A stretch of DNA of 64,000 nt from Xanthomarina maritima (GTDB lineage Bacteria; Bacteroidota; Bacteroidia; Flavobacteriales; Flavobacteriaceae). Shown here one piece after another: positions 1 through 64,000 of this stretch (its first letter is position 1; the number at the start of each line of letters is the position of its first letter). The notes below the pieces were generated by a model that was not told where the DNA came from, did no database searches, and saw only the letters and a program-made list of their open reading frames with translations. Made by a program: the position numbers and the translations under genes. The DNA lies in contig NZ_VSFC01000062.1 in NCBI RefSeq assembly GCF_008084905.1, forward strand, positions 62,001 through 126,000, in the 5' to 3' direction.

Positions 1-88
1 TAAGCACATTTAGAAAGATGGAAATTAGCAGGTTTCTATCTTTGACATCTTTATAAGAGTGCGTATGGTTGTGATGCGCATGACTCAT
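1..88 (-). CDS. Cation diffusion facilitator (CDF) transporter, N-terminal fragment
   Basis: The minus strand from 88 encodes MSHAHHNHTHSYKDVKDRNL followed by ISIFLNVL, and then runs off the window. The histidine-rich start, the short charged stretch and the beginning of a first membrane helix are what CzcD/ZitB-type zinc or cobalt efflux proteins show at their N-terminus. The start codon follows the rpiB stop with no gap (TAA then ATG), so the two are almost certainly co-transcribed and translationally coupled. Only 29 codons are visible, so the family call rests on this short segment, and the metal cannot be inferred. Confidence 0.7.
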   Translation of the reverse strand, partial: MSHAHHNHTHSYKDVKDRNLLISIFLNVL

Positions 89-523
89 TTAGCAAGAGAC
101 AGGTATTTTATGTACACGTTTTTCATGTCGTCCACCTTCAAAAGCAGTATCTAAAAATGTATCTACCATCTCAATAGCTTGTGGTAAAGCTGTAAAACGA
201 GCTGGAATACTCAATACATTAGCATTATTATGTTGTCTTGCAAGAGCAACAATTTCTTTAGTCCAGCATAAAGCAGAACGTACTCCTTGATGTTTATTAG
301 CTGTCATATTGGCTCCATTGCCACTACCACAAATAATTATACCAAAATCGGTATTATTGGTTTCTACATCTTGTGCCACAGGATGTACAAAATCTGGATA
401 ATCAACACTATCAGAAGCATCTGTTCCATAATTTTTAACCGTAATTCCTTTCGCTTCTAAATGCTTAATAATAGCAAATTTATATTCTGTTCCAGCGTGA
501 TCGTTACCTATAGAAATTTTCAT
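89..523 (-). CDS. rpiB: Ribose-5-phosphate isomerase B
   Basis: Interconverts ribose 5-phosphate and ribulose 5-phosphate in the non-oxidative pentose phosphate pathway, in the cytosol. The 144-residue length fits the RpiB/LacAB family. The N-terminal ISIGNDHAG segment and the IIICGSGNGANMTANK loop, with the family's reactive cysteine in CGSGNG, are intact, as is the HNNANVLSIPAR region. I start at the ATG at 523; a TTG directly upstream is an unlikely alternative. The leader carries a 7-bp hairpin (543-560). The downstream CDF gene starts right after the stop, giving a leftward two-gene unit diverging from the gene-free region. Confidence 0.96.
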   Translation of the reverse strand: MKISIGNDHAGTEYKFAIIKHLEAKGITVKNYGTDASDSVDYPDFVHPVAQDVETNNTDFGIIICGSGNGANMTANKHQGVRSALCWTKEIVALARQHNNANVLSIPARFTALPQAIEMVDTFLDTAFEGGRHEKRVHKIPVSC

Positions 524-542
524 CAATTAATATTTTAATTAG

Positions 543-560
543 TTTCCGTGAAGACGGAAA
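543..560 (-). promoter_or_regulatory. Stem-loop in the rpiB leader
   Basis: TTTCCGT (543-549) and ACGGAAA (554-560) are perfect inverted repeats with a 4-base loop, 20 bases upstream of the rpiB ATG. In the rpiB mRNA this would form a compact hairpin just before the ribosome entry region. No T-run follows on the minus strand, so it does not look like a terminator of leftward transcription. Confidence 0.35.
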
Positions 561-1081
561 TCTTGTGTTTTTATTACTGTAAAGGTACAAAATGTAGTTG
601 TATGGCTTATATTTTTTTATAGCTTTAGTAAGTTAAGAAATAACTAATGTTAATAGCTTAACAAAACAAATCTCATAACCTGTTAATAACTGTTTATAAT
701 TATTTAAAAGTAAAATATGGTTTATTTAATAATTTTTTCAAACAAAAATAGAGTCGACATCACCAAAATATAACTCAATATTTTTTGGATAAGTTTTCAG
801 CTATGAATTGTTGGTTATAAACATAAAATATTTAAAAATTTATGAGTCATTCACTTTAAAAATCACTTATTAACAACTACTAAAAAATGTTAATAGCATT
901 TAAGTTAAGTATGAAAATGAAGTATTTAAATATTTATCTATTGTTAATTACATATTAATAGAACGTAAACAAGATAACATCAAAATAAAAACTAAAAAAG
1001 TTATACCTGCTATTAACAACCCATTATAATCATTACTATTTTTTTTAAATTTTAAAAGAAAAAGATAATTATATATATAAA

Positions 1082-1090
1082 TGTGGATAA
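1082..1090 (-). other. Perfect DnaA box
   Basis: TGTGGATAA is the exact reverse complement of the DnaA consensus TTATCCACA. It lies 57 bases before the next gene and next to the run ATTATATATATAA. I saw no other exact 9-mer by eye in the intergenic regions. A single box can occur by chance, so its value comes from the surrounding repeats. Confidence 0.5.
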
Positions 1091-1146
1091 CTAATTCTTA
1101 TATAAAATTAATTTATATTTTTAACAGAGCCTAAATTTACTTACTT

Positions 1147-2616
1147 ATGAAACATACTTTACTTTTATTGCTATTTCCTTTTTTAATGTTTACTCAAACT
1201 CAAATTAGTCAAGATATTACTGGAGAATTTGCAGGAGATAATTTTGGATATGATACTACATTATCTTTAACTGGTAATAGATTAGCAGTAAGTGGAAAAT
1301 TTTACGATGGTATAAATGGTGAAGATTCAGGCTATGTTAAAGTTTATGAAATTATTAATAATAGTTTCATTCAAATAGGAAATGATATTGTTGGAGAAGG
1401 AGCAGGTGATAAATTTGGACATAAAGTTGTTTTATCTTCAAATGGAAATAGATTAGCTATAAGTGCTCCAAATAATTCTGGTGAAAATGGAGTTGGTTCT
1501 GGACATGTTAGAATTTATGAATTTATTAATAATAACTGGGTTCAAATTGGTCAAGATATTGATGGTGAAGTTGCTGGTGATCAATCTGGATATGGAATGG
1601 CTTTCTCCAAAAATGGTAATATTGTTTCAATTTGTTCTTATAGAAATAGTACAATTGTAAATGATGGTGGTCAAGTAAGGGTTTTCCAATTTAATGGTAC
1701 AAATTGGATACAATTAGGATCTTCTTTTTACGGTAATCAAAATAGTGATTATTTAGGTAGGTATATGGAGTTATCTTATAATGGTTTAATTATTGCATTT
1801 AGTTATAAACCTTTTAATTCACCTGGTTTTGTGAAAGTGTATGAATTTACAAATAATAATTGGGTACAAATAGGTAACGAATTAGCAGGAGATGCTTTTA
1901 ATGATAATTTTGGTATAAGTTTAGATTTATCAAACAATGGAAATATATTAGCTATTGGTGCTAATAAAAATGATAATAATGGAATTAATTCTGGTCAAGT
2001 TAAAATTTTTGAAAATAATAATAACAATTGGATTCAATTAGGTCAAAATATATATGGAGATGCAGAAGATGATTATTTTGGAGTTAGTTTAGATTTATCA
2101 GATAATGGAGAGATTTTAGCAGTAGGAGCAAGTCGTAATAATGGCTTAAATGGGACAAATTTTGATTCTGGACAAGTAAAAATTTTTAGAATAGTTAATG
2201 ATGTTTGGACTCAAATAGGTTCTAGTATTTATGGAGAATCTCAAGAAGATTATTTTGGATATTCTGTAAGTTTATCAGGAAATGCAAATATTCTAGCTAT
2301 TGGTGGTTTTAAAAATGATAATAATGGAAATGATTCTGGACATGTTCGTATATATAATCTTTCTAATTTATTAGCTTTAAATAATTTCGTTTTCTCTCAA
2401 TTTAGTTTATATCCAAATCCAGCCAAAAATCAAGTTAACATTCAATTACAAGAAAGTATAGAATTAAAACAAGTAAATATTTATAATACACTAGGTCAGT
2501 TTATTAGTACTTCAAAAGATAAGGTAATTAATACATCTCATTTATCACCAGGTATGTATTTAATAGAAATAGAAACCAATCAAAGTAAAACGACTAAACA
2601 ACTTGTTATTGAGTAA
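1147..2616 (+). CDS. Secreted seven-repeat beta-propeller-like protein with T9SS sorting domain
   Basis: A 489-residue exported protein of unknown function. Residues 1-18 form a hydrophobic signal peptide (MKHTLLLLLFPFLMFTQT). Residues about 20-407 hold seven repeats of roughly 55 residues. Each opens with a variant of D-I-x-G-x-x-x-D-x-F-G-Y, then has a variant of L-S-x-N-G-N-x-L-A-I-G and ends with S-G-x-V-x-I-[YF], then x-x-x-W-x-Q-I-G. Seven such units suggest a seven-bladed propeller of the FG-GAP or WD40-like class. Residues about 419-489 (FSLYPNPAKNQVNI to the end) match the type A sorting signal of T9SS cargo, so the protein is probably surface-anchored or released. It is Asn-rich and stands alone beside the putative origin. 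Ligand unknown. Confidence 0.8.
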   Translation: MKHTLLLLLFPFLMFTQTQISQDITGEFAGDNFGYDTTLSLTGNRLAVSGKFYDGINGEDSGYVKVYEIINNSFIQIGNDIVGEGAGDKFGHKVVLSSNGNRLAISAPNNSGENGVGSGHVRIYEFINNNWVQIGQDIDGEVAGDQSGYGMAFSKNGNIVSICSYRNSTIVNDGGQVRVFQFNGTNWIQLGSSFYGNQNSDYLGRYMELSYNGLIIAFSYKPFNSPGFVKVYEFTNNNWVQIGNELAGDAFNDNFGISLDLSNNGNILAIGANKNDNNGINSGQVKIFENNNNNWIQLGQNIYGDAEDDYFGVSLDLSDNGEILAVGASRNNGLNGTNFDSGQVKIFRIVNDVWTQIGSSIYGESQEDYFGYSVSLSGNANILAIGGFKNDNNGNDSGHVRIYNLSNLLALNNFVFSQFSLYPNPAKNQVNIQLQESIELKQVNIYNTLGQFISTSKDKVINTSHLSPGMYLIEIETNQSKTTKQLVIE

Positions 2617-2709
2617 TATTTTGTAATTCAGAAAGAAGCAATGAATCTCTTAATAAGTTTTATTATTTGTAATTTAACAGTTTAGAAACATCATTTAATA
2701 TTAAAACCG

Positions 2710-2717
2710 TAGCTTTG
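2710..2717 (+). promoter_or_regulatory. Candidate -7 promoter element for rnr
   Basis: TAGCTTTG matches the Bacteroidota -7 consensus TAnnTTTG. It would place the transcript start near 2724 and give rnr a leader of about 85 bases containing two stem-loops. No TTG lies at the usual -33 spacing, so the call rests on the -7 element alone. Confidence 0.4.
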
Positions 2718-2725
2718 TATTAAAT

Positions 2726-2787
2726 TTATAACCAGTACTTCACTTTTATTAGGTTATAAAACAACAGATTCCTATCTTTAATAGGAA
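2726..2787 (+). promoter_or_regulatory. Two stem-loops in the rnr leader
   Basis: TTATAACC (2726-2733) and GGTTATAA (2752-2759) form a perfect 8-bp stem with an 18-base loop. TTCCTAT (2769-2775) and ATAGGAA (2781-2787) form a perfect 7-bp stem with a 5-base loop. Both lie between the candidate promoter at 2710 and the rnr start. RNase R degrades structured RNA, so a structured leader on its own message could serve autoregulation. That role is inference only. Confidence 0.4.
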
Positions 2788-2810
2788 CAGAAAATGATTA
2801 CAATTATTAC

Positions 2811-5048
2811 ATGACAAAAAAGAAAAAAAGGAAACCTTCACATAACAAGATTTCCAACCTTACAAATACCATTCTAAGTATTTTAAAAAAAGATAGAAAC
2901 CAATCCTTTAACTATAAACAAATTGCTGCTAAAATAGGTGTTAATGATGCCAGTAGCAGAAATCAGATTATAAAAAAGCTTCAACAATTAAAAGCAAAAC
3001 AAGAGATTGAAGAAGTAGAACGAGGGAAATTTAAAGCCATTGTTAATACCGAATATCATACTGGAATTGTAGATATGGCTTCCAAAGGTTCTGGATATAT
3101 TATAAGCGAGGATTTTGACGAAGATATATACATTGCTTCAAATAACATGAACAAAGCGCTTCATGGAGATGAAGTAGAATTTTATACATACAAACGTTTA
3201 AAGCGTGGCAGACGTGAAGGTGAAATTACCAACATTATTAAACGTGCAAAAAGCGAATATGTTGGAGTTATTCAGTTTAGTAAAAATAATAATTTTGCTT
3301 TTGTAGTAGTAGATGGGAACAAAATGTACAAAGATATTTTTGTACCTAAAAATAAAATTAATAAAGCTGAAGATGGAGATAAAGTTCTTGTTTCTTTAGA
3401 AGATTGGCCAGAAAATTCCGATTCTCCAAATGGACGAATTTTAAAAGTTTTAGGAAAACCAGGAGAACACAATACAGAAATCCATGCTATTTTAGCAGAA
3501 TATGGCTTACCTGCAGTATTTCCTCATGAAGTAGAAGATTATGCTAATAAATTAGATACCTCTATTACAAAAGAAGAAATAGCGAAACGTCGCGATATGA
3601 GAGATGTGTTGACTTTTACTATAGATCCAAAAGATGCTAAAGATTTTGACGATGCCTTATCATTTCAAGTATTAGATAATGGCTTGTTTGAAATAGGAAT
3701 TCATATTGCAGATGTCTCTCATTATCTTCAACCAGATACAGTTTTGGATGATGAAGCTTACGAGCGTGCAACATCGGTTTATTTAGTAGATCGCGTGGTT
3801 CCAATGCTTCCAGAAGTCTTATCAAATAATGCGTGTTCTTTAAGACCACATGAAGAAAAATATACCTTTTCTGCAGTGTTTCAATTAAATGATAAAGCTG
3901 AAGTTAAAAACCAATGGTTTGGTAGAACCGTCACTTATAGTGATGCACGTTTTGCTTATGAAGAAGCTCAAGCTATTATAGAAAATAATACAAATGTCAT
4001 GTTGAGCTCTGTCGAAGCATCTCAATTGAATAACACAATACCAGCTGAAGTTTCCCTTACTGGAAAAGAATACATTACAACTCCAGAAATAGCTTTTGCC
4101 ACTTTAAAATTAGATGAATTAGCTAAAATCATGCGAAGAAAACGTATGAAATCTGGAGCGATTTCATTCGATAAAGTTGAAGTAAAATTCGATTTAGACG
4201 AACAATCAAATCCAATTGGTGTTTTCTTTAAAACCAGTAAAGATGCTAATAAATTAATTGAAGAATTTATGTTATTAGCTAATAGAAAAGTAGCCGAATT
4301 TATTGGTAAACAATCCCCTAAAAAAACTTTTGTTTATCGCGTTCACGACGAGCCAGACGATAGTAAATTAGCAGCTTTACAAAATGTAGTTGGTAGATTT
4401 GGTTATAAATTAAATTTTAAAGATAGAAAGAGTATTTCTTCATCTTTAAACAATTTATTAAAAGATGTTGAAGGTAAAAAAGAACAAAATTTGGTAGACA
4501 CTTTAACTATTAGAAGTATGAGTAAAGCCGAATATTCTACTCACAATATTGGTCATTATGGATTGGCTTTCGATTATTATAGTCATTTTACATCACCTAT
4601 TAGAAGATATCCAGATGTAATGGCACATCGTTTGTTGCAACATTATCTGGATGGAGGAAAATCGGCTAATGAAGACGTTTACGAAGATAAATGCAACCAT
4701 TCCAGTAATATGGAAAATCTAGCCACAAAAGCTGAAAGAGATTCTATAAAATACATGCAAATTAAATTTATGCAAGATCATAAAGATGAAAATTTTGTTG
4801 GCGTTATTTCAGGTGTTACAGATTGGGGAATTTATGTAGAAATAATAGCTAACAAATGCGAAGGCATGGTTAGTGTTCGGGATATGAAAGACGATCATTA
4901 TGTATTTGATGAAGATCATTTTGCTTTAATAGGAAAAAACTCTAAAACCATGTATCAATTAGGAGACGAAGTTATTGTAAAAGTAAAAGATACAGACTTA
5001 GTTAAAAAGCATTTAGATTTTACTTTAATTGGTAAGAACGAAGAATAA
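2811..5048 (+). CDS. rnr: Ribonuclease R, 3'-5' exoribonuclease
   Basis: Processive hydrolytic exoribonuclease that degrades structured RNA in the cytosol. The order is a basic lysine-rich start and winged-helix region (about 10-75), cold-shock/OB domains (about 85-225), the RNB catalytic domain (about 250-600) and a C-terminal S1 domain (about 660-742). The metal-binding aspartates of the RNB centre are in DPKDAKDFDDA (about 272-282), and HFTSPIRRYPD is also intact. The 745-residue length is normal for bacterial RNase R. Residues 392-406 look like an in-frame insertion between 9-bp near-direct repeats, described separately. The upstream leader has two hairpins. Confidence 0.96.
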   Translation: MTKKKKRKPSHNKISNLTNTILSILKKDRNQSFNYKQIAAKIGVNDASSRNQIIKKLQQLKAKQEIEEVERGKFKAIVNTEYHTGIVDMASKGSGYIISEDFDEDIYIASNNMNKALHGDEVEFYTYKRLKRGRREGEITNIIKRAKSEYVGVIQFSKNNNFAFVVVDGNKMYKDIFVPKNKINKAEDGDKVLVSLEDWPENSDSPNGRILKVLGKPGEHNTEIHAILAEYGLPAVFPHEVEDYANKLDTSITKEEIAKRRDMRDVLTFTIDPKDAKDFDDALSFQVLDNGLFEIGIHIADVSHYLQPDTVLDDEAYERATSVYLVDRVVPMLPEVLSNNACSLRPHEEKYTFSAVFQLNDKAEVKNQWFGRTVTYSDARFAYEEAQAIIENNTNVMLSSVEASQLNNTIPAEVSLTGKEYITTPEIAFATLKLDELAKIMRRKRMKSGAISFDKVEVKFDLDEQSNPIGVFFKTSKDANKLIEEFMLLANRKVAEFIGKQSPKKTFVYRVHDEPDDSKLAALQNVVGRFGYKLNFKDRKSISSSLNNLLKDVEGKKEQNLVDTLTIRSMSKAEYSTHNIGHYGLAFDYYSHFTSPIRRYPDVMAHRLLQHYLDGGKSANEDVYEDKCNHSSNMENLATKAERDSIKYMQIKFMQDHKDENFVGVISGVTDWGIYVEIIANKCEGMVSVRDMKDDHYVFDEDHFALIGKNSKTMYQLGDEVIVKVKDTDLVKKHLDFTLIGKNEE
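3984..4037 (+). repeat. In-frame relic of a dispersed repeat inside rnr
   Basis: AATAATACA (3984-3992) and AATAACACA (4029-4037) are 9-bp direct repeats with one mismatch, 45 bases apart. Between them lie 36 bases containing GTCATGTTGAGCTCTGTCGA and then AGCATCT, which resembles a short element scattered through many Bacteroidota genomes. The arrangement looks like a small insertion with a target-site duplication. It adds exactly 15 codons (NNTNVMLSSVEASQL) to RNase R without breaking the frame. The similarity to the dispersed element is from memory and not checked. Confidence 0.5.
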
Positions 5049-5076
5049 ATAGTAACTTTATAAAAAATTAATCCAT

Positions 5077-5751
5077 ATGAAAAATATAGCAACAATAGCA
5101 TTTATATTAGTAACTACTGTATTATTTGCACAAAGTCCAAACACAACAACTGTTGGAAAATTTAAAGAACTTAAAGTTTACGATTTAATAGATGTTAATT
5201 TAGTACAATCAAACGAAGATAAAATTATTATATCTGGTAAAAACACTGATAAAGTAGTCTTTGTAAATAAAAATGGTGTATTAAAACTAAAAATGAAAAT
5301 TGATGAAATTTATAATGGAGATGATACTACCGTAACAGTACATTATACAGGAGTTGATATCATTGATGTTAACGAAGGTGCATCAGTTTCTTCAAGTGAT
5401 ACCATTAAGCAATTCGAAATAGATTTAAATGCTCAAGAAGGAGGAACTATTCAGGTCAGTTTAGATGTATCATATACTAATGTTAAATCTATTACTGGAG
5501 GAAATATTAAAGCGTCAGGGATTTCAAAAAATCAAGATATTTCTATAAATACTGGAGGTATTTTCGATGGAAGAGAATTAAAAACAGAAACTACAGATGT
5601 TACGATAAAAGCAGCAGGTGAAGCAACAGTTCATGCAAGTGGTTTAGTTAAGGCTAAAGTTACAGCAGGAGGTAATGTGTATATATATGGAAATCCAAAA
5701 TCTGTAGATGAAAGTAAGGTTATGGGAGGAAATATTAAACGCATGGATTAA
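5077..5751 (+). CDS. GIN-domain (DUF2807) exported protein
   Basis: A 224-residue exported protein. Residues 1-18 are a signal peptide ending in VLFAQ. The rest is a repetitive beta-helix-like fold of the putative auto-transporter adhesin head GIN family (PF10988), common in Bacteroidota. Typical segments are GKFKELKVYDLIDVNLVQ near the N-terminus and VKAKVTAGGNVYIYGNPKSV near the C-terminus, followed by a second glycine-rich GGN turn. No lipobox is seen, so it is probably periplasmic or outer-membrane associated. It follows rnr by 28 bases and may share its transcript. Molecular role unknown. Confidence 0.8.
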   Translation: MKNIATIAFILVTTVLFAQSPNTTTVGKFKELKVYDLIDVNLVQSNEDKIIISGKNTDKVVFVNKNGVLKLKMKIDEIYNGDDTTVTVHYTGVDIIDVNEGASVSSSDTIKQFEIDLNAQEGGTIQVSLDVSYTNVKSITGGNIKASGISKNQDISINTGGIFDGRELKTETTDVTIKAAGEATVHASGLVKAKVTAGGNVYIYGNPKSVDESKVMGGNIKRMD

Positions 5752-5766
5752 TCCACAAAGATTCCT

Positions 5767-5774
5767 TAAATTTG
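5767..5774 (+). promoter_or_regulatory. Candidate -7 promoter element for the LysE-family gene
   Basis: TAAATTTG matches TAnnTTTG, with a G right after the T-run. It ends 12 bases before the first ATG of the exporter gene, which implies a very short leader. It also argues against the TTG at 5772, which overlaps this element, as a start codon. Confidence 0.4.
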
Positions 5775-5786
5775 TGTAAACATTTC

Positions 5787-6473
5787 ATGTTTATGCAAGA
5801 TGCTATTCTTACAGCCATTCCTTTTGGTATTCTTTTATCGTTCACTATTGGACCAGTATTTTTTGTCCTTTTAGAAACAAGCGCAACAAAAGGTTTGAAA
5901 AGTGCTTTAATATTCGATTTTGGAGTTATTCTAGCTGATATATTCTTTATAGTAGTTGCTTTTTATAGTACCACTAAGCTATTAGATAAAATAAAAGATG
6001 ATCCAAATTTCCTTATTTTTGGTGGAGTTCTTTTAGCTGTTTATGGATTTATTTCTTTTATTAAAACATCAAAATCTTTTCGTGATATTGTTAGAGAATA
6101 CCATACTGTTGAAATAAAAAAGAAGTTTGGAAAACTTTTTATTAAAGGTTTTCTATTAAATTTTATAAACGTTGGTGTTCTTTTAGGTTGGTTAGGATTT
6201 ATTGTTATAGGAAATTCGTTAACAGAAACAAATAGAGAACTTTGGGTGTTTTTAGCAACTATTTTAATAGTTTATTTTTTAGTAGATTTATTAAAAATTG
6301 TTGCTGCAAAAACATTAAAAAGCAAATTAACTCCTAGACGAATTTTTAAAACAAAGAAAATTGTTTCATTGGTTATTTTAGGATTTGGAGTTTTATTATT
6401 AGTTCAAGGTTTTTTTCCAAAAGAAAAAGAACTTATCAAAGATAAATTAGAACAAATTAGCCCATTAAAATAA
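5787..6473 (+). CDS. LysE/RhtB-family amino-acid exporter
   Basis: An inner-membrane exporter of about 228 residues with six predicted membrane segments. The family N-terminus is clear: an amphipathic start, then FGILLSFTIGPVFFVLLETS with the conserved G-P pair in helix 1. A cytoplasmic loop (about 90-115) precedes the later helices. LysE-type proteins export amino acids such as lysine, arginine or threonine; the substrate cannot be told here. I take the ATG at 5787; the ATG at 5793 is equally possible. A longer reading from TTG at 5772 would overlap the candidate promoter element. Confidence 0.85.
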   Translation: MFMQDAILTAIPFGILLSFTIGPVFFVLLETSATKGLKSALIFDFGVILADIFFIVVAFYSTTKLLDKIKDDPNFLIFGGVLLAVYGFISFIKTSKSFRDIVREYHTVEIKKKFGKLFIKGFLLNFINVGVLLGWLGFIVIGNSLTETNRELWVFLATILIVYFLVDLLKIVAAKTLKSKLTPRRIFKTKKIVSLVILGFGVLLLVQGFFPKEKELIKDKLEQISPLK

Positions 6474-6500
6474 TAGTATTTACTTTTTATAATTTTATAA

Positions 6501-6851
6501 ATGGCTAAAATTCAATACCAAATTTATGTTATAGAACTATCTAAGCGTGTATTTACTGAAAATAGAAAATTTCGTGAAGCTAATCCTCAATTCAATGGTG
6601 TTTTAGAATGTTTGTATGTTGGAATGACAAATAAATCTCCAAAAGAACGGTTTGAACAACATAAAACAGGCTACAGAAATAAAAAAGGATATAAATTATC
6701 CTCAAGGATTGTTCAAAAATATGGTTCCTATTTTAGACCAAGCTTATATAATCATATTAACCCATTGAATTCTAAAACAGAAGCAATTAAAATGGAAGAA
6801 CAGTTAGCTTTAGAATTAAGAAGACAGCGTTATGCTGTTTGGTTTAATTGA
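6501..6851 (+). CDS. Small GIY-YIG-like nuclease-fold protein
   Basis: A 116-residue stand-alone domain. IYVIEL (about 8-13) and LYVGMT (about 38-43) occupy the positions of the GIY and YIG strands. RFEQHKTG (about 50-57) supplies the conserved arginine, and EAIKMEEQLALELR (about 93-106) contains the candidate metal-binding glutamate. The arrangement is that of single-domain GIY-YIG proteins, some of which are structure-specific endonucleases. Nothing nearby points to a mobile intron or restriction system, so a repair or housekeeping role is more likely than homing. It follows the LysE-family gene by 27 bases and ends at a terminator. Confidence 0.65.
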   Translation: MAKIQYQIYVIELSKRVFTENRKFREANPQFNGVLECLYVGMTNKSPKERFEQHKTGYRNKKGYKLSSRIVQKYGSYFRPSLYNHINPLNSKTEAIKMEEQLALELRRQRYAVWFN

Positions 6852-6872
6852 TATATTAAAAAATTACGAAAT

Positions 6873-6905
6873 AAAAAAACCTCCAACTTAAGTTGAAGGT
6901 TTTTT
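6873..6905. terminator. Bidirectional rho-independent terminator
   Basis: A-run, ACCTCCAACTT, then AAGTTGAAGGT and a T-run form a stem with one internal C/A mismatch and A/T flanks on both sides. It can stop rightward transcription from the GIY-YIG gene and leftward transcription from the tRNA-Cys gene, whose 3' end is one base away. Confidence 0.75.
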
Positions 6906-6906
6906 G

Positions 6907-6977
6907 AGGTGTCGAGCGGATTCGAACCGCTGTAGATGGTGTTGCAGACCACTGCCTAGCCACTCGGCCACGACACC
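6907..6977 (-). tRNA. tRNA-Cys (GCA)
   Basis: A 71-base cloverleaf on the minus strand. The acceptor stem pairs GGTGTCG with CGACACC, the anticodon loop is CTGCAAC with anticodon GCA, and the T arm contains GGTTCGAATCC. The discriminator base is U73, the cysteine identity base. No CCA is encoded, so the 3' end must be added by nucleotidyltransferase. It is the only tRNA gene I found here. Confidence 0.96.
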
Positions 6978-6988
6978 TAATTAGACAG

Positions 6989-7017
6989 CAAATGTAAAAA
7001 AAATAAACTTTTTACAC
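6989..7017 (-). promoter_or_regulatory. Promoter of tRNA-Cys
   Basis: On the minus strand TACATTTG (6996 to 6989) matches the TAnnTTTG -7 consensus and ends 12 bases before the mature tRNA. GTG at 7017-7015 stands 18 bases upstream, a one-mismatch version of the -33 TTG. The position fits a promoter serving the tRNA alone. Confidence 0.5.
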
Positions 7018-7027
7018 TATTTAGAAC

Positions 7028-7390
7028 TTACTTTTTACGCTTTTCAGTCATTTTTATTGTAACCATTTCAACATCACCACCAATTGGAGGATTTAGTTTG
7101 CTTACTTTGACTGTTGCTTTAGTTACATGTACATCTTCTTTAAAAATTCTAACTAAGATACGTTTTGCTACAGTTTCAAGTAAATAAGTAGGTTTATGCA
7201 TTTCTTCTCTAACTATTTTATTCAAAAAAACATAATCTACAGTATCACTAAGTTTATCTGTTTTTGCTGAGTTTTGTAAATTAGCTTTTACTTGTAAGTC
7301 TACTCTATAATCACTACCAATTTTAGTCTCTTCTTTTAAACAGCCATGATGTGCAAAAACTCTAATATTTTCAACTTTTATGATTCCCAA
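7028..7390 (-). CDS. folB: Dihydroneopterin aldolase
   Basis: Cleaves 7,8-dihydroneopterin to 6-hydroxymethyl-dihydropterin and glycolaldehyde in folate synthesis. The 120-residue length is typical. Family features are IRVFAHHGCLKEET at the N-terminus (Y-G-x-H-G-like motif), the DTVDYVFLNKIV segment, LLETVAKRI with the glutamate that binds the pterin, and the late VKVSKLNPPIGGDV segment with the catalytic lysine. It lies head to head with glnS. Confidence 0.93.
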   Translation of the reverse strand: MGIIKVENIRVFAHHGCLKEETKIGSDYRVDLQVKANLQNSAKTDKLSDTVDYVFLNKIVREEMHKPTYLLETVAKRILVRIFKEDVHVTKATVKVSKLNPPIGGDVEMVTIKMTEKRKK

Positions 7391-7430
7391 AACAAATTCT
7401 TTTCAGCAAAAATAATACACTATAATTTAA

Positions 7431-7438
7431 TAACTTTG
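7431..7438 (+). promoter_or_regulatory. Candidate -7 promoter element for glnS
   Basis: TAACTTTG matches TAnnTTTG and ends 16 bases before the glnS ATG, implying a very short leader. No TTG is present at the usual -33 spacing. Confidence 0.4.
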
Positions 7439-7454
7439 CTTTTTATTTTTAAAT

Positions 7455-9464
7455 ATGTCTGAAGAAACAAAATCACTCAATTTTATTGAGCATATTATAG
7501 AAGAAGATTTAGCTAATGGCTTAAAAAAAGAAGCTTTACGTTTTCGTTTTCCGCCAGAACCAAATGGTTATTTACATATTGGTCATACCAAAGCCATTGG
7601 TATCAGTTTTGGCTTGGGTGAAAAATACAATGCACCTGTAAACCTTCGTTTTGACGATACCAATCCAGCAAAAGAAGAACAAGAGTATGTAGACGCTATT
7701 AAAGAAGATATTTCTTGGTTGGGTTATCAATGGGCTAATGAGTTGTATTCTTCAGATTATTTTCAACAGCTTTACGATTGGGCAGTTCTGTTAATTAAAG
7801 AAAATAAAGCTTATGTAGATTCGCAAACTAGCGAAGCTATGGCAGAACAAAAAGGCACACCAACCCAACCTGGAGTCGATGGACCATATAGAAACAGAAG
7901 TATTGAAGAGAATCTAGGTTTATTTGAACGCATGAAAAATGGTGAATTTGAAGAAGGTTCGCATGTACTTCGTGCCAAGATAGATATGCAACATCCAAAC
8001 ATGTTGATGCGTGATCCTTTAATGTATCGTATTTTAAAGAAAGCACATCACAGAACAGGAAATGATTGGTGTATTTATCCAATGTACGATTGGACGCATG
8101 GAGAAAGCGATTATATTGAACAAATTTCACACTCACTTTGTTCGCTTGAATTTAAGCCCCATAGAGAGCTTTACGATTGGTTTAAGGAGCAAGTATATAA
8201 ATATCAGCCAGAAGCTCTTCCTATGCTTCCAAAACAACGTGAATTTGCGCGTTTAAACTTAAGTTATACCATTATGAGCAAACGTAAGTTGCTTAAACTG
8301 GTAGAAGAGAAGGTTGTTTCTGGCTGGGATGACCCAAGAATGCCAACTATTTCTGGACTTAGACGTCGTGGATATACACCAAACTCCATTAGAAAATTTG
8401 TAGAAACCGTTGGTGTAGCCAAACGTGATAATGTAATTGATGTCGCTTTATTAGAGTTTTGTATTCGTGAAGATTTAAACAAAACAGCTCCAAGAGTGAT
8501 GGCAGTTTTGGATCCTGTTAAAGTTGTTATTACAAATTATCCTGAAGGAAAAATGGAATGGTTGGAAGCTGAAAACAATCAGGAAGATGAAAGTGCTGGT
8601 TTTAGAAAAGTACCTTTTTCACGTGAAATTTATATAGAAAAAGACGATTTTAAAGAACAAGCAAATAGTAAGTATTTCAGATTAGCTTTAGGGAAACAAG
8701 TACGTTTAAAAAATGCTTATATTATTAAAGGTGAAAGCGTTGTAAAAGATGCACAAGGGAATATTACTGAAATTCACTGTACGTATTCTGAAGATACATC
8801 AATAAAGGTGAAAGGGACTTTACATTGGGTCTCTATTCCACATGCTATAAAAGCAGAAGTTAGGGAATACGATCGATTGTTTTTGGACGAAGCTCCAGAT
8901 ACACATCCAGATAAGGATTTCATGGAATTTTTAAACCCGAACTCATTAAATATCGTAGAAGCTTTTGTAGAACCAAGTTTAGCAGATGCTCAAGTAGGAG
9001 ATAGGTATCAGTTTCAACGTATTGGTTATTTTAATGTAGATAACGATAGTACTTCAAATAAACTCGTTTTCAACAAAACAGTTGGATTAAAAGACTCTTG
9101 GGCTAAACAACAACCAAAAGAGCAGAAAAGCGAAATACAACAACAAGAGAAACAGCAACAACCTCAAAGAAAAGCGATTAATATCATTCAACAATTAGGT
9201 AAAAAGTATACGAATCTTCCTGAATCTAAACAACAAAATGTAAAAGCTGAAATATTAGAATTAGCTAAAGAAGTTAGTTATGAAGAATTAGAGCCACTAT
9301 TTAATACTGCAGTTAAAAAAGTAGGAACACGTATTGCTGCCATGTTAATTTTAAGAGTTTTAATTCAAAATGGTCTAGAAAGAAATACACATATCAATGA
9401 ATTTATTGATATAGCTTTAGAAGATAATAACGAACTTTTAGTAGCAGAAGCAGAAGCTATTTAA
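7455..9464 (+). CDS. glnS: Glutaminyl-tRNA synthetase with C-terminal extension
   Basis: Class I synthetase charging tRNA-Gln. The N-terminal catalytic domain has FPPEPNGYLHIGHTK with the HIGH motif at 41-44 and IMSKRKL (about 271-277) in place of KMSKS. The anticodon-binding beta-barrels follow up to about residue 550. At 669 residues it is roughly 110 longer than the E. coli enzyme. A glutamine- and lysine-rich linker (about 550-580) leads to a mostly helical tail (about 581-669). Other bacteria have GlnRS with an appended YqeY tRNA-binding domain, but this tail is shorter and I cannot assign it. A terminator follows. Confidence 0.95.
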   Translation: MSEETKSLNFIEHIIEEDLANGLKKEALRFRFPPEPNGYLHIGHTKAIGISFGLGEKYNAPVNLRFDDTNPAKEEQEYVDAIKEDISWLGYQWANELYSSDYFQQLYDWAVLLIKENKAYVDSQTSEAMAEQKGTPTQPGVDGPYRNRSIEENLGLFERMKNGEFEEGSHVLRAKIDMQHPNMLMRDPLMYRILKKAHHRTGNDWCIYPMYDWTHGESDYIEQISHSLCSLEFKPHRELYDWFKEQVYKYQPEALPMLPKQREFARLNLSYTIMSKRKLLKLVEEKVVSGWDDPRMPTISGLRRRGYTPNSIRKFVETVGVAKRDNVIDVALLEFCIREDLNKTAPRVMAVLDPVKVVITNYPEGKMEWLEAENNQEDESAGFRKVPFSREIYIEKDDFKEQANSKYFRLALGKQVRLKNAYIIKGESVVKDAQGNITEIHCTYSEDTSIKVKGTLHWVSIPHAIKAEVREYDRLFLDEAPDTHPDKDFMEFLNPNSLNIVEAFVEPSLADAQVGDRYQFQRIGYFNVDNDSTSNKLVFNKTVGLKDSWAKQQPKEQKSEIQQQEKQQQPQRKAINIIQQLGKKYTNLPESKQQNVKAEILELAKEVSYEELEPLFNTAVKKVGTRIAAMLILRVLIQNGLERNTHINEFIDIALEDNNELLVAEAEAI

Positions 9465-9474
9465 ATAATTATTT

Positions 9475-9507
9475 AAGCCTCAAGCTTATTGGGTTCGAGG
9501 TTTTTTA
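9475..9507 (+). terminator. Terminator after glnS
   Basis: AAGCCTC (9475-9481) pairs with GAGGTTT (9497-9503), using G-T wobble, and is followed by T residues to 9506. The loop is long and the stem short, so this is a moderate-strength call. Confidence 0.5.
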
Positions 9508-9566
9508 TTTTCATTTCTTCAGATTATTTTAAGTATCTTTAACAAACTAACTAACAATCTAATATT

Positions 9567-10049
9567 ATGGAAATTAATTTTTTAGCAATTATAGCTGCCG
9601 CAATTTCAGCTTTAGTTGTTGGGTTTGTTTGGTATAACCCAAAAGTGTTTGGTAACGCATGGATGCAAGCTGCAGACATGAGTGAAGAAAAAATAAAAGG
9701 TGGAAATATGACTAAAATTTTTGGTTTGGCCTTATTTTTTGCATTCCTTTTAGCGTTTGCTCTACAGTTTTTAACCATTCACCAAACAGGTGCTTTAGGT
9801 ATGATTGGAGGAGATCCAACAAAAGCACTTCCTTCTTATGAAGCTTTTATGGCAGATTATGGAAACGCTTTTAGAACTTTTAAACATGGAGCTTTACATG
9901 GTACAATTGCAGGTGTATTAATTGCACTTCCTATAATTGGTACAAACGCATTGTTTGAACGTAAAAGTGCAAAATACATTTTTATTAATTCTGGGTATTG
10001 GATTGTTACACTTGCAATTATGGGTGGTATTGTTTGTGGCTGGAAATAA
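9567..10049 (+). CDS. DUF1761-family membrane protein
   Basis: A 160-residue integral membrane protein with four likely helices. The start MEINFLAIIAAAISALVVGFVWYNPKVFGNAWM carries the W-Y-x-P-x-x-F-G-x-x-W signature of DUF1761 (PF08570). A later histidine-containing helix (HGALHGTIAGVLIALP) is also typical. The family has no assigned biochemical function. It is flanked by terminators on both sides, and TATCTTTA (9534-9541) is a near-match -7 element, so it is probably monocistronic. Confidence 0.85.
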   Translation: MEINFLAIIAAAISALVVGFVWYNPKVFGNAWMQAADMSEEKIKGGNMTKIFGLALFFAFLLAFALQFLTIHQTGALGMIGGDPTKALPSYEAFMADYGNAFRTFKHGALHGTIAGVLIALPIIGTNALFERKSAKYIFINSGYWIVTLAIMGGIVCGWK

Positions 10050-10071
10050 TTTTATAATGCTTTAACTTTAT

Positions 10072-10104
10072 AAAAGACTGAAAAGATTTTATTTCAGTCT
10101 TTTT
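10072..10104 (+). terminator. Strong rho-independent terminator after the DUF1761 gene
   Basis: AAAAGACTGAAA (10072-10083) and TTTCAGTCTTTT (10092-10103) are perfect 12-bp inverted repeats with an 8-base loop, followed by T-rich sequence. It ends just before the next gene. Confidence 0.85.
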
Positions 10105-10116
10105 CATTTTTTTACT

Positions 10117-11271
10117 TTGATACACTTTAAAATTTTTAATTCTTGTGCACAGTTACCAATAGAATGGAATGTTTTAGTAGATCATGATATTTTTATTCAA
10201 ACAGACTACTTTCAAGCTTTAGAACAGGCTTCTCCTAAAAACATTTCCATGAATTATGTTGGTGTTTATAATAACAACCACCTTGTTGGAATTGCTACAA
10301 TACAAAGAGTAGAGTTATATTTAAAGGATATTTTCAGAAATGAAACGGACACTTTTTTAGTTGCAAATTTTAAAAACTTTGTTTCAAAATTATTAAAAGG
10401 GAATCTACTAGTTGTTGGAAATCTAACTCATACTGGACAACATGGCTTGTATTTCAATCTAAATAAAATTTCTCAAAATGAATTTTTGAATCAAATTTAT
10501 CTAGCTATTATTCAGCTTAAATCTGAAATAAAAAAACATCATAAAAAGAACATACGTATGATTATGATAAAAGATTTTTTTACAGAAGATTCCATTCATC
10601 AAGATTCAAATTTATTTAATGAGCATCAAATACATAAAGTATCTGCTCAACCCAACATGGTATTAGAAATAAAAAAGCAATGGCTTCATTATGATGATTA
10701 TGTATCAGATTTAAATAAGAAGTATCGAGACAGATATAAAACGGCTAGAAAAAAAGCAAAACACATTCAGAAAAGAGAATTGCTATTAGAAGATATTAAA
10801 AATCAATCTCAAGAGCTTCATATACTTTATAAGAACGTTTCAGATAATGCTAGTATAAACACGTTTATACTTCCAGAAAATCATTTTTATAGCTTTAAAA
10901 AGCTCTTAAATGATCATTTTAAGGTCTTTGGATATTATTTAGATAATAAGTTGATAGGATTTTATTCTTTAATTCTAAACAATACACATTTAGAAACTTA
11001 TTTTTTAGGCTACAACAGTGAATATCAATATAAAAATCAGTTGTATTTAAATATGCTTTACGATATGGTTTCTTTTGGCATAGAAAACAACCATACGTCC
11101 ATAGTTTATGCCAGAACTGCTATGGCTATTAAAAGTTCAGTAGGAGCAAAACCTAAGAACATGATTATTTATATGAAACACACCAATTGGATAATGAACA
11201 CGCTTTTAAAGTATATTTTTAAGCTCATGAATCCGAAACAAAATTGGAAAGAAAGACACCCTTTTAAATAA
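10117..11271 (+). CDS. GNAT-superfamily/FemAB-like acyltransferase of unknown substrate
   Basis: A 384-residue cytosolic protein. The C-terminal half (about 190-345) resembles the GNAT/FemAB fold, with a conserved YRDRYKTARKKAKHIQKREL segment and FKVFGYYLDNKLIGFYSLIL. The N-terminal half has IFIQTDYFQALEQASPKNI and VGIATIQRVELYL strands. Related proteins in this phylum are annotated as GNAT N-acetyltransferases; the acceptor is not known. The start appears to be TTG at 10117, since the next in-frame ATG (about 10250) would delete the conserved first 45 residues. The start is 13 bases after the upstream terminator. Confidence 0.65.
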   Translation: MIHFKIFNSCAQLPIEWNVLVDHDIFIQTDYFQALEQASPKNISMNYVGVYNNNHLVGIATIQRVELYLKDIFRNETDTFLVANFKNFVSKLLKGNLLVVGNLTHTGQHGLYFNLNKISQNEFLNQIYLAIIQLKSEIKKHHKKNIRMIMIKDFFTEDSIHQDSNLFNEHQIHKVSAQPNMVLEIKKQWLHYDDYVSDLNKKYRDRYKTARKKAKHIQKRELLLEDIKNQSQELHILYKNVSDNASINTFILPENHFYSFKKLLNDHFKVFGYYLDNKLIGFYSLILNNTHLETYFLGYNSEYQYKNQLYLNMLYDMVSFGIENNHTSIVYARTAMAIKSSVGAKPKNMIIYMKHTNWIMNTLLKYIFKLMNPKQNWKERHPFK

Positions 11272-11354
11272 AATGTATTTAAATTAATCATTCTAATTTT
11301 GAATGGATTACTATTTTCACTATCTTTTAATTTCTATAATACATAGAATTTAAT

Positions 11355-11564
11355 ATGAAAACAGTGAAAGAATTACTTCAAAACATATCTGAATTAATAA
11401 GAGATATTGAAACCAATTATCCAGAATTGTATCAATATTTAGATGAAAATCCTGTAACTATTCCCAATATGCAACATCCAAAAGTGACTACCGAAGAATT
11501 GGAAAATTATTTAGAAACACTAAACGATTTGTTAGACAAGTATAAAAAAGAGCATAAAAAATAA
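11355..11564 (+). CDS. Small conserved hypothetical protein, 69 residues
   Basis: A short acidic, mostly helical protein (MKTVKELLQNISELIRDIET at the start, LENYLETLNDLLDKYKKEHKK at the end) with a central PxxxPNMQHPK turn. Two amphipathic helices around a loop suggest a helical hairpin or dimer. I do not recognise a named family. It has a good ATG, ordinary codon use, and is followed directly by a terminator, which supports it as a real gene. No function is proposed. Confidence 0.7.
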   Translation: MKTVKELLQNISELIRDIETNYPELYQYLDENPVTIPNMQHPKVTTEELENYLETLNDLLDKYKKEHKK

Positions 11565-11594
11565 AAGCCTCTAATTTGAAGATTAGAAGCTTTT
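11563..11594. terminator. Bidirectional terminator between convergent genes
   Basis: AAAAGC-C-TCTAAT (11563-11575) pairs with ATTAGA-A-GCTTTT (11582-11594), a 13-bp stem with one mismatch and A/T flanks on both sides. It lies between the small rightward gene and the leftward SPFH gene. Confidence 0.7.
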
Positions 11595-11615
11595 GGTTGT
11601 TTAATTTATTAGAAA

Positions 11616-12539
11616 TTAATCTTCTTCCTTTTTTCTTGAATTCTTCATAGCTTCACCTATTTGATTACTAGCTGTAAAACTAGCTACCATATCATTTAAC
11701 ATATTACTTCCAGCTTGAGGTGAATTTGGTAGAAGTATCAAGTTTGTATTTGTTTCTCCACCTATTGCTTGTAAGGTATCATAATGTTGTGTTACCACAA
11801 TTAAAGCAGATGCTTCTTGGCTATTAATACCAACTTTATTTAATACTTCAACAGATTCTTCCAAACCTCTTGCTATTTCACGACGTTGATCTGCAATACC
11901 TTGACCTTGTAAACGTTTACTTTCGGCTTCAGCTTTCGCTTTTTCAACTATTAAAATTCTGGCAGCATCACCTTCATATTGAGCAGCTGTTTTTTCTCTT
12001 TCAGACGCATTAATTCTATTCATGGCTGCTTTTACTTGGGCATCTGGATCTATATCTGTTACTAAGGTTTTAATAATATCGAAACCATAATCAGACATAG
12101 CATCGTTTAATTCTGCTTTTACAGCAAGAGCAATGTCATCTTTTTTAACAAAGACATCATCTAATTTCATTTTTGGAACTTCAGCACGTACTACATCAAA
12201 TACATAACTAGTAATTTGTTCATGTGGATAATCTAATTTATAAAAAGCATCATAAACCTTGTCTTTAATTACCATGTATTGTACAGAAACTTTTAGCCTT
12301 ACAAACACATCGTCTAACGTTTTTGTTTCAATAATAACGTCTAATTGCTGAATTTTTAAACTAAGCCTTCCAGCTATTCTATCCACAAGAGGAATTTTTA
12401 TTTGTAAGCCAGAATGACGGATGCTTTGAAATCTTCCAAAGCGTTCTACAATAACAGCTGTTTGTTGTTTTACAATAAAAAATAAAGAGATAAAAACAAA
12501 CAAGCTGAGAATTATAATAGGAATGGATAAAAAGGACAT
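11616..12539 (-). CDS. SPFH/Band 7 (stomatin/paraslipin-like) membrane protein
   Basis: A 307-residue protein with one N-terminal membrane helix (about 1-23) and an SPFH domain containing FIVKQQTAVIVERFGRFQSIRHSGLQIKIP. A long alanine- and glutamate-rich helix (about 170-230, with AINRINASEREKTAAQYEGD-like spacing) mediates oligomerisation in the family. The tail has ALIVVTQHYDTLQAIG, typical of stomatin-like paralogues. These proteins form membrane microdomain scaffolds and are often paired with an NfeD protein; none is next to it here. It diverges from an exported protein gene. Confidence 0.88.
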   Translation of the reverse strand: MSFLSIPIIILSLFVFISLFFIVKQQTAVIVERFGRFQSIRHSGLQIKIPLVDRIAGRLSLKIQQLDVIIETKTLDDVFVRLKVSVQYMVIKDKVYDAFYKLDYPHEQITSYVFDVVRAEVPKMKLDDVFVKKDDIALAVKAELNDAMSDYGFDIIKTLVTDIDPDAQVKAAMNRINASEREKTAAQYEGDAARILIVEKAKAEAESKRLQGQGIADQRREIARGLEESVEVLNKVGINSQEASALIVVTQHYDTLQAIGGETNTNLILLPNSPQAGSNMLNDMVASFTASNQIGEAMKNSRKKEED

Positions 12540-12585
12540 AATTGGATTTTTTAAGATTGTAAAATATTTGACTACTAATTTAAGT

Positions 12586-12593
12586 TATATTTG
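12586..12593 (+). promoter_or_regulatory. Candidate -7 promoter element for the exported beta-barrel gene
   Basis: TATATTTG matches TAnnTTTG and ends 22 bases before the ATG at 12616. A TTG lies 15 bases upstream, somewhat closer than the usual 19 or so. Its position also argues against any start upstream of 12616. Confidence 0.45.
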
Positions 12594-12615
12594 TCACAAA
12601 CACATAAGAAGAATC

Positions 12616-13299
12616 ATGCAAAAAAGACAACTTATAGTATTAGTAGTAATATGTATTGGTTTTGTTACAATTTCCTTTGGACAACACAAAACATACCAAA
12701 TAAAAAATGGCTTTGGAATCTATGGTGGAATTACGCAATATGATATTTTAACAGATAACCTTACTACAAAAAAAGATAATGGTTGGCAAGCTGGAGCCTC
12801 TGCAACGGTTGATATTCCTCATAAATGGTATAACGTAAGTTACCTGATACAATTATCTGAAAATCATGTTGGAATTGCAGCTAGACCTCTTTCAACTAGT
12901 CTAGGAGAAGAATTTGTAGATTATAAAATATTTACAGCTCAAATTGCTTTGTTAATGCATGTAAAATTAATTAGCAGCTTTTTAACAATTGATGTTGGTC
13001 CTATGATTCAATACAATGGAGACATGGAAATGGATGATAAAAAATATGAGAATTATATTGTTAACTCTTACGATAATTTGCTAGCTAAAGACTTGAAAGA
13101 TATTACAAATTTTAATATAGATGGAGCTATTGGAACATCAGCTGGGTTTGGTTTTTTTAAACTAAAAGCACAATACATTTATGGGTTTACTAACATGTTA
13201 AATAAATTAAATGATAGCAATTTAGACCTAACAGGAAATGATAAAAAGATAAAAGGTAACCAATCTATGCTTGCTTTTACTGCTATGATTACGTTTTAA
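12616..13299 (+). CDS. Exported outer-membrane beta-barrel-like protein
   Basis: A 227-residue exported protein. The ATG at 12616 gives a clean signal peptide (residues about 1-23, MQKRQLIVLVVICIGFVTIS, then FGQ). An in-frame reading further upstream (12523) would cross the candidate promoter and spoil the signal. The mature part alternates hydrophobic and polar residues (for example FGIYGGITQYDILT, FLTIDVGPMIQYN, FFKLKAQYIYGFTNML) and ends in MLAFTAMITF with a terminal aromatic, as outer-membrane barrels do. It resembles the PorT-type barrels common in this phylum, but no specific function can be assigned. Confidence 0.7.
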   Translation: MQKRQLIVLVVICIGFVTISFGQHKTYQIKNGFGIYGGITQYDILTDNLTTKKDNGWQAGASATVDIPHKWYNVSYLIQLSENHVGIAARPLSTSLGEEFVDYKIFTAQIALLMHVKLISSFLTIDVGPMIQYNGDMEMDDKKYENYIVNSYDNLLAKDLKDITNFNIDGAIGTSAGFGFFKLKAQYIYGFTNMLNKLNDSNLDLTGNDKKIKGNQSMLAFTAMITF

Positions 13300-13319
13300 A
13301 AACTTTATAAATAATAACT

Positions 13320-13348
13320 AAAAAAGCGACCATTTGGTCGCTTTTTTT
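13320..13348. terminator. Bidirectional terminator between convergent genes
   Basis: AAAAAAGCGACC and GGTCGCTTTTTTT surround a 4-base ATTT loop, giving a perfect GC-containing stem with A/T flanks on both sides. On the minus strand it begins at the gltX stop codon, so stop and terminator overlap. Confidence 0.9.
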
Positions 13349-14864
13349 ATGAGAGTGTATTGATTAAATTTTCTATGCGTCTTACGCTTTCGTCTTTTCC
13401 AATTAAATACATAATATCGAAAACATCTGGACCTTGTAAAGCTCCAACCAATGCCAAACGCATAGGCATCATGACTTTTCCAAAACCTATTTCTTTTGAA
13501 GTAATCCAACCTTTGATATTTGTTTGAAGGCTTTCAGCCGAATAATCTTTTATTGAAGAAATAACCGTTATTAATTCTTTCATTATCTCTGCAGAGTCTT
13601 CTTTCCATGCTTTTTTAACAGCACTTTCATCCAAATCTAATGGTGTTTCGAAGAAAAAATGACCTAAATCCCAAAAATCTGTTACAAAAGTAGCTCTTTC
13701 TTTAATCAGGTTAATAACCATTGAGATGTAATTCACATCAATGTCTTTTAACTCATCTGGAAAAAGCATTTGAAATTGTTCTGCAAGTTCAAGGTTATCC
13801 TGTTCTTGCATATAATAGTGGTTAAACCATTTTATTTTATCTGGATCAAAACGTGCTCCAGCTTTATTAACACGACTTAAATCGAAAGACTGAACCAATT
13901 CTTCTAAACTAAATATTTCTTGTTCTGTTCCGGGATTCCAACCCAAAAATGCTAAAAAATTGACGACAGCTTCAGGAAAATAACCATCCTCTTTATAGCC
14001 ACGAGATACTTCGTTAGTTTTATGATCTTTATATGCTAACGGAAATACAGGAAATCCTAATTTATCTCCATCACGTTTACTTAATTTTCCTTTTCCAGTT
14101 GGTTTTAAAATTAGTGGTAAATGTGCGAATTCAGGAGCTTCCCATCCAAATGCATCATATAATTGATAATGTAATGCTAAAGATGGCAACCATTCTTCAC
14201 CACGAATAACATGCGTGATTTCCATTAAATGGTCGTCAACAATATTCGCTAAGTGGTAGGTTGGCATACCATCACTTTTAAATAACACTTTATCGTCTAA
14301 GATATTCGTATCAATAGTCATATTTCCACGAATTATATCTGTTAAATGCAAAGTTTGGTCTTGAGGCGATTTAAACCGAATCACATAATCTTCGCCAGCA
14401 TCTAATTTTGCTTGTGTTTCTTCAGGAGAAAGCAATAAGGAATTATCTAATTTTAAACGGTTGTGCCAATTATAAATAAAGGTTTTGCCTTTCTCTTCAT
14501 GATTTTTTCTATGAGAATCTAAGGCTTCAGCAGTATCAAAAGCGTAATAGGCATATCCAGATTTAACTAGTTTATCAGCATATTCTTTATATAAATGTTT
14601 ACGTTCACTTTGTCTGTAAGGTCCAAATTTTTCGTTTTTTCCAGGTCCTTCGTCAAAAGGAATTTGGCACCAATTTAAAGATTCTACGATATAATTTTCA
14701 GCACCTTCAACATATCTGTTTTGGTCTGTATCTTCAATTCGAAGAATAAATGTTCCGTTGTGTTTTTTAGCAAAAAGATAATTAAAAAGTGCTGTTCTAA
14801 CACCTCCAATATGTAAAGGTCCAGTTGGACTTGGTGCAAAACGCACTCTTACTTGTTTTGACAT
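13347..14864 (-). CDS. gltX: Glutamyl-tRNA synthetase
   Basis: Class I synthetase charging tRNA-Glu; 505 residues from the ATG at 14864. The HIGH-type motif is in FAPSPTGPLHIGG (H at about 18) and the KMSKS-type motif is KLSKRDG (about 257-263). A longer reading from 14915 would add 17 residues encoded by heptameric repeat DNA and is not credible. The C-terminal helical anticodon-binding domain is complete. glnS is also present, so this organism charges glutamine directly. Confidence 0.96.
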   Translation of the reverse strand: MSKQVRVRFAPSPTGPLHIGGVRTALFNYLFAKKHNGTFILRIEDTDQNRYVEGAENYIVESLNWCQIPFDEGPGKNEKFGPYRQSERKHLYKEYADKLVKSGYAYYAFDTAEALDSHRKNHEEKGKTFIYNWHNRLKLDNSLLLSPEETQAKLDAGEDYVIRFKSPQDQTLHLTDIIRGNMTIDTNILDDKVLFKSDGMPTYHLANIVDDHLMEITHVIRGEEWLPSLALHYQLYDAFGWEAPEFAHLPLILKPTGKGKLSKRDGDKLGFPVFPLAYKDHKTNEVSRGYKEDGYFPEAVVNFLAFLGWNPGTEQEIFSLEELVQSFDLSRVNKAGARFDPDKIKWFNHYYMQEQDNLELAEQFQMLFPDELKDIDVNYISMVINLIKERATFVTDFWDLGHFFFETPLDLDESAVKKAWKEDSAEIMKELITVISSIKDYSAESLQTNIKGWITSKEIGFGKVMMPMRLALVGALQGPDVFDIMYLIGKDESVRRIENLINTLS

Positions 14865-14899
14865 GTTGTTTTGTTTGAAGTTGCAAAGATAGATTTTTG

Positions 14900-14934
14900 A
14901 AGTTCTAAGTTCCAAGTTTAAAGTTCAAAGTTTC
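14900..14934. repeat. Five degenerate 7-bp tandem repeats
   Basis: AAGTTCT, AAGTTCC, AAGTTTA, AAGTTCA and AAGTTTC follow each other without gaps between the alkB stop and the gltX start. The first five bases are AAGTT in every unit. Such heptads are seen in other Bacteroidota genomes. The array would lie in the gltX leader or read-through region. Confidence 0.8.
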
Positions 14935-14940
14935 TAAAAA

Positions 14941-14953
14941 CTGCGACTGCGAC
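14941..14953. repeat. Short CTGCGA tandem duplication
   Basis: CTGCGACTGCGAC is two units of CTGCGA plus one base, seven bases beyond the heptad array and close to the alkB stop. It is GC-rich compared with its surroundings. Possible simple-sequence instability site; no function evident. Confidence 0.5.
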
Positions 14954-14959
14954 AATAAA

Positions 14960-16015
14960 CTATTCAAGAATCATTTCACGTGGAACACGTTTGTTCATAA
15001 TCTTAAACCACAAAGGAGGAAATAAGGATATAATCATAGATGTTGGATAACCATATGGCATTTGAGGACTATCTTCATAACTATCTAAAAGTTGATATTT
15101 TTTAGACGATTTATAATGATGATCGCTATGTCTGGTCAATTCATAAAGCACAATTCTACCAATAGCGTGATTGGAATTCCAAGAGTGAATTTCACGAACT
15201 CTTTCATAACGTCCTGAAGGCAATTTTAAACGTAATAAACCATAATGTTCAATATAATTAACGGTTTCCAGCATAATAAAACCAATTATTCCAGTAGTAA
15301 GTACAAATAAAAAACCAATAGATCCAAAAAAAGCAAAAACAATTAAGAGATAACTTAGTTGAAAAACACAAAACCATAGCATATCGTTTTTAAAAGAAAA
15401 AAATGCTTGTTTGTTATTATTTAAAAGCATTTTCTGAATCTTCAAAGAATTTACATATTGTCTTATAGTTGAGGTAAACCAAAACGAATAAACCGACTGA
15501 TTATACTTTGCTGTTGCTGGATCTTCAGGTGTTGCAGCATGTAAATGATGCCCAAAATTATGCTCTATATAAAAATGCATATAGAAAGAAGGAAGCAATA
15601 AAGCTTTCCCTAAAAACCGTTCGTTGGTGGTTTGTCTGTGACCAAGTTCGTGAGCTACATTAATACCATTTACAGCTAAAACAATGCCAACAGAAAAAAC
15701 CAATCCTATTATTTCATATAATTCTAATGGAGCAGATGAAACCGTTATTAAAGCATATAAAACCAAACCATAAACCAATGGAAGATTTAAATACAACAAC
15801 CAATCAAACAATTTGCTTTTAAGGTTTTTGCTCACTTCATCAGGACTTAAATTTGTTGGATCCATAGGAAATATTAAATCTAAAATAGGAAGAAATACAA
15901 AAGCGTAAAAAGGTGTTAAAAACACAAAATAGTTTTTAAGATATATACCTAAAAAGGCCATTAATGGGATGGTTAAAGCTGCTAAATACTTTAAGTCTTT
16001 CATTGAAAAATGCAT
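14960..16015 (-). CDS. alkB: Alkane 1-monooxygenase (AlkB-type, non-haem di-iron)
   Basis: Integral-membrane di-iron hydroxylase of 351 residues. All histidine boxes of the AlkB family are present: HELGH (122-126), EHNFGHH (151-157) followed by ATPEDPATAK, and RHSDHH (295-300). The AlkB fingerprint NYIEHYG (253-259) distinguishes it from xylene monooxygenases and fatty-acid desaturases. Membrane helices lie at about 9-48, 72-118 and 218-252. Known homologues hydroxylate the terminal carbon of medium-chain alkanes, with electrons from rubredoxin and its reductase. No rubredoxin gene is nearby. The last codons contain a parS-like sequence. Confidence 0.92.
   Translation of the reverse strand: MHFSMKDLKYLAALTIPLMAFLGIYLKNYFVFLTPFYAFVFLPILDLIFPMDPTNLSPDEVSKNLKSKLFDWLLYLNLPLVYGLVLYALITVSSAPLELYEIIGLVFSVGIVLAVNGINVAHELGHRQTTNERFLGKALLLPSFYMHFYIEHNFGHHLHAATPEDPATAKYNQSVYSFWFTSTIRQYVNSLKIQKMLLNNNKQAFFSFKNDMLWFCVFQLSYLLIVFAFFGSIGFLFVLTTGIIGFIMLETVNYIEHYGLLRLKLPSGRYERVREIHSWNSNHAIGRIVLYELTRHSDHHYKSSKKYQLLDSYEDSPQMPYGYPTSMIISLFPPLWFKIMNKRVPREMILE
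14972..14987. other. Degenerate parS-like site inside alkB
   Basis: CATTTCACGTGGAACA matches the two intergenic parS sites at 14 of 16 positions, including all of TTTCACGTGGAACA. It lies in the last codons of alkB, encoding VPREM. It could be a weaker ParB site or a coincidence imposed by coding. Confidence 0.45.
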
Positions 16016-16146
16016 TTTCCATTCCCTTGTTGAAGGGATTTCTTTTAATTATTATGAAAATTAACTAAGTTTTACCAATTCTAAGCAATTAAGAGTAAAA
16101 ATAATATTGTAATTTTATTGGTTAAGATAATAGGTATATTGTTTAC

Positions 16147-19100
16147 ATGACGAAATTTGAAGATATACAATTAAAATTAGAGCAATTTATTAAGCGATTT
16201 TACACCAATGAATTGCTTAAAGGTGCTATTCTATTTTTTTCAATAGGTTTTTTGTATTTCTTATTCACGCTTTTTGTAGAATACGTACTATGGCTTAATC
16301 CAACTGCTAGAACTATTTTATTTTGGGTTTTTATAGGAGTTGAATTGGCTTTGTTTTATAAATTCATTGCTATTCCATTAGCTAAACTTTTTAAACTTCA
16401 AAAAGGAATTAATTTTAAAGATGCCTCAAAGATTATAGGGAATCATTTTCCTGAAGTCAATGATAAATTACTTAATGTTCTTCAACTTAAAGAAAATACT
16501 ACCGATTCGGAATTATTACTAGCAAGTATCGATCAAAAATCTGCCGAATTACAACCCATTCCTTTCAAATTAGCAGTCAATTTTAATTCGAATCTTAAAT
16601 ATTTAAAATATGCAGTAATTCCAATTATTATATTACTTCTAACTTTTGTAACAGGTCATTTTAATTGGTTTAGCGACAGCTATCAACGTGTTGTAAATTA
16701 TAAAACTGCTTACGAACCTCCAGCACCTTTTCAGTTTTTTATAACTAATGAAAACTTAAAAGCTATTGAAAATAAAGACTTTAAATTATTAGTCTCTACA
16801 GCAGGAGAGGTAGTTCCAGAGAATGTAAAAATTACGTTTAATAATGAATCTTATTTTTTACAACAAGTAAGTCCTGGGAATTTCGAGTATGTTTTTTCTA
16901 AGCCTAAACAGGATATTGATTTTAGACTTTCAGCAAATAATATAACCTCAAGAGCATATGAACTTCAAGTAACCGAAGTACCAAGTTTATTGGGCTTTGA
17001 AATGATTTTAGACTATCCTTCTTACACTAAAAAAACAGATGAAATTCTAAAAAGCACTGGAAATGCTGTTGTTCCACATGGAACAAATATCACATGGAAA
17101 TTACAAACAAAAGCTACAGATAATGTGCAATGGATTTCAAAAGATACAATACAATTAACAGAATCAGAATCAGATCAATTTGAAACTACAAAACAAATTT
17201 TTAATCAAACGTCATATAGTTTAAGTACGAGTAATATATACATTAACAATTACGAAACTTTAACGTTTCAAATTGAAGTAATAAAAGACGAATATCCTGA
17301 ATTAAGCATTAAAATGGCTGTTGACAGTTTAGATCAGCAATCTTTATATTTTCATGGTCAAGCTAGCGATGATTATGGTTTAAGTAAATTACAATTAGTC
17401 TATTATCCTGTAGAAAATGAAGCAGATATAAAGACTGAGCCAATTTCTATTTCATCTTCAAATATCGCTGAGTTTATTAGTGCATTTCCAAATCAGTTTC
17501 AACTTCAAGAAGGAATTAGTTACAATTTATATTTTCAAGTGTTTGATAATGATGTTCTAGGTCGTTTTAAAAGCACCAAAAGCACTGTCTATTCTTATAG
17601 AAAATTGACTAAAGAAGAAGAAGAACAAAAACAATTAGAACAGCAAAGTGAAACCATTCAGGATTTAGATAAATCTATGGAAAAACTTGAAGAAAGACAA
17701 AAAGAATTAGAGTCATTATCTAAAACCCAAAAAGAGAAATCCGAATTAAATTTTAACGATAAACGTCAATTAGAAAATTTCTTAAAACGTCAGGAACAAC
17801 AAGAGGAAATGATGCAAAACTTCAATAAGAAGTTACAAGAAAATTTAGAAGATTTTCAAAAGGAAAATGAAGAAAAAGATGAATTTAAAGAAGATTTAAA
17901 AGAGCGATTAAAAGACAACGAAGAGCAACTTAAAAAAGACGAAAAACTACTTGAAGAACTAGAAAAGCTTCAAGAAAAAATAAATAAGGAAGAGTTGAGT
18001 GAAAAGCTTGAACAGTTAGCTAAGCAAAACAAAAATCAAAAGCGAAGTTTAGAGCAACTCTTAGAATTAACCAAAAGATATTATGTAGCTAAAAAGTTAG
18101 AAAAACTTCAAAAGGAATTAGAAGATTTAGCAGAAAAGCAATTAGAACTTTCAAACGAAACAAAAGAAAATAATACCAAAGAAAAACAAGACGAATTAAA
18201 TAAAGAATTTGAAGATTTTAAAAAAGAAATGGAAGATCTTCAAAAAGACAATGAAGGTTTAAAACAACCTATGGAAATTCCTAATGATGAAAAGCAGAAG
18301 GAAGACATCAAAAAAGATCAACAAGAAGCTTCAGATGAATTGGAGAAAAAAGAAGAAAACGAAGAACAGAATCAAGAACAAGACGCTCAGGAAAATCAAA
18401 ATAAGGCTGCTAAAAAGCAAAAACAAGCTGGACAGAAAATGAAAAACATGAGTGAGAAAATGCAAGCAAGTATGCAAATGATGGGAGGAGGAGAACAAAT
18501 GCAGGAAGATATCGAGATGTTGCGTCAGATTCTGGATAACCTCATAGTTTTTTCATTAGATCAAGAAGCGTTGATGAATCAGTTTAAAGTTATTGAAGTT
18601 AATCACAATAAATACGCAACATATTTAAGAAAACAGTACACATTAAAAGAACATTTTTCTCATATAGATGATAGTTTATTTGCCTTGTCTTTAAGACAAC
18701 CTAAACTTTCAGAATTTGTAAATAAGGAAATCTCTGAAGTCTTTTACAACATCGATAAATCTTTAGATCAGTTTTCGGAAAACAACATTTTCCAAGGTGT
18801 TTCAAATCAGCAATACACCATTACTGCAGCTAATAATTTAGCAGACTTTTTAAGTAATATTATGAATTCCATGCAAATGCAAGCTAGTGGACAAGGTCAA
18901 GGAGGTCAAGGCAAACCAGAACAAGGCTTACCTGATATTATTATGAGCCAAGAACAACTTAATAAGCAAATGCAAGATGGTATGAATAAAAGTCAGGAAG
19001 GAAAACCAAAAGAAGGAGAAGAGGGTAAAGAAGGTGAAAAAGAAGGTAAGGATGGAAAGGAAGGAAAAGAAGGAGAAAAAGAAGGTAAAGAAGGTAAACA

Positions 19101-19545
19101 ACAAGGGCAAGGAGAAGGTTCTATGTCTGAAGAAATGCATGGAGAATTATTTCAAATTTACCAACAGCAACAACAAATTAGACAAGCATTACAAGACAAA
19201 TTAGCTAAAGAGGGTATAAACCCAAATGCTAATAATTTGTTGAAACAAATGGAGCAGGTTGAAATGGATTTATTGAACAAAGGATTTACACAAAGAACTC
19301 TTGAAAAGATGATGCATTTGCAACATCAATTATTAAAACTCGAGAATGCGACCTTTCAACAAGGTATGGATACTAAAAGAAAATCTGAAACCAACAGAAA
19401 AGATTTTGATAATAATACAAATAATCAAATTCCAAAAGCCAAAGATTATTTTAAAACAATTGAAATTTTAAACAGACAGAGTTTACCTTTGCAGCCAGTT
19501 TACAATAAAAAAGTACAAGAATATTTTAAGCAAGAAAATGATTAG
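16147..19545 (+). CDS. DUF4175-family large membrane protein with coiled coil
   Basis: A 1132-residue protein. Three membrane helices lie near the N-terminus (about 24-46, 56-76 and 154-172). A presumably periplasmic beta-rich segment (about 180-490) follows, then a very long charged coiled coil (about 490-790, Glu/Lys/Gln-rich), a methionine-rich part with MQASMQMMGGGEQMQED, and a low-complexity stretch of GKEGEKEGK-type repeats (about 955-985). This order fits DUF4175 of Bacteroidota; no biochemical role is established. It overlaps ybeY by 8 bases, so the two are translationally coupled. Confidence 0.85.
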   Translation: MTKFEDIQLKLEQFIKRFYTNELLKGAILFFSIGFLYFLFTLFVEYVLWLNPTARTILFWVFIGVELALFYKFIAIPLAKLFKLQKGINFKDASKIIGNHFPEVNDKLLNVLQLKENTTDSELLLASIDQKSAELQPIPFKLAVNFNSNLKYLKYAVIPIIILLLTFVTGHFNWFSDSYQRVVNYKTAYEPPAPFQFFITNENLKAIENKDFKLLVSTAGEVVPENVKITFNNESYFLQQVSPGNFEYVFSKPKQDIDFRLSANNITSRAYELQVTEVPSLLGFEMILDYPSYTKKTDEILKSTGNAVVPHGTNITWKLQTKATDNVQWISKDTIQLTESESDQFETTKQIFNQTSYSLSTSNIYINNYETLTFQIEVIKDEYPELSIKMAVDSLDQQSLYFHGQASDDYGLSKLQLVYYPVENEADIKTEPISISSSNIAEFISAFPNQFQLQEGISYNLYFQVFDNDVLGRFKSTKSTVYSYRKLTKEEEEQKQLEQQSETIQDLDKSMEKLEERQKELESLSKTQKEKSELNFNDKRQLENFLKRQEQQEEMMQNFNKKLQENLEDFQKENEEKDEFKEDLKERLKDNEEQLKKDEKLLEELEKLQEKINKEELSEKLEQLAKQNKNQKRSLEQLLELTKRYYVAKKLEKLQKELEDLAEKQLELSNETKENNTKEKQDELNKEFEDFKKEMEDLQKDNEGLKQPMEIPNDEKQKEDIKKDQQEASDELEKKEENEEQNQEQDAQENQNKAAKKQKQAGQKMKNMSEKMQASMQMMGGGEQMQEDIEMLRQILDNLIVFSLDQEALMNQFKVIEVNHNKYATYLRKQYTLKEHFSHIDDSLFALSLRQPKLSEFVNKEISEVFYNIDKSLDQFSENNIFQGVSNQQYTITAANNLADFLSNIMNSMQMQASGQGQGGQGKPEQGLPDIIMSQEQLNKQMQDGMNKSQEGKPKEGEEGKEGEKEGKDGKEGKEGEKEGKEGKQQGQGEGSMSEEMHGELFQIYQQQQQIRQALQDKLAKEGINPNANNLLKQMEQVEMDLLNKGFTQRTLEKMMHLQHQLLKLENATFQQGMDTKRKSETNRKDFDNNTNNQIPKAKDYFKTIEILNRQSLPLQPVYNKKVQEYFKQEND
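19009..19104 (+). repeat. Purine-rich low-complexity tract in the DUF4175 gene
   Basis: About 95 bases made almost only of G and A encode repeats of the form EGKEGEKEGKDGKEGKEGEK. The repeats are imperfect. A homopurine run like this is prone to slippage, and unit number probably differs between strains. Confidence 0.6.
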
Positions 19546-19957
19546 TTATAACTCTGAAAACGCCTTTAATCTAGACAACGAAAAGCTACTGAGAAAATGG
19601 CTCGAACAAGTTATTTTAAATGAAGATAAAAAGCTAGGTGAAATTAATTATGTGTTTTGTGATGACGATTATCTACTTAAAATGAATGTAGAATTTTTAA
19701 AACACGACACCTTAACAGATATTATAAGCTTCGATTATACTGTAGGAAAAATTATACAAGGTGATGTTTTCATCTCTACTGAAAGAGTAGCTGATAACGC
19801 CATAGATTTTAAAGTTCCCTTTGAAGAAGAATTACATCGCGTAATGGTTCATGGTATCTTACATTATTGTGGCTACAAAGACAAAACAGATGAAGACGCT
19901 ATAATTATGCGAAGTAAAGAAAATCATTATCTACAGTTGTTATCTAATATTCAGTAA
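19538..19957 (+). CDS. ybeY: rRNA maturation RNase YbeY
   Basis: Metal-dependent endoribonuclease acting in 16S rRNA 3'-end maturation and ribosome quality control. The 139-residue length is normal. The zinc-binding motif is HGILHYCGYKDKTDED (about 110-125). The first two histidines are present, but the third position, usually the histidine of GYDH, is not histidine; from memory this is a common form in this phylum. DIISFDY and GDVFISTERV are also family segments. It overlaps the end of the DUF4175 gene by 8 bases. Confidence 0.92.
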   Translation: MISYNSENAFNLDNEKLLRKWLEQVILNEDKKLGEINYVFCDDDYLLKMNVEFLKHDTLTDIISFDYTVGKIIQGDVFISTERVADNAIDFKVPFEEELHRVMVHGILHYCGYKDKTDEDAIIMRSKENHYLQLLSNIQ

Positions 19958-19964
19958 ATCAGCG

Positions 19965-19972
19965 TATATTTG
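19965..19972 (+). promoter_or_regulatory. Candidate -7 promoter element for mnmG
   Basis: TATATTTG matches TAnnTTTG and lies just downstream of the ybeY stop. The mnmG leader would then be about 105 bases and would contain the parS site at 19999. A TTG 25 bases upstream is slightly too far for a standard -33 element. Confidence 0.4.
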
Positions 19973-19998
19973 CAAACTTAAATTTATTTAATTGAAAT

Positions 19999-20014
19999 TG
20001 TTTCACGTGGAACA
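19999..20014. other. parS site upstream of mnmG
   Basis: TGTTTCACGTGGAACA differs at one position from the canonical ParB-binding sequence TGTTTCACGTGAAACA and is palindromic except for that base pair. It is intergenic. An identical copy lies on the other side of mnmG. ParB loads at such sites, which usually cluster near oriC. Confidence 0.85.
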
Positions 20015-20082
20015 ATTTAATATTATGAAAATTTCAGAATAGGTTAAATACGTTTTTATAATAATTGAAGAAAGAAATTATC

Positions 20083-21954
20083 ATGTTTCAAACAGAATAT
20101 GACGTTATAGTAGTTGGAGGAGGTCATGCTGGAAGTGAAGCTGCTGCTGCTGCTGCAAATATGGGAAGCAAAACATTGCTTGTTACCATGAATTTACAAA
20201 ATATTGCACAAATGTCTTGTAATCCTGCTATGGGAGGAATTGCTAAAGGACAAATTGTACGCGAGATTGATGCTTTAGGTGGTTACAGTGGAATTGTTAG
20301 TGATACATCAGCTATTCAGTTTAAGATGTTAAATAAATCTAAAGGCCCTGCCATGTGGAGCCCTAGAGTTCAAAGCGACAGAATGAAGTTTGCTGAAGAT
20401 TGGAGAATGATGTTAGAAAAAACACCTAATTTAGATTTTTATCAAGAAATGGTGTCTGGGCTTATTGTTGAAAACAACAAAGTAAAAGGAGTTAAGACAT
20501 CTCTAGGATTAGAAATTAAAGGAAAGTCTGTTGTGTTAACAAATGGGACTTTTTTAAACGGCTTAATTCATATTGGAGATAAAAATTTTGGAGGAGGAAG
20601 AGCAGGAGAAAAAGCAGCAACAGGAATTACAGAACAGTTAGTGGGTTTTGGTTTTGAATCTGGAAGAATGAAGACAGGAACTCCTCCAAGAGTGGATGGT
20701 AGATCGTTAGATTTCTCTAAAATGATTGAACAACCAGGAGATGAAAACCCAGAAAAGTTTTCATATTTAGATATTACAAAACCTCTTGTAGTACAACGTT
20801 CTTGTTTTATGACTTATACAAGCCCAGAAGTTCACGATTTACTTCGAGAAGGATTTGATAGATCTCCAATGTTTAATGGAAGAATTAAAAGTTTAGGACC
20901 AAGATATTGTCCATCGATTGAAGATAAGATTAATCGTTTTGCAGATAAAGATAGGCATCAATTATTTGTTGAGCCAGAAGGATGGAATACAGTTGAAATG
21001 TATATTAATGGATTCTCAACTTCGCTGCCAGAAGATGTACAATTTAAGGCATTAAGTTCTGTTGCAGGATTTGAAAACGTGAAATTTTTTCGCCCTGGTT
21101 ATGCTATAGAATATGATTATTTTCCACCTACTCAACTGCAACATACATTAGAAACTAAGTTAATCGATGGTTTATATTTTGCAGGACAAATTAATGGAAC
21201 TACAGGTTATGAAGAAGCAGCATCTCAAGGATTAATGGCTGGAATAAATGCTTCTTTAAAAGTACAAGAAAGAGAACCGTTTATTTTAAATAGAAGCGAA
21301 GCTTATATAGGTGTTTTAATTGACGATTTAATTACAAAAGGCACAGAAGAGCCTTATAGAATGTTTACTTCTCGTGCAGAGTATAGAACTTTATTACGAC
21401 AAGATAATGCAGATTTCAGATTAACACCAAAATCATATGAATTAGGTTTGGCATCTGAAAAAAGATTAAAACGCATGGAAGAAAAGCAAAATAAAGCTGA
21501 TGCTTTTGTCCAATTTTTTGCTGATACAAGTGTTAAACATGATGAGATAAACCCTATATTAGAAGATAAAGAATCTTCTTTAATGAAACAATCTGATAAG
21601 ATGTTTAAAATATTTTCAAGACCAAATATCACAATTGATGATATGAGAAAAGTAGCATCCGTTGAATCATATATTCAAGATAACAATCTAGACACCGAAG
21701 TGATTGAACAGGCAGAAATTCAAATTAAATATTCGGGTTATATTGAAAAGGAAAAGAATAATGCGGATAAATTAAATAGATTAGAAAATATTAAAATCCC
21801 TAAAAATTTTGACTATTCAAAACTTAAATCTATGAGCTTAGAAGCAAGAGAAAAGTTGAATAAAATTCAACCAGTAACAATTTCTCAAGCGTCAAGAATT
21901 AGTGGTGTTTCACCAAGTGATGTTTCTGTACTTTTGGTTTACATGGGTAGGTAA
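20083..21954 (+). CDS. mnmG: tRNA uridine-5-carboxymethylaminomethyl modification enzyme MnmG (GidA)
   Basis: FAD-dependent enzyme that, with MnmE, modifies U34 of several tRNAs. It is 623 residues from the ATG at 20083; a TTG start at 20065 would add only six residues. The FAD-binding motif VVGGGHAGSEAA lies at about 10-21. The family segments MSCNPAMGGIAKGQIVREIDALGG and GRMKTGTPPRVD are present, as is the C-terminal region with ISGVSPSDVSVLLVYMGR that contacts MnmE and tRNA. Identical parS sites flank the gene. mnmG often lies near the origin in bacteria. Confidence 0.97.
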   Translation: MFQTEYDVIVVGGGHAGSEAAAAAANMGSKTLLVTMNLQNIAQMSCNPAMGGIAKGQIVREIDALGGYSGIVSDTSAIQFKMLNKSKGPAMWSPRVQSDRMKFAEDWRMMLEKTPNLDFYQEMVSGLIVENNKVKGVKTSLGLEIKGKSVVLTNGTFLNGLIHIGDKNFGGGRAGEKAATGITEQLVGFGFESGRMKTGTPPRVDGRSLDFSKMIEQPGDENPEKFSYLDITKPLVVQRSCFMTYTSPEVHDLLREGFDRSPMFNGRIKSLGPRYCPSIEDKINRFADKDRHQLFVEPEGWNTVEMYINGFSTSLPEDVQFKALSSVAGFENVKFFRPGYAIEYDYFPPTQLQHTLETKLIDGLYFAGQINGTTGYEEAASQGLMAGINASLKVQEREPFILNRSEAYIGVLIDDLITKGTEEPYRMFTSRAEYRTLLRQDNADFRLTPKSYELGLASEKRLKRMEEKQNKADAFVQFFADTSVKHDEINPILEDKESSLMKQSDKMFKIFSRPNITIDDMRKVASVESYIQDNNLDTEVIEQAEIQIKYSGYIEKEKNNADKLNRLENIKIPKNFDYSKLKSMSLEAREKLNKIQPVTISQASRISGVSPSDVSVLLVYMGR

Positions 21955-21972
21955 AGCTAATTTAATTTAAAA

Positions 21973-21988
21973 TGTTTCACGTGGAACA
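21973..21988. other. parS site downstream of mnmG
   Basis: TGTTTCACGTGGAACA, identical to the copy at 19999 and one base from the canonical parS palindrome. It ends two bases before the ATG at 21991 of the methyltransferase gene, so ParB binding here could also affect transcription or start choice. Confidence 0.85.
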
Positions 21989-21990
21989 TT

Positions 21991-22869
21991 ATGTTTAAAG
22001 AACAGCAATTTAATGTTATGAGTGAAAAGAAAGTGTATTTAGAAACAGAGGATTATTCTGTTTCGGGTGAAAAATTCCAGCTTTTATATAATTTGGAGTT
22101 TGATATGTTAGAGACTTTTCCTCAACCAAATGATGAGCAACTTCCAGAATATTATAAAACGGAAGATTATATTTCACACACAGACACTAAAAGAAATCTT
22201 TTTGAAAAAATATATCATCTAGTTAGATCTGTTTCATTAAAAAGGAAATTAAAGTTAATAGAATCTTGTGTTTCTAGTTCCAAAAACCTTTTAGATGTTG
22301 GTTGTGGTACAGGAGATTTTTTACAAACTGCATTAAAAAATAATTGGGTAGTTTCTGGAATTGAACCAAATCTAGAAGCCAGAAAAATTGCAAATTCTAA
22401 AACTAATAATTCGGTATTTGAAATAGAACAATTAGAAAAATTTGAATCAAATAGTTTTGACGTAATTACGCTTTGGCATGTATTAGAACATTTACCAAAT
22501 TTAGAAAATCATCTATCTGTTTTTAAACAATTATTAAAATCTGATGGCACTTTAATAATTGCAGTTCCAAATTATAAAAGTTTTGATGCTTTGTATTACA
22601 AAAACTTTTGGGCAGCTTTTGATGTGCCAAGACACCTTTGGCATTTTTCGCAACAATCCATTTCAAAATTAGTTTCTAAGAAAGAAATGAAAGTTACAAA
22701 AACACTTCCTATGACTTTTGACTCTTTTTATGTTAGTATGCTTTCAGAAAAATATAAAAAAAGATCCTTAAATATTTTTAATGCGTTTCGTGTTGGATTG
22801 CTATCAAATTTAAAAGCTAAACGCTCTGGAGAGTATTCTTCTTTAATTTATGTTATAAAAAACAATTAA
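21991..22869 (+). CDS. Class I SAM-dependent methyltransferase
   Basis: A cytosolic methyltransferase of up to 292 residues. The SAM-binding motif I is LLDVGCGTGDFL (about 98-109), with GIEPN in the acidic-loop position and FDVITLWHVLEHLPN as the post-I motif. PNYKSFDALYYKNFWAAFDVPRHLWHFS is typical of the group that methylates small molecules or lipids of unknown identity in this phylum. The ATG at 21991 lies next to parS. An in-frame ATG at 22018 (MSEKKVYLETEDYSVSGEKF) is the start of the well-conserved part and may be the true one. Substrate not known. Confidence 0.85.
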   Translation: MFKEQQFNVMSEKKVYLETEDYSVSGEKFQLLYNLEFDMLETFPQPNDEQLPEYYKTEDYISHTDTKRNLFEKIYHLVRSVSLKRKLKLIESCVSSSKNLLDVGCGTGDFLQTALKNNWVVSGIEPNLEARKIANSKTNNSVFEIEQLEKFESNSFDVITLWHVLEHLPNLENHLSVFKQLLKSDGTLIIAVPNYKSFDALYYKNFWAAFDVPRHLWHFSQQSISKLVSKKEMKVTKTLPMTFDSFYVSMLSEKYKKRSLNIFNAFRVGLLSNLKAKRSGEYSSLIYVIKNN

Positions 22870-23066
22870 TACTTAATTTTAAACTACGTGCAAGCAGATT
22901 TTAACCTCAAACGATTACTTGCCACTATTTTTTTTAAAAGTATCTTAAATGGCTTAAAACAAAGCAATGTCTAATAAAGATTAATTATAGCTTAATTAAG
23001 CATTAATAAATTTATCTTATAGTGTAAATTATGTGTAATTTTTAAAAACTATCAAGTTTACTTTTT

Positions 23067-23074
23067 TACATTTG
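23067..23074 (+). promoter_or_regulatory. Candidate -7 promoter element for the OmpH/Skp-like gene
   Basis: TACATTTG matches TAnnTTTG and ends 26 bases before the ATG. No clear TTG lies at -33. The preceding 200 bases (22870-23066) contain nothing else I can assign. Confidence 0.45.
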
Positions 23075-23100
23075 CGCCATAAAAAATAAAATAACAAAAA

Positions 23101-23616
23101 ATGAAAAACATATTTATAGTTGTATTAGCAATTGCAACTTTAGTTTCATGTGAGCAATCACTTAAAACAGGATTTATTGATAATTCAGAAGTAATCAATA
23201 ATTATCAAGAGAAATTAGATATTGAAGCTAAATATAAAGCTAAGATTGAAGCGTTTCAAAAAAGAACAGACAGCACAAGTAGAGCCTTTCAAATGGAAGC
23301 ACAAGAATTTCAATTAAAGGCTCAGAATTTACCTGATGCACAAGCTCAAAAAGAATACCAAGCATTAAGTCAGAAACAACAAATGTTACAACAACGTATT
23401 CAATTTGAAGAACAACAAATTCAACAAGAAAGCCAAGTAGAAATAGATTCTTTAATTTCTAAGGTAAAAGGTTTTGTTTCAGAATACGGAAAAAATAATG
23501 GCTATGCTTATATTTTTGGAAGTAATGAAGGTGGATCTGTTATGTATGGATCTGAAGAAAATGAGGTAACTCAAATTATTTTAGATGCTTTAAACGCTGA
23601 ATATAAAAAGGACTAA
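23101..23616 (+). CDS. OmpH/Skp-family lipoprotein
   Basis: A 171-residue exported protein. The signal ends in a lipobox, TLVSC, with Cys17 as the likely lipidated residue. A long Gln/Glu-rich coiled coil (about 40-125) follows, then KVKGFVSEYGKNNGYAYIFG, the conserved end of OmpH/Skp periplasmic chaperones. Classical Skp is soluble and assists outer-membrane proteins; a lipidated form suggests tethering to a membrane. It is monocistronic, between a candidate promoter and a terminator. Confidence 0.85.
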   Translation: MKNIFIVVLAIATLVSCEQSLKTGFIDNSEVINNYQEKLDIEAKYKAKIEAFQKRTDSTSRAFQMEAQEFQLKAQNLPDAQAQKEYQALSQKQQMLQQRIQFEEQQIQQESQVEIDSLISKVKGFVSEYGKNNGYAYIFGSNEGGSVMYGSEENEVTQIILDALNAEYKKD

Positions 23617-23635
23617 TTATATAGGAATGAAATTT

Positions 23636-23668
23636 AAAACGCTAAACGAAAGTTTGGCGTTTTTTTTA
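23636..23668. terminator. Terminator after the OmpH/Skp-like gene
   Basis: AAAACGCTAAAC, loop GAAA, GTTTGGCGTTTT form a 12-bp stem with one U-G pair, followed by T residues to 23667. The stop codon of the convergent lipid kinase lies in the T-run, so it probably works in both directions. Confidence 0.85.
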
Positions 23669-24595
23669 GCAATAAAACGAAAATGCCTTTGGAACTATAG
23701 AAATCTCTAAATTTCCAGTTCCTAATAACTCACCATCTGCTTGGATAAATGGTTTACTTGAATCAGTTATCTCAACTTTAATAGACTTGCATTTATATTT
23801 TACTACTTTTTTATGATTTGTGATTTTACCATTAAAAAGATTCACGACATTTTTAAGAATATCTATCTTTCCTATATTTTTTACTATACTAATATCAAGC
23901 AAACCATCAAACGGATTTGGTGTTTTTGTTAATTGCATACCTCCTCCAGAATATTGACAAATACCGATTAAAATCATTAATGTTTTAGATTCAATAATAG
24001 ATGAATTGACACAAACTTTAGAATGGAAGTTTTTAAAAGAAAACAATCCTAAAAGCGCTCCAGATAAATAAGCAATTGCTCCAAGATGCTTGTATTTATT
24101 GACTTTGCTAACCACAAAGCCATCAAAACCAATACCTGCAAGATTTATAAAATACATAGGAGTTTTAAATTTATTTTCTATTATAATTTTACCAACATCT
24201 TGAGTTTTTAGCGCACCATTTTTAATTGTAATAATGGCATTTTCAAAATGGTTTGTAATACCATGGGTTTTCACCCAATCATTACCTGTTCCAATAGGTA
24301 TAACTCCTACATTAATTAGATTTGAAGGTACTACATTTTGAAGCATAATACCGTTTACTACATTATGAAGTGTACCATCTCCACCAATACAAATTATATT
24401 AATAAACCCTTGATTAATAGCGTTTTGAACCAAATAGATACTATGATTTTCATGTTCAGTGAACATAAATTCAAACTCAAATTTATAAGTTTTTAAAAGC
24501 CTCTCAATCTCAGGCCATTTTTTCTTGCTTGCTCCATTTCCAGAAGTTGGATTTATAATAACAAACCATAAGTTATTGTTTGTCATTTTAAGCAT
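23666..24595 (-). CDS. Diacylglycerol-kinase-family lipid kinase (DgkB/YegS type)
   Basis: A 309-residue soluble lipid kinase. The nucleotide-binding motif GGDGTLHNVVNG starts at residue 71, and VIPIGTGNDW (about 98-107) is the second conserved block of the DAGKc domain. NPTSGNG near residue 15 and the C-terminal IQADGELLG are also family marks. Members phosphorylate diacylglycerol, ceramide or related lipids; which one cannot be told. The ATG overlaps the end of holB by 8 bases; a second ATG three codons in would avoid the overlap. Confidence 0.9.
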   Translation of the reverse strand: MLKMTNNNLWFVIINPTSGNGASKKKWPEIERLLKTYKFEFEFMFTEHENHSIYLVQNAINQGFINIICIGGDGTLHNVVNGIMLQNVVPSNLINVGVIPIGTGNDWVKTHGITNHFENAIITIKNGALKTQDVGKIIIENKFKTPMYFINLAGIGFDGFVVSKVNKYKHLGAIAYLSGALLGLFSFKNFHSKVCVNSSIIESKTLMILIGICQYSGGGMQLTKTPNPFDGLLDISIVKNIGKIDILKNVVNLFNGKITNHKKVVKYKCKSIKVEITDSSKPFIQADGELLGTGNLEISIVPKAFSFYC

Positions 24596-25742
24596 CTTTT
24601 TTATGAAGTAATCTAGTTAGTTTTATAGAGAGATCTGTTAGTATAATTTTAGAATTTCCATTACGTTCTATATGATAAATAGCATCTTGAAGCTCTTGAG
24701 TAATTTCTAAAATATTATTTCCATGAACAAATGGAGCAAATTTATGTAAATCGAAATTTTCTTCTTTAGTTTCAATATATACTAAGTCGTTTGCTTGATA
24801 ATTAACAAGCATAGCTTGTCTAAAGAAGGTCATACAAAATTGTAAAAACTGTTTCTGTGTTTCTCTTCCTGTTTTAGAAATATCTTCACTCCAGGAAATT
24901 AAATCATGAATAGCACTTTTATTTCCTTTGGCTTTAAAAGCACTTCTTATCCAAAATATAAACCATTTTTCGAAAGGTGTATCTTCACTATCATGGAAAA
25001 CTAAATCGCAAGCTTTATTATAATTTCCATTGGCTTGATGTGCAATTTTTGTAGCAATGGCATTTTCTAAATTATAATTTTTTACAATAGCATTTTTAAT
25101 TATTTCTTCAGCTAAGGGAGGAAAATGTAATACTTGACATCTAGAAAGAATAGTATTAATTATCTGTTCTTCATCTTCAGCAATTAGAATAAAAACAGTT
25201 TTATTTGGTGGTTCCTCAATGAGCTTTAATAATTTATTGGCAGCTGAAGTATTCATTTTTTCAGCCATCCAAATTAGCATTACTTTATAACCACCTTCAT
25301 AAGACTTTAAAGACAATGATTTTACAATTTCAGTCGCCTCATCTACACCTATTTGTCCTTGTTTATTATCTACGCCTAGTTTTTTATACCAATCAAATAA
25401 ATTTCCATATGGTTGTTCTTCGAGTAACTCCCTCCATTCTTCCATAAAATGATTAGAAACGGGATGCTTTTTAACCTTATCATTTGTAGCAACAGGAAAG
25501 GCAAAATGTAAATCAGGATGAGAAATATGATCGAATTTTAAATTACAGGATTCGTTTCCACTAGTATTTTCACCATTTTTATTCTTACATAATAAGTATT
25601 GTGCATAAGCAATAGCCATTGGTAAAGTACCACATCCTTCAGGACCTACAAAAAGTTGCGCATGTGGAACACGACCATTATCGGCACTTTGAGTTAAATG
25701 GTTTTTAATATGTTCTTGACCTAGAATTTCACTAAACAGCAT
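24588..25742 (-). CDS. holB: DNA polymerase III subunit delta'
   Basis: Clamp-loader subunit of 384 residues. The AAA+ fold starts with FSEILGQEHIKNHL. The P-loop position reads GPEGCGTLPMA, without the Lys-Thr/Ser needed to bind ATP, as expected for delta' rather than gamma/tau. The SRC motif with the arginine finger is in LSRCQVLHFPPL (about 200-210). KLLKLIEEPPNKTVFIL is the conserved sensor region. It is coupled to the lipid kinase downstream and diverges from pgk. Confidence 0.93.
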   Translation of the reverse strand: MLFSEILGQEHIKNHLTQSADNGRVPHAQLFVGPEGCGTLPMAIAYAQYLLCKNKNGENTSGNESCNLKFDHISHPDLHFAFPVATNDKVKKHPVSNHFMEEWRELLEEQPYGNLFDWYKKLGVDNKQGQIGVDEATEIVKSLSLKSYEGGYKVMLIWMAEKMNTSAANKLLKLIEEPPNKTVFILIAEDEEQIINTILSRCQVLHFPPLAEEIIKNAIVKNYNLENAIATKIAHQANGNYNKACDLVFHDSEDTPFEKWFIFWIRSAFKAKGNKSAIHDLISWSEDISKTGRETQKQFLQFCMTFFRQAMLVNYQANDLVYIETKEENFDLHKFAPFVHGNNILEITQELQDAIYHIERNGNSKIILTDLSIKLTRLLHKKDA

Positions 25743-25789
25743 AAGGCAAAGATAACAGAAATCATCTCTTTTTTTTGAATTGAAAAAAT

Positions 25790-25797
25790 TATATTTG
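25790..25797 (+). promoter_or_regulatory. Candidate -7 promoter element for pgk
   Basis: TATATTTG matches TAnnTTTG and ends 19 bases before the pgk ATG. The upstream T-run includes TTG triplets, but closer than the usual -33 spacing. Confidence 0.45.
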
Positions 25798-25816
25798 TCA
25801 ATTAAAATTTGATCTT

Positions 25817-27004
25817 ATGAAAACACTCAACGACTTTAATTTCAAAAATAAAAAAGCTCTAATCCGAGTAGATTTTAATGTGCCTTTAGATGATAAATTT
25901 AATGTAACTGATGACACCAGAATTAAGTCTGCTAAACCAACTATTATTAAAATTCTTGAAGATGGTGGGTCTTGTATATTAATGTCTCATTTAGGTAGAC
26001 CAAAAGGTGTAGATGAAAAATTTTCATTAAAGCATATTGTTGATAAAGTTGAAGATATTATAGGAGTTGAAGTGAAATTTGTTCCAGATTGTGTTGGTGA
26101 AGAAGCTAAAAAAGCTACTAATAATTTGCAACCAGGTCAGATTTTAATACTTGAAAATTTAAGGTTTCATGACGAAGAAACTGCTGGAGATATAGACTTT
26201 TCCAAACAACTTGCAAGTTTAGGAGATATTTATGTCAATGATGCTTTTGGGACAGCTCATAGAGCACATGCTTCCACAACTATTGTGGCTCAGTTTTTTC
26301 CAAATAATAAATGTTTTGGATATCTTTTAGAACAAGAAATTAAAAGCATCGATAAAGTGATGAAAACAGGTGAAAAGCCAGTTTGTGCTATTTTAGGTGG
26401 CGCAAAAGTGTCTTCTAAAATTACTATCATAGATAATATTTTAGATAAAATTGATCATTTAATAATTGGTGGAGGCATGACTTTTACTTTTATTAAAGCT
26501 CAAGGAGGAAAAATAGGAAATTCATTAGTTGAAGCAGATAAATTAAAACTTGCAAACGAGATTTTAGAAAAAGCAAAAGCAAAAAATGTACAAGTTCACT
26601 TACCTATAGACGCTATTATTGCTGATGCTTTTAGTAACGATGCTCACACCAATACTTGCGATGTTAAAAATATTCCAGATGGTTGGATGGGATTAGATGT
26701 AGGACCAAATACAGAAGAACTATTTGCTCAAGTTATAAAAGAATCAAAAACTATTTTGTGGAATGGGCCATTAGGAGTTTTTGAAATGGCAAATTTTGCT
26801 AAAGGAACGATTGCTTTAGGTTACGCTATAGCTGAAGCTACAAAAGAAGGTGCTTTTTCTCTTGTAGGAGGAGGAGACTCTGTTGCTGCAGTAAAACAAT
26901 TTGGGTTCGAAGACAAAGTAAGTTATGTAAGCACAGGAGGTGGAGCAATGCTTGAAAGCCTTGAGGGTAAAACGCTTCCAGGAATTGCAGCTATATTAGA
27001 TTAA
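25817..27004 (+). CDS. pgk: Phosphoglycerate kinase
   Basis: Glycolytic enzyme transferring phosphate from 1,3-bisphosphoglycerate to ADP. The 395-residue length is standard. RVDFNVPLD near the N-terminus, SHLGRPKG, the substrate-binding [26 protein letters not shown] and the C-terminal [13 protein letters not shown] nucleotide loop are all intact. It stands alone between holB (divergent) and the lytic transglycosylase gene. Confidence 0.98.
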
Positions 27005-27090
27005 TTTTTAATTATTGTATCTTTATAAAAGTTAACAAAACAAGAAATTAATGGCCATTACGTTTACAGTAGTAAAACAGATAAAGCCCT

Positions 27091-28683
27091 ATGAATAAAA
27101 ATAAAATCTTAACTTATTTATTCTTTTTAAGTATCAGTATTACATATGCTCAAGATACTATTGTTAAAAAAATCAAATCAGAAAAACTTACAGATTCTGA
27201 ATTGGTTGCAGGAGAAAAATATGTGGTAGATACTATAATTGATGGTAAAACTTTATATAAAATTCAAATTAATGCAATTCCAAATGTTTCAGAGTTAAAA
27301 TCTCTTGAAGATCATGAACAAGCCAATCAGTTTGACGAAAAATGGCTAGTAGAATTGTACAGTAACACTTTATATGACACTATATATAAAACAATTTCAG
27401 AATTAGAGTATAATAATATAGACTATCCAGAACTTTCAACAGATACTTTAAAGGCAAGATTAAAAAGATTAGATGCAAGAACACCTTTTAATGTTGCTTA
27501 TAATCCATCTTTAGAAAGTGTTATAAAGAATTTTTTAAAAAACAAAAGGTCTTATTTTGAACGCATCATGGGTTTAAGTCATTATTACTTTCCAATGTTT
27601 GAGCGAGAGCTAGATGCAAAAGATATTCCATTAGAAATGAAATATTTAGCGATTGTAGAATCTGCTTTAAATCCAAGAGCAAAATCTAGAGTAGGTGCAA
27701 CAGGTTTATGGCAATTTATGTTTGCTACAGGAAAACAATATGGATTAGATGTAAGTAGCTATGTTGATGAACGTAGCGATCCTATAAAATCAACTAAAAC
27801 AGCTGCTGTATATTTATCTAAACTTTATGAAATTTTTGGTGATTGGGATTTGGCTTTAGCAGCCTATAATTCAGGACCAGGAAACGTCTCTAAAGCTATA
27901 CGTCGATCTGGAGGTTATGAGAATTATTGGAATATACGTCATAATTTGCCTAGAGAAACAGCAGGTTATGTTCCAGCTTTTTTAGCTACGATGTATATTT
28001 TTGAATATGCCAGAGAACATGGTTTTACACCAGAAAAACCCATGTTTCATAGTATAGAAACCGATACAATTAGAGTGAAACAATTAATTACTCTAGACCA
28101 AGTTTCTGAAGCAACTGAAGTACCTGTTGAAGAACTTCAGTTTTTAAATCCTTCATATAAATTAGATATTATTCCATTTATTGAAGGAAAAAATTATTAT
28201 TTAAGATTACCAAGAGCTTCCGTAGGAAAATTTGTTAATAACGAAGAAATTATATATGCATCTGCAAAAGCTGAAATAGAGGAAAAAGAGAAACCTCTTC
28301 CTCAGTTTTTTGAATCGCAATCAAAAATAAGTTATCGTGTTAGAAGTGGTGATAATCTAGGATACATTGCTGGAAAGTATAAAGTTAGAGTTAGCGACTT
28401 AAAACAATGGAATGGTCTACGTAGTAATAACATTCGAATAGGACAAAGACTCACTATTTATCCAAGAAATCCTAGCGCAAGTCAAGCAGTTACAACAAGT
28501 AATCCTGTAAATACTACTACATCATCAAGTGGTGCAAAAATATATACGGTAAAAAGTGGAGACTCTCTTTGGAGTATCTCACAAAAATTTCCAGGAGTTT
28601 CTGTTCAAAATATTCGAGATTGGAACGATATTAGTGGGAATAATTTAAAGCCTGGAATGAAACTTAAAGTTTCTAAAGGCTAA
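27091..28683 (+). CDS. LysM-containing lytic transglycosylase (MltD-like)
   Basis: A periplasmic or outer-membrane-associated murein hydrolase of 530 residues. Residues 1-20 form a signal peptide (ending ITYAQ). The SLT domain has the catalytic glutamate in IVESALNPRAKS (about 188-199), then GLWQFM (about 208) and ALAAYNSGPGNV (about 255-266). Two LysM peptidoglycan-binding domains follow (about 410-453 and 484-528), each opening with a Y-x-V-[KR]-S-G-D-[NS]-L motif. It probably shares a transcript with the DUF4837 lipoprotein 27 bases downstream. Confidence 0.94.
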   Translation: MNKNKILTYLFFLSISITYAQDTIVKKIKSEKLTDSELVAGEKYVVDTIIDGKTLYKIQINAIPNVSELKSLEDHEQANQFDEKWLVELYSNTLYDTIYKTISELEYNNIDYPELSTDTLKARLKRLDARTPFNVAYNPSLESVIKNFLKNKRSYFERIMGLSHYYFPMFERELDAKDIPLEMKYLAIVESALNPRAKSRVGATGLWQFMFATGKQYGLDVSSYVDERSDPIKSTKTAAVYLSKLYEIFGDWDLALAAYNSGPGNVSKAIRRSGGYENYWNIRHNLPRETAGYVPAFLATMYIFEYAREHGFTPEKPMFHSIETDTIRVKQLITLDQVSEATEVPVEELQFLNPSYKLDIIPFIEGKNYYLRLPRASVGKFVNNEEIIYASAKAEIEEKEKPLPQFFESQSKISYRVRSGDNLGYIAGKYKVRVSDLKQWNGLRSNNIRIGQRLTIYPRNPSASQAVTTSNPVNTTTSSSGAKIYTVKSGDSLWSISQKFPGVSVQNIRDWNDISGNNLKPGMKLKVSKG

Positions 28684-28710
28684 ATATTAAAAACTAACAA
28701 ATAGAAACAC

Positions 28711-29688
28711 ATGAAAAACGCATTGGTTTTATTTTCATTTATGCTAATATTAAGCTGTGGCAATAAAAAGTCTTCAAATCAAAAAATCTTATCAGATTCT
28801 TCAGGAAATATAAATAATTTATCTATTGTTGTTGACAATAACCTTTGGGAAGGCAATGTAGGTGAAGCGATAAGAGATGTATTGGCAGCGCCATTAGACG
28901 GATTGCCTCAAGACGAACCATTGTTTAGCATGAGCCAAATTCCTCCATCTGTTTTTTCTGGATTTGTAACTCATAATAGAACTGTTTTTAAGGTTGAAAA
29001 AGGAAAAGAGCCATCTTTTAAAATAGCTTCAGATGTTTTTGCAAGACCGCAAAAGTTAGTACTTGTAACAGGGAAAACTGACGATGAAATTATTGAACAG
29101 ATTCAAGAAAATGCAGGCAAAATAATTTCAGCATTTAAAAGCGAAGAAATTAGAGAAAAACAAAGACGTATTGCGTTATCACTTCATAAAAACAACACTT
29201 TAAAGAATAATTTAGGTATAATATTAAATTTTCCAACTGCCTACAGAATAGCTAAAGAAAAAGACAATTTCTATTGGATAAGAAAAGATATTACTACAGG
29301 AACAACCAATTTAATGATATATGAATTACCGTATAATTATATTACAAAAGGAGATAGTTTGGTTTATCAAATAATTAAATTGAGAGATTCTATTGGAGAA
29401 GTACATATTCCTGGACCTACAGAAGGTACTTATATGATTACAGAAAAAGCTTATGCTCCAGCTGTTTTCGAAACGATAATTGATAACAAACCAGCTATAG
29501 AGACTAAAGGTCTTTGGGACGTTAAAAACGCTTTTATGTCTGGGCCATTTATAAATTATATTATAGATGATGAAGTTAATAACAGATTACTTGTTATAGA
29601 AGGGTTTGCTTTTGCTCCATCTGTTGAGAAAAGAGATTATATGTTTGAACTTGAAGCTATAATTAGGTCTTTAAAGATTAACGAATAG
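28711..29688 (+). CDS. DUF4837-family lipoprotein
   Basis: A 325-residue lipoprotein with lipobox LILSC (Cys16). The mature part has IVVDNNLWEGNVGEAIRDVL near the start, RTVFKVEKGKEPSFKIASDVFARPQKLVLVTG, and a middle region with FPTAYRIAKEKDNFYWIRKD, which I recognise as DUF4837 of Bacteroidota. Function unknown. It comes directly after the lytic transglycosylase gene, so an envelope role is plausible. A strong terminator follows. Confidence 0.82.
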   Translation: MKNALVLFSFMLILSCGNKKSSNQKILSDSSGNINNLSIVVDNNLWEGNVGEAIRDVLAAPLDGLPQDEPLFSMSQIPPSVFSGFVTHNRTVFKVEKGKEPSFKIASDVFARPQKLVLVTGKTDDEIIEQIQENAGKIISAFKSEEIREKQRRIALSLHKNNTLKNNLGIILNFPTAYRIAKEKDNFYWIRKDITTGTTNLMIYELPYNYITKGDSLVYQIIKLRDSIGEVHIPGPTEGTYMITEKAYAPAVFETIIDNKPAIETKGLWDVKNAFMSGPFINYIIDDEVNNRLLVIEGFAFAPSVEKRDYMFELEAIIRSLKINE

Positions 29689-29711
29689 CTATATTTTCAA
29701 AAAAAATAAAC

Positions 29712-29748
29712 AAAAAAAACCCTAACAGATTCTGTTAGGGTTTTTTTT
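29712..29748. terminator. Bidirectional terminator between convergent genes
   Basis: Eight A residues, CCCTAACAGA, one base, TCTGTTAGGG and eight T residues give an 18-bp perfect inverted repeat. It serves the rightward DUF4837 gene and the leftward tatA gene. Confidence 0.92.
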
Positions 29749-29765
29749 GTTATAAAAAGATATTA

Positions 29766-29948
29766 TTATTCTTTTTTGTCTTTTGTTTTATCTTCTTCTT
29801 TGCTAGCGTCTTTAAATTCTTTAATTCCACTACCTAGACCACGCATAAGTTCTGGTATTTTTTTTCCACCAAAAAGTAATAATACAATTACTACAATTAG
29901 TGCTATTTGCCATGGTCCAATTGCTAAGGGTAACATATATAAACTCAT
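29766..29948 (-). CDS. tatA: Sec-independent translocase subunit TatA/TatE
   Basis: A 60-residue protein with the classical TatA layout: a short N-terminal membrane helix (about 8-27, [20 protein letters not shown]), the [21 protein letters not shown] hinge and amphipathic helix, and a charged tail ([11 protein letters not shown]). It forms the protein-conducting part of the twin-arginine pathway for folded proteins. tatC is not in the window. Confidence 0.95.
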
Positions 29949-30066
29949 ATTGTTTTAATTTAAAGAGCAAAGTTAATAATTAAAGTTTAATATTACCGTT
30001 TTAACAAGAACTTTAGCATAAAGCTAGTCGGCAAGTGTCATATTTTTATTTAATTTTGTTGATATA

Positions 30067-30936
30067 ATGGCAGAGAGCAAAAAAAATCAAAAAAAGTTTA
30101 AAAAAAAATTACTTCATAAGTATAGACTAGTTATACTTAACGAAGATACTTTTGAAGAAAGGTTATCATTTAAACTTACTCGTTTAAATGTGTTTGTACT
30201 AATGTCTCTTACATCTATATTATTAATTACAGCCACTACTTTACTAATAGCTTTTACATCTCTAAGAGAGTATATTCCAGGTTATTCTTCTACAGCATTA
30301 AAAAAGCAAGCTGTAGAGTTAAATTATAAAACTGATTCCCTACAACAGTTAATAGCAGTTAACGAGAGATATTATTCTTCAATTAAAAAAGTCTTACATG
30401 GCGAAATAAGTTCAGTAGATTTTAATAGAGACTCTATTATTGAAGAAGCAAAACAATTTGCAGCACAAATAGATTTAAGACCCTCTAAAGAAGATTCGCT
30501 ATTAAGAGAAAAGGTAGCTAAAGAAGATAAATTTAATTTGTTTGAAAAAGCAACAAGTAAAATTAATTTTGTTCTGTTTCCTCCAGTAAATGGAACTATT
30601 TCAGAAGCATATAATTTTGAAGAAAAACACTATGCTGTAGACATTATTGTTGAAAGTAATACACCTGTTAAAGCAACTGCCGATGGAACCATTATTTTTG
30701 CAGAATGGACGGTTGAAACAGGAAATGTTATTATTATTGAACATAGTAACGGACTTATATCAGTTTATAAGCATAATGCATCACTTACAAAATCTCAAGG
30801 AGAACTCGTTAAGTCCGGAGAAGTTATAGCAACCTCTGGAAATACTGGAGAATTGTCTTCAGGACCACATTTACATTTTGAACTTTGGAAAGATGGTTAC
30901 CCAATTAATCCAACCAATTTTATAGATTTTAATTAA
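30067..30936 (+). CDS. M23-family peptidoglycan endopeptidase
   Basis: A 289-residue protein with one N-terminal membrane helix (about 46-68), so membrane-anchored with a periplasmic catalytic domain. A short coiled segment (about 75-100) precedes the LytM/M23 domain. The zinc ligands appear as HYAVD (about 187-191) and HLHFELW (about 267-273), with YKHN supplying the catalytic histidine. All needed residues are present, so it is probably active rather than a regulator. It shares the overlapping TAATG with the GH3 gene. Confidence 0.92.
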   Translation: MAESKKNQKKFKKKLLHKYRLVILNEDTFEERLSFKLTRLNVFVLMSLTSILLITATTLLIAFTSLREYIPGYSSTALKKQAVELNYKTDSLQQLIAVNERYYSSIKKVLHGEISSVDFNRDSIIEEAKQFAAQIDLRPSKEDSLLREKVAKEDKFNLFEKATSKINFVLFPPVNGTISEAYNFEEKHYAVDIIVESNTPVKATADGTIIFAEWTVETGNVIIIEHSNGLISVYKHNASLTKSQGELVKSGEVIATSGNTGELSSGPHLHFELWKDGYPINPTNFIDFN

Positions 30937-32438
30937 TGTTATCAATAAAAGCAGCACTAGCTAAACCATTTGCTAAAAGAGTTTATAAATCTGTCCAAAA
31001 ATGGGCAAATAATCCTATTGAAACACAAGAAAAAGTATTTCAAGAATTAATAAGCTCTGCTACTTCTACAGAATTTGGGAAAGACCATGATTTTATTAGC
31101 ATTAATTCACATAAAGATTTTATAAGACGAGTTCCAGTAAGAGATTACGAAGAGTTAAAGCCTTATGTAGAACGTGTTGTTGCTGGTAAAGAAAATGTGT
31201 TGTGGAAAGGAAAACCTATTTATTTTGCTAAAACTTCTGGAACTACATCTGGAGCAAAATATATACCTATTACCAAAGAAAGCATGCCAACACATGTGGA
31301 AGCTGCTAGAAATGCTATTTTGTTATACATAGTAGAAACAGGTAAAGTGAAATTTGTAGATGGTAAAATGATTTTTTTACAAGGTAGCCCTATTTTAGAT
31401 AAAAAGAATGGCATTCAGCTTGGAAGACTTTCAGGAATTGTAGCACATTATGTGCCTAAATATCTTCAAAAAAACAGAATGCCTTCTTGGGAAACAAACT
31501 GTATTGAGGATTGGGAAACAAAAGTTGATGCTATAATTGAAGAAACATTGCCAGAAAACATGACTATAATTTCTGGGATTCCTTCTTGGGTTCAAATGTA
31601 CTTTGAAAAAATACAAGAAAGAACAGGAAAAAAAGTAGGAGATGTTTTTAAGAATTTTAATCTTTTTATTTTTGGAGGAGTAAACTATGAACCTTACAGA
31701 GCTAAATTCGAAAATTTAATTGGAAGAAAAGTAGATAGCATAGAACTATTTCCAGCAAGTGAAGGCTTTTTTGCTTTTCAAGATAAGCAGAACGAAAAAG
31801 GTATGTTACTTCAACTTAATTCTGGTATATTTTATGAGTTTATTAAAGCAGATGAATTTTTTAATAATAACCCAAAACGTCTAACAATTAAAGATGTTGA
31901 ACTTGGTGTAAATTATGTCATGATAGTCTCAACAAATGCAGGGCTTTGGGCTTATAATGTAGGCGACACTGTTGAATTTACGTCAACAAAACCTTATCGT
32001 GTTATTGTTTCAGGTAGAATTAAACACTTTATTTCAGCCTTTGGAGAACACGTAATTGGAAAAGAAGTTGAACAAGCACTTCAAGAAGCATTAGTAGATT
32101 CAGATATTGAAGTAACAGAATTTACAGTAGCACCACAAATAAACCCTAATCAAGGATTACCATTTCATGAATGGTTTATAGAATTTGAAAAAGAACCTTC
32201 AAATTTTGAATTATTTTCAAACAAAATAGATGCTTCATTGCAAAAACAGAATAGTTATTATTTTGATTTAATAAAAGGAAAAGTACTTCAGCCATTAAAA
32301 ATAACTGTGATTAAGAAAAATGGTTTTCAAGATTATATGAAATCTATTGGAAAGTTAGGAGGACAAAATAAGATAGCAAGACTTTCTAACGACAGAAAAA
32401 TTGCTGATCTATTAGAATCTAAAAATCTGATTAAATAA
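30936..32438 (+). CDS. GH3 auxin-responsive-promoter-family acyl-adenylating enzyme
   Basis: A 500-residue member of the ANL adenylate-forming superfamily related to plant GH3 acyl-acid-amido synthetases. The phosphate-binding motif is AKTSGTTSGAKYIPIT (about 98-113), with LFPASEGFFAFQD as the central motif and YNVGDTVEF near residue 340. Bacterial substrates are unknown; plant enzymes conjugate amino acids to carboxylic acids. It starts on the last base of the M23 stop and is followed by the DUF6909-like gene, an arrangement I have seen in other flavobacteria. Confidence 0.9.
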   Translation: MLSIKAALAKPFAKRVYKSVQKWANNPIETQEKVFQELISSATSTEFGKDHDFISINSHKDFIRRVPVRDYEELKPYVERVVAGKENVLWKGKPIYFAKTSGTTSGAKYIPITKESMPTHVEAARNAILLYIVETGKVKFVDGKMIFLQGSPILDKKNGIQLGRLSGIVAHYVPKYLQKNRMPSWETNCIEDWETKVDAIIEETLPENMTIISGIPSWVQMYFEKIQERTGKKVGDVFKNFNLFIFGGVNYEPYRAKFENLIGRKVDSIELFPASEGFFAFQDKQNEKGMLLQLNSGIFYEFIKADEFFNNNPKRLTIKDVELGVNYVMIVSTNAGLWAYNVGDTVEFTSTKPYRVIVSGRIKHFISAFGEHVIGKEVEQALQEALVDSDIEVTEFTVAPQINPNQGLPFHEWFIEFEKEPSNFELFSNKIDASLQKQNSYYFDLIKGKVLQPLKITVIKKNGFQDYMKSIGKLGGQNKIARLSNDRKIADLLESKNLIK

Positions 32439-32441
32439 TAT

Positions 32442-32449
32442 TATATTTG
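32442..32449 (+). promoter_or_regulatory. Candidate -7 promoter element between the GH3 and DUF6909-like genes
   Basis: TATATTTG matches TAnnTTTG in the 27-base gap before the DUF6909-like ATG. It would give a leader of about 10 bases and separate expression of that gene from the upstream operon. Confidence 0.35.
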
Positions 32450-32465
32450 CTATTAAATAAGCTAT

Positions 32466-34154
32466 ATGAGTAAAATAAAACATCATGAAAGAACGAGAGC
32501 TCAAGAGAGTTCAAATGCCATAGAAAGAATGTATATAACCATGAGACACTTGTTTAACAGAGGGTTTTACAAGCCTATGGGAGTTTCTGGCGAAACACTT
32601 CGCGAAGCATTATTACTTTTAAGGCCAGAAATATATGGTTCTATTGGAGATGAAAAAGCAGAATTAGACGGTCTACTTTATGTAATTGATAGATTACCTC
32701 AAGGAATTGAAGAATGTACATTTATTAACTTAACAAGTGATGAAGGTTATACAAATTCACATTTTAAACCTATAATCCCTCCAAAGAGAAGAAGAAATTG
32801 CTATCGTATAGATAGTGAACAGATGAATATCGAAATTACTCGTGGACGATCAGAAATCTATGATATTCTAACGCATTTAACATTTATATTTATAGAATCT
32901 CATAAAATAAGTAAACGTGTTTTAATAGATGAATCTGGAAACACTACTAGAGATTGGAAAAAACTTGAGAAAGCAGTACTTTCTAAAAAGAAATTAACTC
33001 AAGAAGAAAGAGAGGTTGCTATTTCTCATACTGCAAATATATTAGGGAGAACTTTTAATGAAATTATAACTGTTTATAGTCAGTTTGCTTCAGATTCTCA
33101 ACCCGAAAGGCTATTACATATAGTTTATTGGTTAGGAAAATTAGCAATTGAAGAAATAGTAAACAATAATAAAAGAACAGTAACATTTAGCCCAGTTTTA
33201 AGAGAGCGTTTAGGTCACCATATTCATGGTGAAATATGGTCTAATAAGATTAAAGAAACACTATATAATAATGGTTTGCTAGAAAGACCTATTCATATTA
33301 TTAGCGCAAACATGCATAGTGTTATGAATTCTCTATTTGCAACATCAGCTTTAAAGACTTTTGCAAAAAAGAAAACTATATTTGAAGTCTACGAAGCAAT
33401 TAGCCAAAAAAATAATCAAGAATTACGCAATAAAGTAACTAAAGAAGCGTTGCAAAATGGAATGATTTATATTCCAGATTCATCTGGAACAAATATAGAT
33501 GTTCAGATTTTTGATACAGAAAAAATTGATTTTTCAAAATTAGACATAGAAGTAAGTGAAACCTTCAAAGATTCAGAAAAACCAGTTATTTTCGTAATGG
33601 ATTATGCTTTTGGAGAACAAGCCTATGAAACAATAGATGAGTTTTTAAAGCCAATAAAATTTAACGGAAAGAAAACACATTTAAAGGTAGAATCTATTTC
33701 AATAATGGGTAAAGCAGGAATTTTAGAAGGAGGAAAAGGAGATATCATGATACCATCGGCACATATTTTTGAAGGGACAGCCGATAATTATCCATTTAAA
33801 AACGAGTTAAGTAAAAAAGATTTAAAAGGTCATGGCGTAGAGGTTTACGAAGGAGCTATGATAACAGTTCTAGGAACTTCTTTGCAAAATAAAGAAATTT
33901 TAAAGTTCTTTTTTAATTCAACTTGGAATGTTATTGGTTTAGAAATGGAAGGCGCTCATTATCAAAAAGCTATTCAGGCAGCTTCTAAAGTAAGAAGAAG
34001 CATTAATCCTAAAGTAAAAGTAAGATATGCGTATTATGCAAGTGATAATCCTTTAGAAACAGGTAGCACATTAGCATCAGGAGGTTTAGGAACTTCAGGT
34101 GTAAAACCAACATATTTAATAACAAGAAAAATATTAGAACAAATTTTTAATTAA
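32466..34154 (+). CDS. DUF6909-like protein with nucleoside-phosphorylase-like C-terminus
   Basis: A 562-residue cytosolic protein conserved in flavobacteria. I recall the family as DUF6909 but cannot verify it. The N-terminal half is helical and charged. The C-terminal half (about 290-560) has a nucleosidase-like layout: IHIISANMHSVMNSLFA, VEVYEGAMITVLGTSLQNKE, and NVIGLEMEGAHYQKAIQAA, where EMEG is the ribose-binding motif of MTA/SAH nucleosidases and related phosphorylases. A nucleoside- or nucleotide-cleaving role is possible but not shown. Confidence 0.65.
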   Translation: MSKIKHHERTRAQESSNAIERMYITMRHLFNRGFYKPMGVSGETLREALLLLRPEIYGSIGDEKAELDGLLYVIDRLPQGIEECTFINLTSDEGYTNSHFKPIIPPKRRRNCYRIDSEQMNIEITRGRSEIYDILTHLTFIFIESHKISKRVLIDESGNTTRDWKKLEKAVLSKKKLTQEEREVAISHTANILGRTFNEIITVYSQFASDSQPERLLHIVYWLGKLAIEEIVNNNKRTVTFSPVLRERLGHHIHGEIWSNKIKETLYNNGLLERPIHIISANMHSVMNSLFATSALKTFAKKKTIFEVYEAISQKNNQELRNKVTKEALQNGMIYIPDSSGTNIDVQIFDTEKIDFSKLDIEVSETFKDSEKPVIFVMDYAFGEQAYETIDEFLKPIKFNGKKTHLKVESISIMGKAGILEGGKGDIMIPSAHIFEGTADNYPFKNELSKKDLKGHGVEVYEGAMITVLGTSLQNKEILKFFFNSTWNVIGLEMEGAHYQKAIQAASKVRRSINPKVKVRYAYYASDNPLETGSTLASGGLGTSGVKPTYLITRKILEQIFN

Positions 34155-34168
34155 CACCAATCATTAAA

Positions 34169-35227
34169 ATGAGTAAAAATTTACCAGAACAAAACACTTC
34201 TGAAGAAGTAGATTTAGGGCAGTTATTCACCTTAATAGGAAATGCTTTTCAAAAATTATATAATTTCTTTGCTTCTATTATAAAAGCTATTTTTTCAGTA
34301 TTTATTTATACATTAAAAGCGTTTATAGTTAATTTTAAGATTATTGTAATTACAATGATTATCGCTGGTGTTTTAGGTTATGTTTTAGATAAATTTAAAC
34401 CAGACTCTTATTCATCAACAATGCTTGTAAGACCTTATTTTGACTCAAAATACCAATTAATTACGAACATTAATTATTTTAATGCTTTAATAGAAAACGA
34501 AAATCTTGAAACCCTTTCAGAACTATTTAAAATATCTAAAGAAGATGTTAAAGATATAGGTGAATTTGAAATTTTACCCGGTCCAGAAACAGAAAATGAA
34601 AGAATTTTACAATTCGAAAGCTTTATTAAAGATGTCGATAGTGTTAGAGCTCAAAACATAAGCTATGATGATTTTGTTGAAAATAGAAGTATTTATTCTA
34701 GTGATTTTTTTGAAATAAGTGTAACAGCATCAAAAAAAGACATCTTCCCGAAACTAGAGGAAGGTCTAAATAACTCTTTTACCAACTTCTATTCTTTAAA
34801 GAAAATGAAGAAGAGAGATTCATTAATAGCCATTCAAAAAACAAATCTTTTAGAACAAATTGCTCAAGTAGATTCACTTCAAAAAATTTATATTAAAGTA
34901 TTGGAAGATGAATCTCAATCTAAAGCAAAAGAAATAAGTTTAGGAGGTGAAGGCTTTACTTTAAGTTCAGACAAATCTAATACCAAGGAATACGAACTTT
35001 TAAATACAGAAATGAAACTAAGAGATCAATTAAAACAATTGGAAGAAAGGAAAATTGAAGAAGATGTGTTTTTTGATGTTATTTCAAGTTTTCAAGAGGT
35101 TGGTAATAAATCAACAGAATGGTATGAGAAGTATACTTTAATTTTCCCAATTTTAGCTTTTATAATGTTATGCTTGATTTATTTAACTAGTAAAACAGTT
35201 ATTTATGTAAAGAACTATGAAGGGTAA
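34169..35227 (+). CDS. Wzz-like polysaccharide chain-length protein
   Basis: A 352-residue inner-membrane protein with the two-helix topology of polysaccharide co-polymerases. The first helix is at about 58-80 (FKIIVITMIIAGVLGYVLDKF); after it comes YSSTMLVRPYFDSKYQLITNINYFNALI, then a long helical periplasmic region. The second helix is at about 322-345. There is no C-terminal tyrosine kinase domain. It overlaps rfbB by 11 bases, which ties it to the polysaccharide locus. The DUF6909-like gene ends 14 bases before it, so transcription may continue from there. Confidence 0.7.
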   Translation: MSKNLPEQNTSEEVDLGQLFTLIGNAFQKLYNFFASIIKAIFSVFIYTLKAFIVNFKIIVITMIIAGVLGYVLDKFKPDSYSSTMLVRPYFDSKYQLITNINYFNALIENENLETLSELFKISKEDVKDIGEFEILPGPETENERILQFESFIKDVDSVRAQNISYDDFVENRSIYSSDFFEISVTASKKDIFPKLEEGLNNSFTNFYSLKKMKKRDSLIAIQKTNLLEQIAQVDSLQKIYIKVLEDESQSKAKEISLGGEGFTLSSDKSNTKEYELLNTEMKLRDQLKQLEERKIEEDVFFDVISSFQEVGNKSTEWYEKYTLIFPILAFIMLCLIYLTSKTVIYVKNYEG

Positions 35228-36272
35228 AAAATCTATATTAATAACTGGTGGAGCGGGTTTTATAGGATCTCATGTAGTTAGGTTATTTGTTAAAAACTAT
35301 CCAAAATATCAGATTTTTAATTTAGACTCTTTAACATATGCTGGAAATTTGGAGAATTTAAAAGATATTGAAAATGAATCTAATTACAATTTTTTAAAGG
35401 CAGATATTACAAACGAATCTGAAATCAACTTTCTTTTTAAAAAACATCAATTTGAAGGTGTAATCCATTTAGCGGCTGAATCTCATGTAGATAGATCCAT
35501 AGATGATCCTTTAGCATTCGTTAAAACAAATGTAATTGGCACTATGAATTTATTAAATGCATTCAGAAATCTTTGGAAAGATAGTTATAAAAATAAATTG
35601 TTTTATCATATAAGTACTGATGAGGTTTATGGAACCTTAGGAGAAACAGGCCTATTTACTGAAACAACACCTTACGACCCTAATTCACCCTATTCTGCTT
35701 CAAAAGCCAGTTCAGATCATTTTGTTAGAGCTTACGGAGAAACTTACGGCTTGCCTTATGTAATATCTAATTGCTCAAACAATTATGGGCAAAATCAGTT
35801 TCCAGAGAAACTAATTCCTTTATTTATAAATAACATTATTCAGAATAAATCACTTCCGGTTTATGGAGATGGTAATTTCACTAGAGATTGGTTATATGTA
35901 AAAGATCATGCCATTGCTATTGACTTGATTTTTCATAAAGGTAAACTTTTCGATACTTATAATATTGGAGGTTTTAACGAATGGAAAAATATAGATTTAG
36001 TTAAACTATTATGCAACCAGATGGATGACAAGTTAAATCGTCCAGAAGGAACCTCAGAAAAGTTAATAACATTTGTAGAAGATAGACCCGGACATGATTT
36101 AAGATATGCTATAGATGCTTCTAAAATTAATAAAGAATTAGGCTGGGAACCATCAGTTACTTTTCAAGAAGGATTATCAATAACAATAGATTGGTATTTA
36201 GAAAACAATAAATGGTTAAACCACGTTACTAGTGGAGTATATCAAGATTATTATAAAAAACAATACCATTAG
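35217..36272 (+). CDS. rfbB: dTDP-glucose 4,6-dehydratase
   Basis: Second enzyme of dTDP-L-rhamnose synthesis. An extended short-chain dehydrogenase of 351 residues with the NAD motif [12 protein letters not shown] at about 8-19, [11 protein letters not shown], the catalytic STDEVYG, and [15 protein letters not shown] with the Y-x-x-x-K pair. The order rfbB-A-C-D with overlapping or near-overlapping ends marks a tight operon. Confidence 0.96.
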
Positions 36273-36273
36273 A

Positions 36274-37140
36274 ATGAAGGGAATTATTTTAGCAGGTGGA
36301 TCAGGTACTCGATTACATCCATTAACTTTAACAATAAGTAAGCAATTAATGCCTATTTATGATAAACCGATGATATATTACCCTCTTTCTACCTTAATGT
36401 ATGCTGGTATAAATGAAATATTAATTATTTCTACACCTAAAGATTTACCACTATTTAAAGACTTATTAGGTGATGGTTCAAAATATGGATGCCATTTTTT
36501 TTATGAAATACAAGAAGAGCCAAACGGGTTAGCAGAAGCATTTATTATTGGTGAAAAATTTATTGGTAAAGATAAAGTCGCCTTAATTTTAGGGGATAAT
36601 ATTTTTTATGGGACTGGTTTATCTAAATTATTACAAAGTAATAATAATCCAGATGGTGGAATTATTTATGCATATAGAGTTCATGATCCAGAACGTTATG
36701 GTGTGGTTGAATTTGATGTAGACGGTCAAGTTATTTCAATTGAAGAAAAGCCGGTAAAACCAAAATCAAATTTTGCTGTTCCAGGCATTTATTTTTACGA
36801 TAATTCAGTAGTAAATATTGCAAAAAGTATAAAACCAAGTCATAGAGGTGAACTTGAAATAACTGATGTTAATAAAGCGTATTTAAAACAAGGAAAATTA
36901 AGTGTCAGCATATTAGATAGAGGAACTGCTTGGTTGGACACTGGAACATTTCAATCACTAATGCAAGCTTCTCAATTTATTGAAGTAATTGAAGAACGTC
37001 AAGGACTAAAAATTGGTTCAATTGAAGCAGCTGCTTTTGAAATGAATTATATAACTAAAGAACAATTTATTGCTTTAGCAGAACCCTTACTAAAAAGTGG
37101 TTATGGCAAAAATTTACTAGGGTTAATTACAAATAATTAA
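36274..37140 (+). CDS. rfbA: Glucose-1-phosphate thymidylyltransferase
   Basis: First enzyme of dTDP-L-rhamnose synthesis, joining dTTP and glucose 1-phosphate. It is 288 residues from the ATG at 36274, one base after the rfbB stop. An upstream in-frame reading inside rfbB is rejected. The nucleotide-binding motif [13 protein letters not shown] is at about 6-18, and [16 protein letters not shown] and [12 protein letters not shown] are characteristic of RmlA. Confidence 0.96.
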
Positions 37141-37685
37141 TGAAAGTTACTGAAACAAAATTAAATGGCTGTTTTATTATCGAACCAAGAATATTTAACG
37201 ATAAACGTGGTTATTTTTTTGAAAGTTATAATCAAAGTGAGTTTAATAAGACTTTAGGACTTAATATTCAATTTATTCAAGATAATGAGTCCTATTCAAC
37301 CAAAGGTGTTTTAAGAGGGTTACATTATCAAAAAGGGGAATTTGCTCAAGCCAAATTAGTTAGAGTTGTTAAAGGTAGTATATTAGATGTTGCCGTGGAT
37401 ATTAGAAAAGAATCTCCAACATTTGGAAAACATTTTTCATTAGAATTAACAGAAGAAAATAAGAAACAAATATTTATTCCTAAGGGTTTTGCTCATGGTT
37501 TTATTGTGTTAAGCGATATAGCTATTTTATCATATAAATGTGACAACGTTTATAACAAAGAATCAGAAGGAGGTATTATATATAACGACCCTAGTTTAAA
37601 TATAGATTGGCATATGCCTCATGACAAACTAATAATTTCTAAAAAGGACTTAAAATTAGCAACATTTAAAAAGCAATTCCTATGA
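37140..37685 (+). CDS. rfbC: dTDP-4-dehydrorhamnose 3,5-epimerase
   Basis: Third enzyme of the rhamnose pathway; a 181-residue cupin. GVLRGLHYQKGEFAQAKLVRVVKG (about 59-82) includes the catalytic histidine, and IFIPKGFAHGFIVLSD is the second conserved block. Its ATG shares one base with the rfbA stop. Confidence 0.96.
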   Translation: MKVTETKLNGCFIIEPRIFNDKRGYFFESYNQSEFNKTLGLNIQFIQDNESYSTKGVLRGLHYQKGEFAQAKLVRVVKGSILDVAVDIRKESPTFGKHFSLELTEENKKQIFIPKGFAHGFIVLSDIAILSYKCDNVYNKESEGGIIYNDPSLNIDWHMPHDKLIISKKDLKLATFKKQFL

Positions 37686-38545
37686 AAACTCAAGTCCTTG
37701 TTACAGGAGCCAATGGGCAATTAGCTAAAACATTACGAGATCGTTATATTAAAAATAATTTGGCATTAGATTTTTTGTTTGTTTCTAAAGCCGAATTAGA
37801 TATTACTAATAAAGCACAACTCAAGGACCTTTTTAATCATCATCATTTTGATTATTGTATTAACTGTGCAGCTTATACGGCTGTAGATAAAGCTGAATCA
37901 GATAATGAAACCGCATATTCTGTAAATGTTAATGGTTCAAAATACTTAGCAGAGGTTTGTCAACTTCATCAAACCACATTGATTCATATTTCAACAGATT
38001 TTGTATTTGATGGAACAAGTAAGTTTCCATATAAAGAAACTGATACAACAAAACCCCTTAGTGTTTATGGTATTACAAAATTAAAAGGAGAACAAGCCAT
38101 TATAAAGAATCTTGAAAAATATTTTATTATAAGAACATCTTGGCTATACTCTGAATATGGGCATAATTTTATGAAAACCATGTTAAGATTAGCACAAGAA
38201 AAAGATCAGTTACATGTGGTTTCAGATCAAATAGGAACTCCAACATATACAGGAGACTTAATAGAAGTTATTTTCAAACTTATAATATCTAGAAATGAAA
38301 ATTATGGAATATACCATTTCAGTAATTCTGGTGAAACTAACTGGTTTGATTTTGCAAAAGCTATTTTTGAGTATAGTCATATCAAAACTGAATTAAAACC
38401 AATTCCAACAGAAGCTTATCCAACTTCTGCTAAGCGTCCTCAATATAGCGTTTTAGATACTACTAAAATAAAGTCTACTTTAGATATCTGTATTCCCAAT
38501 TGGAAAGATACTCTTAAGGTAGTACTTTCAAATAGGTTAAACTAA
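37682..38545 (+). CDS. rfbD: dTDP-4-dehydrorhamnose reductase
   Basis: Last enzyme of dTDP-L-rhamnose synthesis; an NADPH-dependent SDR of 287 residues. The N-terminal TGANGQLAKTLRD, NCAAYTAVDKAE, STDFVFDG and YGITKLKGEQ (Y-x-x-x-K) motifs are in place. Its ATG overlaps the rfbC stop (ATGA, 4 bases). A 274-base gap with a promoter follows, so the operon probably ends here, although I see no clear terminator. Confidence 0.95.
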   Translation: MKTQVLVTGANGQLAKTLRDRYIKNNLALDFLFVSKAELDITNKAQLKDLFNHHHFDYCINCAAYTAVDKAESDNETAYSVNVNGSKYLAEVCQLHQTTLIHISTDFVFDGTSKFPYKETDTTKPLSVYGITKLKGEQAIIKNLEKYFIIRTSWLYSEYGHNFMKTMLRLAQEKDQLHVVSDQIGTPTYTGDLIEVIFKLIISRNENYGIYHFSNSGETNWFDFAKAIFEYSHIKTELKPIPTEAYPTSAKRPQYSVLDTTKIKSTLDICIPNWKDTLKVVLSNRLN

Positions 38546-38731
38546 TTCATAGCTTTTAATTAAATAAAGTTCTTGGGGGAATCTTTTTTATAAAAACAAA
38601 TAAAAATATTAAGTCTGAGTTTATTCTACCTTATTTATCCTCATAATACTTATTCTTGAAAGGATATATTGAATATTACAGTGTTATATATTTAAAAAAA
38701 TAATTTGAATATAAGGATTACTAAGAATGAC

Positions 38732-38761
38732 TTGGTAAACAAATTAATAATGGTATTTTTG
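38732..38761 (+). promoter_or_regulatory. Canonical Bacteroidota promoter of the wecB operon
   Basis: TTG (38732-38734), 19 bases, then TATTTTTG (38754-38761) match the -33/-7 promoter of flavobacteria exactly in sequence and spacing. The transcript would start near 38768, about 50 bases before wecB. It lies in the 274-base gap after rfbD, in which I see no other element. Confidence 0.65.
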
Positions 38762-38819
38762 TAGCTTAAATATAATGTTATTGCGTATAATTCCTTAACA
38801 TTGATTGTTATAATCATAA

Positions 38820-39968
38820 ATGAAAAAGAAAATATTAATTGTTTTTGGAACTAGACCCGAAGCAATAAAAATGGCTCCACTAATTAAAGCTTTTCAAAAT
38901 TATAACGATTGGTTTGAAACGAAAGTTTGTATTACTGCTCAACATAGAGAAATGCTGGATCAAGTATTATCTTTTTTTGAAATTATTCCAGATTATGATT
39001 TAGATTTAATGAAGCCAAATCAAAACCTATTTAGGTTAACAGCTGATATTATTATTAATTTAAAAGCTGTTTTAGATGACTTTAAACCGGATTATGTTTT
39101 TGTTCATGGAGATACAACTACTACTATGGCTACTAGTATAGCTGGTTTTTATTCAGGAGCAGAAATTTGCCATGTAGAGGCAGGTTTAAGAACTTTTAAT
39201 ATGCAATCACCTTTTCCTGAAGAGATGAACAGATCTGTTACTGGTGTTATCACAAATCATCATTTTGCACCCACTATTACATCAAAACAAAATTTATTAA
39301 CTGAAAACAAAAAAGAAAAAGATATCATTGTTACAGGAAATACTGTAATAGATGCTCTTTTATATAGTGTTAATAAAGTTAATAGCGAACATTTTGAAGA
39401 TGAGGAATTAGAAAACTTAAAAACTATATTAGATCCAAACAAACAAGTAATTCTAGTTACAGGACACAGACGTGAGAATCATGGGCAAGGATTTGTCAAT
39501 ATATGTGAAGCAATAAAAGAAATTGCAATAGCTCATCCTTATAGTCAGATTATTTACCCAGTACATTTAAATCCAAATGTTCAAAAACCAGTATATGAAC
39601 TATTAGCAGATATTTCTAATGTTAAACTTATAGACCCTTTATCTTACCCAGCTTTTGTTTGGTTAATGGAGAAATCATACTTAATAATTACAGATTCTGG
39701 AGGCGTTCAAGAAGAAGCTCCTAGCCTAGGAAAACCTGTGTTAGTTATGCGTGATACAACAGAGCGTCCTGAAGCTGTTGACGCAGGAACTGTGTTGCTA
39801 GTAGGGACTAATAAAAATAAAATTGTAGCAGAAGCCAATCGACTTTTAACAGATAAGAAATCATATTCAGATATGAGTAAATTACACAACCCTTATGGTG
39901 ATGGAAATGCATGTGTGAAAATTGTTGAGCATATTTTAAAAATAAACACAAAGGCTAAAGCATTATGA
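38820..39968 (+). CDS. wecB: UDP-N-acetylglucosamine 2-epimerase (non-hydrolysing)
   Basis: Converts UDP-GlcNAc to UDP-ManNAc. It is 382 residues; FGTRPEAIKMAPLIKAF at the N-terminus, VHGDTTTTMATSIAGFY, HVEAGLRTFNMQSPFPEEMNR, and TDSGGVQEEAPSLGKPVLVMRDTTERPEA near the C-terminus define the family. First gene after the strong promoter; it supplies wecC. Confidence 0.96.
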   Translation: MKKKILIVFGTRPEAIKMAPLIKAFQNYNDWFETKVCITAQHREMLDQVLSFFEIIPDYDLDLMKPNQNLFRLTADIIINLKAVLDDFKPDYVFVHGDTTTTMATSIAGFYSGAEICHVEAGLRTFNMQSPFPEEMNRSVTGVITNHHFAPTITSKQNLLTENKKEKDIIVTGNTVIDALLYSVNKVNSEHFEDEELENLKTILDPNKQVILVTGHRRENHGQGFVNICEAIKEIAIAHPYSQIIYPVHLNPNVQKPVYELLADISNVKLIDPLSYPAFVWLMEKSYLIITDSGGVQEEAPSLGKPVLVMRDTTERPEAVDAGTVLLVGTNKNKIVAEANRLLTDKKSYSDMSKLHNPYGDGNACVKIVEHILKINTKAKAL

Positions 39969-40023
39969 ATTATGCCATTCCAACAGATATAAATTCGTTT
40001 AAAAATTAATTTTGAATTAACAT

Positions 40024-41241
40024 ATGGTAAATAGTAATCCAGAAGTAGTAATGATTGGTCTTGGGTATATTGGTCTTCCAACTGCAGCTTTAATTGCTCA
40101 AAACAAAACTTATGTTCATGGAGTGGATATTAATCAGACTGTCGTAGACACAATAAATGATGGAAAAATACATATTGTGGAACCAGACCTAGATAAAGCA
40201 GTTGCTAATGCAGTAAAAGAAGGATTTTTAAAGGCTGCTACCACACCAGTACAGGCAAACACATATTTAATTGTAGTTCCAACACCGTTTAAAGCTAAAA
40301 ATGAACCAGATATATCTTTTGTTCAAGCCGCAACAAAAGCCATTATACCTTTATTAAAAGAAGGAGATTTGTACATAATAGAATCTACTTCACCTATAGG
40401 AACTACTGAAAAAATGATGGATTTTATTTATAATGAACGTCCTGAACTTAAGAACTCTTTGCATATTGCATACTGCCCAGAACGCGTATTGCCTGGAAAT
40501 GTAATGTATGAACTAGTTCATAATGATAGGGTTATTGGTGGCATTAATAATAAATCAACCGAAAAAGCGATTAATTTTTACCGTCAATTTATTAAAGGAG
40601 ATTTACATAAAACCAATGCTAGAACAGCAGAAATGTGTAAGCTTGTTGAAAACTCATCTAGAGATGTACAAATTGCATTTGCAAACGAATTATCGCTTAT
40701 TTGTGACAAAGCAGATATTAATGTTTGGGAACTTATAGACTTAGCAAATAAACATCCTCGTGTAAATATTTTACAACCTGGTTGTGGTGTTGGCGGGCAT
40801 TGTATAGCAGTAGATCCATATTTTATAGTAGCAGAATATCCTATGGAATCTCAGATTATTGGGAAAGCTCGTGAAATTAATAACTATAAATCGTTTTGGT
40901 GTGCAGAAAAAGTGCAAACAGCAAAACTTGAATTTGAGTTAGAACATAGTCGTAAACCAGATATTGCAATTATGGGGCTTGCGTTTAAACCAGACATTGA
41001 TGATTTAAGAGAATCTCCAGCAAAATATATTGCGCAAAAAGTATTGCAAAATGCTAATAATGAAACATATTATATTGTTGAGCCTAATATTGATTCACAT
41101 AAAGTATTTAAACTTACTGATTATATTGAAGCAGCTGAAAAGGCAGATATTATAGTATTTTTAGTTGCACATAAGGAATTTAAAACCTTAAACATATCTT
41201 CAAACAAAAAGGTGTTAGATTTTTGTGGTGTTTTTAAATAA
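40024..41241 (+). CDS. wecC: UDP-N-acetyl-D-mannosamine dehydrogenase
   Basis: Oxidises UDP-ManNAc to UDP-ManNAcA with NAD. It is 405 residues. The Rossmann start is MIGLGYIGLPTAALIA, and the active-site cysteine lies in LQPGCGVGGHCIAVDPYF (about 248-265). It follows wecB by 55 bases. Together they provide ManNAcA, consistent with the WecG-like transferase further on. Confidence 0.95.
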   Translation: MVNSNPEVVMIGLGYIGLPTAALIAQNKTYVHGVDINQTVVDTINDGKIHIVEPDLDKAVANAVKEGFLKAATTPVQANTYLIVVPTPFKAKNEPDISFVQAATKAIIPLLKEGDLYIIESTSPIGTTEKMMDFIYNERPELKNSLHIAYCPERVLPGNVMYELVHNDRVIGGINNKSTEKAINFYRQFIKGDLHKTNARTAEMCKLVENSSRDVQIAFANELSLICDKADINVWELIDLANKHPRVNILQPGCGVGGHCIAVDPYFIVAEYPMESQIIGKAREINNYKSFWCAEKVQTAKLEFELEHSRKPDIAIMGLAFKPDIDDLRESPAKYIAQKVLQNANNETYYIVEPNIDSHKVFKLTDYIEAAEKADIIVFLVAHKEFKTLNISSNKKVLDFCGVFK

Positions 41242-41307
41242 TAAAAGACTTACAATAAATGTTTAAATATAATTTTATAATTAATAAAAAGCTATAATTA
41301 ATATAGT

Positions 41308-41766
41308 ATGTCATATAATAAAGAATCCCATTTACGAAGCATTATTAAAGGAGTTTCTTGGCGAATAATAGCTACTACAGACACTATTTTAGTTGTACTA
41401 TTAGTAACTTGCCTTTCAGGAAACTGTAGTATTCAAGATGCTTTAAAAATTGGGTTTTTCGAGTTTTTCATAAAATTAGCGATTTATTATTTTCATGAAA
41501 GAATTTGGCAATATGCATTAAAAGATAGTGTTGTCTCAAAAAAACTCACTCTTTATAAAACTATTTCGTGGAGAATAATAGCTACTACAATGACTTTTAT
41601 AATTTCAGGAGCAATCTTAGATGTATATGGCGAAACAGCATTATATATTGCGTTAATTGAACTGTTTAGTAAATTTATTCTATATTATTTACATGAACGG
41701 TTATGGTTAAAACTGCCATTAGGCCAAATCCGTAATTTTTTTTTACAAAAGAGGAATAAGCATTAA
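41308..41766 (+). CDS. Tandem DUF2061 membrane protein
   Basis: A 152-residue membrane protein made of two DUF2061 (PF09834) units. Unit 1 carries GVSWRIIATTDTILVV (about 15-30) and ends with YYFHERIWQ; unit 2 carries TISWRIIATTMTFIIS (about 85-100) and ends with YYLHERLWL. The duplicated S-W-R-I-I-A-T-T and H-E-R-[IL]-W motifs show internal duplication. Each unit has about two helices. It stands just before cysC, and DUF2061 proteins are often near sulfate-activation genes, but their function is not established. Confidence 0.85.
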   Translation: MSYNKESHLRSIIKGVSWRIIATTDTILVVLLVTCLSGNCSIQDALKIGFFEFFIKLAIYYFHERIWQYALKDSVVSKKLTLYKTISWRIIATTMTFIISGAILDVYGETALYIALIELFSKFILYYLHERLWLKLPLGQIRNFFLQKRNKH

Positions 41767-41810
41767 AAAATTTTGTTTTAAGTATTTTTATTTATGTTAA
41801 TTAACAACAG

Positions 41811-42413
41811 ATGAAAGAAAATATAATTCCACATACGTATCAAATTTCTATTGAAGATAGAAGAAAAGCAAATAATCACAATTCTTTTTTAATTTGGTTT
41901 ACTGGTCTTTCTGGTTCTGGAAAATCAACAATAGCAAACGTTGTTGAACTAGAATTATATAAAAAAGGAATTAAAACATATATTCTTGATGGAGACAACA
42001 TTAGAAAGGGTATCAATAAAGATTTAAGCTTTTCACCAGAAGACCGTACAGAAAATATTAGAAGAATTGCCGAAACTGCTAATTTAATGATTGACGCTGG
42101 ATTAGTAGTACTTGCAGCATTTGTTTCACCATATAAAAAAGACCGAGAGAACATTAAAAATATCGTTAAAGATGTTAACTTTGTCGAGATATATGTAAAT
42201 ACTAGTGTAGAAGAATGTGAGAAGAGAGATGTTAAAGGGCTTTATAAAAAAGCCCGTACAGGTGAAATAAAAAACATGACAGGTATTTCAGCTCCTTATG
42301 AAGCACCAGAATATCCTGATATTGAGATTAAAACTGAAAACGTTTCTATTGAAAATGCAGTTAATGAAATTATAGAATATATAACACCAAAATTGAAACT
42401 CAAAAATGAGTAA
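41811..42413 (+). CDS. cysC: Adenylyl-sulfate (APS) kinase
   Basis: Phosphorylates APS to PAPS, the donor for sulfotransferases. It is 200 residues; the P-loop is TGLSGSGKST (31-40), and LDGDNIRKGINKDLSFSPEDRTENIRR is the APS-binding signature. It overlaps cysD by 8 bases, showing coupling to the sulfurylase genes. Confidence 0.96.
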   Translation: MKENIIPHTYQISIEDRRKANNHNSFLIWFTGLSGSGKSTIANVVELELYKKGIKTYILDGDNIRKGINKDLSFSPEDRTENIRRIAETANLMIDAGLVVLAAFVSPYKKDRENIKNIVKDVNFVEIYVNTSVEECEKRDVKGLYKKARTGEIKNMTGISAPYEAPEYPDIEIKTENVSIENAVNEIIEYITPKLKLKNE

Positions 42414-43311
42414 ATATTATTTAAATTATTTAGACGAATTAGAAAGTGAAGCCATTTTTATTTTAAGAGAAGTTTGGGCGCAATTTCAAAACCCAGTAAT
42501 ATTATTTTCTGGAGGTAAGGACTCTATTTTAGTAACACATTTAGCTAAAAAAGCATTTTACCCTGCTAAAATTCCATTTCCTTTAATGCATGTTGACACA
42601 GGACATAATTTTCCAGAAACTATTCAATTTAGAGATGATATTATAAAAGAATTAGGTGTTAATCTTATTGTTGGTTCAGTACAAGAGTCTATTGACGATG
42701 GACGTGTAGCTGAAGAAAAAGGAAAAAATGCAACTCGAAATGCACTACAAATCACAACGTTATTAGATGCAATAGAAGCAAATAAAGTAGATTGTGCTAT
42801 TGGAGGTGGAAGACGTGATGAAGAGAAGGCTAGAGCTAAAGAAAGATTCTTTTCTCATAGAGATGATTTTGGTCAATGGGACCCAAAAAATCAACGCCCT
42901 GAATTATGGAATTTATTTAATGGTAAACATTTTCAAGGAGAACATTTTAGAGCATTTCCAATAAGTAACTGGACTGAAATGGACGTTTGGAATTATATAA
43001 AGAGAGAAAATATTGCTATACCTTCTTTATATTATGCCCATGAACGCGAAGTTGTATGGAGACAAGATTCTTGGATTCCAAATTCAGAATTTTTAGTTAT
43101 TGAAGATCATGAAGAAATTGTAACCAAAAAAATTCGTTTTAGAACTTTAGGCGATATTACTATAACAGGTGGAATAGAATCAGATGCAGATACGCTTGAG
43201 AAAATAGCTGAAGAAGTGTCTGGGATGAGACAAACAGAAAGAGGTAATAGAAGTGACGATAAGCGTTCAGAATCTGCAATGGAAGACAGAAAGCGTCAAG
43301 GGTATTTTTAA
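42406..43311 (+). CDS. cysD: Sulfate adenylyltransferase subunit 2
   Basis: Catalytic subunit of ATP sulfurylase, forming APS from ATP and sulfate. It is 301 residues. The PP-loop SGGKDS is at 35-40. HVDTGHNFPETIQFRD and AIGGGRRDEEKARAKERFFSHRD are diagnostic for CysD. It works with the GTPase CysN, encoded next. Confidence 0.97.
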   Translation: MSKYYLNYLDELESEAIFILREVWAQFQNPVILFSGGKDSILVTHLAKKAFYPAKIPFPLMHVDTGHNFPETIQFRDDIIKELGVNLIVGSVQESIDDGRVAEEKGKNATRNALQITTLLDAIEANKVDCAIGGGRRDEEKARAKERFFSHRDDFGQWDPKNQRPELWNLFNGKHFQGEHFRAFPISNWTEMDVWNYIKRENIAIPSLYYAHEREVVWRQDSWIPNSEFLVIEDHEEIVTKKIRFRTLGDITITGGIESDADTLEKIAEEVSGMRQTERGNRSDDKRSESAMEDRKRQGYF

Positions 43312-43365
43312 ATCAATTACAAATTGTCATGCTGGATTAATATTAGCATTTCAAATAAATTAAAT

Positions 43366-44619
43366 ATGTTAGATAACAATCAATTATTACGTTTTACAAC
43401 TGCAGGAAGTGTCGATGACGGTAAAAGCACCTTAATAGGTCGTTTACTATATGATTCAAAATCAATATTTGAAGATCAATTACAGGCAATTGAAAACACT
43501 AGTAAGAAAAAAGGTCATGAAGGTGTAGATTTAGCTTTATTTACAGATGGACTACGTGATGAACGTGAACAAGGAATTACTATCGATGTTGCCTATAGAT
43601 ATTTTACAACTCCTAAGAGAAAATTTATAATTGCTGATACTCCAGGGCATATTCAATATACTAGAAACATGGTTACTGGAGCCTCTACAGCAAATGCAGC
43701 AATCATTTTAGTTGATGCTAGACACGGAGTTATTGAGCAAACTAAAAGACATTCATTTATTGCTTCATTATTACAAATTCCCCATGTAATTGTTTGTATT
43801 AATAAAATGGACTTAGTAGATTATTCAGAAGAAGCATATAATAAGGTAATTAATCAATTTGAAGAATTTTCATCAAAAATGTTAGTAAAAGATGTTCGAT
43901 TTATACCAATAAGCGCTTTAAATGGAGATAACGTGGTTAATCGTTCAACAAAAATGGATTGGTATCAAGGAGCTCCTTTGCTTCATACTTTAGAAACCAT
44001 ACATATTAGTAGTGATATAAATAAAGTAGACGCAAGATTTCCTGTACAAACTGTATTAAGACCTCAAAATGATACTCATAGAGATTATAGAGGATATGCA
44101 GGTCGAGTTGCAAGTGGAATTTTAAGAAAAGGAGATGAGGTTACAGTAATGCCTTCTGGATTTACTAGCAAAATTAAATCTATTGACACATTAGATGGAG
44201 AACTAGATGAAGCTTATGCTCCTATGTCAGTTTCAATAACACTTGAAGATGATATTGATATTAGTAGAGGAGATATGATTGTACGTTCAAATAATAAACC
44301 TGAAGCTATACAAGACCTTGAAGTTATGCTTTGTTGGTTGCATAATGATGCTGCTAAACCTAGGGCTAAATATACTATTAAACACACATCTAACGAGCAA
44401 AAAGCCATGATTAAAGAGGTTGTTTATAAGTTTAACATTAATACTTTAGATCGTATTACTGGAGATACAGAACTTAAAATGAACGATATTTCTAAAGTAA
44501 AAATTAGAACAACCAAACCACTTATGGTAGATTCCTACAGAGAAAATAGAACAACAGGAAGTATTATTCTTGTAGATGATGCCACCAATGAAACTGTTGC
44601 AGCAGGAATGATTGTTTAA
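43366..44619 (+). CDS. cysN: Sulfate adenylyltransferase subunit 1 (GTPase)
   Basis: GTPase subunit of ATP sulfurylase, 417 residues from the ATG at 43366. A TTG at 43324 would add 14 unrelated residues and is rejected. GTPase motifs are GSVDDGKST (14-22), DTPGHIQYTRNM (about 91-102) and NKMDLV (about 146-151). There is no fused APS kinase domain, which fits with the separate cysC. Confidence 0.96.
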   Translation: MLDNNQLLRFTTAGSVDDGKSTLIGRLLYDSKSIFEDQLQAIENTSKKKGHEGVDLALFTDGLRDEREQGITIDVAYRYFTTPKRKFIIADTPGHIQYTRNMVTGASTANAAIILVDARHGVIEQTKRHSFIASLLQIPHVIVCINKMDLVDYSEEAYNKVINQFEEFSSKMLVKDVRFIPISALNGDNVVNRSTKMDWYQGAPLLHTLETIHISSDINKVDARFPVQTVLRPQNDTHRDYRGYAGRVASGILRKGDEVTVMPSGFTSKIKSIDTLDGELDEAYAPMSVSITLEDDIDISRGDMIVRSNNKPEAIQDLEVMLCWLHNDAAKPRAKYTIKHTSNEQKAMIKEVVYKFNINTLDRITGDTELKMNDISKVKIRTTKPLMVDSYRENRTTGSIILVDDATNETVAAGMIV

Positions 44620-44633
44620 AAGAATAAAAGCAA

Positions 44634-45389
44634 ATGCAAGAAAAATATATAAATCAAGTTATTGCTGTTGCAAAAGCAGCTGGAAAAGCTATTTTAGAAA
44701 TTTATAATGCAGATGATTTTGGTATTGAAATAAAAGCAGACGAAAGCCCGTTAACATTAGCTGATAAGGCAGCACATAGAATAATTGTTGAAGGGTTAAA
44801 AGACACAAGACTTCCTGTACTGTCTGAAGAAGGAAAATTAATAGATTTTTCGAAACGTCAAAAATGGCGAGAGTTTTGGATGGTTGATCCTGTAGACGGT
44901 ACAAAAGAGTTTATAAAAAGAAACGGAGAATTTACTGTCAATATTGCACTTATCAGAGACAATAAACCTGTTTTTGGTGTTGTTTATGCTCCAGTATTAG
45001 ATAAATTATATTATGGTGGTGAAGGCTTAGGTGCTTTTATGATTGAAAAGGATAAAATTACTATATTAGAAACAAATAAAAACACAACTAATATTGTTAG
45101 AATTGTAGCGTCACGGTCGCATCTAAATCAAGACACTCAAGATTTTATCGATCAGTTTGAAACAACAGAAATTATATCTATGGGTAGTTCATTAAAATTT
45201 ATGTTGGTTGCCGAAGGGAAAGCAGATATCTATCCTCGTTTTGCTCCAACCATGGAATGGGATACAGCAGCAGCTCATGCTATATTAGTCGGGCTGGGAA
45301 TAGAAGTTATAGAACCAAAAACTAAATTGCCACTACACTACAATAAATTAAATTTGTTGAACCCTTATTTTATGACTTGGGCTCAATAA
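44634..45389 (+). CDS. cysQ: 3'(2'),5'-bisphosphate nucleotidase
   Basis: Hydrolyses PAP (and PAPS) to AMP (or APS). It is 251 residues of the inositol-monophosphatase superfamily. The metal site includes EEGKLI (about 65), DPVDGTKEF (85-93) and EWDTAAAHAIL (about 208). PAP is the by-product of sulfotransferases and inhibits them, so a position between cysN and the sulfotransferase genes fits a recycling role. Confidence 0.94.
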   Translation: MQEKYINQVIAVAKAAGKAILEIYNADDFGIEIKADESPLTLADKAAHRIIVEGLKDTRLPVLSEEGKLIDFSKRQKWREFWMVDPVDGTKEFIKRNGEFTVNIALIRDNKPVFGVVYAPVLDKLYYGGEGLGAFMIEKDKITILETNKNTTNIVRIVASRSHLNQDTQDFIDQFETTEIISMGSSLKFMLVAEGKADIYPRFAPTMEWDTAAAHAILVGLGIEVIEPKTKLPLHYNKLNLLNPYFMTWAQ

Positions 45390-45459
45390 GTTAAGTTTTA
45401 TAATTATCAAAATCAGATTTAGATAATTAATCGTTTTCAAATAAATTAATGTTTAGATT

Positions 45460-46485
45460 ATGAAAATACTTGTTACAGGAGCAGCAGGATTTATAGGATT
45501 TCATTTGTGTAAAAAACTACTAAGTGAAGGTTATGAAGTTGTTGGTTTAGATAATATTAACGACTATTATGATATTGAGCTAAAATATGCTAGACTAAAA
45601 GAATTAGGAGTTTTAAAAAGTGAAGCTAAACAATTTAATAGCTTAAGTGTCTCGACAACTTTGAAAGGGTTCTCATTTGTTCGAATGCAACTTGAAGATC
45701 GAGAGAATTTACCTGAGTTTTTTAAAAAGCAAAAATTTGATATCGTCTGTAATTTAGCAGCACAAGCTGGAGTTCGTTACAGTTTAGAAAACCCTGAAGC
45801 CTATATTGATAGTAATGTTGTAGGTTTTTTAAACATATTAGAATGTAGTAGACACAATAACATAAAACACCTACTTTATGCGAGTAGTTCTAGTGTTTAT
45901 GGTGAGAATGAAAAAATTCCATTTTCTGTGACAGATAATGTAGATCATCCAATAAGTTTGTATGCTGCAACTAAAAAAAGTAACGAACTAATGGCCTATA
46001 CTTATAGTCACTTATATAATATACCAACCACAGGCTTGAGGTTTTTTACAGTATATGGGCCTTGGGGCAGACCAGACATGGCACTCTTTTTATTTACAAA
46101 AGCAATTGACAAAGGAGAATCTATAAAAGTTTTTAATCACGGAAAAATGAGCAGAGATTTTACTTATATAGATGATATAATTAATGGTATACAAATCGTT
46201 TTAAACAACCCGCCAAAGTTAGGAGATGAAAGTAGTAAATCAGCTCGTTACAGATTGTCTAATATTGGTAACGGAAGTCCAGAATCTTTAGGAGATTTTA
46301 TTCAAGCTATAGAAAAAAGCTTAGGTAAAAAGGCGAAAAAAGAATATTTACCTATGCAACCTGGCGATGTACCTCGTACATGGGCTGATGTTTTTGAGTT
46401 GGAGAAAATGGGCTATAAAAGCTCTGTAAAAATTAAAAAAGGAGTTCAGAACTTTGTAGAATGGTACAAAGCATTTTATAAATAA
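45460..46485 (+). CDS. UDP-glucuronate 4-epimerase-like SDR (CapI family)
   Basis: A 341-residue extended SDR. TGAAGFIGFHLCKKLL at the N-terminus, NLAAQAGVRYSLENPEAYIDSN (typical of the GAE/CapI group), ASSSSVYGENEKIPFS, YAATKKSNELMAYTYSHLY with Y-x-x-x-K, and RFFTVYGPWGRPDMALF are all characteristic. Best call: conversion of UDP-GlcA to UDP-GalA. UDP-GlcA would come from ugd further on. Exact epimer specificity is inferred from the family. Confidence 0.85.
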   Translation: MKILVTGAAGFIGFHLCKKLLSEGYEVVGLDNINDYYDIELKYARLKELGVLKSEAKQFNSLSVSTTLKGFSFVRMQLEDRENLPEFFKKQKFDIVCNLAAQAGVRYSLENPEAYIDSNVVGFLNILECSRHNNIKHLLYASSSSVYGENEKIPFSVTDNVDHPISLYAATKKSNELMAYTYSHLYNIPTTGLRFFTVYGPWGRPDMALFLFTKAIDKGESIKVFNHGKMSRDFTYIDDIINGIQIVLNNPPKLGDESSKSARYRLSNIGNGSPESLGDFIQAIEKSLGKKAKKEYLPMQPGDVPRTWADVFELEKMGYKSSVKIKKGVQNFVEWYKAFYK

Positions 46486-46503
46486 GCATTTTAAAAAAAA
46501 TAG

Positions 46504-47346
46504 ATGTCTAACAATAAGATAAAAAATATAATAAAGAAGATTGTATTTCCTATTAGGTTTAACTCAAGACGGTTAATAGGTGGAAATAGAATGGAGCCTA
46601 GTTTTATTATAGTAGGTGCTCAAAAAGCAGGAACTACCTCGTTATATAAATATTTAACACAGCATCCAGATATAAAAGCAACTTTATTGAAGGAGGTTCA
46701 TTATTTCGACCTAAATTATGACAAACCATTATCTTGGTATCAATCTTTTTTCCCGTTAAAAAGAAATAATAAAATAATTACAGGAGAGGCATCTCCTTAT
46801 TATATGTTCCATCCATATGCTATTAAAAGAATAGCAAATTTTAACGCCAATATAAAAATAATAGTTCTACTTAGAGAGCCTGCGAGTAGAGCGATATCAC
46901 ATTACTACCATGAAGTAAGGCTGGGACGAGAAACCCTTGGCTTGGGAGAGGCATTTAATCAAGAAGACCAAAGAATGCAAGAGGAATTAGAAAAGTTTAG
47001 AAACAACCAACATTATATAGGTTATAATCACCAAAGATTTTCTTATCAATCGCGAAGCGACTATTTACCACAGATTAAAGAAATAAAAGAATGCTTCAAA
47101 GAAGAAAATATTAAAATAATTGATAGTAAAGAATTTTTTAAGCATACTTCAGAAACAGTCAAAGATGTTCTGAAATTTTTAGGTGTAGACCCAGATTTCA
47201 AAATTAAAACTGAAAAAAGATTTAATTCTTGGGAAAAAATAGCAGATCCTGAAGAAAAAGAAATTTATACCAAACTTAAGGCCAAATTTAAGAACTCAAA
47301 TGACACCTTATTTGATTTAATAGGGAAAAAATTTGATTGGAAATAA
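46504..47346 (+). CDS. PAPS-dependent sulfotransferase (heparan-sulfotransferase-like)
   Basis: A 280-residue cytosolic sulfotransferase. The 5'-phosphosulfate-binding loop is VGAQKAGTTSLYKYL (about 37-51). LREPASRAISHYYHE (about 122-136) matches the 3'-phosphate-binding motif R-x-P-x-x-R-A-x-S-x-Y. LKEVHYFD contains the probable catalytic lysine or glutamate region, as in GAG N/O-sulfotransferases. No membrane helix, so sulfation would occur before export. It sits among PAPS synthesis genes, the flippase and a second sulfotransferase. Confidence 0.88.
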   Translation: MSNNKIKNIIKKIVFPIRFNSRRLIGGNRMEPSFIIVGAQKAGTTSLYKYLTQHPDIKATLLKEVHYFDLNYDKPLSWYQSFFPLKRNNKIITGEASPYYMFHPYAIKRIANFNANIKIIVLLREPASRAISHYYHEVRLGRETLGLGEAFNQEDQRMQEELEKFRNNQHYIGYNHQRFSYQSRSDYLPQIKEIKECFKEENIKIIDSKEFFKHTSETVKDVLKFLGVDPDFKIKTEKRFNSWEKIADPEEKEIYTKLKAKFKNSNDTLFDLIGKKFDWK

Positions 47347-47358
47347 GCCCAATTTTTT

Positions 47359-48828
47359 ATGGCGAAAAATTTAAAAAAGAAAACTTTTACTGGATTTTTT
47401 TGGCTCATTGTAGGCAGTAGCTCTCAAATTGCACTACAAATTTTAGTTTTATCTATTTTGGCACGTTTAATTACGCCTGAAGAATTTGGGGTGGTTAGTA
47501 TTGCAATTATCTTTCTTGGGTTTTCTAAAACCTTTTCTCAGTTGGGAATGGGTGCAGCCATTATTCAAAAACAAGTAATAACAACAGCACACATTAGAAC
47601 AGCATACACGACTTCTCTATTAATTGGTGTTTTTTTTTACATATTAATGGTTATTTTCTCTGAGAATATAGCTTTATACTTTGAAATGCCACAACTCGCT
47701 AAGGTTCTAAAGTACATTTCTTGTATTTTTATAATTGACAGTATCATTTCAATTTCGCAATCATTACTTCAGAGAAATATGAAGATGAAATATTTCGCAC
47801 TCACCGATTTAATATCGTATTTAATTTCTTTTGGATTTTTAGGGGTAACCCTTGCGTTTATGGGTTACGGAATTTATGCCTTAGTTTATGCATATATTTT
47901 ACAGGCAGTCTTAAGAGCTATCATGGTTTTCTATCTTGAGCCACATTCTATCCTGCCTTTTTTCGACCGAAAGAGTTTTAAAGATTTAGTTTTTTTTGGT
48001 GGTGGCTTTACACTAGCAAAAATAGCCAACTATTCTGCTGGTGAGATAGATAAACTTGTGGTAGGGAAAATGATAAATGCTGATGCGCTGGGTTATTATA
48101 GTAGAGCTTATCAGCTAATGGTTGCACCAGTTAGATTAATTGGGCAATCTTTGAATATTGTTTTGTTTCCAGCCTTGTCTTCGGTACAAACCGACATCGA
48201 AAGAGTAAAGAATGCTTATTATAAATCAACCCAACTTGTAGCTTATGCATCGTTAATTATTTCAGCAATTTTGGTCGTAAACGCAAGAGAAGTAGTTTTA
48301 ATATTACTAGGAGAAAATTGGTTAGATGTTATTTTGCCATTTCAAATATTGGCCTCAGGAACCATTTTTAGAATGAGTTATAAAATAGGAGATTCTTTAG
48401 TAAAAGCCTTAGGTGATGTTTATAGAAGAGCAATATTTCAAGTCATTTATGCCGGTTGCGTTTTGTTGTTTTCTTATATAGGGCAGTTTTGGGGAATTCA
48501 GGGAGTAGCAATAGGTGTATCACTAGCAATTTTCATTAATTTCATTTTTATGGCTTACTTAAGCCTTTCCCTTTTAAAAGATGACTGGATAAGATTTCTG
48601 AAACTTCATATTAAACCCTTTCTTTTGTCAATTTTAGTGTTAGGCTTTGCTTATGCTACGCTATTTATTTTAAGATTTTTTGATTTAAATTTATTTGTGA
48701 CAGAAATTATCTATCTGTTTATGGTGCTGGGCTTTTTAATAATTATATTTTTGTGTTTTAAGCAGCAATTTGGAGTTACAGAAGAAATAAATTCAGTTAT
48801 AAAAATCATTAAAAACAAAAAACAATGA
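47359..48828 (+). CDS. Polysaccharide flippase (Wzx/WzxC-like, MOP superfamily)
   Basis: A 489-residue inner-membrane protein with 12-14 predicted helices across its length. The N-terminal KKKTFTGFFWLIVGSSSQIA and LARLITPEEFGVVSIA are typical of WzxC/TuaB lipid-linked oligosaccharide flippases, as is GEIDKLVVGKMINADALGYYSRAYQL in the middle. It would move the undecaprenyl-linked repeat unit to the periplasm for the Wzy polymerase. It overlaps the next sulfotransferase by 4 bases (ATGA). Confidence 0.92.
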   Translation: MAKNLKKKTFTGFFWLIVGSSSQIALQILVLSILARLITPEEFGVVSIAIIFLGFSKTFSQLGMGAAIIQKQVITTAHIRTAYTTSLLIGVFFYILMVIFSENIALYFEMPQLAKVLKYISCIFIIDSIISISQSLLQRNMKMKYFALTDLISYLISFGFLGVTLAFMGYGIYALVYAYILQAVLRAIMVFYLEPHSILPFFDRKSFKDLVFFGGGFTLAKIANYSAGEIDKLVVGKMINADALGYYSRAYQLMVAPVRLIGQSLNIVLFPALSSVQTDIERVKNAYYKSTQLVAYASLIISAILVVNAREVVLILLGENWLDVILPFQILASGTIFRMSYKIGDSLVKALGDVYRRAIFQVIYAGCVLLFSYIGQFWGIQGVAIGVSLAIFINFIFMAYLSLSLLKDDWIRFLKLHIKPFLLSILVLGFAYATLFILRFFDLNLFVTEIIYLFMVLGFLIIIFLCFKQQFGVTEEINSVIKIIKNKKQ

Positions 48829-49763
48829 AGCATGTGTTCATTACAGGGTGCCCAAGAAGCGGAACTACCATGTTGGCTAGTATGCTCGGCAGTGCTCATT
48901 ATTGTGTAGCCACACCTGAATCAGATTTTTTCATCGATTTCATCTATAAGTACTTAAATAAGACATCAAAAAATTCAAATAAAGAAGATTTTAATTTTTT
49001 TTTGAAAACGAATTATCGTTTCAAGCAATGGCATATTGAACCAAATGATATTGAGAACATTCCCGAATCAATAACATATGATAATTATAATGGAGTAATC
49101 GAAAGCACTTTGAAGCTGTTTATTGAATGTCATTCAGATGTTGCTACAAATGAAGTTACTAGGATTGATCACACGCCAACTAGTATTCTAGATTTTAATA
49201 TTTTAAACGATTTTTTTCCAGAGTCAAATTTCATTTTCATTGTGAGAGACCCAAGAGCAGTTTATGCATCTGTAAAGAACCTTGATTGGGGCGCCAATAC
49301 AGCATTAAAGTTGGCAGAAGAGTGGAATGAATATGCCGCTATGTATTTTTCAATAAAAAAACTATTCCCAGAAAGGGTTTCACTAGTTAGGTATGAAGAT
49401 ATTTTAAAAAATGCACCTACTGAATTGAAACGATTATGCGATTTTATAGGAGTGCCTTATTCTAGTGATTTGAATGAAGGTAGTGGGTTTAAGATTCCAA
49501 GTTACACATCTTCGCAGCATTCATTAGTTGGCAAAACATTGGATAAACATAGAATTGATCATTGGAAACACAAACTCAACCACCGAGATATATTGCTAAT
49601 AGAGTCTAAAAGTAATTTGATGATGAAAGTCTTTAATTACGATCCAACCCACTCCATAAAATATAGAATAAGGGTTAGAGATAAGGTACAGACCCTTCTC
49701 AATGAAACTTTTTATTATTTTGCAAACAAAATTAGGAAAAGAAAAAGGGAAAAAAATGCTTGA
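48825..49763 (+). CDS. Second PAPS-dependent sulfotransferase
   Basis: A 312-residue protein of a different sulfotransferase subfamily from the one at 46504. The PAPS loop is FITGCPRSGTTMLASML (about 5-21) and the 3'-phosphate motif is FIVRDPRAVYASVKNLDWG (about 138-156). LVRYEDILKNAPTELKRLCDFIGVPY is the conserved C-terminal block of Sulfotransfer_3. It overlaps the flippase by 4 bases and the following lipoprotein by 8, so it lies within one coupled unit. Confidence 0.88.
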   Translation: MKHVFITGCPRSGTTMLASMLGSAHYCVATPESDFFIDFIYKYLNKTSKNSNKEDFNFFLKTNYRFKQWHIEPNDIENIPESITYDNYNGVIESTLKLFIECHSDVATNEVTRIDHTPTSILDFNILNDFFPESNFIFIVRDPRAVYASVKNLDWGANTALKLAEEWNEYAAMYFSIKKLFPERVSLVRYEDILKNAPTELKRLCDFIGVPYSSDLNEGSGFKIPSYTSSQHSLVGKTLDKHRIDHWKHKLNHRDILLIESKSNLMMKVFNYDPTHSIKYRIRVRDKVQTLLNETFYYFANKIRKRKREKNA

Positions 49764-50262
49764 GCATACTATTAAAAGTAACCCCCGTTACCTATTATTG
49801 GTTTCGTTGCTAGCTCTGTTTGTGTGTTCATGCAAACCTAAAACAGAATTGTATCTCGAAAGAGGATTAGATATTTTGAGCAACAAGCACGAATTAAATT
49901 ATAAAATAAATGAGGATGTTGTTGTAAAAGAACTGGGAATTATAAGAGACCAAAAAGAGGGTATTAAAACCTTGGTTTTAAAGTTGAATGATTCTGCTAT
50001 TGTCAATGCTATAGATAAAGATATTATCATTGGTATAACTGTCTGGATTATCGATGAGAACAAGAAAAAAAGAATTGAAAAGTGGGATTTTATACCTAAG
50101 TTTACCCAAGTAAACAAGCATAAATATATCATGAATGAAATTAAAATAGAAGAAGATCAGGTTAATAAGATGAAAATCTTTCTCTATAAAAAAAACGAGG
50201 GCAGAAAGAATAAAATAGGCCCAACAATAATATTAAATAAGGTAAACACTTACAATGACTGA
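49756..50262 (+). CDS. Orphan lipoprotein in the polysaccharide locus
   Basis: A 168-residue protein that I do not recognise. From the ATG at 49756 a basic n-region is followed by a hydrophobic stretch and a lipobox ending LFVCSC; Cys26 is the likely lipidation site. The mature part has alternating strands (TLVLKLNDSAIVNAI, IIIGITVWIIDENKKKRIEK) and may be a small beta-sandwich. It overlaps the sulfotransferase upstream and the GT2 gene downstream by 8 bases each. A longer reading from 49702 lies inside the sulfotransferase and would destroy the signal. It may assist polymer export or anchoring, but this is a guess. Confidence 0.65.
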   Translation: MLEHTIKSNPRYLLLVSLLALFVCSCKPKTELYLERGLDILSNKHELNYKINEDVVVKELGIIRDQKEGIKTLVLKLNDSAIVNAIDKDIIIGITVWIIDENKKKRIEKWDFIPKFTQVNKHKYIMNEIKIEEDQVNKMKIFLYKKNEGRKNKIGPTIILNKVNTYND

Positions 50263-51115
50263 TAACAAACCCCAAATAGCATTAGTAACTGCTGTTAAAG
50301 ACGAAATAGACAATCTAGATAAATTCCTTAAAGTCATCGAAAATCAATCGATAGGTATAACTTGTTTGGTAATTGTTGAGAATGATAGTATTGATGGTAG
50401 TAAGGAGTATTTAGATAAAGTAAAACAATTAAAAAATGTTGAATATTTCAAGGTAATCAATATTAATTTTGAAGACACAACCTATCGCGTAGGAAAAAAA
50501 TATGCAACAATCATTAATACAGGGTTTGAACACATTAAAGAACAATCGTTTTATGATTCATTAGATTATATCGGTATTTTAGATTGTGATGTATTTCCTG
50601 AAAAGGATTATTACCTTAAACTAACAACGTTCCTTAAAGAAAACCCTGAAATAGGTATTACAAGTGGGCTTATATATACTGAAGAGGGTAAAGCACATAT
50701 TTCAGATTCTAATTTTGTTGAAGGTAATAGTCGAATTTGGACCATGAAATGCTTTAAAGAAGCAGGCTATATTATTGCTTATACAGCAGATACCGTGTCC
50801 GTTGCTTTAGCCAATTTAAAAGGCTGGAAAACAAAAACCCTGAAGTCTGCAAAGGTTGTTTCTAGAGAAATAAATGTAAGAATTGGAAACTCAAAAAATA
50901 AGGGTTATCATGCTTATTATAGAGGACATTCAATAGTTTACGTGTTTTTAAAATCATTATATCTAGCATTTGCAAAAGGAAAATTTAAAATGGGTTATGA
51001 GTTTTTAGCAGGATATGTTGAAGGCGCTTTTAAAAGAAAGGCTAGAATTGAAGATAAAGAACTCAGAAAATATTTCAGGTATTATATGTTTAATAAATTA
51101 ACCCATAAGTATTAA
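50255..51115 (+). CDS. Family 2 glycosyltransferase
   Basis: A 286-residue inverting GT-A transferase. IALVTAVKDEIDNLDKFLKVIENQ and LVIVENDSIDGSKEYL form the N-terminal nucleotide-sugar fold, and ILDCDVFPEKDYYLKL (about 109-124) supplies the D-x-D metal site. The C-terminal part contains YRGHSIVYVFLKSLYLAFAKGKFKMGYEFLAGY, which may associate with the membrane. Donor and acceptor are unknown. It overlaps the lipoprotein gene by 8 bases. Confidence 0.85.
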   Translation: MTDNKPQIALVTAVKDEIDNLDKFLKVIENQSIGITCLVIVENDSIDGSKEYLDKVKQLKNVEYFKVININFEDTTYRVGKKYATIINTGFEHIKEQSFYDSLDYIGILDCDVFPEKDYYLKLTTFLKENPEIGITSGLIYTEEGKAHISDSNFVEGNSRIWTMKCFKEAGYIIAYTADTVSVALANLKGWKTKTLKSAKVVSREINVRIGNSKNKGYHAYYRGHSIVYVFLKSLYLAFAKGKFKMGYEFLAGYVEGAFKRKARIEDKELRKYFRYYMFNKLTHKY

Positions 51116-51117
51116 GT

Positions 51118-52254
51118 GTGAATGTTGTTATAATACTTCTTTGTTTTTTTCTTGCAGGCTTTTTTCACCAAGGGCTTTACATTATCATTCCTTTTATTTC
51201 TTTATTTTATATATCTACCCAAAAAGAATCCAAATTATTCTTAAATCCAATCAGTAAGATATACTTATCAGTTGTTTTAGTTGTTTTAGGCTTCTTTGTG
51301 ATACAATCGTTATTGTACTTCGATATTAAGATTTTTTCTATAAAAGGGTGGCTTAGATTTGTGGCTTACTTTTTCTTTACAGTGTTGATTTCTTACATGA
51401 GAAAGGATGATATTAAGTATTTTTTTATCATTATTATTTTATACTTTCTATTAACCATTCCAATAGGTTTATATCAGGTTACAAAATGGGACTGGGAACG
51501 ATATCAGAATGTTTTTGATCACTCCAATCATTTAGCATATGTATTGACAATGTGCGTTTATTTTCTGTTTCTTCACAACCCATTTAAAAGTAAAATTGTT
51601 AAAAACATTTGTTTAATAGGGTTATTTGTGTCTTTATTACTTACAAAATCTACTGGTGGTTTGTTAGTTCTTTTGGTCTTATTAGGCTATAATTCACTGA
51701 AATCAAAAAGAATATCTTTAGTAAAGAAATTAACTTTTATTCTATTACTAATAATAGCAATTGTATTAGCATTAAACTTTTCAGAAAAAATAGCATATCA
51801 ATTGGAATCAATTGATTTTTTAACTTGGGAATTTGTAAAAGAAAGAATTGAAACTTATACTATAGATGGTGTTAATAGGGCAGGTGGTTATGGTTCTTTT
51901 GTTTGGCGAATTATTTTTTGGTCTAAACTAATGCTTACCTTTTTTTCAGAACCTTTTTTACACATTATATTTGGGGTTGGAGTGGACCATTTAACAAAAG
52001 GATTTATGCCATACGAATTTATGGATAAAGATCCTCATAATGATTTCGTTAAAGTATTACTTGAGTATGGTGTATTAGGGTTATTATTGTTTTTAAGTTT
52101 TTTCAGGAACATCTATAAAATTATGAACAAAAACTTTAATATTATCATTTTAATGGTGGTACCAATGTTTTTTGGAAACGCTATAGTTAATTACCCTTTT
52201 AACTTAACTTTAATTTTAATTATAATTTATGAGTATAAGCAAAATTATAATTAA
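51118..52254 (+). CDS. Wzy-like O-antigen/EPS polymerase or ligase 1
   Basis: A 378-residue inner-membrane protein with about ten hydrophobic helices. The large periplasmic loop contains WRIIFWSKLMLTFFSEPF and KDPHNDFVKVLLEYGVLGLLLF, the P-H-N plus following helix typical of Wzy_C (PF04932). The start is GTG at 51118, two bases after the GT2 stop. The 3' end overlaps the second Wzy-like gene by 26 bases. Whether it polymerises repeat units or ligates chains cannot be decided. Confidence 0.8.
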   Translation: MNVVIILLCFFLAGFFHQGLYIIIPFISLFYISTQKESKLFLNPISKIYLSVVLVVLGFFVIQSLLYFDIKIFSIKGWLRFVAYFFFTVLISYMRKDDIKYFFIIIILYFLLTIPIGLYQVTKWDWERYQNVFDHSNHLAYVLTMCVYFLFLHNPFKSKIVKNICLIGLFVSLLLTKSTGGLLVLLVLLGYNSLKSKRISLVKKLTFILLLIIAIVLALNFSEKIAYQLESIDFLTWEFVKERIETYTIDGVNRAGGYGSFVWRIIFWSKLMLTFFSEPFLHIIFGVGVDHLTKGFMPYEFMDKDPHNDFVKVLLEYGVLGLLLFLSFFRNIYKIMNKNFNIIILMVVPMFFGNAIVNYPFNLTLILIIIYEYKQNYN

Positions 52255-53446
52255 AGCAACTAATTTTTTTTTAATACTATTTGTACTTTTTACAGTACTT
52301 CCTGTAAAATTAAACTATAGTAGTATTACAATTATTCTATTATCAGTGATAAGCATTATAAACTTATTTTATTCTAAGAATATAAATTTCAAACACGATA
52401 ATTATTATATTTTTATTATTAGCATTCCATTTATTGTTTATACGTTTGGTCTAATTAATACCTCTAATTTAAGTTATGGCTTTACTATTTTGACGAAGAA
52501 TTTGAGTTTTATAGCCTTTCCCCTTATTTTTTTTAGCCTTGGGAAATATATTAATCAAAAAAAAATGTACTCATCATTCTTATTAGGGCTATCGCTTACT
52601 AATCTTTATCTTATTTACTTATTTTTTTATAATTTTAATTTTGGCACTAAGTTTTATATGATTGTTACCTTGGATGTTTATCATTCAACATATCTTGGTA
52701 TGTACAATCTATTTGCCTTTTGGGTTTGCATCAACTTCTTTATAAAGAAAAGTAAAAAAATCTACTTATTTTTAGCATTGTTTTTTATAATTTCTGCTTT
52801 ATTAACCTCTGCTAGAATTATCTTTATTTTATCTTTTCTATCCATAGTCACAACCATACTAATTTTAATTAAATCTAATAAAATAAGAGTAGTTACCCTT
52901 CTTTTTACAAGTTTAGTTAGTATATCAATACTAGTAACTATTCCATCATTTAAGCAAAAATTTAATCAATTTTTGGAATTAGAAAAAATAGGTTTTGATA
53001 GAAATAATTACAGTAGTTTATCTTCTAGATTTGGCAAAATAGAAGCTTCTTTAGAAGTTATAAAGAATAATTTATGGTTTGGCACAGGAACTGGAGATAA
53101 TATTGACGAACTGGTAAAAGAATACCGAGAAATGAAATTTGTAATGGGTTATAAGTATCGCTATAACCCACACAATCAATATCTAGATAATATGGTTAGA
53201 AATGGATTGATTGGAGGCAGTATTACGTTGATAGTCATTTACATTTTGCCAATAGTTGTTTCCTTTCGAAGGAAGGATTTTTTAATGTTAACTTTTATAT
53301 TAATAATATGTTCCGTAAGTTTAACAGAATCAATTTTAAACGTACAGAAAGGCATTACCTTTTATGTTTTTTTTGTAATCTTGTTGCTACACAAGAATTT
53401 TCAAAAAGGTTCAAATCTATCTAACAAAATTCATGACACGATATAA
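52229..53446 (+). CDS. Wzy-like O-antigen/EPS polymerase or ligase 2
   Basis: A 405-residue inner-membrane protein with about 11 hydrophobic helices. Its periplasmic loop has SSRFGKIEASLEVIKNNLWFGTGTGDN and YNPHNQYLDNMVRNGLIGG, the same Wzy_C pattern as its neighbour, but the two are otherwise quite different in sequence. It overlaps the preceding gene by 26 bases and the WecG-like gene by 14. One of the pair is probably the polymerase and the other a ligase or a second polymerase. Confidence 0.8.
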   Translation: MSISKIIIKATNFFLILFVLFTVLPVKLNYSSITIILLSVISIINLFYSKNINFKHDNYYIFIISIPFIVYTFGLINTSNLSYGFTILTKNLSFIAFPLIFFSLGKYINQKKMYSSFLLGLSLTNLYLIYLFFYNFNFGTKFYMIVTLDVYHSTYLGMYNLFAFWVCINFFIKKSKKIYLFLALFFIISALLTSARIIFILSFLSIVTTILILIKSNKIRVVTLLFTSLVSISILVTIPSFKQKFNQFLELEKIGFDRNNYSSLSSRFGKIEASLEVIKNNLWFGTGTGDNIDELVKEYREMKFVMGYKYRYNPHNQYLDNMVRNGLIGGSITLIVIYILPIVVSFRRKDFLMLTFILIICSVSLTESILNVQKGITFYVFFVILLLHKNFQKGSNLSNKIHDTI

Positions 53447-54170
53447 TTTCCTCAATACAAATGTTGACAACTTTAGTATGAAAGAGACTCTTGCTAAAAT
53501 TGAAAATACAATAGACAATAAAAAGCAATTGCTACATGTTGGAGTAAATGCCTCACACATTGTAGCATTACAAAATGATCAAGAGCTTAAAAAATGTATA
53601 AATGAAGCTGATATAATTAATGTTGATGGACAGGCTGTTGTATGGGCATCTAAAATTTTGAATCAGCCTCTTAAAGAACGAGTTTCTGGCATTGATTTAA
53701 TGGTTAATTTGGTTGAATTGGCATATAAAAAAGATTATAAAATATTCTTTTTTGGAGCAAAAGAAGAGGTTGTTAAAACAGTCGTAGATGTTTATACAGA
53801 CAAATACTCTTCTAACATTATTGCTGGTTATAGAAATGGATATTTTAAAAAAGACGAAGAACAAAATATTGCGAGAGAAATTTCAAATAGTGGCGCAAAC
53901 ATGTTGTTTGTTGGCATAAGTTCACCAATAAAAGAAAACTTTCTTTTCGAGAACAGAGACATATTAAAACAGGTAAATTTAATAATGGGTGTAGGTGGTA
54001 GTTTTGATGTCGTTTCTGGCAAAGTTAAACGTGCTCCAAAATGGATGCAAAATTGTGGCTTAGAATGGTTTTATAGATTTCTTCAAGAACCTAAGCGCAT
54101 GTGGAAACGTTACCTAGTTGGAAACACGAAATTTATTATACTAGTTCTAAAAGAACGCTTTTTAAAATAA
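53433..54170 (+). CDS. WecG/TagA/CpsF-family glycosyltransferase (GT26)
   Basis: A 245-residue peripheral membrane glycosyltransferase. GVNASHIVAL, INVDGQAVVWASKIL, ERVSGIDLM, FFFGAKEEVV, MGVGGSFDVVSGKVKRAPKWMQNCGLEWFYRFLQEPKRMWKRYL are the GT26 signature blocks. The family includes ManNAcA and ManNAc transferases acting on lipid-linked GlcNAc. With wecB and wecC present, a role in adding ManNAcA is likely. A terminator follows at once. Confidence 0.92.
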   Translation: MTRYNFLNTNVDNFSMKETLAKIENTIDNKKQLLHVGVNASHIVALQNDQELKKCINEADIINVDGQAVVWASKILNQPLKERVSGIDLMVNLVELAYKKDYKIFFFGAKEEVVKTVVDVYTDKYSSNIIAGYRNGYFKKDEEQNIAREISNSGANMLFVGISSPIKENFLFENRDILKQVNLIMGVGGSFDVVSGKVKRAPKWMQNCGLEWFYRFLQEPKRMWKRYLVGNTKFIILVLKERFLK

Positions 54171-54212
54171 TACGTTTTTTCTTTTTAAACTAGCTTAAAA
54201 ACGTATTCTTTT
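54169..54212 (+). terminator. Terminator after the WecG-like gene
   Basis: AATACGTTTTT (54169-54179) and AAAAACGTATT (54197-54207) are perfect 11-bp inverted repeats with a 17-base loop, followed by CTTTTT. It overlaps the stop codon and ends the wecB-to-wecG transcript. Confidence 0.7.
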
Positions 54213-54254
54213 TAGAATAATAATTTAAGAGTGCATTTTTTCAACTTACTTTCC

Positions 54255-54262
54255 TATTTTTG
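54255..54262 (+). promoter_or_regulatory. Candidate -7 promoter element for ugd
   Basis: TATTTTTG matches TAnnTTTG and ends 18 bases before the ugd ATG. It comes just after the terminator at 54169-54212, so ugd and the following genes may form a separate transcript. No TTG at -33. Confidence 0.4.
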
Positions 54263-54280
54263 TTGGATAAAGCAATTTAA

Positions 54281-55681
54281 ATGAAAATTAAAAATATCTG
54301 TTGTATTGGCGCAGGTTATGTTGGTGGTCCCACCATGGCTGTCATTGCTCAAAAATGCCCCCATATTAAAGTCACAGTTGTAGACATCAATGAAGCAAGA
54401 ATAGCAGCCTGGAACGATAAAGACTTAAGTAAATTACCTGTTTTTGAACCAGGATTAGATGACATTGTAAAAGGAGCTAGAGATAGAAACCTCTTTTTTT
54501 CAACTGATGTCGATAAAGCTATTGACGAAGCAGAAATGATATTCATATCGGTAAACACCCCAACTAAAACATATGGAAAGGGTAAAGGTATGGCTGCAGA
54601 TTTAAAGTATATTGAATTATGTGCCCGCCAGATAGCACGTGTTTCAAAAACTGATAAAATTGTCGTTGAAAAATCAACATTACCTGTGCGAACTGCTTCA
54701 GCAATTAAAAGTATTTTGGATAATACCGGAAACCATGTACAGTTTCAAATATTATCTAATCCGGAGTTTTTAGCCGAAGGAACAGCAGTTCCAGATCTGC
54801 TAAACCCAGATCGTGTATTAATTGGTGGAGATACAACTCCTGAAGGAACAAAGGCAGTTAATGCACTTGTTGAGGTTTATGAAAACTGGGTGCCTAAAGC
54901 ACAAATTCTAACAACCAATGTATGGTCTTCAGAATTGTCTAAACTAACAGCAAATGCCTTCTTAGCTCAACGTGTTTCGTCTATTAATGCCATGTCTGAA
55001 CTTTGCGAAAAAACAGGTGCAGATGTTGATGAAGTTGCTAAAGCTATTGGAATGGATAGTAGAATTGGATCCAAATTTTTAAAAGCTTCAGTAGGCTTTG
55101 GGGGTTCTTGCTTTCAAAAAGATATTCTCAACCTTGTATATATAGCAAAGAGCTATGGTTTAAATAAGGTTGCAGATTATTGGGAGCAAGTAATAATAAT
55201 GAATGACCATCAAAAGCAACGGTTTTCTGATAACATTGTTAATACCTTGTACAATACAGTTTCTGGGAAAAAAATTACATTCTTAGGTTGGGCATTTAAA
55301 AAGGACACGAATGATACACGTGAATCTGCAGCAATAAAAGTAGCTGATAATTTACTAAGTGAACAAGCAAATATTTCTGTTTTTGATCCTAAGGTAGTTG
55401 GTGAGAGAGTCTATGCTGATTTAGATTATTTAAAAACTAGAACGACAGAAGAAAATAGACGCTTACTAAATGTATGTAAAGATCCTTATCAAGCATGTAA
55501 TGAGTCACACGCTATAGCTGTTTTAACTGAATGGGATGAATTTGTAGATTACGATTGGGAAAACATTTATAAATCTATGAAAAAACCTGCTTTTGTTTTT
55601 GATGGTAGAGGAATTCTTAATCAAAAAACATTAGAAAAAATAGGCTTTGTATATTATAAAATTGGAAGTGGAATAGACTAA
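54281..55681 (+). CDS. ugd: UDP-glucose 6-dehydrogenase
   Basis: Oxidises UDP-glucose to UDP-glucuronate. At 466 residues it is of the longer, eukaryote-like type; [20 protein letters not shown] at the start and [24 protein letters not shown] in the middle are characteristic. The catalytic cysteine is in [11 protein letters not shown] (about 272-282). It supplies UDP-GlcA to the UDP-xylose synthase next to it and to the 4-epimerase at 45460. Confidence 0.96.
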
Positions 55682-55704
55682 CTAACAATCAGAAAGGAAT
55701 AGTA

Positions 55705-56697
55705 TTGGAAAAGAAAAATGTACTTATTACAGGAGCTGCAGGGTTTTTAGGATCGCATTTATGTGATAAATTTATTTCAGAAGGATTTCGTGTAATTGGA
55801 ATGGATAATTTTATTACTGGAGACAAAAAAAATATTGATCATTTGTTTGATAATCCACATTTTCATTTTATTGAACATGACGTAACAGAATTTATAAAAA
55901 TTGAAGAAAATCTTGATTTTATTCTACATTTTGCCTCACCTGCAAGTCCAATTGATTATTTAAAAATACCTATTCAAACGTTAAAGGTGGGTTCTTTAGG
56001 GACACACAACTTATTAGGTTTAGCTAAAGCAAAAAAGGCTAGAATTTTGATAGCTTCTACTTCTGAAGTTTACGGAGATCCTTTAGTTCACCCACAAAGT
56101 GAAGACTATTATGGTAATGTTAATACAATAGGTCCAAGAGGTGTATATGATGAGGCCAAAAGATTTCAAGAATCCATTACAATGGCTTACCATAGATTTC
56201 ATGGACTTGAAACTAGAATTGTACGTATTTTCAACACATATGGACCTCGAATGAGATTAAATGATGGTCGTGTAATTCCTGCCTTTATGGGTCAAGCCTT
56301 AAGAGGTGAAGACCTAACTATTTTTGGTGACGGTTTACAAACTAGATCGTTTTGTTATGTTTCAGATCAAATAGATGGGATTTATAAACTTTTATTTAGT
56401 AATTATTCTTATCCTGTAAACATAGGAAATCCACATGAGATTACTATTAAAGATTTTGCTGAAGAGATTATAAATCTTACTGGAACTGATCAAAAAATAA
56501 CGTATAAAGAACTTCCAAAAGACGACCCATTACAAAGACAACCTGATATTTCATTAGCTAAAAGTCTTTTGGGCTGGGAACCAAAAATAGAAAGAGAAGT
56601 AGGTATGCGTAAAACATTTAATTATTTTAAAAACCTTACCGAGGAAGAATTATATAAAAGTGAACATAAAGATTTTACAAAGCATATAAAAAAATAA
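55705..56697 (+). CDS. UDP-glucuronate decarboxylase (UDP-xylose synthase)
   Basis: A 330-residue [19 protein letters not shown] near residue 9, [64 protein letters not shown] (Y-x-x-x-K) and [17 protein letters not shown] are the marks of UXS enzymes. It should convert UDP-GlcA to UDP-xylose. The start is TTG at 55705; no ATG fits the conserved N-terminus. It lies 23 bases after ugd. Confidence 0.92.
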
Positions 56698-58056
56698 GTG
56701 ACTACATTTAAACAAGGACGATATTCAGGCTATTTAAAGCATATTTCTTACTTAATTGATTTAAGTATTTTAAATGGGCTAGCTTTGTTATATTTTTTTA
56801 AATCTGTCGATTCAATAAAATTTATTGTTTTAATATCATCTGCTTGGATAATTTTATCAATTTATTCAAAATTTTACGAAGTTTATAGATATTCAAGAGA
56901 AATAAATATTGCTTCTTTAATTTTAAAGCAATTGGGTTTATTTACTTTACTTATGTTAGCTTTTTCTGGGCTAAATCTTAGCCTAGAAATTCAACCAATC
57001 GTAATTTTAAAATATACTATCTCAACTTTATTTTTAATCGGTTTATTTAAATTCACACTTTACTATTTACTACAAAAATACCGGACAACTTTCGGAGGTA
57101 ATTATAGGATTACAGCTATAATAGGTAAAAATAAACAAACAAATGCATTAGAAAGCTTCTTTCACAATAATCCAGAATATGGTTATATTCATAAAAAAAC
57201 TTTCAATACTAAAGACAAGGATGGATTTAGTTTAGATGTTTGTTTTAATTTCATAGCTAAAGAATCTATAGATGAAATTTATTGTGCTATTTCTGAACTT
57301 TCAAATTCTCAAGTTTATAAAATAATAGACTTTGCAGATAATAATTTAAAAATACTTAAATTTTTACCAGACAATAAAGACATTCATTCGAAAAAACTTA
57401 AATACGAATATTATGACTATATTCCAGTTCTATCTTTAAGGAACATTCCATTAGAAGATTCTGTAAATCAATTTATAAAAAGATTATTTGATATTTTATT
57501 TTCATCTTTAGTTATAATTTTTTTATTATCATGGTTGACACCTATAATAGCAGTATTGATAAAAATTGAATCTAAAGGCCCTGTATTTTTTAAACAATCT
57601 AGAAATGGTTTTAATTATAAAGAATTTGATTGTTATAAGTTTAGATCTATGATGCCAAATAAAGATGCACATTTATATCAAGCTACACGTGGTGACCAAA
57701 GAATTACAAGAATTGGAAAATTTATAAGAAAAACGAGTATTGACGAATTACCTCAGTTTTTTAATGTGTTATTTGGAGACATGTCAGTTGTAGGCCCTAG
57801 ACCTCACATGGTTAGCCACACCAATATGTATGCCAAAAAAATAGATAAATTTATGGTTCGTCATTTTGTAAAACCTGGCATTACTGGTTTAGCTCAAATT
57901 AGTGGATTTCGAGGTGAAGTTGAAACAGATAAAGATATTATAGGTCGTGTTAAATATGATATATTTTATATAGAAAACTGGTCGTTGTTATTAGATTTTA
58001 AAATAATTTTTAAAACCTTTTTAAATGCGGTTAAAGGGGAAGAAAAAGCATATTAG
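56698..58056 (+). CDS. Polyprenyl-phosphate sugar-1-phosphate transferase (WcaJ-like)
   Basis: Initiating enzyme of the repeat unit, transferring a hexose 1-phosphate to undecaprenyl phosphate. It is 452 residues with GTG start at 56698 directly after the UXS stop. The N-terminal part has four membrane helices and a soluble domain (about 140-250). The C-terminal catalytic domain (about 260-450, PF02397) has KRLFDILFSSLVIIF, FDCYKFRSMM, DELPQFFNVLFGDMSVVGPRPH and KPGITGLAQISGFRGE. It converges with the GT4 gene and overlaps its end by 4 bases. Confidence 0.93.
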   Translation: MTTFKQGRYSGYLKHISYLIDLSILNGLALLYFFKSVDSIKFIVLISSAWIILSIYSKFYEVYRYSREINIASLILKQLGLFTLLMLAFSGLNLSLEIQPIVILKYTISTLFLIGLFKFTLYYLLQKYRTTFGGNYRITAIIGKNKQTNALESFFHNNPEYGYIHKKTFNTKDKDGFSLDVCFNFIAKESIDEIYCAISELSNSQVYKIIDFADNNLKILKFLPDNKDIHSKKLKYEYYDYIPVLSLRNIPLEDSVNQFIKRLFDILFSSLVIIFLLSWLTPIIAVLIKIESKGPVFFKQSRNGFNYKEFDCYKFRSMMPNKDAHLYQATRGDQRITRIGKFIRKTSIDELPQFFNVLFGDMSVVGPRPHMVSHTNMYAKKIDKFMVRHFVKPGITGLAQISGFRGEVETDKDIIGRVKYDIFYIENWSLLLDFKIIFKTFLNAVKGEEKAY

Positions 58057-59219
58057 ATAGAAGTTAACATATAATCTAATTGATTATTAAAATCAAACTC
58101 AATTAATGCAGTTTTTCTTATTTTTTGTTTTAACTCTATATTTAAATCTGTTTTTTTGATTGTTGAAATTTTTCTATTTAAAGCTTGATAATCTCCAGCT
58201 TCTACAACCCAACCTAAATTAAATCTTTCAACTATTCTTTCCCCTTCACCACCACCAAAATAAACTAAAGGCAGACCCAACCTAGCATATTCAAATATTT
58301 TAGAAGGCACAGATCCATAAATTCTTTTCAATAATGGTATAATTGTTAAATCGTAATTTAATAGTTCTTTATGAAGTTTATTTCTTGAAATTTCACCATG
58401 GTAAAATATTGGTAGTTCAGGATGACTTGTTATAAACGATTCAATTTTGGTTTGTTCACCTCCTGTTCCATATATATGAAACTCTAAAGTAGAATAGTCT
58501 AATTCATTACATAATTTATAAATACCTTGAGCTACACCTAGTAAACCAGCATAGACTAGTTTGATTTTTCCTTTAGTAGTAACTTTGTTTTCCATATCTG
58601 AAACTTCAAAATCTGGATAATTTCTATATAAAAAGTTTTTTTTATGTGGAGAAATCGAATTAATATGTGTTATTATTTCTTCACTTTGTCCTAAAACAAT
58701 ATCTGCTTTTTTATAGTTAAATTGTTCTATGTTTTGTAGTATTTTGTAGCTAAAATTCTCTCTAAAAACACCTAATTCCAGTCCTGCTATTGGCCATAAA
58801 TCGCTTACATTTAAAATAAGTCTTCTATTTTTAGAATGTAAAAACAACATGCTTGTAAAAGCAACTAAAAGTGGAGGTGATTGTATAATAATCGTTTGTG
58901 GAATTTTATTCCAAATAAAAAACCAAATCAGGCTAAAACTATAAGAAAACATAGCAAATAAACGTATGAACTTGTTTTTAGAATTACTGGCATATAACCA
59001 TAATCTATGAATAGTTATGTTATTTTCAATGTTTGTATACTTGAACTTCCCTTTATATTTTGGGAATATTTTTCCAGTAGGATAATTTGGTAATGGTGTA
59101 ATTACAGAAACCTTATATTTTCTCTTTTTTAAGCCTTCAGCTAAATGAAACATTCTATTTGAAGCCGCTCCAATTTCAGGAGGAAAATAACTTGTAATAA
59201 TTAATATACTTTTCATCAT
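58053..59219 (-). CDS. Family 4 glycosyltransferase (WbuB-like)
   Basis: A 388-residue GT-B transferase. ITSYFPPEIGAASNRMFHLAEGLKKRKYKVSVITPLPNYPTGKIF is the WbuB-type N-terminus. KIKLVYAGLLGVAQGIY starts the C-terminal Rossmann domain, with PSKIFEYARLGLPLVYFGGGEGERIVE as the donor-binding E-x7-E type segment. Substrate unknown. It points opposite to the main locus and is immediately downstream of the CapK-like gene. Confidence 0.9.
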   Translation of the reverse strand: MMKSILIITSYFPPEIGAASNRMFHLAEGLKKRKYKVSVITPLPNYPTGKIFPKYKGKFKYTNIENNITIHRLWLYASNSKNKFIRLFAMFSYSFSLIWFFIWNKIPQTIIIQSPPLLVAFTSMLFLHSKNRRLILNVSDLWPIAGLELGVFRENFSYKILQNIEQFNYKKADIVLGQSEEIITHINSISPHKKNFLYRNYPDFEVSDMENKVTTKGKIKLVYAGLLGVAQGIYKLCNELDYSTLEFHIYGTGGEQTKIESFITSHPELPIFYHGEISRNKLHKELLNYDLTIIPLLKRIYGSVPSKIFEYARLGLPLVYFGGGEGERIVERFNLGWVVEAGDYQALNRKISTIKKTDLNIELKQKIRKTALIEFDFNNQLDYMLTSI

Positions 59220-60551
59220 TTAAACGTTATGAATTTTAGATGAAAACTGCCTCAATTTACCACTTTTTGAGCGTTCTAATTTAATTTGTCTTTCAAAATT
59301 AATATGAAGCCCTTTTTCTAAATAATGTTCCATTTCTTTAGAAATAACTTTCATTTTATCATCAGAAAGTTCATTTTGGCTAACATATTTTATTGTAAAA
59401 GCGTCTTTTAGAATTTGTTCGATAATAAATTCTTTTACATTGCCATCATCTTCAATAATACTTTTTGTAATATAATAAAATGTAAGTCCAGCAGCTTTTT
59501 TCCCACTTGGTAAAATAGCAATATCATTAGTTCTTCCGGTGAGTTTTTCTAATATAGGTTTTTTAATGGTACTATTTTTTGACAGGATACCAATGTCTCC
59601 AATATCATATCTAATAAAAGGATGTGCTTTATTATATAGAGAAGTTATAACAATTCGGCCTTCTTCTCCTAATGGCAATATATTATTATCATTGTCTAAT
59701 ATCTCTACTAAAAGAGTTTCACTATTAACTTGCCATTCATCATTAGTATTTTGAAAAGCAATAATATCGAGTTCTGAAGCTCCATATTCATTAATCACAG
59801 GAATTCCAAACTGCAATTCCAGAAGTTTTTTATCATTTTCAAAAAGCATTTCAGAAGTAACAACACAAGCTTTTAAAGAAGGACAAATGTCTTTTAAAAT
59901 TATATTTTCCCGATTTAAATATTTAGCAAATTGCACGATGGAACTTGTATAGCCATTCAAATAATCAAATTTAGTGCTTTTGAAAATTTTTAAATGCCTT
60001 TTAAAAGCTTTGTCACTTAAATCAAAAACAGAAAATCTATAACGTTTGCCTAAAGCATCTTTAAAGCGTTCTTTATAATATCCTTTTTTATCTAATGGGA
60101 TGCCATAAAATCGGGCTTGTTTAGAACTGTTAAAATCTAGGTTATACCATCCAAACCTATCTTTAATAATTGCCCAAGTTAGAGTGTGGCAATATTTATC
60201 TTTAGCAAAAACAAATGGATCTCCAGAAGAACCTGAAGTTTTATTTAAATAGATCTTTTTATTTTTAAAAGTATTAGATAGCCTCTCATTTACGGGCTTT
60301 TGTAAATCATGCTTTGTCATAACTGGTATTGAATTCCAATCTAACAAATTTGCATTTTTTGCCAGTAGTTTGTAAAATGGCGTATGTTTTAGATGAAAAT
60401 TTACAATGTCTTGTTTTTTCTCATTAACATATGCCTCAAATTCACTTTCCTTTTTTAATTGAATATTTCGTAAAGCTTTTTCAGCTTTCTTTATAGGAAA
60501 GCCATTAAGTTTTAAGGAAAGATCGAATAAATTCAAAATAAAAAAAATCAT
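59220..60551 (-). CDS. CapK-like adenylate-forming protein
   Basis: A 443-residue protein of the phenylacetate-CoA ligase/CapK branch of the ANL superfamily. The phosphate-binding motif is NKTSGSSGDPF (103-113), EYGASELD holds the central motif, RYDIGDIG binds ribose, and LTGRTND is the hinge. CapK-type proteins occur in many capsule loci; their reaction is unproven, and they may activate a carboxylic acid for attachment to a sugar. Its stop codon lies directly next to the GT4 start, so the two are one leftward operon, divergent from purD. Confidence 0.88.
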   Translation of the reverse strand: MIFFILNLFDLSLKLNGFPIKKAEKALRNIQLKKESEFEAYVNEKKQDIVNFHLKHTPFYKLLAKNANLLDWNSIPVMTKHDLQKPVNERLSNTFKNKKIYLNKTSGSSGDPFVFAKDKYCHTLTWAIIKDRFGWYNLDFNSSKQARFYGIPLDKKGYYKERFKDALGKRYRFSVFDLSDKAFKRHLKIFKSTKFDYLNGYTSSIVQFAKYLNRENIILKDICPSLKACVVTSEMLFENDKKLLELQFGIPVINEYGASELDIIAFQNTNDEWQVNSETLLVEILDNDNNILPLGEEGRIVITSLYNKAHPFIRYDIGDIGILSKNSTIKKPILEKLTGRTNDIAILPSGKKAAGLTFYYITKSIIEDDGNVKEFIIEQILKDAFTIKYVSQNELSDDKMKVISKEMEHYLEKGLHINFERQIKLERSKSGKLRQFSSKIHNV

Positions 60552-60601
60552 AATTTCTGTAAAGTAAATAAAAAATATTCGTGTATTCGAAGCATTAGTT
60601 T

Positions 60602-60609
60602 TATTTTTG
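60602..60609 (+). promoter_or_regulatory. Candidate -7 promoter element for purD
   Basis: TATTTTTG matches TAnnTTTG and ends 18 bases before the purD ATG. No TTG at -33. Confidence 0.4.
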
Positions 60610-60627
60610 TGCTAAACTACTCTCAAC

Positions 60628-61899
60628 ATGAACATTTTAATTCTTGGCTCCGGTGGAAGAGAGCATACTTTTGCTTGGAAAATTGCTCAAAGCCCTTTAT
60701 GTAAAAAGCTTTACGTTGCTCCTGGAAATTCTGGAACAGATCAAATAGCTAAAAATTTAGAAATAAAAGTTACCGATTTTCAAGCGATAAAGAAAGCAGT
60801 TTTAGAACATAAAATCAACATGGTTGTGGTTGGACCTGAAGACCCATTAGTGTTAGGTGTTCATGATTTCTTTTTAAACGATAAAGAATTGGCACATGTG
60901 TCTGTTATTGGGCCACAAAAAGCAGCAGCCGAATTAGAAGGAAGTAAAGAGTTTGCTAAAGAATTTTTAGTTCGACACAATATTCCAACAGCTGCTTATA
61001 AATGCTTTAATATATCTAATGTTGAAGAAGGTTATGCATTTTTAGAGACGTTAAACCCTCCTTATGTATTAAAAGCAGATGGTTTAGCTGCAGGTAAAGG
61101 TGTGTTAATTTTGAACAATTTAAATGAAGCTAAAACTGAATTAAAAAGTATGTTAGTTGACGCTAAATTTGGTGAAGCTAGCACTAAAGTAGTTATTGAA
61201 GAGTTTTTAGATGGTATTGAATTAAGTTGTTTTGTTCTAACTGATGGTAAAAACTACAAAATATTACCTACTGCTAAAGATTACAAACGTATTGGCGAAG
61301 GAGATACTGGTTTAAATACTGGTGGAATGGGAGCTGTTTCTCCAGTACCATTTGCTACAGAAGATTTTTTAAATAAAATTGAAGAGCGAATTGTTAAACC
61401 AACTATTGAAGGATTAAAAAAAGACAACTTACCTTATAAAGGTTTTGTGTTTATTGGATTGATAAAAGTAGGAAAGGACCCAAAAGTCATTGAATATAAC
61501 GTAAGAATGGGAGATCCTGAAACTGAAGTTGTATTACCTAGACTAAAAACCGATTTGGTTGAAATTTTTCAAGCTATTGCTAATCAAACTTTAGATAAAA
61601 TAGACATAGAAATAGATTCAAGAGCAGCAACAACCGTTATGTTGGTATCTGGTGGTTATCCTGAAGCTTATGAAAAAGGAAAAGAAATTACGGGTTTAGA
61701 ATATGTAATAGACTCAATACCTTTTCATGCTGGAGCCATTAATAAAGATGGTAAAATTGAAACATCTGGAGGACGTGTTATGGCAATTACATCGTTTGGG
61801 AATACATATCAAGAGGCCATAAAAAAATCTTATCAAAATATAGAAAAACTACATTTTGATAAGATGAATTATCGTAAAGATATTGGTTTCGATTTATAA
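60628..61899 (+). CDS. purD: Phosphoribosylamine-glycine ligase
   Basis: Second step of purine synthesis (GAR synthetase). A 423-residue ATP-grasp enzyme. ILGSGGREHTFAWKIAQSP at the N-terminus, VGPEDPLVLGV, the ATP-grasp segment YVLKADGLAAGKGVLI, NTGGMGAVSPVPF and the metal-binding NVRMGDPETEVVLPRL are intact. Other pur genes are not in this window. Confidence 0.97.
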   Translation: MNILILGSGGREHTFAWKIAQSPLCKKLYVAPGNSGTDQIAKNLEIKVTDFQAIKKAVLEHKINMVVVGPEDPLVLGVHDFFLNDKELAHVSVIGPQKAAAELEGSKEFAKEFLVRHNIPTAAYKCFNISNVEEGYAFLETLNPPYVLKADGLAAGKGVLILNNLNEAKTELKSMLVDAKFGEASTKVVIEEFLDGIELSCFVLTDGKNYKILPTAKDYKRIGEGDTGLNTGGMGAVSPVPFATEDFLNKIEERIVKPTIEGLKKDNLPYKGFVFIGLIKVGKDPKVIEYNVRMGDPETEVVLPRLKTDLVEIFQAIANQTLDKIDIEIDSRAATTVMLVSGGYPEAYEKGKEITGLEYVIDSIPFHAGAINKDGKIETSGGRVMAITSFGNTYQEAIKKSYQNIEKLHFDKMNYRKDIGFDL

Positions 61900-62121
61900 G
61901 TAAGAATGAGATGTAATACTCTTATCTTCTTCGTTATTATCGTTATAGCCTTTTAGTTGTTTCATCCAATATAGGAAAGCAACAAACCCAATTATAACAA
62001 ATAACCAAGAAACTATATTTGCAGCAAACCAATTATCTAGTTCTAGCTTAGCTAATGCATCATAAGGAGCAAAAAGCACATTCACAAATAAATCCTGTAT
62101 ACCGTAAAAAAAGTCTTTCAT
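61894..62121 (-). CDS. Small single-helix membrane protein (DUF6341-like)
   Basis: A 75-residue protein with one membrane helix (about 34-52, ANIVSWLFVIIGFVAFLYWM), preceded by an amphipathic N-terminus (MKDFFYGIQDLFVNVLFAPYDALAKLELDNWF) and followed by an acidic tail. From memory it matches a flavobacterial family known as DUF6341; this is not verified. It overlaps the purD end by 6 bases in convergent orientation. No function known. Confidence 0.65.
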   Translation of the reverse strand: MKDFFYGIQDLFVNVLFAPYDALAKLELDNWFAANIVSWLFVIIGFVAFLYWMKQLKGYNDNNEEDKSITSHSYL

Positions 62122-62284
62122 TATATATAAATTTTAATGCTCAATAAGAGCTTATAAGGGATTATCAATATATTTACACAGCAAAATTACATTTTTTTCA
62201 TTTTAAAATTTAATATTTAGCGAAGAATATTAGTAATTTACTTCAATTTTAAACTCAAGCATTATAAATAAAATATTTTTTTAA

Positions 62285-63211
62285 ATGATATCAAGTTTTT
62301 TTAGCAAAGCCAAACCAATACATTTTGTCGTTGTAAGTTCTTTGTTAATGATTGCTTTTATTCTAACCAAAGTTTATAAAACAAATCTGAATTTTGATAC
62401 ACTTAATATTTTAAAACAAATATTATTATTTGGGGTTTGTATTTTTTCAATTTTTGTTTTCGATTTTTTATCAGGCAAAAACGACCTTACCAAAAGCAAT
62501 AGTTATAAAATATTATTTTTTAGTTTGTTTATGATTATGATGCCACAAACGTTTATAAACACTAAGGTTTTGGTAGCTAATCTATTTATTTTATTTGCTT
62601 TAAGGCGAATTATTAGTATTCGAACCATGAAACAAATTAATAAAAAAGTGTTTGACGCTGCATTTTGGATTAGTCTAGCAACCTTATTGAGTTTTTGGGC
62701 TTCACTTTTTTACATATTAATTTTTGCAGCCCTCCTGTTATATACAGTTGCAGATATAAAAAATTGGATTATTCCGTTTATTGGAGTACTGACTGTTGTG
62801 GTAATAAGTTTAAGTATATTAATTATAATAAATACAGATATAGTAAGTTATATTTCTAATATTAACACAGATATTAGTTTCGATTTTAGCATGTTAAATA
62901 CGCCACAAATTATAGTTTCATCAACTGTTATTTTTTCTTATTTTGTTTGGGCAGTATTTTTTTATGTTATTAATATTAAATCGAAATCAAAGAACTATAA
63001 ACCGTCATATTTATTAATACTTTTTGCAGCATTAATTGCTATAGCAATTATAATAATTTCACCTCAAAAAACTGGAGCTGAATTCCTGTTTTTATTTGCT
63101 CCATTGTCTATAATCATGGCAAACTACCTGGAGATTATTTCAGAAAAATGGTTTAAAGAAATTTTAATTTGGATTCTTATTCTTGTTCCAATAATCAATT
63201 TAATGCTGTAA
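62285..63211 (+). CDS. DUF6427-like multi-pass membrane protein
   Basis: A 308-residue protein with about eight hydrophobic helices. It begins MISSFFSKAKPIHFVVVSSL and has FDFLSGKNDLTKSNSYKILFFSLF and the basic loop RRIISIRTMKQINKKVFDAAFWIS. From memory it resembles flavobacterial DUF6427, often beside upp and purD, but I cannot verify this. No catalytic motif is evident. It overlaps the convergent upp gene by 12 bases. Confidence 0.7.
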   Translation: MISSFFSKAKPIHFVVVSSLLMIAFILTKVYKTNLNFDTLNILKQILLFGVCIFSIFVFDFLSGKNDLTKSNSYKILFFSLFMIMMPQTFINTKVLVANLFILFALRRIISIRTMKQINKKVFDAAFWISLATLLSFWASLFYILIFAALLLYTVADIKNWIIPFIGVLTVVVISLSILIIINTDIVSYISNINTDISFDFSMLNTPQIIVSSTVIFSYFVWAVFFYVINIKSKSKNYKPSYLLILFAALIAIAIIIISPQKTGAEFLFLFAPLSIIMANYLEIISEKWFKEILIWILILVPIINLML

Positions 63212-63859
63212 TTTTTCACCGAAAGCTAAATCGCCTGCATCTCCTAAACCAGGAATAATATAGCCTTTATCATTAAGCTTTTCATCAACCGTTGCAACCC
63301 ATAAATGCGTGTCTTTTTCAAAGTAATTTTCAATATAATTGATACCTTCTTGAGCTGCAATAACACTTACTAAATGGATGTTTTTAGGCTTGCCAAAAGG
63401 CTTTAAAGCTTCAAAAGTGGCAACCATAGATTGTCCTGTTGCTAGCATTGGGTCTGCTAAAATTAAGGTTTTGTTTTCAAGATTTGGACAGGCTAAATAT
63501 TCGACTATTATTTCAAAATTTTCGGGTTTTTCTTTATGATGTCTATAAGCAGAAATAAAGGCATTTTCAGCTTTGTCAAAATAATTCAATAAGCCATCAT
63601 GTAAAGGAACTCCAGCTCTCAAAATAGAACAAAGCACAACATCATTATCTATTTTTTCAATATTACAAACACCTAATGGTGTGTTTATGGTTGTTGGTTT
63701 ATAACTTAATGTTTTGCTTAATTCGTAACCTAAAATTTCACCAATGCGTTCAATATTTCTTCGAAAACGCATGCTATCTTTTTGAATATTTACATCTCTC
63801 ATTTCTGAGATAAATGTGTTTAAAATAGTATTTTGATTTGAAAAGTTATGAATGTGCAT
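63200..63859 (-). CDS. upp: Uracil phosphoribosyltransferase
   Basis: Salvage enzyme forming UMP from uracil and PRPP. It is 219 residues. The PRPP-binding segment is TLILADPMLATGQSMVATFE (about 131-150), and GYIIPGLGDAGDLAFG at the C-terminus is the uracil-binding signature. It ends 12 bases inside the convergent membrane-protein gene. TAACTTTA (63888 to 63881 on the minus strand) is a possible -7 element. Confidence 0.95.
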   Translation of the reverse strand: MHIHNFSNQNTILNTFISEMRDVNIQKDSMRFRRNIERIGEILGYELSKTLSYKPTTINTPLGVCNIEKIDNDVVLCSILRAGVPLHDGLLNYFDKAENAFISAYRHHKEKPENFEIIVEYLACPNLENKTLILADPMLATGQSMVATFEALKPFGKPKNIHLVSVIAAQEGINYIENYFEKDTHLWVATVDEKLNDKGYIIPGLGDAGDLAFGEKLQH

Positions 63860-63928
63860 AGAGCTTATTTTAATGAATGGTAAAGTTAATTAATTAGGCT
63901 TATATTTACATTTTTAAAATATTAAATC

Positions 63929-64000
63929 ATGTTTACAGATAAAGCCAATAGAATATTCCAAGACGTAATAGAGAAATATCATGTTATAAATACAGTCAAT
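63929..64000 (+). CDS. DUF4254-like protein, N-terminal fragment
   Basis: The ATG at 63929 opens 24 codons, MFTDKANRIFQDVIEKYHVI then NTVN, running off the right edge. The start resembles flavobacterial DUF4254 proteins, whose first residues are of the form M-F-[ST]-D/E-x-A-x-[KR]-I-F-x-x-x-I-x-x-Y-H. TATATTTA at 63901-63908 is a possible -7 element. The call rests on a short segment. Confidence 0.55.
   Translation, partial: MFTDKANRIFQDVIEKYHVINTVN

Follow-up and report, generated by a model that had tools for sequence, protein, structure and literature searches.

The closest described counterpart of the locus analysed here is the basal unwinding system (BUS) at the oriC of Bacillus subtilis, in which, according to passages of the published account, DnaA sitting on co-directed boxes is handed onto one strand (PMC10721633). 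There the G and the A of the triplet 3'-GAT-5' enter a pocket between neighbouring protomers, the G facing Arg202 and Glu228 and the A facing Asn187, and a T at the middle position of the triplets is harmful (PMC10721633). Published descriptions of the spacer between boxes and triplets are GGCC or a GC-rich 5-mer, and they have DnaA loaded onto the complement of 5'-CTA-3' (PMC8235120, PMC10316083); in the systems described so far, the strand that receives DnaA lies across from the one that carries the boxes (PMC8235120). The published trio search requires no more of a sequence than a run of at least three NAN triplets, and the BUS authors consider that deviant trios probably exist (PMC8287927); DnaA homologues might also recognise other sequences (PMC10721633). 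At the oriC of Thermotoga maritima and Helicobacter pylori, triplet repeats likewise lie beside DnaA boxes and an A+T-rich unwinding element, and the (extended-)trios are described as mainly TAG or TAA, 5' to 3' on the loading strand (PMC10316083, PMC8235120).

Origins have also been assigned by Ori-Finder in Elizabethkingia (PMC8994065), and oriC plasmids of Cytophaga hutchinsonii were reported (Xu et al. 2012, as cited in PMC5891637). Excerpts of two further reports give Ori-Finder 2022 calls that fall in the same chromosomal neighbourhood as our locus, in Mariniflexile litorale (PMC11278836) and Algorimicrobium (PMC12843772), but they name mnmG or its vicinity as oriC; in the former dnaA, as here, does not fit the skew. 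In PMC11278836 the text has mnmG as oriC and leuB as ter, with the labels swapped in the map legend. Among the open-access PubMed Central papers listed by our searches we recognised none on an oriC between rpiB and rnr or on a trio variant in Bacteroidota.

The window, that is the whole stretch of 64,000 bases analysed, corresponds to C27:62001-126000 in an assembly of 62 contigs and 3.04 Mb. Its features relevant here are as follows.

92-523, minus strand: rpiB, ribose 5-phosphate isomerase B (Pfam LacAB_rpiB, E 2.2e-55), left neighbour of the proposed origin
527-1146, no strand: proposed oriC interval, conserved and non-coding, 19.5% G+C, upstream of rpiB
648-656, minus strand: putative divergent DnaA box CTATTAACA, contains TGTTAATA
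681-689, minus strand: putative divergent DnaA box TTATTAACA, contains TGTTAATA
691-699, minus strand: putative divergent DnaA box TTATAAACA
784-792: 8-of-9 DnaA box match TTTGGATAA
815-823, plus strand: putative divergent DnaA box TTATAAACA
867-875, plus strand: putative divergent DnaA box TTATTAACA, contains TGTTAATA
888-896, minus strand: putative divergent DnaA box CTATTAACA, contains TGTTAATA
953-1091 (C27:62953-63091), plus strand: core matched by profile R1, its sole match in this genome
1001-1009, plus strand: weak upstream box TTATACCTG, adjoining and co-directed with the anchor box
1010-1018, plus strand: anchor box CTATTAACA, pointing at the A+T-rich stretch
1019-1022, plus strand: 4-base spacer of sequence ACCC
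1023-1037, plus strand: five triplets ATT ATA ATC ATT ACT (opposite strand 3'-TAA TAT TAG TAA TGA-5'), period-three A conserved
1038-1081, no strand: A+T-rich stretch, proposed DNA unwinding element, judged by sequence only
1082-1090, minus strand: exact DnaA box, TGTGGATAA on the plus strand, equal to the consensus TTATCCACA, pointing back into the A+T-rich stretch
1147-2616: open reading frame for a 489-aa secreted protein that has FG-GAP repeats and a sorting tail for type IX secretion, between the proposed origin and rnr
2811: rnr, after the secreted-protein frame
19999-20014 and 21973-21988: two identical parS-like palindromes TGTTCCACGTGAAACA, flanking mnmG (20098-21948)

An earlier note on this DNA had read the interval as oriC. 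We regard that reading as very probably correct, in view of the repeats conserved in relatives and the agreement with GC skew in most genomes. The interval brings together a strand-composition switch, a cluster of DnaA boxes and an A+T-rich element beside the boxes; it is conserved, is enriched in boxes, keeps the order and spacing of its parts, and is close to single copy per chromosome. The surroundings are largely as the note had them. The 620 A+T-rich bases contain no gene, no frame of at least 60 aa in the window's list of open reading frames overlapping 527-1146; the palindromes stand about 19-21 kb away; and genes to the right mostly point right, with 45 of the 54 frames of at least 120 aa on the plus strand. 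Its statement that genes to the left point left holds for rpiB, but further left orientations are mixed over about 40-62 kb of the contig. A known RNA gene was considered and rejected: an Rfam search of window positions 1-6000 gave no match above gathering, and two chance-level matches lie outside the interval.

Some smaller observations concern the edges of the interval. Beside rpiB, positions 543-560 hold an exact 18-base hairpin-like repeat, TTTCCGTGAAGACGGAAA, and a 22-base exact match overlapping this repeat occurs on contig C21 of the same genome. Among genomes of the same genus, three (G001, G002, G003) have an rnr-like start directly after the interval and no secreted-protein start there, and two (G004, G005) have a similar secreted-protein start after the interval.

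The DnaA boxes reported earlier, one exact and one matching at 8 of 9 bases, are both in place. So are the five exact copies of TGTTAATA on both strands, at 648, 681, 868 (minus), 888 and 1011 (minus), with near copies such as TGTTAATT at 942. The note's rough estimate of fewer than one expected copy is upheld by Markov sequences derived from the region, which hold 0.24 copies on average and never five (0 of 5000); some G- or C-containing 8-mer reaches five copies in 45 of 5000. Over the whole window TGTTAATA occurs 14 times against 9.4 expected, a count reached by 11 of 100 shuffles and hence no clear enrichment; the noteworthy point is its clustering, not its window-wide abundance. When (C/T)TATNAACA and TTATNCACA are counted together per 600-base window, the interval has eight and no other place in 146 kb of the contig has more than two, the cluster being mostly of the divergent form with one consensus box. 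The densest box window falls at the core in seven of the eight genomes scanned and ties with another place in the eighth (G154).

The same words stand out among relatives. In a set of one interval sequence per genus (22 genera, 11,774 bases), TGTTAATA is the top-ranked 8-mer, with 51 copies against 3.9 expected and presence in 20 of the 22 genera, so that its conservation between rpiB and rnr, which the earlier note had put forward as a check, is borne out. Other patterns are enriched in this set as well, TTATNAACA (51 versus 4.0 expected), TTATNCACA (12 versus 1.2) and the consensus box TTATCCACA (7 versus 0.1), while three permuted control patterns stay at expectation; the remaining control, TTATGNACA, reaches 7 versus 1.1 and is itself part of the TTATNNACA series. 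Because of these enrichments TGTTAATA can be placed in a TTATNNACA series to which the classical DnaA box belongs as well, and its reading as a divergent DnaA box, (C/T)TATNAACA, is supported. The note's suggestion of a degenerate DnaA box thus stands, as a putative assignment, on the series and on placement, but it finds no echo at ten dnaA loci, where TGTTAATA is not enriched (0-1 copies per locus).

The part of the interval that is most conserved, and that the earlier note missed, is an opening module at 1001-1090. Among 28 aligned relatives, T49, T50 and T52 of the weak upstream box are invariant (28/28), TGTnnATAA of the far-side consensus box is largely kept, and box-like words recur at a kept spacing across the intervals. 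Strands are named below by the conventions used for B. subtilis. In 69 family loci, A stands at offsets 4, 7, 10, 13 and 16 after the anchor box in 100, 99, 94, 86 and 94%, so that the first triplet base on the presumed loading strand is T, not G, at these same frequencies; T is found at offsets 5 and 8 in 100% and at offsets 11, 14 and 17 in 28, 59 and 74%. Among 23 loci of other families, some of which seem to have a spacer one base longer, A occupies the same five offsets in 57-74%. Runs of period-three A exceed those in shuffles of the same bases (4.77 versus 1.82 in the family, 4.00 versus 1.92 in the others), a pattern favoured in these 69 and 23 loci by the use of models containing the module to locate and anchor them; A71, T72, A74 and T75 are invariant in the 28 loci obtained via rpiB alone. 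In three genomes of one genus (G275, G240, G367) the triplets are (CAA)n and therefore place no adenine on the loading strand. At 30 dnaA loci from other classes of the phylum, a box with at most one mismatch is followed by a period-three run of five in seven cases, of T in three and of A in four, as raw counts. The surroundings of the A+T-rich stretch give, by eye, an impression of inverted repeats.

Set beside the BUS as described in parts of PMC8287927, PMC10721633, PMC6669920 and PMC8235120, the module has the same layout of co-directed boxes, a short spacer (4 bases here, GGCC there), triplets and then A+T-rich DNA. It differs in the first loading-strand triplet base, T here and G there; in its boxes, mostly (C/T)TATNAACA, with an anchor box three mismatches from TTATCCACA; in the consensus box that faces inward from the far side; and in that dnaA is not adjacent. 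As to the BUS requirement of a box with at most two mismatches to TTATCCACA, or a species-specific box, within 16 bases of the triplets, the distance here is 4 and our CTATTAACA has three mismatches, and some relatives carry TTATTAACA as anchor box, with two. The consensus triplet 3'-GAT-5' with its G held by Arg202 and Glu228 does not describe the situation here, where the first triplet base is mostly T in the 69 loci and both residues are missing from all 32 DnaA proteins of the class that were read. The architecture being BUS-like and the consensus triplet and guanine contacts absent, we consider the module a variant of the BUS that probably acts in a BUS-like way. From the trios of T. maritima and H. 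pylori it differs in that the conserved triplet base is a T at the 3' end on the loading strand.

The spread of the element was followed from rpiB outward. Searching 60 relatives with RpiB gave 56 matches, of which the best 30 loci, our own included, were taken; 28 were aligned, G022 being omitted for a contig end and G009 for an interrupted interval, and rpiB adjoins the core in the aligned relatives too. A sequence-only profile without structure (R1; 140 positions, the last 140 bases of the interval; cutoff E<=1e-3) found the core of G009 about 2.7 kb away. R1 has a match in 132 of 149 family genomes, and in nearly all of them a single one; five genomes have two matches, which in four overlap on the other strand and in G060 include one elsewhere. 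No match at this cutoff was obtained in 17 of the 149, seven of which have a completeness of 90% or more and a contamination of 5% or less. Across the class, R1 finds a match in 20 of 198 genomes. Other families account for 14 of the 20; in nine of those the match shares a contig with mnmG, always within 20 kb, in four the two are on separate contigs, and for one the place of mnmG is not listed. An exact pattern scan of species genomes returned at least 117 stretches, and among the matches listed 78 of 80 titles are of Bacteroidota. Two metagenome bins titled Tenericutes and deltaproteobacterium (L272, L303) carry a Bacteroidota-type pattern; mis-binned contigs are possible.

A shorter model without structure (R2), trained also on the other-family hits of R1, matches 92 of 198 genomes at E<=0.05, many of these matches being probably due to chance. 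The loci near mnmG were chosen by eye and do not represent a full count; G180 and G267 were dropped for want of a match, and G214 is doubtful. Reverse-strand R2 matches overlap the main match in L110, L160, L103, L251, L116, L237 and others, which would look like a weak module in mirror orientation at the far-side box. In G324 six identical weak R2 matches, two of which sit at bases 44-88, are spread over five contigs and look like a repeated element near contig ends.

From these parts we infer the following course of DnaA binding, strand choice, opening and initiation at the interval. DnaA would bind the array of divergent boxes (C/T)TATNAACA between 648 and 1018 together with the consensus TTATCCACA at 1082-1090, and would be loaded from the tandem pair at 1001-1018 across the 4-base spacer onto the triplets at 1023-1037. 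The strand loaded would be the one opposite the box strand, and DnaA would then pull open the A+T-rich stretch at 1038-1081, leading to helicase loading. As to how the triplets are read, we tentatively propose, at slightly less than even odds, that Bacteroidia use a differently coded DnaA-trio, with T-first triplets read via an altered, mostly hydrophobic pocket that replaces the Arg/Glu guanine clamp and would present Ile or Val at B. subtilis position 202 and mostly Val at 228.

The residues at this proposed pocket differ from those of B. subtilis in the class proteins read. Arg202 and Glu228 (B. subtilis numbering) are each found in 0 of 32 DnaAs of the Bacteroidia, for 26 of which an alignment supplied the residues, while those of the other six were taken by eye from motifs. 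Of these 32 proteins, 28 have Ile or Val at position 202 and 26 have Val, Ala or Ile at position 228. Both Arg and Glu are present in the B. subtilis, T. maritima and A. aeolicus chains. The loss of the guanine clamp fits the loss of the triplet guanine, in a register that presumes the same strand and a 4-base spacer; this agreement of DNA and protein does not amount to a statistical test, since each change represents about one event on the tree. At the place of E. coli T435, Ala is found in 22 of the 26 aligned class proteins; PMC5043019 lists position 435 among those that may play a part in the altered reading of boxes by Epsilonproteobacteria. Two observations speak against the pocket reading: the loss of Arg202 extends to the other classes of the phylum (30 of 30), which have Ser there, while that of Glu228 is complete only inside the class (Glu228 is present in 17 of 30 outside it, with G187 unreadable), and the (CAA)n triplets would carry the middle T that is harmful in B. 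subtilis (PMC10721633, in part).

It is also quite possible, if somewhat doubtful, that this oriC uses ordinary DnaA-trios read by their middle adenine, the T at the first position being incidental. Triplets 1 and 2 keep a middle A on the presumed loading strand in all 69 family loci, our window has four such triplets in a row, and the published pattern needs nothing beyond three or more NAN (PMC8287927). Yet the runs of period-three T that a middle-adenine trio predicts rise only a little above shuffles (2.65 versus 1.92 in the family, 2.13 versus 1.82 in the others) and reach three or more in 20 of 69 and 8 of 23 loci, whereas first-position T runs lie far above shuffles, and 66 of the 69 and 18 of the 23 loci have one of at least three; the three genomes with (CAA)n, moreover, have no middle adenine to be read.

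Improbable, in our estimation, is a version in which DnaA at this oriC binds the box strand, where adenine recurs with a period of three, or recognises T-rich motifs of the E. coli kind, for example TTGT. The conserved period-three adenines do sit on the box strand, and (CAA)n is TTGTTG on the other strand, akin to the E. coli motifs TTGT and TTATT (passages of PMC8235120 and PMC10316083), but known systems load the opposite strand, as noted above, and (CAA)n was seen in no more than three genomes, all of one genus.

The position of the origin itself was approached through GC skew, whose minimum the earlier note had expected here. In contiguous stretches of 60-146 kb, the best change point lies -3 (G038, core position set at 300 bases upstream of rpiB), +23 (G069), +328 (G021), -559 (G090) and -1027 (G154) bases from the core; it is further off in G150 (6.6 kb) and in our own genome, G000 (13.5 kb), with the core still within 2 log units, as it is in seven of nine genomes. 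The change point disagrees with the core in G088 (16.5 kb) and G028 (31.6 kb), a discrepancy that recent inversions in the vicinity of the origin might explain. Of the nine genomes, two (G038, G150) have their cumulative minimum no more than 1 kb from the core and the other seven have it 10-43 kb off; our genome has its local minimum at C27:49587, which is 13.4 kb leftward of the locus, and there the 2-log-unit support of the change point takes in the locus. Repeat conservation and skew, both put forward as checks in the earlier note, together favour the interval, the cumulative minimum being the weaker part. In G021, a single contig of 3.93 Mb, six sampled stretches below 0.9 Mb have negative skew, seven from 0.90 to 2.6 Mb positive skew and two from 3.0 Mb on negative skew, which puts the switch at rpiB (0.911 Mb) and away from dnaA (base 25). 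Ten further complete genomes all have higher skew to the right than to the left at 40 kb, one by only 0.006; over quarter-genome stretches this is true of nine of the ten, with raw signs fitting in 30 of 40. Third codon positions give a less sharp picture, in which the best point lies 6 kb (G021), 8 kb (G038), 11 kb (G053), 32 kb (G049), 52 kb (G028) and 55 kb (G000) from rpiB.

A dnaA-linked origin was rejected, as dnaA is on another contig in our genome and 0.91 Mb from the switch in G021. The gene mnmG lies 16-28 kb from the element in seven genomes, and 36 kb (G049) and 3 kb (G053) from rpiB. An origin about 19 kb to the right, at mnmG, with the interval as a regulatory or segregation site, is very improbable and was likewise rejected: Ori-Finder 2022 did name mnmG or its neighbourhood in the two Flavobacteriaceae genomes cited above (PMC11278836, PMC12843772, both in part), parS-like palindromes flank the gene, and in G028 it does slightly better on skew than the core (-3.4 versus -4.3 log units), but it fits worse than the core by change point in six of seven genomes and worse than rpiB by third codon position in six of six, and 146 kb of our contig, mnmG included, hold no second dense box window.

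With oriC placed at the interval between rpiB and rnr, the element is an origin landmark recognisable by sequence in most family genomes examined, usable in drafts where whole-genome skew fails, and it speaks against an origin at dnaA or mnmG. As both the repeat and the protein pocket differ from those of B. subtilis, the proposed T-first code is testable by altering either. If true, the single-stranded half of the origin code would have been recoded across the class, and this would accompany a double-stranded box that is recoded too, TTATNAACA, and an altered residue in contact with the box, Ala at E. coli position 435.
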